From Nitrospirota bacterium (GTDB taxonomy: Bacteria; Nitrospirota; Thermodesulfovibrionia; Thermodesulfovibrionales; JdFR-88), in NCBI GenBank assembly GCA_021789555.1, contig JAJYJK010000019.1, positions 1-40,560 of the forward strand: DNA of 40,560 nt, given 5' to 3'. The translations under genes and the position numbers were made by a program. This document shows, in pieces, positions 1 through 40,560 of the stretch (the stretch's first letter is position 1; every line of letters starts with the position of its first letter). The notes under the pieces are model-generated. The model searched no databases, was not told the origin of the DNA, and saw only the letters and a list, made by a program, of their open reading frames with translations.

Positions 1-51
1 GGCGACAACATTGGACCAAAAGGACCAACAGGCATAAAGGAGGCATACAAG

Positions 52-300
52 ATGGCGACAGGGGAAAAAGAGAAAAACATGGTGACGAAGGACTCTCTCA
101 TAGGGGACGTGATAAACCGAAGCCCAGAGGCAAAGAGGGTTGTGGAAAAATATTTCGGAAACGGCTGTTTCACCTGCCCCGGAATAAAGGTTGAAACGCT
201 GGCCTTCGGCGCGATGATGCACAACGTGGACCCGGCCAGCCTCGTAAAAGAGATAAATGAGATAAACTGGGAAGGGGCGGAGGGAAAAAATGGAGGTTAA
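52..300 (+). CDS. DUF1858 redox-disulfide domain protein
   Basis: An 82-residue cytoplasmic protein of the DUF1858 family, also called the hybrid-cluster-protein-associated redox disulfide domain. Residues about 12-70 form the domain: the DSLIGDVI start, the helix around PEAKRVVEKYF, and the diagnostic GCFTCPG motif whose two cysteines are expected to form a redox-active disulfide or bind metal. The ATG at 52 is preceded by a good AAGGAGG ribosome site. An in-frame ATG at 79 would give the bare domain. The next gene begins 11 bases before this stop, so the two are probably co-translated. The precise redox partner is not known for the family. The family assignment is firm; the role is inferred. 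Confidence 0.85.
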   Translation: MATGEKEKNMVTKDSLIGDVINRSPEAKRVVEKYFGNGCFTCPGIKVETLAFGAMMHNVDPASLVKEINEINWEGAEGKNGG

Positions 301-418
301 GTGCTTCGTCTGCGGCTCTCACGAGAAGGACCGGGTCTATTTGCACTGTATCCACGAGGGCGAGGAAAAGCTGGTATGCGCCAGGTGCCTGCCCATGCTC
401 ATTCACGGGGCGCATTAG
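290..418 (+). CDS. Small two-CxxC zinc-ribbon-like protein
   Basis: A 42-residue ORF whose ATG lies inside the end of the DUF1858 gene (11-base overlap). It reads CFVCG near the N-terminus and CARCLP near residues 31-36, two CxxC pairs about 22 residues apart, plus several histidines. That is the layout of a minimal zinc ribbon or rubredoxin-like knuckle. It has no signal peptide or membrane segment. The overlap with the upstream gene and the regular cysteine spacing argue for a real gene. A few bases upstream, the A/G-rich GGGGCGGAGGGAAAA stretch can serve as the ribosome site. The function is unknown; metal binding or partnership with the DUF1858 protein is inference. Confidence 0.65.
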   Translation: MEVKCFVCGSHEKDRVYLHCIHEGEEKLVCARCLPMLIHGAH

Positions 419-424
419 AAACCA

Positions 425-532
425 TACCCTCTCCTAAGCCTCTCCCGCAAGGGAGAGGATTTCATAAAAGACAAAATTGCTCAAGTATTTTGTGAAACCC
501 TCCCCATAAAGGGGGAGGGTTGGGAGGGGGGT
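425..532. repeat. Two-hairpin dispersed repeat, copy 1
   Basis: A non-coding element of about 108 bp with two GC-rich hairpins: CCTCTCCC/GGGAGAGG at 439-458 and ACCCTCCCC/GGGGAGGGT at 497-520, flanked by CCCTCTCC and GGGAGGGG arms. The whole unit resembles the reverse complement of the element at 16217-16328, including the spacer words ATTTCA/AAAAG and TTTTGTGAA. It sits between the convergent ends of the small zinc-ribbon gene and the metallophosphoesterase gene, so it may also stop transcription from both sides. Confidence 0.7.
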
Positions 533-540
533 GTTCCTAT

Positions 541-1290
541 TTATATCCCTCGTGCGAGCCTCTCTATGAGCGGCAGGGGCAGCCCGGCGGCGCTCATCTT
601 CTCCTGTGTCGTCCGGATGTCATAGGGGACGCGAACGAACCGGGCCTCCTCATCGCTCAAAAGCAGGTAGCAGGCGCGGGGGTCCCCGTCCCTCGGCTGC
701 CCGACGCTGCCCGCGTTTATGATATAACGGCAGCTCTCATCGAGTTTTACGCCCTTTTGCCCTTTCGATGCCGTTATTTCGCCCGTAGGCACTCGCTCCA
801 TGACGAAGGGCAGATGGCTGTGTCCTATCAGGCATATCTTCTGCTTGAAATGCTCGAAATTCACCTGGGCCTCGGAGAAGTACAGGAGGTAGTGCCACTG
901 CTCGGGCTCGTAGGGGCTCCCATGGACAAGGAAGATGCCGTCCTCCGTCAGCTGCTTCACCAGCGGCAGGGCCTCAAGCGCGGCCCTGCTTCCGGGCGTG
1001 AGCACTCCGTCCGTCCAGCTTATCGCCGCCCTGGCGTTGGGATTGAAACAGGTCTCGTCAGTCAGCCCCAGGACGGCCCAGTCGTGGTTGCCGGCAACGC
1101 CCTGGAAGGCGTGTCTGCGAATGGCGTCAACGCACGCGTTGGGGTCCGGCCCGTAGCCCACTGCGTCGCCCAGGAAGAGGATTTTCATTTTCGCCCCCCG
1201 GCCGCCGGCCCCTCCGGCGGAGATGTCCTCGAGCACGGCGTCGAGGGCCTCCAGGTTGCCGTGGACATCGGATATGACGGCATACTCCAT
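541..1290 (-). CDS. Metallophosphoesterase, calcineurin-like (YfcE/MJ0936-type)
   Basis: A 249-residue two-metal phosphoesterase, most like the YfcE/MJ0936 group of small cytoplasmic phosphodiesterases. All metal-binding blocks are present: DVH (D8, H10), GD (D42), GNHD (N68-D70), a histidine in LVHGSP (H123) and GHSH (H157, H159). The NAGSVGQPRDGDPRACY C-terminal block is typical of this subfamily. Residues about 24-34 are a Gly/Ala/Arg-rich insertion between the first two blocks that looks like a disordered loop. The gene is the last of the lepA-to-nusB run, starting 9 bases after the nusB stop. The natural substrate cannot be told from sequence; cyclic or dinucleotide phosphodiester cleavage is possible. 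Confidence 0.85.
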   Translation of the reverse strand: MEYAVISDVHGNLEALDAVLEDISAGGAGGRGAKMKILFLGDAVGYGPDPNACVDAIRRHAFQGVAGNHDWAVLGLTDETCFNPNARAAISWTDGVLTPGSRAALEALPLVKQLTEDGIFLVHGSPYEPEQWHYLLYFSEAQVNFEHFKQKICLIGHSHLPFVMERVPTGEITASKGQKGVKLDESCRYIINAGSVGQPRDGDPRACYLLLSDEEARFVRVPYDIRTTQEKMSAAGLPLPLIERLARGI

Positions 1291-1299
1291 GCCTAGATT

Positions 1300-1710
1300 T
1301 TAGGCAATCCGGCCGGATTTGGCTATCTTGTCGAGGATGCCGTTTATGAACGCCGAGGACTCCCTCATCGAGAATTTCTTTGCTATCTCGAGGGCCTCGT
1401 TTATGGCGACGGCCGGCGGGGTATTTTTCTCATAGAGAAGCTCGTAGGCAGCGGCCCTGAGGATGTTTCTGTCCACCATCGCCATGCGCTCCAGGACCCA
1501 GTTTTCGGCGTATTTGCGTATGACGGAATCGATCTCCTCCATATGCTCGATGGCCCCTTTTACGATGCGCTCGGCGAAGGCCCTGACCTGGGGGGGCTCG
1601 TCGAGGGGCTGCCAGAATGAGGCAAAAAAAGCCTCACCCGGCTTTTCCGCGTTGAAATCGAGCTGAAAAAGCATTTGGAGAGCGTACTCTCTGGCTTTTC
1701 TGCGTTTCAT
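1300..1710 (-). CDS. nusB: Transcription antitermination factor NusB
   Basis: A 136-residue all-helical NusB, which binds boxA RNA with NusE (S10) to allow antitermination in rRNA operons. The N-terminal RRKAREYALQMLFQLDF block and the C-terminal block with PPAVAINEALEIAKKFS followed by SAFINGILDKIA are the family signatures, and the length is typical. It lies directly downstream of ribH, with a 65-base gap that contains a short GGGG/CCCC inverted repeat. The ribH-nusB pairing is widespread in bacteria and supports both calls. The start ATG at 1710 is the first in frame next to the conserved N-terminus. Confidence 0.95.
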   Translation of the reverse strand: MKRRKAREYALQMLFQLDFNAEKPGEAFFASFWQPLDEPPQVRAFAERIVKGAIEHMEEIDSVIRKYAENWVLERMAMVDRNILRAAAYELLYEKNTPPAVAINEALEIAKKFSMRESSAFINGILDKIAKSGRIA

Positions 1711-1775
1711 TTTTCAGGGGTTCCCCAAAAACAAAAAACCAGCGGGGGAGGCCGGGGGGGTCCGGGCCTGCGCGC

Positions 1776-2240
1776 CTAGAGAAGTTTTTTTAGGAGCCTC
1801 GCCATCTCTATCGCGGTCAGAGCGGCGTCAAAACCCTTGTTGCCGCTCTTGGTGCCCGCGCGCTCGACCGCCTGTTCTATGGTGTCCGCCGTGATGATGC
1901 CGAAGGCCATGGGCACGCCGGTCTCAAGCATTGCCTGGGCCACGCCCTTCGAGACCTCGGCCGCCACGTAATCGAAATGAGGGGTCGCACCCCTGATGAC
2001 CGCGCCAAGGCAGATGACCGCGTCGTAGCCTCCCTTTTTTGCGACCTGCCTGGCAACGAGGGGTATCTCGAAGGCGCCCGGCACCTTCACGACATCTATG
2101 TCGGCTTCGGCGGCCCCGTGCCGCAGAAGGGCGTCCTTGGTCCCATCCAGCAGTCTGCCCGTAATGAAATCATTGAAACGGCTGACGATTACCCCGAATT
2201 TCAGGCCCTCTGCCCTGAGCTCTCCCTCGATGTATTTCAC
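1776..2240 (-). CDS. ribH: 6,7-dimethyl-8-ribityllumazine synthase
   Basis: A 154-residue lumazine synthase, which condenses 5-amino-6-ribitylamino-uracil with 3,4-dihydroxy-2-butanone 4-phosphate in the penultimate step of riboflavin synthesis. Visible motifs are VSRFND (substrate pocket), GAFEIP, and [15 protein letters not shown] with the conserved His88. The GTG start at 2240 is supported by a strong GGAGGTGA ribosome site a few bases upstream. The length matches the family. It follows ribBA after a 60-base gap and precedes nusB. Subunits of this family assemble into pentamers or icosahedral shells. Confidence 0.96.
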
Positions 2241-2300
2241 GCCCCCGTCACCTCCGGCAGTTTCTTTAATTTTAACAAAGGCTTATTTTACATCCCGCCT

Positions 2301-3515
2301 TCACACGTTGTCCAGCATGTGCCCGAGTTTTTTCTTCTTGGTCTGCAGATAGACGACGTTTTTCTCGTGCGGCTTCATCTGGATCGGGACCCGCTCGACG
2401 ACGGTAAGGCCATAGCCCTCCAGGCCCACTATCTTCTTGGGGTTGTTTGTCATGAGGCGCATGTTGCGCACCCCGAGGTTGACGAGTATCTGTGCTCCGA
2501 TGCCGTAGTCCCGGAGGTCGGGTTTAAAGCCCAGTTTCAGGTTGGCCTCCACGGTGTCGAGCCCTTTTTCCTGCAGCTCGTAGGCCTTCAGCTTGGCCTC
2601 GAGCCCAATTCCCCTGCCCTCCTGCCTCATATAGAGTATGACGCCCTTGCCTTCCTTCTCGATCATCCGCATGGAGGCGTGCAGCTGCCAGCCGCAGTCG
2701 CACCTCCTGGAGCCGAAGACGTCCCCGGTCAGGCACTCCGAGTGCACGCGGACAAGCACCTTGTCCTCCGGTTTTATCTCTCCCTTTACGATGGCCAGAT
2801 GGGTGTTTTCATCGACGGCGTTGGAGTAGGCTATGGCCCTGAACTCGCCGTATTCGGTCGGCAGCGCGACGTTGGCGATGCGGCTTACGAACCTCTCGTT
2901 GCGCATCCGGTAATTTATCAGGTCCTTGATGGTCACCAGCTTGATGCCGTGTTTTTTTGCAATCTGTGAAAGCTCCGGCACCCTGGCCATGGTGCCGTCA
3001 TCGCTCATCACCTCGCAGATGACGCCCGCCGGATAGAGGCCGGCCAGCCGGGCCAGGTCCACCGAGCCCTCCGTCTGCCCGGCGCGCTGCAGCACGCCGC
3101 CCGGTTTGGCCTTCAGCGGGAAGACGTGCCCCGGCCTCGCAAGGTCATCGGGCTTCGTCTTCGGGTCGATGGCCGTCTTTATGGTGACCGCCCTGTCATG
3201 GGCCGAAATGCCGGTGGTGACCCCCTTTTTGGCCTCAATCGAGACCGTGAAGGCCGTGCCGAAAGAGGAGGTGTTGGTGTCGGTCATCATGGGGAGGCTG
3301 AGCTGCCTCACGCGTTCCGGCACCAGGGTGAGGCAGACAAGCCCCCTGCCGTGCTTCGCCATGAAGTTTATGTCCGCCGCCGTCACCTTCTCGGCGGCCA
3401 TGCAGAGGTCGCCCTCGTTTTCCCTGTCCTCGTCGTCCACGAGGATGACCATCCTGCCCCCGGCGATCTCCTTTATGGCTTCTTCTATCGGATCGATTAA
3501 TAAACCCTTTTCCAT
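2301..3515 (-). CDS. ribBA: Bifunctional DHBP synthase / GTP cyclohydrolase II
   Basis: A 404-residue fusion that makes both riboflavin precursors. Residues about 8-205 are 3,4-dihydroxy-2-butanone 4-phosphate synthase, with the acidic [10 protein letters not shown] loop (residues 27-36) and HGRGLVCL. Residues about 208-400 are GTP cyclohydrolase II, with the zinc cysteines C261, C272 and C274 (SECLTGD...RRCDC), the RQEGRGIGL catalytic loop and TNNPKK. Both halves appear intact. The gene starts 8 bases after ribE stops, as expected for an operon. No FMN riboswitch is visible in the cluster, and ribD, which catalyses the intermediate deaminase/reductase steps, is not in this window. Confidence 0.97.
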
Positions 3516-3523
3516 CCCGTTTT

Positions 3524-4204
3524 TTATCCTTGCCTTTCCTGCCCGTTTATAAAGCCGGAATCTATCAGGGATTCCATCGTGAGCCCGGCGCCCCCCGCGG
3601 AGGGTTTCCCCCCGCCCGGCCCGCCGAGAAATTTTGCCACGTATTTTCCTATTATATCCGCTTCGAGGTTCACGGGCGAGGGCGGCGTCTTGAAACCTAT
3701 GGTCGTGTTGCGGGCCGTATGCGGGATTATGACGACCGTGAAGGCCTCCGGGAGCACATCCACCACGGTCAGGCTTATGCCGTCCACCGCCACGGAGCCC
3801 TTGGGGACGAGATAGCGGAGGACCGAAGGCGGCGCCTCTATCTCCACCTTCCAGGCCTCGCCCGTCTCCGTCTTCGAGCGGATTTTGCCCACGCCGTCGA
3901 CGTGCCCGCTGACGAGATGCCCCCCGAGCGCGTCCTGGGCGAGGAGGGCCGGCTCCAGGTTCACCTTTTCGCCGGGTTTCAGGCCCCCGAGGTCCGTGCT
4001 GCGGAGGGTCTCGGAGGAGATATCGAATTCAAGGACGTCCCCCCTCGCGTCCGTAACCGTAAGGCATACCCCGTTTACCGCAACGCTGGCCCCGAGCGCC
4101 GACCCCTTTGAAACAAGCGGGGCCGCCACCGCGAGCCTGGCCCCCGATGCCACGCGCCTGAGATGCGCGACCGCGCCCAGTTCCCTTATGAGCCCGGTAA
4201 ACAC
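3524..4204 (-). CDS. ribE: Riboflavin synthase, alpha subunit
   Basis: A 226-residue riboflavin synthase, which dismutates two lumazine molecules to riboflavin and the pyrimidine precursor. The diagnostic MFTGLI N-terminus fixes the start, which is a GTG at 4204 rather than ATG. Two lumazine-binding barrels are visible, the first with GVCLTVTD and the second with [12 protein letters not shown] and GISLTVVD. The C-terminus carries a roughly 20-residue tail rich in Gly that is longer than in many homologues. Its start overlaps the TAG stop of the preceding gene by one base, with GGAGG just upstream, so translation is probably coupled. Confidence 0.95.
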
Positions 4205-4542
4205 TAAGGGGCCTCCGCATTTTCGTCGAAAGTGAAATTGAATTCACGCCGGTAATGGCCGAAGAAGTCCGCTCCGTCGCTCCAGCTTGCGACCGCCCTG
4301 AAACGCCACTTGCTGCCGGAGACGGAGAGATTTTCAGGGCTGAGCGGGACATGGACGTCTTTGGCCTTCTCCATTATGTCGGCCTTGAGCGCGTCGGCGT
4401 CTTGCACGGGGAACCTCACCATGTCCGAGACGTCCGATTTAAACAGGTAATACCTGAACCAGGGCCTGCCGTACTGTACGGCCGCGTAAACCAGCAGCCC
4501 TGAAACCAGCAGGCAAAAGAGCCCCTTAATAGAGCTTAACAC
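4204..4542 (-). CDS. DUF4845-like single-pass membrane protein
   Basis: A 112-residue protein starting at a GTG (4542) that lies inside the end of lepB (17-base overlap). I chose this start because it places a hydrophobic anchor at residues about 4-21 (SSIKGLFCLL...VY) at the N-terminus. An upstream extension into lepB would be arginine-rich and looks like read-through of the other frame. The remaining ~85 residues are soluble and probably periplasmic. It resembles DUF4845 proteins, which often sit beside lepB. No catalytic motif is visible. The 1-base overlap with ribE and 17-base overlap with lepB point to tight co-expression. The function is unknown. Confidence 0.7.
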   Translation of the reverse strand: MLSSIKGLFCLLVSGLLVYAAVQYGRPWFRYYLFKSDVSDMVRFPVQDADALKADIMEKAKDVHVPLSPENLSVSGSKWRFRAVASWSDGADFFGHYRREFNFTFDENAEAP

Positions 4543-5170
4543 TGTGGATGATCTTCCCCGTGCGGCCCAGTCTCGGCGTCTCGTCGATGCCGTCCCATGA
4601 CCAATAGATGACGAAAGCCTCACCCCTTATGTTGTCCATCGGGACGAACCCCCAGTAACGGCTGTCGTAGCTCTCATCGCGGTTGTCACCCATTACGAAG
4701 TAGTCTCCAGGCGGCACGGCGACCGGGCCGAAATTGTCCCTTGGGTCTATGTCCCCCGGCTTCATGTCCGAATCCACATGCTGGGTAAAAAAGGACCTTA
4801 TGCGCTCGCCGTTTACATAGACCACCTTGTTCTTCTCGGTTATCACGTCCCCCGGGACCCCCACGACCCTCTTTATGAAATCCCTCGACGGGTCTTTGGG
4901 GTAACGGAAGACTATCACGTCGCCCCTGTCGGGCCTTCTCACGACCAGTATCCTCTTGTCGGTGAAGGGGATGTCCGTGCCGTAGATGAACTTGTTTACG
5001 AGGATGTGGTCGCCCACGAGGAGCGTGGGCTTCATCGAACCCGAGGGTATCTTGAACGCCTGCACGACATAGGCCCTTATGACGAGCGCCAGTATCAGGG
5101 CCGTGATTATCGCCTCTGCGTATTCCCAAACGACCCTTTTTACGCTTTTTGTCTGTTCCGGATGGGGCAT
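4526..5170 (-). CDS. lepB: Signal peptidase I
   Basis: A 214-residue type I signal peptidase that cleaves signal peptides of exported proteins at the outer face of the inner membrane. A single N-terminal membrane segment (about residues 18-38) leads into the catalytic serine in IPSGSMKPTL (S45) and the lysine general base in DFIKRVVGVPGD (K100). The box-E motif with GDNRDESYDSRYWG is also intact. A TTG one codon upstream (5173) could be used, but the ATG is preferred. No strong ribosome site is visible. It starts 16 bases downstream of the lepA stop. lepA-lepB adjacency is common in bacteria. Confidence 0.95.
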   Translation of the reverse strand: MPHPEQTKSVKRVVWEYAEAIITALILALVIRAYVVQAFKIPSGSMKPTLLVGDHILVNKFIYGTDIPFTDKRILVVRRPDRGDVIVFRYPKDPSRDFIKRVVGVPGDVITEKNKVVYVNGERIRSFFTQHVDSDMKPGDIDPRDNFGPVAVPPGDYFVMGDNRDESYDSRYWGFVPMDNIRGEAFVIYWSWDGIDETPRLGRTGKIIHSVKLY

Positions 5171-5186
5171 CAATTCTTATGATAAA

Positions 5187-6980
5187 CTATTTGTCTTCGA
5201 GTTGTAAAACCGCGAGGAAGGCCTCCTGGGGCACCTCGACCCTGCCCACCTGCTTCATCTTCCTCTTGCCCTCCCTCTGTTTTTCGAGGAGCTTCCTTTT
5301 TCTGGTGATGTCGCCCCCGTAGCACTTGGCGGTGACGTCCTTGCGGAGCGCCCGGACGCTCTCCCTTGCTATGACGCGGCCGCCGATGGCCGCCTGGATG
5401 GCCACCTCGAAGAGGTGCCTCGGGATCACGCTGCGGAGCTTTTCCACCACCTGCCTTGCAAGGAAGTAGGATTTCTCCGTAGGCACGATAAGCGACAGCG
5501 CGTCGACGGGCTCGCCGTTTAAGAGTATGTCCACCCTCACCAGGTCCGCGTCGCGGTAACCGGTGAACTCGTAATCCAGAGAGGCGTACCCCTTGGTCAT
5601 CGACTTCAGCTTGTCGAAGAAGTCCCAGAGTATCTCGTTCATCGGAAGCTCATAGGTGAGCATCACCCTGTCTTTGCCTATGTAGGTGAATTCCTTCTGG
5701 ACGCCCCTTCTTGTGCGGCAGAGATCGAAGACCGCGCCCAGATAGGCCTCCGGCACGAAGATAACGGCCTTCACAAAGGGCTCCTGCACGTGTTTGTCTG
5801 CATTGTCCCATTTGGAGGGGCTGTCGATGAGGCGCTCCCCGCCCTCGGGGTCGATGGCCCTGTAGATGACCGTGGGCGTGGTGCTTATGAGGGCAAGGCC
5901 GAATTCCCGCTCGAGCCTCTCCCTGATTATCTCCATGTGCAGCAGCCCCAGGAACCCGCACCTGAAGCCAAATCCCAGGGCCTGCGAGCTTTCCGGCTCG
6001 TAGGTGAAAGACGCGTCGTTTAGTTTCAGTTTCTCGAGGGCGGCCTTCAGCGCCTCATACTGGTGGTGCTCCGTAGGATAGAGGCCGCAGTAGACCATGG
6101 GCCGCGCCTCCCTGTAGCCGGGCAGCCTGTCACGGGCGGGATTGTCCGCCCCGGTGATCGTGTCGCCTATGCGCGTGTCCGCCACGTTTTTTATGCCCGC
6201 GATGACATAGCCCACCTCGCCCGCGCCAAGACTGCCCGTGGGCAGTATCTTCGGGGTGAAGACGCCCACGTCGCCGACCTCGTAGTCCTTCCCGATGCTC
6301 ATGAGCCTTATCTTCATCCCCACCTTCACCGTGCCGTCAAATACCCTCACAAGCGTGACGACACCGCGGTAGGAGTCAAACCATGAATCGAATATGAGCG
6401 CCTTCAGGGGGGCGTCGTCGCCGCCCCTTGGCGGCGGGACCCTCGCCACCACGGCCTCCAGTATCTCCCCGATGCCGGTGCCCGCCTTCGCGCTCGCTAT
6501 TATCGGGTGTTTGACATCGATCGGTATGGTCTCTTCGATCTGCGCTATGACCCTTTCAGGGTCGGCCTGCGGCAGGTCTATCTTGTTTATGACCGGTATG
6601 ATCTCGAGGTCGTTTTCTATGGCCAGATACGCGTTGGCTATCGTCTGGGCCTCGACGCCCTGTGTGGCGTCTATGACCAGGAGGGCGCCCTCGCAGGAGG
6701 CCAAGCTCCTTGAGACCTCATAGGAGAAATCCACGTGGCCCGGGGTGTCTATGAGATTTAGCATGTATTGCTGTCCGTCCTTGGCCTTGTACATAAGCCT
6801 TACCGCGTGGGCCTTTATGGTGATGCCGCGCTCCCTTTCCAGGTCCATCGAGTCCAGCACCTGCGCGGTCATCTCCCTGCCGGAGAGGGCCCCGGTCGCC
6901 TCCAAAAGCCTGTCGGCGATAGTCGACTTGCCGTGGTCTATATGGGCGACGATAGAGAAATTCCTGATATTTTTAGGCAT
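5187..6980 (-). CDS. lepA: Elongation factor 4 (LepA)
   Basis: A 597-residue translational GTPase that binds ribosomes and affects initiation or back-translocation. All G motifs are present: AHIDHGKST (P-loop), the RGITIKAH switch I, DTPGHVDF and NKIDLP. The LepA-specific C-terminal domain ends near [19 protein letters not shown], as in the family. The length is typical. The ATG at 6980 has no ribosome site upstream; instead a TATAAT hexamer ends six bases before it, which suggests a leaderless mRNA. As the first gene of the eight-gene minus-strand run, it probably carries the promoter for lepB, the rib genes and nusB. Confidence 0.97.
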
Positions 6981-7327
6981 CTAATTATTATAACATCCGG
7001 AATCGGGCGGAATTTCCACATTCCCGGGCAGAAGGCGAACAGGGGCATGGCTCGCATCATTCTCGGCGGCCGTCCTGGCCGCCTCCGGGGCTTTTGCCTG
7101 CCGCCGCCATCCAGGCGACGGCTGCGGCAAAAAAATCCGCTCGCATACCCCCATCCGCCTTCTGCTTAATACGCGTTTAAAACGGCACTGTTAAGAAACG
7201 TCAGATGATGAAAAAGCCCAAAAAGCGAAAGCCACATCCGGCGGCTTCCTAATATTTTTTGCCTTCCCGGGGCGCAGGGGCTTCGCCCATGCAGAAGAAA
7301 ATAAGGGCGGGTGGGCGGGAAATCCGA
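6981..7327. other. Intergenic stretch between lepA and the ROK kinase gene
   Basis: No convincing gene in 347 bp. Besides the lepA -10 box it holds a short perfect inverted repeat (GGCGGCC/GGCCGCC, 7065-7083) and a longer imperfect one around 7099-7130 (TGCCGC...GCGGCA followed by an A-run on the plus strand). Neither has a T-run on the side needed to terminate the minus-strand ROK gene. Confidence 0.5.
6987..6992 (-). promoter_or_regulatory. -10 box of lepA operon (possibly leaderless)
   Basis: A perfect TATAAT on the minus strand ends six bases before the lepA ATG. No good TTGACA-like -35 is visible 16-18 bases further upstream, so the call rests on the -10 hexamer and the absence of a ribosome site. 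Transcription would start at or next to the A of the ATG. Confidence 0.4.
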
Positions 7328-8260
7328 TTACTTCCCCTCGTTGAAGACCAGGCTTGCGGCCCCGACGGCGCCCGCCTCGTCCCCGAGACTTGCCGGGATG
7401 ATGCTCACGCCCTGAAACAGGCTCTTGAAGGACCGTTTGGAGGCCTCCTTTATGGCTTCATCGACGTAGATGTTCCAGGAGCCGACGAGCCCGCCGGCAA
7501 GGATTACGGCCTCCGGGCTCATGATGTTGATGATATTGGCGATGCCCACGCCCAGATACCTGCCGGCCTCTTTAAGCACTTCCCTTGAAAGGATATCGCC
7601 TTCCCCGAAGGCCGCCTTGTAAACGTCCTCGGGCGTGATGCGGTAAATCTTGCCCTGGCAGCATTCCCTCAGGATGCTTTCCGCCCCGCCTTCCAGGGCC
7701 TCGACGACGGCGGCGATTATCGCGCGGGCGGAAGCGAATATCTCCAGGCAGCCGTTGTTGCCGCAAAAGCATTTCTTGCCGTCCGCCGCGATGCTCATGT
7801 GCCCCACCTCGGCGGCGACTTTCAAAAGCTCTCCGCCGTAGATTATCCCCCCGCCTATGCCGGTGCCAAGCGTCATGAGGACAAAATTCTTGAAATTCCT
7901 GCCGGCCCCCGCGCGGGCCTCGCCCAGCGCGGCGGAGTTGGCGTCGTTTTCGACATAGACCGGAACGGGATAGGCGAGGTCGTTGAAGGAATACCCGTTA
8001 AGGGGCGGGATGTTCGGCGAGATCGTTATCCTGCTTTCCCCGCGTTCGAGCACGCCCGCAACGCCGATCCCTATGCCTTCCACCTCCGGGGACATAAGCT
8101 CATCGATCGCGGCCTTCATGAGCCGGATGACATCGCCCCCGGCCGCAAGGCCGGACGAAGGCTCCTTTAGCTTCTTCACCACTTCAAAATCGCGGGAGAC
8201 GAGCGCCGCCCGCAGATTGGTCCCCCCCAGATCGATGCCTATGGCATATGGCTTTGTCAT
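7328..8260 (-). CDS. ROK-family sugar kinase (glucokinase-like)
   Basis: A 310-residue cytoplasmic ROK kinase that phosphorylates glucose or a related sugar with ATP. N-terminal GIDLGGTN (D10-T14) is the phosphate-binding loop. END at residues 104-106 supplies the catalytic aspartate D106. H154 with C164, C166 and C171 (GHMSI...CFCGNNGCLE) forms the ROK zinc site. There is no N-terminal helix-turn-helix, so it is an enzyme rather than a NagC/XylR-type repressor. It has a clear promoter (TTTACA-N17-TAGAAT) with the -10 ten bases from the ATG. It diverges from the nuclease-like gene at 8357. Glucokinase is the best guess, but N-acetylhexosamine or fructose kinase activity is possible. Confidence 0.9.
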   Translation of the reverse strand: MTKPYAIGIDLGGTNLRAALVSRDFEVVKKLKEPSSGLAAGGDVIRLMKAAIDELMSPEVEGIGIGVAGVLERGESRITISPNIPPLNGYSFNDLAYPVPVYVENDANSAALGEARAGAGRNFKNFVLMTLGTGIGGGIIYGGELLKVAAEVGHMSIAADGKKCFCGNNGCLEIFASARAIIAAVVEALEGGAESILRECCQGKIYRITPEDVYKAAFGEGDILSREVLKEAGRYLGVGIANIINIMSPEAVILAGGLVGSWNIYVDEAIKEASKRSFKSLFQGVSIIPASLGDEAGAVGAASLVFNEGK

Positions 8261-8270
8261 GTGAACTGAA

Positions 8271-8299
8271 ATTCTAGCATATCGTGGAAAGACTGTAAA
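8271..8299 (-). promoter_or_regulatory. Sigma-70-type promoter of the ROK kinase gene
   Basis: Minus strand: TTTACA (8299-8294), 17-base spacer ending in TGC, then TAGAAT (8276-8271), i.e. also an extended -10. The start codon at 8260 lies only ten bases beyond the -10, so the 5' leader would be about 3-4 bases. No ribosome site is present. Confidence 0.6.
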
Positions 8300-8309
8300 G
8301 AAGCCCGAC

Positions 8310-8331
8310 GGCGGGGGCGCTCGCCCCCGCC
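8310..8331. other. GC-rich perfect hairpin in the divergent intergenic region
   Basis: GGCGGGGGCG/CGCCCCCGCC with a two-base loop, between the divergent ROK promoter and the gene at 8357. It has no T-run, so it is not a standard terminator. It could be an insulating hairpin, a protein site or a repeat remnant. Confidence 0.45.
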
Positions 8332-8356
8332 TGATTCGTGGTAATCTTTTCCAGAG

Positions 8357-9235
8357 ATGGAACAGGAAGAACTGGAAGAGCTGGGACTTTTAAGGGAAGA
8401 GGTAAAACGCCTTAGAAAAATGCTTGCGCTCTGCACCCCGACGCTGGCGGCGCTCCTCAGGAGAAGGGGTCTCGATATCTACGCGAAAGGGCCGGCCGGC
8501 GACCTGCTAATCCCTGAAGAGGGGTCCGCAGACGATTGGTACGAGCATATGAAACATTATTCCTTCAGGCTCTATCTGAGAGACGTCATAAAGCAGCAGG
8601 AGCGGTTCACGGTCGCGAGCCTCACGCGCTACGCCACATCGGATGTAACTGCCGGGTACACTCGATACCTGGCGCAGGCCGGGGTCATCGAGGAGACCGA
8701 CGGGGCGTACCGCCTGAGTGGCGGGCGCATAAAGAGTTTCGGCGAGACGCTCGAGTGGTTCGCGGCGCAAACCCTCATCCGGGAGTTCCAGGCCGAAGCG
8801 CTATGGGGAGTAAAGTTCAAAAGGAGGCTTAAATCGGAGAGGCCGCGGACCGGAGGAGATTACGACGTCGTGGCGAAGATAGACGGCGGGATACTCTACA
8901 TGGAGGTGAAATCCTCGCCGCCCAAGCAGATTTATCAAAACGAGATAACCGCCTTCCTTGAAAGGACAAGGCAACTGGCGCCGGAGATCGCCGTCTTCTT
9001 CATGGACACGGAACTCAGGATGAAGGACAAGATAGTGCCGATGTTCGACCAGGCCCTGCCAGGTTTCAAGTCCCTGCCCGGTTTCGAATCCATGACCGGG
9101 GCCCCCAGCCCCGTGAGGCTCTACAAGGAGCTTTTCAGGATAGGCGACAAGATGTTCATAATAAACGCCAAGGGCTCAGTGGCCATGAACATCGAAAGGG
9201 TCCTCGGCCATTATTTTGGCGCGCGCATGACATGA
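8357..9235 (+). CDS. Uncharacterised wHTH + PD-(D/E)XK nuclease-like protein
   Basis: A 292-residue protein I cannot assign to a named family. Residues 1-25 are a Glu/Leu/Arg-rich coiled coil. Residues about 72-125 read like a winged helix (RFTVASLTRYATSD, then AGVIEETDGAYRLSGG as the wing). Residues about 128-215 carry a restriction-endonuclease-fold signature: helix E130/E133, GGDYDVV with D170, then YMEVKSS with E183 and K185, i.e. D-x12-ExK. A Phe/Arg-rich helix (EITAFLERTRQLAPEIAVFF) follows, as in NERD- or Card1-type nuclease cores. There is no membrane segment or partner gene. The gene is solitary, diverging from the ROK kinase gene, with no clear ribosome site. DNA or RNA cleavage is inferred only from the motif. 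Confidence 0.7.
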   Translation: MEQEELEELGLLREEVKRLRKMLALCTPTLAALLRRRGLDIYAKGPAGDLLIPEEGSADDWYEHMKHYSFRLYLRDVIKQQERFTVASLTRYATSDVTAGYTRYLAQAGVIEETDGAYRLSGGRIKSFGETLEWFAAQTLIREFQAEALWGVKFKRRLKSERPRTGGDYDVVAKIDGGILYMEVKSSPPKQIYQNEITAFLERTRQLAPEIAVFFMDTELRMKDKIVPMFDQALPGFKSLPGFESMTGAPSPVRLYKELFRIGDKMFIINAKGSVAMNIERVLGHYFGARMT

Positions 9236-9318
9236 GACGCCCCGAACCCGCAGGCCGGGGCATGGCAATTAAAGAGGCCGGCCTCGTCTGGAGGGCAAAG
9301 GGCCCCGTCAGAGGAGTT

Positions 9319-9507
9319 TCAGACGAGTTTGGCCTTGATGCGTTCGGCGTAGTCCGATATCTCTTCCTTGGCGTCGTCTATGGCGTCCATGATTTTCCTC
9401 CTGGTTTTTTCGCCCGAATGGGGGGCGAAGATAAGCGCAAGTCCCGCGCCCAGAAGGCCGCCAATCGTAAAGGATAAAACCATATTGGAAGTGCTGCTTC
9501 TCATCAT
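9319..9507 (-). CDS. YtxH-like small membrane protein
   Basis: A 62-residue protein with one hydrophobic segment (about residues 9-27, with GGLLGAGLALIFAPHSG) followed by a charged helix (EKTRRKIMDAIDDAKEEISDYAERIKAKL). This is the YtxH/DUF948-neighbour pattern of envelope- or stress-associated small proteins: a glycine-zipper segment, an AP.SG turn, then an amphipathic helix. The start at 9507 is chosen because AAGGAGGA lies six bases upstream. An in-frame ATG at 9588 would add 27 residues encoded by an imperfect 15-bp tandem repeat, which is less likely. The function is unknown. Confidence 0.75.
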   Translation of the reverse strand: MMRSSTSNMVLSFTIGGLLGAGLALIFAPHSGEKTRRKIMDAIDDAKEEISDYAERIKAKLV

Positions 9508-9509
9508 AA

Positions 9510-9592
9510 CGGTTCCTCCTTGGAATTTTTCACCGCTTGAAATCTCCCCGCCTGGAATCCTTCTGCTTGAAATCTCCCTGTCTGCCATATCA
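9510..9592 (-). repeat. Imperfect 15-bp tandem repeat upstream of the YtxH-like gene
   Basis: Read on the minus strand, successive 15-base units resemble GGGAGATTTCAAGCG: GGGAGATTTCAAGCA, GAAGGATTCCAGGCG, GGGAGATTTCAAGCG and GTGAAAAATTCCAAG. The last runs into the gene's ribosome site. Just upstream a second pair of related words (GATATGACGGACAG / GATATGGCAGACAG) occurs. The period keeps the reading frame open. Confidence 0.55.
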
Positions 9593-9614
9593 AATCACTG
9601 TCCGTCATATCGAA

Positions 9615-10238
9615 TCAGAAACCCTTCAACAGGTCCGCCGGTGTTTTCACTTTTATCTTTCCCGACCTTATAGTCCTGATTATATCATCCGACGCCATGC
9701 TCTTGAAGAGCTTTTTTCTGGGTCCGGGGGGCAGTTCCCGCAGGGCCTTTTGCCTTATCCTGGAGAGCGCCCTCAAGTAGCGGGCAAATTGCTTCCCGTA
9801 GAGCCCTTCAAGCTCGAGCCTTATGGACCTGCTCATCGCGGGGCTTGCGCCGGAGGTCGAGACCGCTATCAGGAGTTGTCCCCTGTCCACCACGGAGGGC
9901 ACGATGAAGCTGCAAAGCTCCGGGAGGTCGGCCACGTTCACCGGGATGTTCAGTCTTCGGGCGGCCCGGGCGACCCTCTCGTTTTCGGCCGCCTCGTCCG
10001 TGGCGGAAAAGACAAGAAAGGCCCCCTTAAGGTGCGCCTGGGTGAATCTCCCCCGGATGTGGCTTATCACTCCCTTCTCTTTAAGCCGCGAGAGGGCGGG
10101 CACAAGGGCGGGGCTTACGACTGTTACCTGCGCGCCCGCCTTTAAAAGGGAGCTTACCTTCCTGCGGGCCACCTTCCCGCCCCCCACGACGACGCATCTG
10201 CGGCCCTTCAGATCGAGGAAGGCCGGATAGTAGCGCAT
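9615..10238 (-). CDS. Precorrin-2 dehydrogenase / sirohydrochlorin ferrochelatase (Met8/CysG-N)
   Basis: A 207-residue protein of the siroheme-synthase N-terminal family, which oxidises precorrin-2 with NAD and may insert iron to make sirohaem. The N-terminus YYPAFLDLKGRRCVVVGGGKVA includes the glycine-rich NAD-binding loop (G19-G21). The block NIPVNVADLPELCSFIVPSVVDRG and the STSGASPAMSR motif are family signatures. The start at 10238 (MRYYPAF) matches homologues; longer in-frame readings run back into bamD. It lies 31 bases after the bamD stop in the same direction. No hemA or hemC neighbour is visible in the window, so it is separated from the usual tetrapyrrole cluster. Confidence 0.92.
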   Translation of the reverse strand: MRYYPAFLDLKGRRCVVVGGGKVARRKVSSLLKAGAQVTVVSPALVPALSRLKEKGVISHIRGRFTQAHLKGAFLVFSATDEAAENERVARAARRLNIPVNVADLPELCSFIVPSVVDRGQLLIAVSTSGASPAMSRSIRLELEGLYGKQFARYLRALSRIRQKALRELPPGPRKKLFKSMASDDIIRTIRSGKIKVKTPADLLKGF

Positions 10239-10269
10239 CGCCCCTTCAAGTGACAAAGAAGTTTTTTTA

Positions 10270-11019
10270 TTATCTCTTTGCCAGTTCTTTTCTTGCCCTT
10301 GCGGCGAAGAGACTCTCGGGATACTGCCTCTGGAGCTGGTCGAGATAGAGCCCGGCCTTGTCCTTGTAGCCAAGGGCCTTTGCCGAGTTGGCCGCCAGGT
10401 AGAGCACCTCGGCGGTGCGCCTGAAATCGGGGTAATTCGCAAGTATGCCCTCGAAGCGGCCGAGGGCGCCCCTGTAGGCCTTCTTCTTGTAATAGAAATC
10501 GCCTACCATGAACTCGTAGCTGGCCATTATGTACCTGCACCTGCTTATGTGCATCGAGACGGAGTCCTTGTAGGGGTTCCTGGGGTACAGGTCCCTCAGC
10601 GTCTCAAACTCCTGCAGCGCTTTCTTCGCGGCCCCAAATCCCCTGTCATAGCCCTCTATCTGGCTGAAATAGATCACCGCTATCTGGTACTGGGCATAAG
10701 AGGCGAATTTGTGGTCCGGATAGACCTGCAGGAATTTCCTGTATTCATCGATGGCGGAGTCCGGCTCGTCTTTCTTCTGATAGGTGTCGGCAATCCTCAG
10801 CTCGGCAAGCGGGGCGACGAGGCCGGTCGTGTCCTTCGCCTTTATCCGCTCAAAGAGCTTTTGTGCCTTGTCATAATCCTTGTTTTCAAAAAGGGCATTG
10901 GCCTTCGCGAATGAAGCCTCCGCGTTGTAGGGCCCTTCGGGCCTCACCGTCTGCTTTTTTGCGCATGCGGAGAAAATAAATATTGATATAAGGAAAATAT
11001 AGAAGGCGGATTTTCGCAT
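10270..11019 (-). CDS. bamD: Outer-membrane assembly lipoprotein BamD (YfiO)
   Basis: A 249-residue lipoprotein of the BamD family, an essential partner of BamA in inserting outer-membrane beta-barrels. The signal peptide (MRKSAFYIFLISIFIFSAC) gives a lipidated Cys19. The mature part contains tetratricopeptide repeats, with classic words such as YNAEASFAKANALFENKDYDKAQKLFERI, read here as two segments, and QYQIAVIYFSQ. The start at 11019 is chosen over an upstream extension because it gives a clean lipoprotein signal. A -10-like TTTAAT ends six bases before it and no ribosome site is present. The presence of BamD shows that the organism has an outer membrane. Confidence 0.92.
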   Translation of the reverse strand: MRKSAFYIFLISIFIFSACAKKQTVRPEGPYNAEASFAKANALFENKDYDKAQKLFERIKAKDTTGLVAPLAELRIADTYQKKDEPDSAIDEYRKFLQVYPDHKFASYAQYQIAVIYFSQIEGYDRGFGAAKKALQEFETLRDLYPRNPYKDSVSMHISRCRYIMASYEFMVGDFYYKKKAYRGALGRFEGILANYPDFRRTAEVLYLAANSAKALGYKDKAGLYLDQLQRQYPESLFAARARKELAKR

Positions 11020-11025
11020 CAGTCT

Positions 11026-11055
11026 ATTAAAACCCGGCGGGACGCAAAGAGTCAA
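11026..11055 (-). promoter_or_regulatory. Promoter of bamD
   Basis: Minus strand: TTGACT (11055-11050), 18-base spacer, TTTAAT (11031-11026; TTTTAA with a 17-base spacer is the alternative frame). The ATG begins six bases after the -10, implying transcription from the start codon itself. Confidence 0.55.
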
Positions 11056-11071
11056 GCTCCGGAGGCTGCCA

Positions 11072-11087
11072 TGTGACAAAAATCACA
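11072..11087. promoter_or_regulatory. Perfect CRP/FNR-superfamily operator (TGTGA-N6-TCACA)
   Basis: TGTGA CAAAAA TCACA is an exact match to the symmetric CRP consensus half-sites with the right spacing. It lies in the bamD-pilM divergent region. Its centre (11079.5) is about 60 bases upstream of the predicted bamD start and about 124 bases upstream of the predicted pilM start. The first distance is close to the class I activator position of CRP. Confidence 0.5.
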
Positions 11088-11168
11088 AAAAAATAGCGCT
11101 TTCTCCTTCTATTTTAAAACCAAAGCCTTAAGTTAGCCTTTTAAAGCCACTAAATATATCAAAAAATC

Positions 11169-11197
11169 TTGACTTTTATTATCTGTTCTGCAAATAT
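11169..11197 (+). promoter_or_regulatory. Putative promoter of pilM operon
   Basis: TTGACT (11169-11174), 17-base spacer, AAATAT (11192-11197). The ATG of pilM follows six bases later and no ribosome site is visible. The -10 is weak, so this is a moderate call. Confidence 0.4.
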
Positions 11198-11203
11198 AAG
11201 CAC

Positions 11204-12256
11204 ATGTTTTTTGGGGGCAGGACATTGTTCGGGCTCGACATCGGCTCCAGCTGCATAAAGGCGGTGCAACTGAAGGAGAAGCGGGGCGGATACGAGCTTG
11301 ATCTCTTCGAGATAGTCCAGTTGCCCCCGGAGCTTATAGTAGACGGCTCGATCATCGATTCCATCCGGCTTGTCGAGGCCCTGAAGCAACTCGTAAAGAA
11401 AGCCCATATAAGGACGAAAAACGTTGCCATTGGCCTGGCCGGCCACGCCAGCGTGATTATAAAGCGCATATCCCTGCCCGAGATGGCCGAAGAGGAGCTG
11501 CAGGAGTCCATAAAGTTCGAGGCGGAGCAGTACGTGCCTTTTGACATCGAGGACGTGAATGTCGATTTCCAGATTCTGGGCCCGAAGGAAGAGCCCGGCC
11601 AGATGGATGTCATGCTTGTGGCGGTCAAAAAGGACATCATCAACGAATATGTCTCGGTTGTGAAGGAGGCGGGGCTGACGCCGGCCGTCGTCGATGTGGA
11701 CGCCTTCGCCTTAAGCAACATGCACGAAATAAACTATGAAATAGAGTCCGGAAAGAACATCGCCCTGGTAAACGTGGGCGCCCACACCATCAATTTAAAC
11801 GTGGTGAAAAACGGCGTCTCCGTATTCACCAGGGACAGCGCCCTCGGGACCTCCGGGGTGGCCGAGAGCCTGCAGAAGGAATTCCATCTGCCCTATGAAA
11901 GCGCCGAGAAACTCCAGCGTGGAGAGGGGGCCGAAGGCGTGGGCGCGGCTGAGGCGTTCGAGGTCATGTCCCGGGCCTATGAGGACATCGTGGCGGAGGT
12001 GGCCCGCTCGATCGAGTATTTCCATGGGGCGACCCTGCATGAGGAGACCAGCAAGGTGATCCTCTCGGGAGGCGGCGCGCTCCTGAAAGACTTTCCCAAG
12101 GCCCTGGCGAAGAAGACCGGCCTTGTAGTGGGCCTGGCCGAGCCCTTCAGGAACATCTCCATCCCCAGGCGCTTCGACAGGACCTACACGGAGGAGAGCG
12201 CCCCGCTTGCCGCGGTGGCGGTGGGCCTTGCGCTGAGGAGGCCCGACGACAGATGA
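11204..12256 (+). CDS. pilM: Type IV pilus assembly protein PilM
   Basis: A 350-residue actin-like ATPase of the inner-membrane pilus platform, which binds the N-terminus of PilN on the cytoplasmic side. FGLDIGSSCIKAVQL is the first phosphate loop of the actin/FtsA fold. NVGAHTINLNVVKNG is the second phosphate loop and VILSGGGALLKDFP is the adenosine loop. The length fits the family. It is the first gene of pilMNOPQ and overlaps pilN by four bases (ATGA). The start has no ribosome site, consistent with the promoter placed immediately upstream. Confidence 0.95.
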   Translation: MFFGGRTLFGLDIGSSCIKAVQLKEKRGGYELDLFEIVQLPPELIVDGSIIDSIRLVEALKQLVKKAHIRTKNVAIGLAGHASVIIKRISLPEMAEEELQESIKFEAEQYVPFDIEDVNVDFQILGPKEEPGQMDVMLVAVKKDIINEYVSVVKEAGLTPAVVDVDAFALSNMHEINYEIESGKNIALVNVGAHTINLNVVKNGVSVFTRDSALGTSGVAESLQKEFHLPYESAEKLQRGEGAEGVGAAEAFEVMSRAYEDIVAEVARSIEYFHGATLHEETSKVILSGGGALLKDFPKALAKKTGLVVGLAEPFRNISIPRRFDRTYTEESAPLAAVAVGLALRRPDDR

Positions 12257-12789
12257 TCAAGATAAACCTGCTGGCGAGGAAGAGGAAAAAGCCAAAGCCG
12301 GTGCCTGCCTTCGTATCGGCCGGCGGGATACTGCTTGTCCTGGCCATAATCGTCACCTTCTATTTCAACTACTTCATGAAGGGGAAGATGGCGTCGCTTG
12401 CCCACCAGAAAAGCGACAACGACATGAAGATAGCGCTGCTGAAATCAAAGATCGAGGACGTCAAAAATTACGAGCAGCTAAACAAAAAATTCACGGAAAG
12501 AAAACAGATAATCGAGCAGTTGAGGCAAAACCAGGCCCTCCCGGTAAAGGTGCTGGACGAGATAAGCGCCAAGCTCACGGGGGGCGTATGGCTCACGGGG
12601 CTGAACTTCGTCCAGTACGGCGTCAAGATAGAGGGCGTCGGGTACACAAACGACAGCGTGGTGGAGTTCGTGCAAAGTCTCAAGGGCTCCCCTCTCTTCA
12701 CCGACGTCTACCTTGAGGGCACCAGGGAGGCCTCCGAGGAAGGGGTTGACGTTTACCACTTCAGCCTGACCATGAAGGTGAAACAGTGA
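12253..12789 (+). CDS. pilN: Type IV pilus assembly protein PilN
   Basis: A 178-residue bitopic inner-membrane protein of the pilus alignment complex. The conserved N-terminal MIKINLLARKRKK is the cytoplasmic PilM-binding tail. Residues about 17-40 are the membrane anchor (SAGGILLVLAIIVTFYF), followed by a coiled coil (about 45-95) and a ferredoxin-like periplasmic domain. It starts inside the pilM stop (ATGA overlap), indicating coupled translation. PilN pairs with PilO, encoded next. The assignment is supported by both the N-terminal signature and the gene order. Confidence 0.93.
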   Translation: MIKINLLARKRKKPKPVPAFVSAGGILLVLAIIVTFYFNYFMKGKMASLAHQKSDNDMKIALLKSKIEDVKNYEQLNKKFTERKQIIEQLRQNQALPVKVLDEISAKLTGGVWLTGLNFVQYGVKIEGVGYTNDSVVEFVQSLKGSPLFTDVYLEGTREASEEGVDVYHFSLTMKVKQ

Positions 12790-12799
12790 AGGCGAAGCA

Positions 12800-13420
12800 G
12801 TGAAGGCGATAAATTTCGGGAATATAGGAAGGCCGGCCCGCGTGGCCATAGCGGTCGTCCCGGCCCTGCTCTACACCGCCGTCTTCACGATGCTTCTGCT
12901 AATGCCGAAACACAGGGCCATAAAGGCCCAAATAGCGGAGATATCCGCCCAGCAAAACGATATAGCCAACACCCAGAGCATGGCGTCCAGGCTGAACCTG
13001 CTCAAGGACGAAAACGCCAGGCTCCGGGCCAGGCTCGACGAGCTAAGCGAGCAGCTCCCGGAGGAAAAAGAGGTCTCTCAGCTGCTTGGGCAGGTCTCGG
13101 ATGCGGGGACGCGGGCGGGCCTGCAGATACTCTCCTGGAAACCCGGCCCGAGGAAACTCCACCAGAGCAAGATAGTATATGAGGTGCCCGTAGACGTGAC
13201 GCTCTCCGGCAGTTATCACAGGTTTGGAAGTTTCCTGGGCGCGCTCACCAGGCTTAAACGGATCGTGAACATCTCGGACATAAAAATGAGCGCCCCCAAG
13301 CCAAGCGGGAACGAGGCCCAGCTAAGCATAAGTTTCACGGCCCTGACCTTCACCGCCGCCGAGTCCGGAGGACTGACAAACACGGCTGCCGCCGGCCCGA
13401 ATAATGCAGAGAAAAAATAA
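12800..13420 (+). CDS. pilO: Type IV pilus assembly protein PilO
   Basis: A 206-residue bitopic protein, partner of PilN. It has a short cytoplasmic start, a membrane segment at about residues 15-37 (VAIAVVPALLYTAVFTMLLLM), and a long coiled coil (about 45-95 with QNDIANTQSMASRL and LDELSEQLPEEKEVSQLL). A periplasmic ferredoxin-like domain follows, with GSYHRFGSFLGALTRLKRIVNI. That last block is the best PilO signature. GTG start at 12800, ten bases after the pilN stop. A tandem GTGAAGGCGA-type duplication sits at the pilN/pilO junction, so the ribosome site and start sequence are repeated. Confidence 0.92.
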   Translation: MKAINFGNIGRPARVAIAVVPALLYTAVFTMLLLMPKHRAIKAQIAEISAQQNDIANTQSMASRLNLLKDENARLRARLDELSEQLPEEKEVSQLLGQVSDAGTRAGLQILSWKPGPRKLHQSKIVYEVPVDVTLSGSYHRFGSFLGALTRLKRIVNISDIKMSAPKPSGNEAQLSISFTALTFTAAESGGLTNTAAAGPNNAEKK

Positions 13421-13422
13421 TA

Positions 13423-13983
13423 ATGATACTTAGAAAACACATAATTTCGGCCTTCCCCGCTATTTTGCTTGCGCTCGCGGCGGCCTGCCCGCAGGCCGCC
13501 GCCGCACAGGCCGGGCCTGCCATGGCGGTGCCCGGGGCCCCCTCGGTGCGGGTGCAGACCGGCAAGGCGCAACCCAATCAGGTCCCAGGCCAGGCCGTTG
13601 TAAATACCCCGAAACCAGAGGACGAGGTATATACCTATCAATCGGCCGGCAGGCGCGACCCTTTCCTTCCGCTCATCTACACGGCCAAGCAGGCCCAGGA
13701 AAAACAGAAGAGCCAACTGCGCATACCACTGGAGCAATACGAAGTGAGCAAGATGATAATCGAGGCAATCGTAACCGGCCCCGGAATACCTTCCTATGCC
13801 CTTGTAAGGCTGCCAAACGGAAAGCACTACACCCTGGTTAAAGGCTCGGTGGTCGGAGTAAACAAGGGGAGGGTCGTTGAAATCACGCCGGACGACGTGG
13901 TGGTGCGCGAGACCGTTACGGACCTGACGGGCAAAAAAAGCACCCATGAGACCATTTTAAAGCTCCGCAAGGAGGAGGAATAA
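13423..13983 (+). CDS. pilP: Type IV pilus assembly protein PilP
   Basis: A 186-residue exported protein that links PilN/PilO to the PilQ secretin. It has an N-terminal signal peptide (about residues 1-28), a Pro/Ala/Gln-rich disordered linker, and the conserved C-terminal beta domain. The domain starts at YQSAGRRDPFLPL and contains LEQYEVSKMIIEAIVTG, the hallmark of PilP. PilP is usually a lipoprotein; Cys22 lies in ALAAAC, which is a poor lipobox, so lipidation is uncertain. It starts two bases after the pilO stop and ends two bases before pilQ. Confidence 0.92.
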   Translation: MILRKHIISAFPAILLALAAACPQAAAAQAGPAMAVPGAPSVRVQTGKAQPNQVPGQAVVNTPKPEDEVYTYQSAGRRDPFLPLIYTAKQAQEKQKSQLRIPLEQYEVSKMIIEAIVTGPGIPSYALVRLPNGKHYTLVKGSVVGVNKGRVVEITPDDVVVRETVTDLTGKKSTHETILKLRKEEE

Positions 13984-13985
13984 AG

Positions 13986-16202
13986 ATGAAATCCGTTAAA
14001 TATCTCAATTTGCTTGTCCTGATAGTCTTTTTCCTTGCCGCGGGGCTGGCGCCCGTTAAGCTGGCCTTCGCGAAAAGTCCAACAATAAAAAAACTCGTAG
14101 TAAAGGACGATCTTGTCCAGGTCGAGATAGACGGCGCCTTTACATACACGGTTTACAACCCGGACCCCTTCAATGTGGCGATCGAGTTTCCGGGGGTGTC
14201 GGCCGGCGCCTTCGCCGGGCAGATAAGCCCGAAGGCCAAGGGCATAACCTCGATTAACGTGAAGGATGGGCAGAAGGGCGCGAGGGTCGAGGTCCTCCTT
14301 GACAGCCCGGCCGCCATAAAACCTTCGGTCGAGACAAATACCTTCACCCTGGGCATCGAGCCTCCGGCGTCCAGCCAGGCCCCGCTTGCCCAAACAAATA
14401 AAAACATTGCCCAAGACGGTAAAGACGCTGCCCAGGCCGGTAAAAATCCCGGCCCGCCATCCAAGGGGCAGGCATCCGCCGCGGGGCAAGACCCGGCTGA
14501 CCAGCCCGCAACAGCCGCGAACGCCACCCCGGCTGACCAGCCTGGGACAGCCGCGAACGCCACAATGATAACCGGCATAAAATTCACCCGGGACGCGAAC
14601 AATGTGACGCTCGTAATCACCGGAAACGGAGTGATAAAACCCGGCATCTCCTCCCTGACCGACCGCATAGTCATCGATTTTTACGGCGTCACCATGGCCG
14701 CCGGCCTGCCCGAACAGACGGTGCCGCCGGTGGCCGCCATCAGGAGCGGCGCATATCCGGGCAAGGTGAGGCTCGTAATCGACATGCAGAAAAACGCCAG
14801 TTACGAGACCCTTGCCTCAGGCAACACCCTGAGAATCATAATGCCTCTTGCAGCAGGCCAGTCTGCCGTGGACCAGCCTGCCGCAGGTAAAACCCTCCAG
14901 GTGACACCCGCTCCTTCCGGGGCCAGCGGGCCCGCGCCCAGGCCGGAGCAGAAGATATCGCTTGATTTCGAAAACGCCCAGATAGTGCCGATATTCATGC
15001 TCCTGGGGCAGGTGGGCGGCTATAACGTTGTGGTGCACCCGAGTGTCGCCGGCACGATTACCCTGAAACTCAAGGACGTCCCCTGGAAGCAGGCCCTGAA
15101 CATCCTGCTTAAAACCTTCAGCCTGGGCAAGAAGATAGACGGCAATGTCATGACGATCGCCCCGCTCTCCCAGTTCGAAAAATGGGCCAGGGAAAAGGAA
15201 AAGATGAAAGAGGCGACCCAGACCAGCGAGGAGCTGGCCCAGGAGGTCATCAAACTTAATTACGCAGCCGCCTCGGACGTCACCGATTATATAAATAACG
15301 CGAAGCTCCTGTCTCCCCGGGGCAATATAACCACCGACAAGCGCATGAACACGCTCATAATCAAGGATATCCCTTCCCAGATAGACAAGGTCAAGAAGCT
15401 CGTGTCCATAATAGACGTGGCGAAACCGCAGGTCATGATCGAGGCGCAGATCGTGGAGGTAAGCAGCAATTACACCCAGAACCTGGGCGTCAGGTGGGGG
15501 GGCTCGGCCTCTTTCGCCGACGCCGGCTCGGCAAACCCCCAGAAATTCAATTTCTCGGTAAATACGCCCGTGGCAACCGCGGGCCCAGGGGTAACCGGGG
15601 GCTCCAATCTCGGCAGTACCTCTTCCAGCTCTTCTTCCAGCACGATGAGCGGCGCTTCGCCCGCCGGCGCGGGGATGTTTACGCTCGGCACCGCCAATTC
15701 CATTGCGCTGAATCTCTCAATCGAGGCGCTGGAGCAGACAGAGGAGGCCAAGACCATCGCGAACCCCAAGGTCCTGACGATTGACAACGAGTCCGCCACC
15801 ATCATGTCCGGCCAGAGCATACCCGTCCAAACGACAACCGCCGCCGGTACAACTACACAATTCGTTAACGCGAACCTGAACCTGACCGTGACGCCCAGGA
15901 TAACTCCCAACGGATATGTGATGCTGCAGGTCAATGCCTCGAATGATAATCTCGGCACCCTTACGCCCCAGGGCTATGCGATAGACAAAAAGAACGTCAC
16001 TACGCAAGCCCTTGTACAGAACGGGCAGACACTGGTGCTCGGCGGCATCTTCAAAAACAGCACAAACACCTCCACATCCGGCATCCCGCTTCTAAGCAAG
16101 ATACCCATTCTCGGATGGCTCTTTAAAACAAGACAGATAAACGGGCCAAACCGGGACGAGCTTTTGATACTGATTACGCCGCGCATCGTGCAAAACCAGT
16201 AG
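13986..16202 (+). CDS. pilQ: Type IV pilus secretin PilQ
   Basis: A 738-residue outer-membrane secretin through which the pilus exits. It has a signal peptide (about 1-28), a first AMIN domain (about 33-120), and a low-complexity linker with a duplicated 12-residue unit (about 170-193). A second AMIN domain (about 196-285) follows, then the N0/STN domain from SLDFENAQIVPIFMLLGQVG, an N1 domain, and the secretin pore (about 485-738). The pore ends with GIPLLSKIPILGWLFKT and LLILITPRIV. A Ser/Thr/Gly-rich loop near 540-560 is typical. A strong AAGGAGGAATAAAG ribosome site precedes the ATG. Confidence 0.96.
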   Translation: MKSVKYLNLLVLIVFFLAAGLAPVKLAFAKSPTIKKLVVKDDLVQVEIDGAFTYTVYNPDPFNVAIEFPGVSAGAFAGQISPKAKGITSINVKDGQKGARVEVLLDSPAAIKPSVETNTFTLGIEPPASSQAPLAQTNKNIAQDGKDAAQAGKNPGPPSKGQASAAGQDPADQPATAANATPADQPGTAANATMITGIKFTRDANNVTLVITGNGVIKPGISSLTDRIVIDFYGVTMAAGLPEQTVPPVAAIRSGAYPGKVRLVIDMQKNASYETLASGNTLRIIMPLAAGQSAVDQPAAGKTLQVTPAPSGASGPAPRPEQKISLDFENAQIVPIFMLLGQVGGYNVVVHPSVAGTITLKLKDVPWKQALNILLKTFSLGKKIDGNVMTIAPLSQFEKWAREKEKMKEATQTSEELAQEVIKLNYAAASDVTDYINNAKLLSPRGNITTDKRMNTLIIKDIPSQIDKVKKLVSIIDVAKPQVMIEAQIVEVSSNYTQNLGVRWGGSASFADAGSANPQKFNFSVNTPVATAGPGVTGGSNLGSTSSSSSSSTMSGASPAGAGMFTLGTANSIALNLSIEALEQTEEAKTIANPKVLTIDNESATIMSGQSIPVQTTTAAGTTTQFVNANLNLTVTPRITPNGYVMLQVNASNDNLGTLTPQGYAIDKKNVTTQALVQNGQTLVLGGIFKNSTNTSTSGIPLLSKIPILGWLFKTRQINGPNRDELLILITPRIVQNQ
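14493..14563 (+). repeat. 36-bp tandem duplication in pilQ linker
   Basis: Two near-identical 35-base copies (14493-14527 and 14529-14563) with a period of 36 bases, i.e. 12 codons. They encode PADQPATAANAT-like units in the disordered linker between the two AMIN domains. The in-frame period is consistent with slippage that left the secretin functional. Confidence 0.75.
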
Positions 16203-16216
16203 CCAGGGATTAAGAA

Positions 16217-16328
16217 AACCCTCACCCAGCCCTCTCCCTTAAAAGGGAGAGGGCTTCACAAAAAGACCTGCATCTTCACTTTTGTTAAATCCTCTCCCTT
16301 TTAAAAGGGAGAGGATTAGGAGAGGGTA
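16217..16328. repeat. Two-hairpin dispersed repeat, copy 2 (inverted)
   Basis: A 112-bp element just after pilQ. Hairpin one is CCCTCTCCC/GGGAGAGGG (16230-16253). Hairpin two is ATCCTCTCCC/GGGAGAGGAT with a TTTTAAAA centre (16289-16317). Outer arms are CCCTCACCC and GGAGAGGGTA. Read on the minus strand it aligns with the element at 425-532. It may also act as a terminator for pilQ. Confidence 0.75.
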
Positions 16329-16353
16329 AAATATTACACATTTCTCCGGGGGC

Positions 16354-16372
16354 ATGGGGGCGGAGCCCCCAT
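16354..16372 (+). other. Short perfect hairpin between pilQ and aroC
   Basis: ATGGGGGC-GGA-GCCCCCAT, an 8-bp stem with a 3-base loop, without a following T-run. It lies between the repeat element and the aroC promoter and might help separate the two transcription units. Confidence 0.4.
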
Positions 16373-16395
16373 ACATTAAGGGCGGGGGGCGGGAT

Positions 16396-16425
16396 TTGAA
16401 AAATCCCCTCCGGAGCACATATAAT
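16396..16425 (+). promoter_or_regulatory. Promoter of aroC
   Basis: TTGAAA (16396-16401), 18-base spacer, perfect TATAAT (16420-16425). The aroC ATG at 16437 follows after eleven bases, giving a leader of about 4-5 bases with no ribosome site. It shows that aroCKB can be transcribed independently of pilMNOPQ. Confidence 0.6.
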
Positions 16426-16436
16426 AACTCATTGAA

Positions 16437-17639
16437 ATGTTGAGATTTTATACGGCAGGGGAGTCTCACGGCAAAGGCCTTATCGGCATCATCGAGGGGG
16501 TACCCTCGGGGCTTGCCCTCTGCGGGCCGGACATAGACAGCGAGCTTAAAAGAAGGCAGGGCGGCCACGGCAGGGGCGGACGGATGAAGATAGAGTCCGA
16601 CCATGCCGAGATCATCTCCGGCGTAAGATGGGGCGTGACGACAGGGGCGCCCATCAGCCTGCTCATCGAAAACCGTGACTGGGCCAACTGGCGGCAGGCC
16701 ATGTCTGCCGACCCGGCGCTCCGCGGCTCCGCCCCCGCGGTGACAAGGCCAAGGCCCGGGCATGCCGATCTGCCGGGCGCTCTGAAATACGACCAAAAAG
16801 ACATTCGAAACATACTCGAACGCTCCAGCGCCCGCGAGACCGCGATGAGGGTGGCCCTCGGGGCGATCGCAAAAAAATTCCTTGCGGAATTCGGCATACG
16901 GGTGGGCAGCTTCGTATTCCAGATAGGCGTCGCCAAAATGGAAACGGCATTAAACCCGCCGGCGATGAGCGACGCCATGCTCCTGGCGCTCGCAGGGAAA
17001 GCGGAGTCCTCGGATGTCAGATGCCCCGGGAAAGACGCGACATTGAAAATGAAATCGCTCATCGATAGCGCGGCAAGGGCCGGCGACACGCTCGGCGGCA
17101 GGTTCACGGTCTTTGTCCTCGGGCTTCCGCCCGGACTTGGAAGCCACATCCAGTGGGACAGTCGCCTGGACGGACGGCTGGCCCAGGCGCTGATGTCCAT
17201 CCAGGCAATAAAGGCCGTAGAGGTGGGGGACGGGATCGGCCTGGCCGCGAAGCCGGGCTCCGAAGCGATGGATGAAATCTTCTATTCAAAAGGGGGCAAG
17301 GGGACGAGGGGGACGAAGGGATTTTACCGGAAGACAAACCATATGGGCGGGATCGAGGGCGGCATGACGACCGGCGGTCCGCTGATTGCGCACGCCGCGA
17401 TGAAGCCCATCCCGACCCTGAAAAAACCGCTGCGCTCTGTAGACATATTGACCAAGAAACCCTTCAGGGCGGCCTATGAGCGTTCGGACGTCTGCGCCGT
17501 GCCGGCTGCGGCAGTCATCGCCGAGGCGATGGCCGCGCTCATCTCGGCTTCCGCCTTCCTTGAGAAAATGGGCGGCGACAGCCTCGGGGAAACCCGCAGA
17601 AATTACGATGCCTATACAAAATACCTCGCCCGCTTCTGA
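16437..17639 (+). CDS. aroC: Chorismate synthase
   Basis: A 400-residue chorismate synthase, which converts 5-enolpyruvylshikimate-3-phosphate to chorismate using reduced FMN. The N-terminal LRFYTAGESHGKGL is the first signature. RPGHADLPGALKY, the RSSARETAMRVA block, NHMGGIEGGMTTG and RSDVCAVPAAAVIAEAMAAL are the others. The active-site histidine in GESHG and the RSD motif are intact. It is slightly longer than many homologues, with a basic KGGKGTRGTKG insertion near residue 283. The aroK start lies 32 bases inside its end. Confidence 0.97.
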   Translation: MLRFYTAGESHGKGLIGIIEGVPSGLALCGPDIDSELKRRQGGHGRGGRMKIESDHAEIISGVRWGVTTGAPISLLIENRDWANWRQAMSADPALRGSAPAVTRPRPGHADLPGALKYDQKDIRNILERSSARETAMRVALGAIAKKFLAEFGIRVGSFVFQIGVAKMETALNPPAMSDAMLLALAGKAESSDVRCPGKDATLKMKSLIDSAARAGDTLGGRFTVFVLGLPPGLGSHIQWDSRLDGRLAQALMSIQAIKAVEVGDGIGLAAKPGSEAMDEIFYSKGGKGTRGTKGFYRKTNHMGGIEGGMTTGGPLIAHAAMKPIPTLKKPLRSVDILTKKPFRAAYERSDVCAVPAAAVIAEAMAALISASAFLEKMGGDSLGETRRNYDAYTKYLARF

Positions 17640-18153
17640 GCAAAATATCGTGCTTACCGGCTTCATGGGGACGGGCAAAAGCTCTGTGGCCCGCGAACTC
17701 GCCCATCTGCTTGGCCGCGGGGTCATTGACCTGGACACGGAGATCGAAAAAAATGCCGGCATGTCCATCGCCTCCATATTCGCCGCGTTCGGCGAGCCCC
17801 GGTTCCGCGAGCTTGAGACGGATGCCGCGAGGCAGGCCGCGGAAAAAAGGGCCGCGATAATATCCACCGGGGGAGGCATAGTGCTGAAGAGCGAGAACAT
17901 GGAGGCGTTGAGGGCCTCGGGCGTCATCTTCTGCCTGACGGCAAGCCCCGAGACCATCCTCAAACGGACATCCGTGAACCGGGAAAGACCTCTTCTGCAG
18001 GTGCCTGACCCCCTTGGCAAAATCACAGAGCTATTGAATGCCCGCGGTCCCTATTACCGGGGAAGCTGCGACTACATGATAGACACCGAAGGCAAGACGC
18101 CAAAAGAAATCGCGCAGGAAATCCGGGAGAAATTCACCCTTGCCCGAGCCTGA
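17608..18153 (+). CDS. aroK: Shikimate kinase
   Basis: A 181-residue NMP-kinase-fold enzyme that phosphorylates shikimate with ATP. The P-loop GFMGTGKSS (about residues 18-26), the DLDTEIEK shikimate-binding aspartate region, the FGEPRFRELE arginine and the STGGGIVL loop are all present. I chose the ATG at 17608 because it leaves a normal short lead into IVLTGFMGTGKS. Longer in-frame readings translate aroC in another frame. It overlaps aroC by 32 bases and is followed by aroB almost without a gap. Confidence 0.95.
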   Translation: MPIQNTSPASEQNIVLTGFMGTGKSSVARELAHLLGRGVIDLDTEIEKNAGMSIASIFAAFGEPRFRELETDAARQAAEKRAAIISTGGGIVLKSENMEALRASGVIFCLTASPETILKRTSVNRERPLLQVPDPLGKITELLNARGPYYRGSCDYMIDTEGKTPKEIAQEIREKFTLARA

Positions 18154-18160
18154 ACAAAAA

Positions 18161-19276
18161 ATGCCTGAGCAAAAAATAATAGAGATAGAAGTCGCCCTTG
18201 GCAAGCGGAGCTATCCCATCCGCATAGGAGACGGCATACTCTCCGGGTTGGGCAAGGCCCTCCTGCCGCTGGGCTTCGACAGGAAGATAGCCCTCATCAG
18301 CAATCCCACGGTCTACGCCCTCTATGGAGATACGGTGCTTTCCTCGCTCGAAGGGGCCGGCTTCAGCGTGTCCGTCATAAGCATCCCGGACGGGGAAGAA
18401 TACAAAAACCTGCTCTGGGCGGAGTTCATTTACGGCGAGCTCCTGAAGGCGCGTCTTGAACGGGGCTCCTGCCTGGTGGCCCTCGGCGGGGGCGTCGTCG
18501 GGGACATAACGGGTTACGCCGCCTCGACGTACATGCGGGGGATAGGCTGCGTTCAGGCGCCCACCACACTGCTGGCGCAGGTGGACAGCTCGGTCGGCGG
18601 CAAGACCGGGGTCAATCACGCCCTGGGGAAAAACATGATCGGCACCTTCTGGCAGCCCTCGATGGTCTGGATAGATACCGCGACGCTAAAAACCCTGCCG
18701 CCCGCCGAGTTCGCGGCCGGGATGGCGGAGGTCATCAAATACGGAGTGATAAAGGACAAGGCCCTGTTTGAATACCTCGAAAGAGAGAGAGACCGGATAA
18801 AAGGATTAGACCCGGCCAGCCTCGGGCATATCACCAGCCGGAGCTGTGAGCTGAAGGCGGAGGTGGTAAGCCTCGATGAGCGGGAGGGGGAAAGCGGCCT
18901 CAGGGCGATACTCAATTACGGGCATACGGTCGGCCATGCCCTGGAGACCCTCACAAAATACGAAAAATATCTGCACGGGGAGGCCGTGGCCATCGGCATG
19001 TGCATCGAAGCGCAACTGGCGGAAAAAAAGGGCATCCTCAAACCTGGCTTGCAGGGACGGATAAAGAGCCTTATATCTTCCTACGGCCTGCCGACCGGGA
19101 TTCCGGCCGGCCTGATCTCGAAAGAGGAGATGCTTAAGGCCATGCTCCTCGATAAAAAGGTCAAGGGCGGGCGGGTAAGAATGGCGCTCCCCGAGGAAAT
19201 CGGCGCCGTGAGAATCGAAACCCTTTCCGATTTGGGGTCGGCGGACCAGTCCGCGGACTGGTCCGCCGACTATTGA
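18161..19276 (+). CDS. aroB: 3-dehydroquinate synthase
   Basis: A 371-residue enzyme that cyclises DAHP to 3-dehydroquinate using NAD and a divalent metal. Signatures are GGGVVGDITGYAAS, APTTLLAQVDSSVGGKTGVNH, KYGVIKD, and the metal ligands in LNYGHTVGHALE and HGEAVAIGM. The start could be this ATG or a TTG at 18140 that overlaps aroK and has a GGGAG ribosome site; I prefer the ATG. The last twelve residues (GSADQSADWSAD...) are a repeat encoded by a perfect 34-bp palindrome and look like a recent extension of the normal C-terminus. Confidence 0.95.
   Translation: MPEQKIIEIEVALGKRSYPIRIGDGILSGLGKALLPLGFDRKIALISNPTVYALYGDTVLSSLEGAGFSVSVISIPDGEEYKNLLWAEFIYGELLKARLERGSCLVALGGGVVGDITGYAASTYMRGIGCVQAPTTLLAQVDSSVGGKTGVNHALGKNMIGTFWQPSMVWIDTATLKTLPPAEFAAGMAEVIKYGVIKDKALFEYLERERDRIKGLDPASLGHITSRSCELKAEVVSLDEREGESGLRAILNYGHTVGHALETLTKYEKYLHGEAVAIGMCIEAQLAEKKGILKPGLQGRIKSLISSYGLPTGIPAGLISKEEMLKAMLLDKKVKGGRVRMALPEEIGAVRIETLSDLGSADQSADWSADY
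19237..19270. repeat. 34-bp perfect palindrome at the 3' end of aroB
   Basis: Every base from 19237 to 19270 pairs with its mirror (left arm GTCGGCGGACCAGTCCG, right arm its exact complement), with no loop. It spans the final aroB codons and stops short of the TGA. There is no T-run after it, so it is not a classic terminator, though its RNA would form a very stable stem. Confidence 0.85.
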
Positions 19277-19296
19277 TTCCTCCATAATTAATGTCT

Positions 19297-19358
19297 GAAT
19301 CCCCTCTCCCTCCGCCCCGCTTAACCCTCTCCCCGTGGAGAGGGTTAAGGTGAGGGAA
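19297..19358. repeat. Single-hairpin relative of the CCCTCTCC repeat
   Basis: CCCCTCTCCC, then AACCCTCTCC-CCGT-GGAGAGGGTT (19323-19346), then AGGTGAGGG. It has the same arm words as the two-hairpin elements but only one central hairpin. It lies between aroB and the CBS-protein promoter and could terminate the aro transcript. Confidence 0.6.
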
Positions 19359-19375
19359 TAGAGTTAATAGAACGC

Positions 19376-19404
19376 TTGACTAGGGGCGTATTGCCCAGTA
19401 TCTT
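19376..19404 (+). promoter_or_regulatory. Putative promoter of the CBS-pair gene
   Basis: TTGACT (19376-19381), 17-base spacer, TATCTT (19399-19404). This predicts a leader of about 65 bases to the ATG at 19476, which has its own ribosome site. Confidence 0.45.
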
Positions 19405-19475
19405 TTTATAGGAACGTTATATCTTTCGATTGGGACATGTTCACCACAACCCGGAAAAAACTGGAGGCTGATAAA

Positions 19476-19907
19476 ATGTCTGAAAAAGCCGGAGCTGAAC
19501 TCAAACGCGGTGGACTCAGGGTGAGGGACATCATGACAAAAGGCGTCATCACCGGAAGGACCGACGACACCCTGCCGGAAATCGCTAAGACCATGGCCGA
19601 CAAGGGCATATCCTCTCTGATAATCGTCAGCCAGGAGGGCAACGCCGTGGGCATAATCTCTTCCCTCGACGTCGTAAGGGCCTTTGGCAGCCGGTCAGAG
19701 GAACAGATAAAAAACACCAAGGCCTCGGAGGTGATGACCCACCCCGTCTATGACGTGAACGCGGAGATGACGCTCGAAAAAGTGGCAAACATCATGGTCA
19801 TCAAAAACATCCACCGGGTGGTGGTGTTGTCCTCCGACAAAAGCAGAAAACCGGTGGGCGTCCTTTCGGCCACCGACATAGTAAAAGTGGTCACAGGGCT
19901 CAAATAA
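19476..19907 (+). CDS. CBS-domain pair protein
   Basis: A 143-residue protein consisting of two CBS domains, which together form a Bateman module that usually binds adenine nucleotides and senses energy state. The first covers about residues 14-75 (VRDIMTKGVITGRTDDTLPEIAKTM, GISSLIIVS, VGIISSLDVV). The second covers about 82-140 (ASEVMTHPVYDVNAEMTLEKVANIM, HRVVVLS, VGVLSATDIV). The start at 19476 is chosen for its GGAGG ribosome site; an in-frame ATG at 19437 lacks one. There is no fused enzymatic or membrane domain, so the regulated partner is unknown. Confidence 0.9.
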   Translation: MSEKAGAELKRGGLRVRDIMTKGVITGRTDDTLPEIAKTMADKGISSLIIVSQEGNAVGIISSLDVVRAFGSRSEEQIKNTKASEVMTHPVYDVNAEMTLEKVANIMVIKNIHRVVVLSSDKSRKPVGVLSATDIVKVVTGLK

Positions 19908-20579
19908 GACGGTGCGCCCTGCGCGAATTGCGGGTGAAGCCGGCGCTCCGGCTCCGCCCGTCCGGACCCGGATTTCCCCACCTTGTCATGCCAGATCCAT
20001 AAAATTTCCTGAGCCGGGGCGTCTGTCCGGGTAAGCCCCTCTACACAACCTTAAGTTGCTTTTGTCCCTCCGCCATCTTCCTCCCTTGCCTCCGTATTCG
20101 GCGGGGCACGAAGATGTATCAAAAGGAAACGCCTTATGTTTCCATTCTATCCAGCCGGGCAATGCCCAAAAAGAAAGAATTTTTTCAAATAATCTCCGGC
20201 GCGAACATGAATAGAAAGGCGGCTTGTTGGCTGCGGTCAATCCAGGGCGCGGCCAAAGCCGAAGGAAAATAAGCGGATTTCCCGGCGCCCATTGTATCGG
20301 AAGGCCGCCGGGCCTTTATTCGGGGCCCCAATTCAGGCGGTCCTCCAAGGCCGGTATCCCTGAAGGAAAATGTTCAGGCACACGGATTGCACAATAAAGC
20401 CGATGGCGCACTTCAGAAATTCCTTTCATTGACATTGCGCCCCTCACCCCACCCCTCTCCCGGGCGGGAGGGAGGACCAGGCACTCAGAGGTCTGAGCGC
20501 TCGGGGAGGTGAAGGAATTCAGGACATTAGATCATGCAGGAATCGTTAATTTGAAATCACATCTGCCAAGGAGGGTTCC
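19908..20579. other. Gene-free stretch before the lipoprotein gene
   Basis: About 670 bp with no ORF I can support. It contains a CCCTCACCCC...CCCTCTCCC-GGGCGGGAGGGA repeat fragment (20438-20475), a CTCAGA-GG-TCTGAG inverted repeat (20484-20497), and the 14-base word AATTCAGGACATTA (20516-20529) that recurs upstream of the chemotaxis gene. The middle part (about 19990-20400) shows neither coding character nor a recognisable RNA and may be decayed sequence. Confidence 0.5.
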
Positions 20580-21854
20580 ATGAAGATTCCCGGAATGATT
20601 TCGGTATCGGCTTTTTGCATGGTATTGGCCATCGGTCTGGCCGGCTGCGGGGGTGGCGGCGGGGGCAATGGCGGCGGGACATCCGCTGCCGGCAGCAACT
20701 CGAACCCTTCTGCGTCTCAGCCTGGCAGCAGCGCTCCGGTGACGAACGTGGGGAATCTGGGCATCGCTCTGATTCCCAGCGACCCCTCCGACGACAACGT
20801 CATCGGGGAAAATCCGACGAGCGTCCTGCAAGTCGTGCACCTCTTCGACGCCAGCGGCAACCCGCTGTCGACGCCGACGGTGTCGTCTCTGATCTACAAT
20901 GGGGTGGGCGATTTTGATGGGGCGGCGCTGACGCCAGGCGGGGCACGGGGCATCATGATAGACGGCGCCAACGACAACCTGTTTTTTTTCACCGTGCAAA
21001 AAGGTTCCACGTCGGCATCGCTGACGCCCCTGGGGGTCGGCGCATACGGCAGAGACGGCGACTCCGTTTCGGTCATGAGCAGCGGCGACGAGGCGGTTGT
21101 CTCATTGGATGATAATATTCATCTCCTGCTGGTCTCCGGGATGCTTTCCGGAAAGCCCCAGCCGGCCGCATACATCCTGCTTCCGGACTATCGGGACGGC
21201 GTTGTGACCTCCAACGACGACAAGGTGCTGCTGGCGCGCGGCACAAGCGGGCTAACTGTTTTTGCCATAAATTCTATTGCGCCGTCGCCGGGTCCGCTTG
21301 GCGGGACGGTCTCGCATACCTTCACCAAAACTGCCGATATCCCCGCGCTGGGGACTGCGCCTTATGGGGGGGAGGGACGAGACGGGATGGCCTTCAGCCC
21401 GACGGATTCCAGCCGCGCCGTTATTATCATCAACGGCGCCAGCAGCAGCACCATAAACCTTCTGACCGGACTGCCCGCCAGTCCGGCCGTGTCGAAGACG
21501 GTCAGCGTAAGCCGGCATGTCTATGCGGCTGCGATCGCACCCGACTCAACCGCCAGTGACCTGGCAATCGTCGGCACGGACAGCGGGCTTTTGCTGTTCT
21601 CGGGAGTGGCCTCTGGCACGCTGACGCCGGTGGGGCAGCTCTACGCACCTAGCTATACGATAAGCGGAAAAAGCGTGACGCTGGGCAGGATAATGACGCT
21701 CGGCATAACTATCGACGGCAAGTACGCCGCGGTCTGCGACATTACAAACAGTGCGCTCCTGGTCATCCCGATAAGCTCGAGTGGTTTCGGCGCGCCGGTT
21801 GGCATATTGCCCGGCATTTCCGTGCCATCGAGCGATGAAATGATGATACATTAG
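20580..21854 (+). CDS. Secreted lipoprotein, possible beta-propeller, function unknown
   Basis: A 424-residue exported lipoprotein. The signal peptide ends in the lipobox LAGC, giving lipidated Cys23, followed by a polyglycine and Ser/Asn/Pro linker (24-55). The mature region shows repeated beta-type blades with words such as GARGIMIDGANDNLFFFTV, GRDGMAFSPTDSSRAVIII and GITIDGKYAAVCDI, about 40-60 residues apart. This spacing resembles a WD40/YVTN-like propeller, but I see no exact repeat motif. There is no enzymatic motif. AAGGAGGGTTCC provides a strong ribosome site and a strong terminator follows. It is the only gene between two copies of a 14-bp direct repeat. Confidence 0.8.
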   Translation: MKIPGMISVSAFCMVLAIGLAGCGGGGGGNGGGTSAAGSNSNPSASQPGSSAPVTNVGNLGIALIPSDPSDDNVIGENPTSVLQVVHLFDASGNPLSTPTVSSLIYNGVGDFDGAALTPGGARGIMIDGANDNLFFFTVQKGSTSASLTPLGVGAYGRDGDSVSVMSSGDEAVVSLDDNIHLLLVSGMLSGKPQPAAYILLPDYRDGVVTSNDDKVLLARGTSGLTVFAINSIAPSPGPLGGTVSHTFTKTADIPALGTAPYGGEGRDGMAFSPTDSSRAVIIINGASSSTINLLTGLPASPAVSKTVSVSRHVYAAAIAPDSTASDLAIVGTDSGLLLFSGVASGTLTPVGQLYAPSYTISGKSVTLGRIMTLGITIDGKYAAVCDITNSALLVIPISSSGFGAPVGILPGISVPSSDEMMIH

Positions 21855-21876
21855 GGATTTCCCCGATCCGGTCTGG

Positions 21877-21908
21877 AAAGGAGGGGCCCCTGGGCCCCTC
21901 CTTTTTTT
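21877..21908 (+). terminator. Rho-independent terminator after the lipoprotein gene
   Basis: AAAGGAGGGGCCC-CT-GGGCCCCTCCTTT is a 13-bp perfect stem with a two-base loop, running into seven Ts. It starts about 20 bases after the stop codon. The A-run on its left means it could also act on the opposite strand. Confidence 0.9.
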
Positions 21909-21971
21909 GCGCCCCAAAGACGAAAAATTCAGGACATTAACTATGTATCAATAATTAATGAATTCCCGGAT

Positions 21972-22000
21972 TTGTGACGATATAGAAAAAAATATATAAC
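21972..22000 (+). promoter_or_regulatory. Putative promoter of the chemotaxis-receptor gene
   Basis: TTGTGA (21972-21977), 17-base spacer, TATAAC (21995-22000) in an AT-rich stretch. It is followed at once by an AT hairpin (CTGTTTTT-AAA-AAAAACAG, 22000-22018) in the leader. The ribosome site GAGGAGGA lies at 22033-22040. Confidence 0.45.
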
Positions 22001-22044
22001 TGTTTTTAAAAAAAACAGGGAGTGATTTTAACGAGGAGGAGTCC

Positions 22045-23637
22045 GTGAATATCAAGAAGCTTTTGCTTACCGTGGGGATTACGAACGCCGTCATCATGGG
22101 CGCTATCCTTTGCATATTCATCATCCAGACCGGCAAGGACAAGGCCAGGACGGCCAGGATGATACACGTGGACCAGGCCCTGCTGCTGGACCTGGAGGAC
22201 ATGTATGCGCAGGGTCTCCAATCGGGCCAGGCAACGAGAAACGTGCTCCTAAACCCGGCCGACGATAAGGCCATAAGCAATTACCAGCGCGCCGATGAGA
22301 ATTTCCTGAAGGCCAATGAAGACTCTTTGAAGCTCGCCTCGAATGAGATGAGAAGCGAACTGGCGCAAATAAAATCGCTCTGGTCGGAAGACGGGGGGAT
22401 GAAGGCCCAGATCCAGCAGCTCGCCGGGGCGGGCAAAAAGGCCGATGCAATAAGGGTCCTCGTGAAAACCGAAACCCCAGAGTGGAGACGGATACGAAGC
22501 GGACTGCTGCTCATGATTAAAGAGCAGAAGAAGGTCTTCAAGAAGGGCCTCGACGGTTATGAAACCGCGGCCGCCTCGGGCACCATGCTGCTTGCGGTCG
22601 TGATGGTCTTCTCACTTGCGGGCTTTTCCACCTTTCTTTTCTTCATCAACAGGACCACTCAGAAAAACATGTCCAGCGCCCTGCAATGCCTGGATACGCT
22701 CGAACGGGGGGACCTGGAAGAAAAAAACAAGATAGCCGACAAGGGCAACTTCCTCAGGGAAATCTACAACCGGATACTCGATACGCTGAGGGGCACGGTC
22801 CTCAATATCAAGAATATCGCGCGGGTTGTCGAGGCGGACCTTGACAGCCTGCTTGGAAAGATAAACGAAATCGGCAAGAGCGCCAATGAGCAGATGTCCA
22901 AGATAGACCAGGCGGCCTCGGCCACAACCGAGATCTCCCAGACTATAATGGACGTGGCGAACAACGCCTCGAGCGCCTCCGAGGCCGCCAGGGAGACCAC
23001 CGGCATTGCGGAAAACGGGAAGACCGCCGTCAGGAAGGCCGCGCAGGCCATGGCCGGACTCGCGGATTCCGTGAAGGGCTCGGCCGCAACGATAAGGGAC
23101 CTGGGCAGCAGTTCCCAGGAGATTGGGAACATCATCGCCGTGATCAATGACATAGCGGACCAGACCAATCTGCTCGCCCTCAACGCGGCAATAGAAGCGG
23201 CAAGGGCCGGGGAGCAGGGCAGGGGCTTTGCGGTCGTTGCCGAGGAGGTAAGGAAACTGGCCGAAAAGACCTCCAGGGCGACCGGGGAGATAACCGGAAA
23301 GATAAAGGCCATTCAGGCCAAGTCCGCCGCCTCGGTCGACGCAATGGAAAAAAGCACGCGGGACGCCGAGGAGGGCGTCAGTGTCGCAAGCGCCGCACTG
23401 GCCGCGCTCGATGAGATGGTGGCCGCCACCCAGAAGGCCATGGACATGATACAGAGGATAGCGGCGGCGACCGAACAGCAGTCGCAGGCCTCCGAAGAGG
23501 TGGCGAAAAACATGGAAAACGTCACCGGGCTCGTCAACAGGACAAACCGAATGCTCGAAGAGGCAAAAGAGATAATGGACAGGCTCGACGGGCAATCAAA
23601 GACGCTCGGCCAGAGCATAGGCTGGTTCAGCGTATAG
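22045..23637 (+). CDS. Methyl-accepting chemotaxis protein
   Basis: A 530-residue transmembrane chemoreceptor. The first membrane segment covers residues about 6-28. A four-helix-bundle-type periplasmic sensor (about 30-175, with [17 protein letters not shown]) follows, then a second membrane segment (178-201) and a HAMP-like linker. The long cytoplasmic coiled coil has the conserved signalling tip around residues 365-405 ([39 protein letters not shown]). The GTG start at 22045 has a strong GAGGAGGA site. No che genes lie nearby, so it is an orphan receptor. Ligand unknown. It might instead signal to a pilus-linked (Che-type) pathway. Confidence 0.93.
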
Positions 23638-23832
23638 GGACGGCCGCACTCGCCGCTCAAGTTCCAAAAGGGGGCATTCTTTTTTGCCGCTTACGTCCAG
23701 AAAGTGACATTGCGCGGAGTCGGAGGGGAACAAACGGTTAGCGAAAACTGAAACCTTCGCGGGCTTCGGCAAAAAACAAGCCTGCGCTTCCGTGTCGTCA
23801 GTTCCACGCGCGCCTTTTACAGGGGACGGGGC

Positions 23833-25179
23833 CTACCCCTCGATGCCCAGCTTCTTCATCTTCCTGTAGAGCGTCACGAGGTCGATGCCGAGGCACTGGG
23901 CCGTGGCCTCCTTGTTCTTGTTTTTCATGTTGAAGGTCCTGATAAGGAGGCCCCTTTCGTATTCGTTCATCGCCTCCCGGAGGGAGCTGCCTTTTTCGTC
24001 CATCTGGAAGCGGAGCTTCTCCGGCAGTTGCTCCACCGAGATCGAGTCCCCCGTCACCAGCACCACGGCCCGTTCAATCACGTTGCTGAGTTCCCTTATA
24101 TTGCCTGGCCAGCGGTATGCGGTGAGCGCATCCAGCGCCTCCTCTGTAAGGCCCCTCACGGATTTTCCGTTTTCGGCGGCATATTTTTTTATGAAAAACT
24201 CCGCGAGCACGGGTATATCCTCGGTCCTCTCCCTCAGGGCCGGCACCCTGATCTCGAAGACCGCCAGCCTGTAGTAGAGGTCTTCCCGGAAGCCGCCGGC
24301 GGCGATCATCTTTTCGAGGTCCTGGTTGGTGGCGCTGATGAGTCTGGAGTCCACCCGCCTTGTCCTGGTGTCGCCAAGGGGCATGACCTCGCCCGTTTCG
24401 AGCACCTTCAGGAGTTTCGCCTGGAGGGACGGGGGCATATCGCCTATCTCGTCGAGGAAGAGGGTGCCCTCGTGGGCCATCTCGATGAGCCCCTTCTTGT
24501 CGGTGTTTGCGCCGGTGAAGGCCCCGCGCCGGTAGCCGAACAGCTCGGATTCAAGCAGCCCCTCCGGGATGGCCGAGCAATTGATCGAGATGAAGGGCTT
24601 GTCGGCGCGCGGCGAGCTGCAGTGGATCAGGGAGGCGATCAGGCCCTTTCCGGTGCCGGACTCACCCGTCAGCAGGATGTTGCTCTTGGTCGGCGTCACG
24701 CTGTCCAGCAGGTCGAAGACCGCGCTCATCGCGTCGGATATGAAGATGATCTCCTTGCACTTGCGCCTGTGCTGGGAGAGCTCCCGGCGCAGGGCCTGGT
24801 TCTCGGAGCGGAGCTTTTCCTGCTCGACGAGCCTTCGCACCGTAAAGCGGATATCGTCGTTCATGAAGGGCTTTACGATGTAGTCGACCGCGCCCTTCTT
24901 CATCGCCTCCACGGCGCCCTCCACGGTGGCGTAGGCGCTCATCATGACGACCGTCATGCCGGGGGCGATCTTCTTGGCCTCCTCCAGCAGTTTCAGGCCG
25001 TCCATGCCGGGCATCCTGAGGTCCGTCATCATGATATCGAAGCTCTCATGCGCGAGCATCGAGAGCGCCTTCTCCCCGCTCAGGGCCGTGCCCACATTGT
25101 GCCCGTCCGCCCTGAGCAGAAATTCGAGCGCCCGGACTATGTCTTTTTCGTCATCGACTATCAGTATCCTTGTTTGCAT
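23833..25179 (-). CDS. NtrC-family sigma-54-dependent response regulator
   Basis: A 448-residue activator. Receiver domain (about 3-118) with phospho-acceptor D53 and the K103 switch lysine (VKPF). AAA+ domain (about 145-380) with Walker A GESGTGKG (172-179), the sigma-54-contacting GAFTGA loop (219-224) and Walker B FLDEIGD. A Fis-type helix-turn-helix forms the C-terminus (NKEATAQCLGIDLVTLYRKMKKLGI). All parts needed for activating RNA polymerase with sigma-54 are intact. Its start overlaps the kinase gene by 29 bases, so it is the cognate regulator. Target promoters are not identifiable from this window. Confidence 0.95.
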   Translation of the reverse strand: MQTRILIVDDEKDIVRALEFLLRADGHNVGTALSGEKALSMLAHESFDIMMTDLRMPGMDGLKLLEEAKKIAPGMTVVMMSAYATVEGAVEAMKKGAVDYIVKPFMNDDIRFTVRRLVEQEKLRSENQALRRELSQHRRKCKEIIFISDAMSAVFDLLDSVTPTKSNILLTGESGTGKGLIASLIHCSSPRADKPFISINCSAIPEGLLESELFGYRRGAFTGANTDKKGLIEMAHEGTLFLDEIGDMPPSLQAKLLKVLETGEVMPLGDTRTRRVDSRLISATNQDLEKMIAAGGFREDLYYRLAVFEIRVPALRERTEDIPVLAEFFIKKYAAENGKSVRGLTEEALDALTAYRWPGNIRELSNVIERAVVLVTGDSISVEQLPEKLRFQMDEKGSSLREAMNEYERGLLIRTFNMKNKNKEATAQCLGIDLVTLYRKMKKLGIEG

Positions 25180-27253
25180 CCGTCAAATTCCTCCCGGCCG
25201 GTATTATCACCGTGAATTTTGAGCCGCCCCCCGGTTTGCTGTCAACCTGCAATTCCCCGCCCAGGCTCCGCATAATACCATAGCTCACCGACAGCCCGAG
25301 CCCCGTGCCCTTTTCCTTGGTCGTGAAGAAGGGGTCGAATATGCGGGGCATGTCCTCCTTCGAAATCCCGATGCCGGTGTCTTCTATCTCGACGGCGACC
25401 CTGCCCACGAGGGCCTTGCTCCTTACCGTGAGCGTGCCGCCCTCCGGCATCGCGTCCACCGCGTTTAGTATCAGGTTGATGAAGACCTGGGATATCTGGT
25501 TCTCGTCCGTCACTACCTCCGCGGTCTCCTCGAACTCGTCCCTGAAACTTATCTGCTGCGCCCGCTTGTCGTATTTCATCAGGTCCAGGGCCTGCCCGAG
25601 GATCCGGTTGACATTCACTTTCTTCAGCTCGGGGGGGGCCACCTTGGACAGGCTCGAAAGCTGCCTTACTATCTCCGCGATGCGGTTTATGTGGAAGAGC
25701 ACCGTCTCCAGGCTGTCTTTCTTGAAATCTTCCTTTTCCATGTCCCGCAGGATCTGGAGGAAGGAAAAGACCGCCGTAAGCGGGTTGCCTATCTCGTGGG
25801 CTATGCCCGCCGTGAGCCTGCCCACCGAGGAGAGCTTTTCCGAATGGAGCATCTGCTCCTCCATCTTCTTCATCTCGGTGATGTCCTGCACAAGCCTTAT
25901 GAACCCTATGATCCCCTCCCCCGACCTGACGGGCGCCGAGGTGACCTGAAAATACCTGCCCTTCCGGCCGAAGAGCCCCTCGTAAAAATTCGTCTCGATC
26001 CCGTCCGATATCTGGGAACTGATGGGGGGGCACTCCGGAGTGAAGCTGTGACAGGGCCGGCCTTCGGGCTCAACGCCGGCCATCTCGGCAAACTGCTTGT
26101 TGGCCCAGATTATCCTGTCGTCGAGGCCGACGAGCGCAAGCCCCCCGCCCACGGCGTTTACTATGCTGTTTAGCTTCTCCTTCTCCGCGAAGAGCTCCTT
26201 CGTCCTCTCGCCTACGGTCTTTTCGAGCAAGGCCGCGTACCTCTCCAGCTCCTCCTCGTGTTTGGCCTTCTCCTCCGCCTTTATCCTCTTCATGTTCATG
26301 ACGATGAGCATTGTCGCGCCCATGAAGGTGGCGCCGAACATCGTGAGTATCAGTATGGAGTGGAGTTTCAGGCTCTCCCTGAGGCTCCTCGTCACCTCGG
26401 AATAGGGTATCGTGCAGCAGACGATCCACTTCCTTCCGAACATGGAGAGCTTGGAAAAGGCGATGAGCTTGTCCTCGCCGAAGGGCGCGACATAGGAGCT
26501 TGCCCCCGTCCGGCCGCCCCTGAGGATCCAGCGCTCCGTATTGAAGGACTTGTGGCAGGCGAAGCACGACTTGTTGGCCCGGTAGAGGTTCCTGCCTATC
26601 ATGCCGGGCTGGCTCGGATGGTACAGCAGCGTGCCGTCATCGCTCATCATCCAGGCGTAGCCCTTCTTGCCGGAGTGGATGGGGGCGAGGAATTTTTTGT
26701 TTATGGAATCGAGCGATATGTCCAGTCCTATCGCGCCGATCGCCCTGCCCCTCGAGACGACCGGCATGTAGAGCTTTATGATCCCGCGCTTCAGGATATT
26801 GTCATCGTTATAAATCGTCTTCGGCCCTTTGCCGTCGAGGGCCATGGTGCGCCTTGCCAGCTCCAGATCGACCGGCGTGACGGCGGGACGGGGAAGGCTG
26901 CTCCATATGAGCCGCTTGCCCCGCGACCCATCGAGTATGCCCCGCCCGTAGACGACGAGGTCCACCTGGGTCTCCCTGTACATCCTGTTAAAGGAGGTCT
27001 TTATCGTGTTATCGAGGCCGGGGCCCGAGAGGTTTTTCCGGCCCAGTATGCCGGCCAGAAACGTCAGCTCGTCCGTGAGACGGCCGAAGCAGCCCCCTAT
27101 GTTCTGCGAGGTGGTGTTGGCCAGCAGGAGCTGCTGTTTATTGAACTGCTCGGCCATCTGCGAAAGATAATTCTGCTGGAGGAAGAGGTTTAGCGTAATG
27201 ATGAGCGAAACTACGAAGACGGCGATGATCACCAGGAGCACGTTTTGTTTCAT
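25151..27253 (-). CDS. Membrane histidine kinase with CXXCH (haem c) sensor motif
   Basis: A 700-residue hybrid of sensing modules. The first membrane segment is at about 4-26. A periplasmic double-Cache-like sensor (about 35-290) contains C230-x-x-C233-H234 (NKSCFACHKS), a c-type haem attachment motif. A second membrane segment follows at about 298-320, then a coiled coil. A PAS domain (about 355-460) has CHSFTPECPP, a cysteine pair seen in related kinases. HisKA has phospho-acceptor H486 (AHEIGNPL) and the HATPase has N597 (NLILNAVDAMP) and the G boxes. Haem binding is inferred from the motif and the outside location. It lies 11 bases after the K+ channel stop and overlaps its regulator. 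Confidence 0.9.
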   Translation of the reverse strand: MKQNVLLVIIAVFVVSLIITLNLFLQQNYLSQMAEQFNKQQLLLANTTSQNIGGCFGRLTDELTFLAGILGRKNLSGPGLDNTIKTSFNRMYRETQVDLVVYGRGILDGSRGKRLIWSSLPRPAVTPVDLELARRTMALDGKGPKTIYNDDNILKRGIIKLYMPVVSRGRAIGAIGLDISLDSINKKFLAPIHSGKKGYAWMMSDDGTLLYHPSQPGMIGRNLYRANKSCFACHKSFNTERWILRGGRTGASSYVAPFGEDKLIAFSKLSMFGRKWIVCCTIPYSEVTRSLRESLKLHSILILTMFGATFMGATMLIVMNMKRIKAEEKAKHEEELERYAALLEKTVGERTKELFAEKEKLNSIVNAVGGGLALVGLDDRIIWANKQFAEMAGVEPEGRPCHSFTPECPPISSQISDGIETNFYEGLFGRKGRYFQVTSAPVRSGEGIIGFIRLVQDITEMKKMEEQMLHSEKLSSVGRLTAGIAHEIGNPLTAVFSFLQILRDMEKEDFKKDSLETVLFHINRIAEIVRQLSSLSKVAPPELKKVNVNRILGQALDLMKYDKRAQQISFRDEFEETAEVVTDENQISQVFINLILNAVDAMPEGGTLTVRSKALVGRVAVEIEDTGIGISKEDMPRIFDPFFTTKEKGTGLGLSVSYGIMRSLGGELQVDSKPGGGSKFTVIIPAGRNLTDANKDTDSR

Positions 27254-27264
27254 CGGTCAGCCCT

Positions 27265-28296
27265 TCAGGTCCGGCCCCTGGCCATCTCCTCAAGCACCTT
27301 GAGTTTGGAGGATTCTCCAAGGGCTATGAGCACGTTGCCCGCGTTCAGCACCGAGCGCGACGTGGGGTTGAACTTCATGTCGTTATGGCTGCCCTTCATG
27401 CCTACAACGATTATACCCAAATCCCTGCCCAGTCCGCACTGGTCCAGGCTCTGGCCGACCAGCCCGGAGCCGGGACTGATGCGGATCTCCTCCATCTGCA
27501 GCTCCAGGTTCCCCGATCTTGTGGCGAACTCGATGAAGTCCACGACGGCCGGCTTCAGTATGGTATGGGCGATCCTGAGCCCCCCTATGTAATAGGGCGA
27601 GACGACCCTGTCGGCGCCGGCCCGGAGGAGTTTCTGCTCCGAGCCCTCCTCCCCCGCCCTTGCCACCACCGTCAGATGGGGATTAAGCCCCTTTGCCGTG
27701 AGCACCACGTACAGGTTTTCCGCGTCGGTGGGCAGGGCGCTCACCAGGCCCGCCGCATGCCCTATCCCGGCCTCCATGAGGACCTCGTCCCTGGTCGCGT
27801 CCCCCCGTATAAAAAGCAGCCCGGACATGTCCGTTTCGGCCGGGGGCATCTCCTTCTCTATCACCACGAATGCGGTCCCGTATGCCTGGAATTCCTTCGA
27901 GATTATCCTGCCCATCCGGCCGTAACCGCATATTATGTAATGGGACGTCAGTTTTCTTATCCTCTTTTCCAATTTTCTCCTCCCCAGCAACTGGGCAAAT
28001 TCCCCCTCGATGATTATCTTTGCCCCAGTATTTAGTATATACAAAATGATGCCCAGGCCGAAGAATATAAGGCATATGGTGAACACCTTGCCGGCCGGGT
28101 CCAGGTTATGGACTTCCCTGTAGCCGACGGTGGTGATGGTGATGACCGTCATGTACAGGGAATCCAGAAGGCCCCAGCCCTCGATGAGGCTGTAGCCCGC
28201 CGTGCCCACGGCTATCACGAGGGAAACAAGAAGCGCGCTATACAGGACCTGTCGCCAGTGCATTGCCCTTCCCGGCGGGGGCCGCGGGGAATCCAT
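27265..28296 (-). CDS. Two-helix K+ channel with RCK (TrkA-N/TrkA-C) domains
   Basis: A 343-residue MthK/Kch-type channel. The first helix lies at about 18-38, the pore loop follows with TTVGYREVH (T56-E61), and the second helix is at about 70-92. A TrkA-N domain (HYIICGYGRMGRIIS, about 118-235) and a TrkA-C domain (about 255-340) come next. The filter reads TVGYRE rather than TVGYGD/E, with Arg60 in place of the second filter glycine. One base (AGG for GGG) would explain the change. An internal ATG at 28263 is an alternative start. It starts 15 bases after the Mut7-C stop and precedes the kinase, so it may be part of one signalling run. Confidence 0.9.
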   Translation of the reverse strand: MDSPRPPPGRAMHWRQVLYSALLVSLVIAVGTAGYSLIEGWGLLDSLYMTVITITTVGYREVHNLDPAGKVFTICLIFFGLGIILYILNTGAKIIIEGEFAQLLGRRKLEKRIRKLTSHYIICGYGRMGRIISKEFQAYGTAFVVIEKEMPPAETDMSGLLFIRGDATRDEVLMEAGIGHAAGLVSALPTDAENLYVVLTAKGLNPHLTVVARAGEEGSEQKLLRAGADRVVSPYYIGGLRIAHTILKPAVVDFIEFATRSGNLELQMEEIRISPGSGLVGQSLDQCGLGRDLGIIVVGMKGSHNDMKFNPTSRSVLNAGNVLIALGESSKLKVLEEMARGRT

Positions 28297-28311
28297 TGTA
28301 AGGGATTTTTT

Positions 28312-28790
28312 TCATCTTGCCCGTTTTTTCATTATATCATCCATGAGCTTTTTAAATTTCTCGATGTGGGAGCCCTCCCAGTAGACGCGGCCGCAGCCGG
28401 CGCACCTGAAAAACTCCCTCTTGTTCAGAAAGACGTGTTCGGGGACGAGGTCTTTAATGGCCTGTTTGTCGGCAACGGGGACGAGCGCTGCGTTGCAGAC
28501 GGTGCACCTGCCGATCAAATGGCCGCCTGGGGGGGGCGTCGGCAGCGAAAAATGCTCCAGGACCTCTCTCAGCTGGCTGGCGGGGTCATCCGGGGTGACG
28601 AGGAAGGACTGCCCGCCGGGCAGGACCTTCCTCGCAGCAAGTCCCGTGTCTCTGGTAAGGAGCGTCCGCCCTTCTTTCAATGCCCATTGCAGAAGGGCGG
28701 CGTCCGTTATGTCGCGCTCGTAAGCGGTGTCATAGCCCAGGAGCCTCAGACGCCTTGCCAGGCGCCCGAGCATCGCATCGGCTATGAACT

Positions 28791-28794
<4 letters not shown>
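28312..28794 (-). CDS. Mut7-C RNase-domain protein (PIN-like with zinc ribbon)
   Basis: A 160-residue Mut7-C/DUF82 protein. Residues about 1-85 are a PIN-like nuclease fold, with the acidic [20 protein letters not shown] start (Asp6), ERDITDAAL and [11 protein letters not shown]. Residues about 110-160 are a zinc ribbon (CTVCN...CAGCGRVYW) ending in [12 protein letters not shown], the typical C-terminal signature. The family is predicted to degrade RNA; no substrate is established here. The ATG sits inside the rpoC stop codon (ATGA overlap), so it is probably translationally coupled to RNA polymerase. Confidence 0.9.
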
Positions 28795-32932
<4,138 letters not shown>

Positions 32933-32936
<4 letters not shown>

Positions 32937-35900
32937 TCCCCCTTGTTTTTATTCTCAAGGAGCTCGACATCCAATCCGAGGGCCTGCAGCTCCTTTATTA
33001 ATACATGGAACGATTCCGGGACCCCCGGTTCGAGGGTCGCGTCCCCTTTTACTATGGCCTCGTACATGCGCGCCCTGCCCGTCACATCGTCGCTCTTCAC
33101 GGTGAGGAATTCCTGCAGCGTATAGGCCGCGCCGTACGCCTCCAGGGCCCAGACCTCCATCTCTCCAAGCCTCTGGCCGCCGAACTGGGCCTTGCCCCCC
33201 AGCGGCTGCTGCGTGACGAGCGAATACGGCCCGATGGAGCGGGCGTGCATCTTGTCGTCGACGAGATGGTGGAGTTTCAGCATGTACATCACCCCGACCG
33301 TAACGGGTCTTTCGAAGGGCTCGCCCGTCCTGCCGTCATGGAGGGTCACCTGCCCGCTCTGCGACAGGCCCGCCTTCTTCAGCAGGTCTTTTATCTCGCT
33401 CTCCCTTGCGCCCTCGAAGACGGGGGTGGCAACGAAGAGCCCGAGGACCTTCGCGGCCCACCCAAGATTGGTCTCCAGTATCTGCCCCACGTTCATCCTC
33501 GAAGGAACGCCAAGGGGATTTAGCACTATGTCCACGGGCGTGCCGTCGGGCAGGTAGGGCAGGTCTTCCTCCGGAAGCACCATCGCCACGACACCCTTGT
33601 TGCCGTGCCTGCCGGCCATCTTGTCGCCGACCTGGATCTTCCTCTTCATGGCGACATAGACCTTGACCACCTTGTTTACGCCGGGCGGCAGCTCGTCGCC
33701 GCGCTTTACGCGGTCCACCCGATCGTCATAGAGCTTCTCGAGGGATTTCACGTACTGGTTGGCGTCCGTGTTTATCTGCGAGACCTGCTCCTTTACATAA
33801 GGGTCCTCGATCTTCACCTTCATCAACTGGTCGTCCCTTACCGACATCACCATCTTCCTGGTGAGCTTTTTGCCCTTGGGGCAGATGACCTCCCTGCCGC
33901 GGGGCTCCTTGACGTCCTCGAGGACCTTCTGGCCGACCAGCAGTTCGCGCACCTTGCGGGCCTTCTCGTCCTTCACTATGCGTATCTCGTCCTCCAGGTC
34001 GCGCTGGAGGCGAAGGACGTCCTCCTCCTCGATGCTCTTGGCGCGCGAGTCCTTCTCGATCCCCTTCCTGGAGAGAATGAGCGCATCTATTATCGTGCCC
34101 TCGATGCCCGGCGGCACGTAAAGGCAGCTCTCCTTCACCTCCTCGGCCTTCTCGCCGAAGATGGCCCTCAGGAGTTTTTCCTCCGCCGTAAGCTGGGTCT
34201 CCCCCTTGGGGGTGACTTTCCCCACGAGTATATCGCCGGCCTTCACCTCCGCGCCTATGCGGATGATGCCGCTTTCATCGAGGTTCCGGAGGGCCTCCTC
34301 GCCCACATTGGGGATGTCCCTGGTTATCTCCTCCGGGCCCAGCTTCGTGTCCCTGGCCTCGACGGTGAACTCTTCTATGTGTATGGAGGTGTAAGCGTCC
34401 TCCTTGACGAGTTTTTCGCTTAGGAGTATCGCGTCCTCGAAGTTGTAGCCGCCCCAGGACATGAACGCGACGAGGACATTCTTGCCGAGCGAAAGCTCGC
34501 CCTTTTCGGACGAGGAGCCGTCTGCCAGTATGTCGCCCGCCTCGACCATGTCGCCCACCGAGACAAGCGGCCTCTGGTTTATGAGCGTGGCCTGGTTGGA
34601 GCGCCGGAATTTTATCAGGTTGTAGATGTCCACGCCGCCGTCGGCCGATTTCACGACTATCCTGGAGGAGGAGGCGGATTCCACCTCGCCCGCCCTCTTG
34701 GCGATGACCACGGTGCCCGAATCCCTCGCGACGACGGCTTCCATGCCGGTGCCGACCATTGGGGCCTCGGGCTCCAGCAGCGGGACGGCCTGCCTCTGCA
34801 TGTTCGACCCCATGAGGGCCCTGTTGGCGTCGTCGTTTTCAAGAAACGGGATGAGGCTGGCCGACACACCCACAATCTGCTTTGGCGAGATGCCGATATA
34901 CTGGACCTCGCGCGCCGTGACTATCTTGAAATCCGCGCCCATGCGGGCAAAGACCGTCTCGCCCCCGATGTGCCCCTTCGGGTCCACCGGGGTCGTGGCC
35001 TCGGCGATGACGAATTTCTCGCCCTCCACCGCCGACAGGTACTCTATCTTGTCCGTCACGGCCCCGTTTTCGACCTTCCTGTACGGGGACTCTATGAACC
35101 CGTAGTCATTGACCCTCGCGTAGGAGGCCAGAGAGGTTATAAGACCTATGTTCGAGCCCTCCGGGGTCTCGACCGGACATATCCTGGCGTAATGCGTGGG
35201 ATGGACGTCCCTGACCTCGAACCCGGCCCTCTCCCTGGTAAGGCCGCCCGGCCCGAGGGCCGAAAGCCTCCTTTTATGGGTGATCTCCGAAAGCGGGTTC
35301 GTCTGGTCCATGAACTGGCTCAACTGGCTGGAGCCGAAGAACTCCTTGACGGCCGCTATCACGGGCTTCGCGTTTATCAGGTCGTGCGGAGTGGCCTCTT
35401 CCAGGTCGGTAAGGGTCATCTTCTCCTTGATCGCCTTCTCCATCCTCACAAGCCCTATCCTGAACTGGTTCTCTATCAGCTCCCCCACCGCCCTTATCCT
35501 GCGGTTGCCCAGGTGGTCTATGTCGTCGACTTCGCCCTTGCCGGCCCTGAGCTGCAGCAGATAGCGCACGATCTCGATTATGTCCTTGTCCGTGAGTATC
35601 TGGGTCTCCAGGGGCACGTTTATGCCCAGGCGCTTGTTTATCTTCAGCCTCCCCACCGGGGAGAGGTCGTATCTCTTGGGATCGAAGAACAGCCCGTTGA
35701 AGAGCTCCCTTGCGTCTCTTATCGTCGGGGGCTCGCCGGGTTTTAGCTTCTTGTATATCTCTATCAGGGCGTCTTCCTCGGTCGCCACCTTGTCCGTAAG
35801 CAGCGTGTCCCGAAGCGACGGCAGGTAATGGATGTTGTCTATGAAGAGCAGTTCAAGCTCCGGGATGCCCAGTTTCAATATCCTCTCGAGGGCATCTTCG

Positions 35901-36856
35901 GTGATCTCCTCATTGCTCTCCACGATCACTTCGCCGGTCTCCGGGTCGACTATGTCCCTGAGCGTTATCTTCCCTTTCAGTTCCTTCCTGCCAATGGGTA
36001 TCTCGGTGATCCCGGCCCCCTGGAGCTTCTTCATGGCGGCCCTCGTGATCCTTCCGCCCTCCTTCACGACAAGTTCCGCCGTCTTGGGGATTTCGATGTT
36101 CTCCACCGCCCTCATGCCCACCAGGACCTCGCTGAGAAGGCGGGCGAGCCTGCCGTCCCGGTTGGTGATCTTCTCGACCGGATAGAAGGTCTTCAGCAGG
36201 TCCTCGTTCGTGTAGCCCAGGGCCTTCAGCACTATGGTGGCGGGCAGTTTCTTGCGCCTGTCGATCCTCACATAGAGCAGGTCCTTGGTGTCGAACTCGA
36301 AATCCAGCCAGGAGCCCCTTGCGGGTATGACCCTGGCCGAATAGAGCAGCCTGCCGCTTACGTGCGTCTTGCCCTTGTCGTGGCTGAAAAACACCCCGGC
36401 CGAACGGTGAAGCTGGCTGACGACGACCCTCTCCGTGCCGTTTATGATGAAGGTCGCCGTGTCCGTCATCAGCGGTATCTCGCCGATGTAGACCTCCTGC
36501 TCGCGGGCCTCCTTGAGGCGTTTCTGCTCGCCCACGGTCTCGAAGATATTCAGCCTGACCTTTATTTTCAGTGGGGCGGCGTAGGTGATGCCCTTTTGCA
36601 GACAGTCCCTCGGGGCGAATTTGGGCTCGCCGGTGCTGTAGCCCAGGTACTCGATACTGGCCGTCTCGTTGTAATCCGTTATCGGAAATACGCTCTTGAA
36701 TGCCGCCTGAAGCCCGGCATCCCTCCTCTCATCGGCCGGCACGTCGCTCTGGAGGAACTCCGCATAAGAGGCCAACTGGGTCTCTATCAGATGGGGCACC
36801 TGTATTATCGGCGGGACCTTTCCGAAATTCAATCTTTCTCGTAAAATCCTTGCCAT
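32933..36856 (-). CDS. rpoB: RNA polymerase subunit beta
   Basis: A 1307-residue subunit. The rifampicin pocket reads [22 protein letters not shown] and LSALGPGGL (quoted as two pieces), with the usual Ser, Asp and His residues that indicate no resistance substitution. The C-terminal [14 protein letters not shown] and [16 protein letters not shown] blocks are intact. It is shorter than the roughly 1340 residues of E. coli, lacking the larger lineage insertions. The ATG at 36856 is preceded by AAGGAG. It follows a 103-base intergenic region that contains a strong hairpin. Confidence 0.99.
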
Positions 36857-36889
36857 GCTTCTCCTTGTTTACTCTTTATTTTTATGAAA

Positions 36890-36928
36890 GGGGGGGAAGT
36901 AAAGGCGTTTTTACTTTTTTACCCCCCC
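36890..36928 (-). promoter_or_regulatory. rplL-rpoB intergenic hairpin (attenuator or processing site)
   Basis: Minus-strand RNA would pair seven Gs with seven Cs and, inside, AAGUAAA with UUUACUU around a six-base loop, with a five-base bulge on one side. UUU follows the stem. A weak terminator or RNase site in this position is known from the E. coli rplL-rpoB boundary, where it lowers rpoB expression relative to L7/L12. The role here is inferred from position and shape. Confidence 0.55.
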
Positions 36929-36959
36929 TCCTTTAAACGAAAAAACCGGAAACCTCTTT

Positions 36960-37337
36960 CTATTTCACTTCGACGGTAGCGCCCTGCTCCTCCAGCTTCG
37001 CCTTGACGCCGGCGGCCTCATCCTTGGAGACACCGCTCTTCACGGGCTTGGGCGCGGTGTCCACCAGTTCCTTTGCCTCCTTCAGGCCAAGGCCGGTGAG
37101 TTCCCTTACCACCTTGATCACCTGTATCTTCTTGTCCCCGGCGGCCGAGAGTATTACATCGAAGCTCGTCTTCTCCTCCGCCTCCGCGGCGGCAGGCGCG
37201 GCGCCGGGCGCCGCGGCCATGGCCATCGGCGCGGCGGCGGTGACGCCGTAGCGCTCCTCGAACTCCTTTATGAACTTTGACATCTCCAGGACCGTCATGT
37301 TGTCTATGTACTGAAATACATCTTCCTTCGTTGCCAT
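36960..37337 (-). CDS. rplL: Ribosomal protein L7/L12
   Basis: A 125-residue stalk protein. It has an N-terminal dimerisation domain (about 1-35), a flexible Ala/Gly/Pro-rich hinge (about 36-55, [19 protein letters not shown]) and a C-terminal factor-binding domain with [23 protein letters not shown]. It recruits translation factors such as EF-Tu and LepA, both encoded in this window. AAGGAGGA lies about 13 bases before the ATG, a longer spacing than usual. It follows rplJ. Confidence 0.98.
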
Positions 37338-37394
37338 CTCTTTTGAATATCCTCCTTGTATATTAAAAAACTTTCAGAAATCCGCTTGACCTTC

Positions 37395-37925
37395 CTATGC
37401 CGCCTGCTCTTTTTCCTTCTTTCTCAGAAGGCCGTTAAACGCATGGCCCAGGCCGGAGACCGTGGCGGCAAGTGTGCCCGCCATCTTCGCCATCGGGGCC
37501 GAAAACGTCCCGGCCATCATCGACAGCAGCACCAGACGGGGCGGAAGGGCCGCAATGGATTTAAGCTCCGCCGCGTCCACGAGCTGGCCCTCTACGACTG
37601 CCGCAAGGGGTTCCAATTTCTCGTTCCTGGACGAGTACTTGATAATTCCCTTTGCGACCGCGACAGCGTCTTCATAGCCGAGGGCCACGCCGACGGGGCC
37701 CTCGAAGAGTTTTTGGGCGCAGGCCATGGGAGTGCCTTCGGCGGCCTTGCGCGCAAGGGTGTTCTTCACGACCTTGAAGCGCACGCCGTCGGCGCGAAGG
37801 GCCGTCCTCAGGTCGGTCAATTCGGCCACAGTCATGCCCTTGTAATGGGTGATGACCGCGCCCTTGACCTTCCCGAAGCTCTCCTTCAGCTCCTCGAGGG
37901 CCTGTTGTTTTTCGTTCCTGTTCAT
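37395..37925 (-). CDS. rplJ: Ribosomal protein L10
   Basis: A 176-residue protein that anchors L7/L12 dimers to 23S rRNA. It begins MNRNEKQQALEELKESF, has THYKGMTVAELTDLR typical of L10, and ends in the helix that binds the stalk dimers. The start at 37925 is chosen for its AAAGGAGGG ribosome site; the longer reading extends into the leader RNA. L10, usually with L7/L12, represses its own mRNA through the leader found immediately upstream. Confidence 0.97.
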   Translation of the reverse strand: MNRNEKQQALEELKESFGKVKGAVITHYKGMTVAELTDLRTALRADGVRFKVVKNTLARKAAEGTPMACAQKLFEGPVGVALGYEDAVAVAKGIIKYSSRNEKLEPLAAVVEGQLVDAAELKSIAALPPRLVLLSMMAGTFSAPMAKMAGTLAATVSGLGHAFNGLLRKKEKEQAA

Positions 37926-37936
37926 ATCCCTCCTTT

Positions 37937-38047
37937 CCCAGAGACCAGGAGAAATGTCTCGGCAGGCAGCCACGCACCCGTCTTTATGGGCGCGGGACTA
38001 TTAAGAATCCGTGAGGACGCCGTCCTCTTCACCTGCTGTCTCTGACC
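37937..38047 (-). ncRNA. Ribosomal protein L10 leader (cis-regulatory RNA)
   Basis: On the minus strand the 149-base gap between rplA and rplJ holds GACAGCAGGTG, then ...TTAATA..., then CCTGCCGAGAC, closed by AGAGAC/GTCTCT arms. The ACAGCAGG/CCUGCCGA pair is the conserved core of the L10 leader, whose kink-turn binds L10(L12)4. I base the call on that core and the position before rplJ. The exact ends are approximate. Confidence 0.8.
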
Positions 38048-38074
38048 AATATAAACACAGGCAAAGCCCGTTTC

Positions 38075-38767
38075 TTACACCTTGCTTACAGTCGACACAT
38101 CCACCTTCACCCCGGGGCCCATCGTCGAGGCGATGGCGATCTTCTTCAGGTATTTGCCCTTGGAAGTGGAGGGTTTCGCCCTCACGAGCGAATCTATCGC
38201 GGCCATGGCGTTTTCAGCCAGGGCGTCTTCGGAGAAGGAGACCTTCCCCACGATCATGTGGATGTTGCCGGCCTTGTCCACCTTGAAATCCGCCTTGCCG
38301 GCCTTAATCTCCTTTACGGCCTTGGCCACGTCGAAGGTGACGGTGCCCAGCTTCGGGTTCGGCATGAGCCCCCTGGGGCCCAGGAGCTTCCCGAGCTTGC
38401 CGACGAGCCCCATCACGTCCGGGGTGGCGACGGTCTTGTCGAAATCGAACCAGCCCTGCTGTATCTTCTCGACGAGGTCTTCGGCCCCCACGTAATCGGC
38501 GCCCGCTTCGCGGGCCTCTCTCTCCTTCTCACCCTTTGCGAAGACGACCACGCGGACCGATTTGCCTATGCCGTGGGGCAGCAGCACCGTCCCCCTGACC
38601 ATCTGGTCGCTCTTCCTGGGGTCCACGCCCAGCCTCACGGCCAGCTCGACCGTCTCGTCGAACTTGGCATAGGCGCCCTTCTTCACGAGGTCCACGGCCT
38701 CCTTGAGGCCGTATTCCTTCTGGATATCGTAATTTTTAAGCGCGTTTTCAAATTTCTTGCCGCTCAT
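38075..38767 (-). CDS. rplA: Ribosomal protein L1
   Basis: A 230-residue protein that forms the mobile L1 stalk near the E site. It starts [14 protein letters not shown] and contains the conserved [23 protein letters not shown] and the [18 protein letters not shown] region. Its length is typical. It follows rplK after 19 bases and precedes the L10 leader. In many bacteria L1 represses the rplKA mRNA, but I do not see a clear L1-site mimic here. Confidence 0.98.
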
Positions 38768-38786
38768 TGTCTTAAGTGAAACCCCC

Positions 38787-39212
38787 TTATTCGATCTCGA
38801 CTCCCATGCTTCTTGCCGTCCCCTTTATCATGTTGGCCGCGCTCTCCACGGAAGTGGCGTTCAAGTCCGGCATCTTGGTCTTTGCTATCTCGACGACCTG
38901 CTGGCCGGTTATCTTGCCGACCTTGTCCTTGCCGGTCGTGCCGGAGCCCTTCAGGATGCCGGCGGCCTTCTTTATCAGCTCGGAGGCGGGCGGGGTCTTC
39001 AGGATGAACGTGAAGGTCCTGTCCGCGTAAATGGTGAGGACGACCGGCACGATCGTGTCTCCCATGGGGCCGGTCTGCGCGTTAAAGGCCTTGCAGAACT
39101 CCATTATGTTCACCCCGTGGGGGCCGAGGGCCGGACCTACCGGGGGCGCGGGGTTGGCCTTGCCCGCGGGAATCTGAAGCTTTACCATTGCTGCCACTTC
39201 CTTCTTTGCCAT
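38787..39212 (-). CDS. rplK: Ribosomal protein L11
   Basis: A 141-residue protein of the GTPase-associated centre. It contains [21 protein letters not shown], given here in part as [29 protein letters not shown], and the C-terminal rRNA-binding domain with [20 protein letters not shown]. Length and motifs are normal. AAGGAGGTCC precedes the ATG. The 158-base gap to nusG contains a short CCGTGG/CCACGG hairpin (39246-39268). Confidence 0.98.
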
Positions 39213-39370
39213 CTATCCTGGACCTCCTTAAAGCGAGCGTATTGCCCGTGGATAAAAACTTGCCACGGAGTCAGCGAACGAATATGTTAAAAAAACTCCT
39301 TGCATCCCACCCCTCTTCTTCCCGTTTTCCCCCCTGCCAGTCTTTCAGGACTTTTCGACCTGCCCGCCTC

Positions 39371-39895
39371 TCAGGATTTTTCCACCTGGAAGAAATTCAG
39401 CTCCACCGGGGTCTGCCGTCCGAAGATGCTGACCATGACCTTCAGTTTCCCGTGGTCCATGTCGACCTCCTCGACGTAGCCGTTGAAGTTGGTGAAGGGG
39501 CCGTCTATTATCCTGACCACGTCGCCCTGCTCGAACTGCATCTTGACCTGGGAGGTGACGCCCTTTTCGAGCTGCTGGACTATCATCTCCACCTCTTCCT
39601 CGTCTATGGCCACGGGCCTGGTGCCGCCCACGAAGCTGGTCACCCGGGGGATGCTCTTTATGAGGTGCCAGGTCTCGTCGTCCATCTCCATCTCCACGAG
39701 TATATAGCCCGGATAGAACTTCCTTTCCGCCTCCTGCTTCTTGCCGGCCTTAAGCTGTATGACCCGCTCCGTCGGTATCATCACCCGGGATATCTTCTCC
39801 TCCAGCCCCAGGCGCTTCACCTTGTCCTCGACCGACGTCTTCACCTTCTCCTCGAACCCCGAATACGTATGTACCACGTACCATTTCTTAGCCAC
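39371..39895 (-). CDS. nusG: Transcription elongation factor NusG
   Basis: A 174-residue factor that binds RNA polymerase and couples it to the ribosome or Rho. The NGN domain begins KKWYVVHTYSGFEEKV and contains the FYPGYILVEM block. The KOW domain (about 125-174) has FEQGDVVRIIDGPFTNFNG and VSIFGRQTPVELNF. GTG start at 39895, one base after the secE stop, so the two are coupled. The length is typical for a bacterium without the extra NusG insertion. Confidence 0.97.
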   Translation of the reverse strand: MAKKWYVVHTYSGFEEKVKTSVEDKVKRLGLEEKISRVMIPTERVIQLKAGKKQEAERKFYPGYILVEMEMDDETWHLIKSIPRVTSFVGGTRPVAIDEEEVEMIVQQLEKGVTSQVKMQFEQGDVVRIIDGPFTNFNGYVEEVDMDHGKLKVMVSIFGRQTPVELNFFQVEKS

Positions 39896-39896
39896 G

Positions 39897-40082
39897 TTAA
39901 TACCTCAAAAGGGCCTGGACGATCCGCGAGAGCACTAAATCAATCACGCCCAGAAACACGGACATTATCAGGACCGAAATTATGACGACCTGGGTGGACC
40001 CAAGGAGCTCCTCCCTCGTGGGGAAGACCACCTTCTTCAACTCGACCTTGACTTCGCGCAGGAACTGCTTCAGCTTCTGCAT
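39897..40082 (-). CDS. secE: Preprotein translocase subunit SecE
   Basis: A 61-residue single-span SecE, the small essential subunit that clamps SecY. The amphipathic part (KQFLREVKVELKKVVFPTREE) with the conserved WP-like VVFPTREEL is followed by one membrane helix (about residues 33-55). I chose the ATG at 40082; an upstream in-frame reading would run through the tRNA-Trp gene and is not credible. It sits between tRNA-Trp and nusG, its standard place. Confidence 0.95.
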   Translation of the reverse strand: MQKLKQFLREVKVELKKVVFPTREELLGSTQVVIISVLIMSVFLGVIDLVLSRIVQALLRY

Positions 40083-40115
40083 ACCGGCAAATAAAACTCC
40101 TTCGAAAAAGAATTT

Positions 40116-40192
40116 TGGCAGGCCAGGAGGGATTCGAACCCCCAACCCTCGGATTTGGAGTCCGATGCTCTGCCAATTAGAGCTACTGGCCT
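40116..40192 (-). tRNA. tRNA-Trp (CCA anticodon)
   Basis: The minus strand folds into a full cloverleaf. The acceptor stem is AGGCCAG/CTGGCCT, the D arm GCTC...GAGC and the anticodon arm TCGGA-CTCCAAA-TCCGA (anticodon CCA). The T arm is GGGGG-TTCGAAT-CCCTC. The discriminator is G and the terminal CCA is encoded (40118-40116). The location between rpmG and secE is the common one in bacteria. Confidence 0.97.
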
Positions 40193-40284
40193 GTCCGCCA
40201 CAGTCAGGCCCTTGAGGCTGATATCCGCCCGTCCGTGCCTTATCTTCACATCCCCAACCCGTTTCGCGTCCCCGTGTGCCGCAC

Positions 40285-40437
40285 TTACGCCTTCGTCTCC
40301 TTGTGCGCGGTATGTTTTCTGCAATGCCGGCAGTATTTTTTCATCTCCAGCTTGTCCGGCGTGTTTTTCTTGTTCTTCATCGTGGAGTAGTTCCTGTTCT
40401 TGCAGACGCCGCACTGCAAAAGAAGTATCGTTCTCAT
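40285..40437 (-). CDS. rpmG: Ribosomal protein L33
   Basis: A 50-residue L33 with four cysteines in two CxxC pairs ([11 protein letters not shown]... and YCRHCRKHT), which marks the zinc-binding form rather than the zinc-free paralogue. It starts [10 protein letters not shown] at 40437. It is too short for usual ORF cut-offs. It lies between tuf and tRNA-Trp. A longer ORF that overlaps it in another frame is not a gene. Confidence 0.95.
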
Positions 40438-40452
40438 TCCCGTATCCCGCCT

Positions 40453-40560
40453 TTATTCCCGTATTTCCGTGACGACGCCGGCCCCGACGGTCCTGCCGCC
40501 TTCCCTGATGGCAAACCGCAGGCCCTCTTCCATCGCCACCGGCGCTATCAGGTCGACCAG
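40453..40560 (-). CDS. tuf: Elongation factor Tu, C-terminal fragment
   Basis: The last 35 codons of EF-Tu are present; the rest lies beyond the window edge. The visible part reads [20 protein letters not shown] and [12 protein letters not shown], which is the beta-barrel domain 3 ending. It terminates in a TAA 15 bases before rpmG, in the usual tuf-rpmG-trnW-secE order. Confidence 0.96.

Follow-up and report, generated by a model that had tools for sequence, protein, structure and literature searches.

The window analyzed here, i.e., the whole 40,560-nucleotide stretch of DNA presented above, contains a forward-strand open reading frame at 8357-9235 that starts with ATG, encodes 292 residues and is a real gene for a protein with a PD-(D/E)XK nuclease domain. 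This nuclease gene and its product, referred to below as X, represent neither an artefact nor a defence effector; X is a variant of the Can2/Card1 module that lacks a CARF domain and has a new family of small partner proteins, referred to as S. Can2/Card1 nucleases are CRISPR effectors restrained by their CARF sensor. On the whole of the evidence, X is probably an active metal-dependent chromosomal nuclease, a Can2-type module free of CARF/cOA control, for which S would serve as an accessory partner in most lineages sampled. The features of X and of the gene beside it are listed by coordinates and strand, with the basis of each assignment in brackets.

8357..9235, +: X, N-terminal helix, wHTH and PD-(D/E)XK nuclease, CARF-less Can2/Card1-type (conservation, model, structure alignment)
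8357..8464, +: residues 1-36, N-terminal helices 2-26 and 30-36 (DSSP of the model)
8528..8716, +: residues 58-120, winged-helix-like domain (model; separate wHTH structure matches)
8741..9226, +: residues 129-290, PD-(D/E)XK nuclease domain (model, structure alignment)
8753..8755, +: E133, predicted active-site glutamate on a helix, at the motif place of E274 in Cdn1 as given in the available part of PMC12825302 (81 of 81 sequences)
8822..8839, +: residues 156-161, an insertion shared by 3 of the 81 sequences (alignment)
8852..8866, +: residues 166-170, GGDYD with D168 and D170 (alignment)
8903..8923, +: E183-x-K185-SSPP189 (alignment)
9005..9031, +: D217-TELRMKD-K225, nearly invariant, after strand 211-216 (alignment)
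7328..8260, -: ROK family kinase, a neighbour given as context and not considered part of the system (PF00480, E 1.8e-54)

The first-pass annotation had singled out this frame by a D170-x12-E183-x-K185 signature, which is exact in the sequence, with GG before the aspartate and SS after the lysine. S186-S187 do follow the lysine, but G166-G167 precede D168 (GGDYD) and not D170. The bare D-x12-E-x-K pattern was dropped as proof of a nuclease and is weak evidence by itself, because it occurs in 7 of the whole window's 173 stop-to-stop frames that are 100 residues or longer.

The scan for relatives covered one genome per species and used exact 8-residue query patterns, so that distant relatives in other phyla are possible. 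It yielded 119 relative-encoding stretches; the best 80 (best-segment identity 49-83%) were retained and, together with the window's protein, formed an 81-sequence alignment. Among these best 80 of 119, 75 are labelled Nitrospirota, and the labels of the five exceptions (L011, L033, L056, L072 and L080) include Nitrospinota and Deferribacteres (two). All 81 sequences share the same residue at D170, E183 and K185, and likewise at E133 and D168; of the two upstream glutamates proposed for conservation, E133 was thus confirmed but E130 is a glutamate in just 64 of 81. The other positions that never vary across the 81 sequences are W134, SSPP 186-189, R203, D217, T218, R221, D224 and K225, together with YSFR 68-71 in the winged-helix-like domain. 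In an 18-row alignment extended to deeper lineages (three deeper members), E133, D168, D170 and E183 remained invariant, and K185 was replaced by T in one deep homologue (L148, identical to G119, at 1349-2128) that retained the other four active-site residues. Apart from this one deeper member, the conserved D...(D/E)xK that defines the PD-(D/E)XK superfamily is found in X and all its aligned relatives (81/81), and it is this conservation, unlike the bare motif, that upholds the nuclease reading.

The same replacement of K185 bears on whether X could be catalytically idle and act as a nucleic-acid-binding regulator. Such a role would suit the wHTH of X and has a parallel in VC1899, which has catalytic residues yet shows very little RNase activity in vitro according to the available part of PMC7969007. 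Since none of the five active-site residues varies among the window's protein and the best 80 of 119 relatives, we regard an idle regulator as improbable and an active nuclease as the preferred reading.

The absence of a named family, also claimed for X at the outset, held up in Pfam, NCBIfam, PADLOC and PHROGs. Pfam gave the window's X a single row within E <= 10, namely SAM_TNK (E 0.14, chance), NCBIfam and PHROGs gave no match, and the sole PADLOC row, BrxA (E 0.04), was taken as chance. MTase_II (PADLOC, E 0.03) and one unnamed PHROG (E 0.12) were likewise taken as chance, and matches to solved structures by sequence, with the single protein and with a profile, were chance only (carboxypeptidase B, response regulators). 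X had no match at E <= 10 to the NERD and Mrr-type Pfam families, a sequence-level result that is compatible with a structural relation. PF09002 (Card1_endonuc) did not match X at E <= 10 or any protein of the window's own genome, and the X family HMM found no Card1 protein. A profile comparison by hhalign of 53 X proteins with 19 Card1-type sequences from the same phylum gave a probability of 1% and E 0.056 over 38 columns, with the active site in register. Because sequence profiles barely join the two groups, the relation of X to Card1/Can2 rests on structure. A 288-residue protein (L141, L142) with a weak PF09002 match was considered as a relative; it had no X HMM match and looks unrelated. 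No description of the X or S family was found in the open-licence literature, where most subscription papers are absent.

An AlphaFold2 model of X from a 53-sequence alignment had a pLDDT of 89.0 and a pTM of 0.88, and for a family member that shares 50% identity with the window's X, a further model had values of 87.3 and 0.83. These models, together with VIA and Foldseek matches to solved PD-(D/E)XK enzymes, gave the restriction-endonuclease-like fold that a fold search was expected to decide on, and the winged-helix middle suggested by the first-pass annotation was borne out as a wHTH-like part at about residues 58-120. In the model, E133 lies in helix 129-144, strands 170-175 and 178-185 bear D170, E183 and K185, and a helix, a strand, a helix, three strands and a C-terminal helix follow. 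The top Foldseek match in the PDB was VC1899 (1xmx; E 1.9e-6, TM 0.43/0.35), followed by Can2 (E 6.1e-4), with TM-scores of only 0.31-0.51 in the Can2/VC1899 rows. VIA-align of the window model ranked Can2 7bdv first (Z 13.9; 196 residues, 3.9 A), then Cdn1 (12.8), VC1899 (12.7), T. brockii Can2 (11.4-12.0), 8bao (11.7), Can1 (11.6) and Card1 (10.0 and 9.0), and the next row after this group was an unrelated wHTH at Z 7.9. With the second model the order was Can2 7bdv (14.6), Cdn1 (13.2), VC1899 (12.3) and Card1 (10.2-10.4), with McrC next at 7.9; rmsd values in VIA-align were 3.6-8.8. A viral structure library searched with the X model returned nothing informative.

The C-terminal part of X had been described as differing from Card1 cores, which the alignments do not support: the match to Can2/Card1 runs from about residue 23 of X to residue 289, the C-terminal part included. 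Both the wHTH and the nuclease halves are covered (Z 9.0-14.6, with weak sequence-profile support), and the real difference is the missing CARF domain. In place of an N-terminal CARF, X has about 55 mostly helical residues before the wHTH. The structure alignments start beyond the CARF portion of Can2, with model residues 5-27 paired with chain residues 126-152 of the CARF nucleases, and residues 1-36 of X occupy the place of the CARF-domain end or linker. Additionally, the spacing D168-x-D170-x12-E183-x-K185 equals that of E308/D310/E323/K325 in Cdn1, whose active-site residues are listed as E274, E308, D310, E323 and K325 in the available part of PMC12825302, and SthCan2 loses activity with E276A/D278A according to the part of PMC7969007 at hand. 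Altogether, these structural comparisons make common descent of X and Can2/Card1 likely, though not proven.

This likeness raises the question of whether X serves type III CRISPR as an ancillary effector and receives a cOA signal through a separate CARF protein, as its Can2/Card1 fold and active site would allow. The panel examined comprised 395 Nitrospirota genomes, with X counted at E <= 0.001, fragments included, and with shared ancestry left uncorrected in the tests. Cas10 (PF22335) matched at E <= 0.001 in 150 genomes, many of them weakly, and the association counts use the 63 genomes with a strong match (best E <= 1e-10, a threshold of our own). Strong Cas10 was found in 22 of 112 X carriers vs 41 of 283 non-carriers (p 0.22, ancestry uncorrected). 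As a positive control, PF09002 nucleases exceeded the cut-off in 27 panel genomes, 23 of which had Cas10 (p 1e-16), and Card1 itself showed no association with X (8/112 carriers vs 19/283 non-carriers; p 0.83). The type III linkage that characterizes Can2/Card1 was thus seen in the control and not in X. The window's own genome had no match to Cas10 (PF22335), and no cas genes were seen among the X neighbours inspected. Activation by cyclic oligoadenylate would also be unexpected because X lacks CARF. We therefore consider a CRISPR effector role extremely unlikely. More broadly, the earlier suggestion of a stress or defence effector found no support: besides the lack of a Cas10 link, none of 27 pattern matches in viral contigs was confirmed as an X relative, none was found in plasmids and phages, and the genes surrounding X relatives are mostly metabolic.

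A recurrent neighbour of X is S, a small Cys4 protein (about 50 residues) that carries C-x2-C-A-W-[RK]-x2-C-x-K-x-F plus one more cysteine and probably binds zinc. Sequence of 150 nt or more follows X in 79 of the 81 loci; S comes immediately downstream in 56 of these, and L074 has a fused copy. For the 55 found by pattern, S overlaps X by 4 nt in 17 and overlaps at all in 22, counts that are approximate because the S start codons were set by a chosen rule. Four representatives of S matched no Pfam or NCBIfam family. Counted at E <= 0.01, S occurs in 139 of the 395 panel genomes: 79 have both genes, 33 X only, 60 S only and 223 neither (OR 8.9, p 1e-19, ancestry uncorrected). Single X::S frames occur in two genomes, G176 (on the same contig as L074) and G178. 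That S adjoins X in many relatives points to a routine chromosomal function and not to CRISPR defence. No match to S was detected in the genome of the window itself; L002, whose X is 80% identical to the window's, has S, and L003-L007 are without it. Since X is retained there without S, X must work or be kept without it in the window's lineage. In one genome without X (L206, 2470-3542, -), S was seen by eye beside a HEPN/nucleotidyltransferase-like pair, probably by chance.

In other lineages, S forms the N-terminal part of proteins of about 195-260 residues (8 frames read). The two such frames that were scanned match PF03266, NTPase_1 of the THEP1 type (E 1.5e-47 and 2.6e-47), and the S::THEP1-type NTPase fusions include the following.

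L192, 3206-3871, +: S::THEP1-type NTPase (PF03266)
L199, 2018-2677, -: S::THEP1-type NTPase (PF03266)
L150, 1403-2065, -: S::THEP1-type NTPase (PF03266)

The fusion gene directly follows X in G013, G046 and G022, three genomes of one family, as judged by Pfam in G046, by sequence in G013 and by coordinates and frame length in G022. In L192-L195 it is preceded by a TrkA-like gene and a membrane protein, not by X.

The upstream survey took in the 79 loci (of 81) that have 600 nt or more of sequence before X and counted YjbQ (UPF0047) within 400 nt on the same strand; the gene families were confirmed. YjbQ directly precedes X in 35 of the 79, and the gene before yjbQ in these 35 is LpxK (23), FolK (6), LplA (4) or none of these (2); because LpxK, FolK or LplA may precede it, the yjbQ-X pair is kept in at least three contexts. 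DUF116 replaces YjbQ in 7 loci, and the ROK kinase stands opposite X in the window and in its closest relatives. The first-pass description of X as standing alone beside a sugar kinase therefore fits the window (ROK, PF00480) but not most relatives examined, where YjbQ and/or S adjoin. In L011 (2698-5955), L017 and L023, yjbQ and X are separated by a type ISP restriction-modification gene, with PF18135 in L011, the one scanned, and a small Cys-rich frame separates them in G013 (L150, 2986-3537, -). Two neighbour clusters were excluded by eye as antisense frames, c28 of YjbQ and c39 of S. Some 27 nt ahead of the X start codon, in the gap that separates this gene from the divergently oriented ROK gene, the window carries a GC-rich palindrome or hairpin at 8308-8330, GGCGGGGGC-GCTC-GCCCCCGCC, which is not retained in the relatives looked at.

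X is present in 112 of the 395 panel genomes, in 96 of 324 good genomes and in 78 of 170 genera, with one match per carrier except for one genome with two pieces. Two different X loci (L022 and L057) fall under one assembly name (UBA9159), the sole case noticed, as a second copy or a mixed bin. Across the 27 loci that have both YjbQ and LpxK, X had a median pairwise identity of 0.63, YjbQ of 0.70 and LpxK of 0.52, and the three diverge alike (rank correlations rho 0.65-0.67), as vertical descent would give. The X-YjbQ correlation drops to rho 0.47 over 44 loci, and that of X with an aldolase neighbour was 0.49 (28 loci). In G118, aspC-folK-yjbQ is about 90% identical to that of G116 and X is cleanly missing between yjbQ and S; broken or remnant copies occur in G182, G301, G299 and G148, some of which may be assembly errors. 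X is thus constrained where present, yet dispensable, as it is absent from 283 of 395 genomes and broken or remnant in four.

Such repeated loss and decay, the two-gene order, the 4-nt overlap in 17 of 55 loci and the small size of S are features that a toxin-antitoxin or abortive-infection pair would share. X is found without S, however, in 33 of 112 carriers, the window's own genome among them, so that the nuclease is not restricted to genomes with its partner, and the active site is conserved in the S-less copies. The divergence of X is housekeeping-like, and its relatives were not found in plasmids, phages or viral contigs. With this evidence, a toxin-antitoxin pair is quite unlikely. A housekeeping nuclease could also substitute for a canonical repair enzyme of mismatch repair or Holliday-junction resolution, for which the superposition of the Can2 nuclease domain on the mismatch endonuclease EndoMS, reported in the available part of PMC7969007, offers some ground. 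MutL was found, however, in 111 of 111 genomes of the order (105 over the cut-off) and RuvC in 107 of 111 (99 over the cut-off); since both occur across the order, X replaces neither, and this substitution is very unlikely.

Under the preferred reading of X as an active chromosomal nuclease, the protein would require a divalent metal and would consist of the wHTH and PD-(D/E)XK module of Can2/Card1/VC1899 minus the CARF sensor. E133, D168, D170, E183 and K185 would make up its catalytic centre, nucleic acid may be gripped by the wHTH together with the conserved D217-K225 segment, and X may dimerise as Can2 does. It would be a chromosomal and largely vertically inherited Nitrospirota gene, outside the CRISPR effectors, whose most likely job is nucleic-acid processing or quality control on a DNA or RNA substrate. 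S, presumably co-expressed with X in most lineages sampled, may act as an accessory or substrate-delivery factor, and YjbQ, the common upstream gene, offers little hint of the mechanism.

A bolder proposal, which we put forward tentatively and consider doubtful as a whole, is that X, S and the THEP1-type NTPase belong to a so far undescribed system of Nitrospirota that processes nucleic acid independently of CRISPR. In it, S would be a zinc-knuckle adaptor docking on one substrate either the Can2-type nuclease, as the X::S fusions suggest, or the RecA-like NTPase, as the S::NTPase fusions suggest. If this were true, the Can2-type module would serve a housekeeping function outside cOA signalling, as an ancestor or a domesticated descendant of CRISPR effectors. 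A CARF-less X that evolves like a housekeeping gene in about a quarter of the sampled Nitrospirota genomes would show how the module is used or controlled without a second messenger. The THEP1 family is conserved up to humans, and S, being fused to both X and a THEP1-type NTPase, provides a testable lead on it.

Compared with known systems, THEP1/NTPase_1 (PF03266) is linked to X through fusion to its partner S and is absent from X itself; in the available part of the 2005 structure paper (PMC1079890), the function of THEP1 was unknown and a DNA/RNA modifying role was proposed. Other PD-(D/E)XK proteins such as McrC, AF1548 and N.BspD6I align with the nuclease core of X at Z 7-8, in shorter alignments and below the Can2 group. 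VC1899 of Vibrio cholerae (1xmx), the top Foldseek match, resembles X in lying outside a CRISPR locus, as stated in the accessible text of PMC7969007, but it retains the CARF domain that X lacks. The closest likeness is to Can2/Card1/Cdn1 (DUF1887; PF09002), which share with X the order and arrangement of the wHTH-like part and the PD-(D/E)XK domain and an active site of helix E, [DE]-x-D and ExK, whereas X differs in being without CARF, PF09002 match and Cas10 association and in carrying flanking motifs of its own, SSPP and DTELRMKDK.
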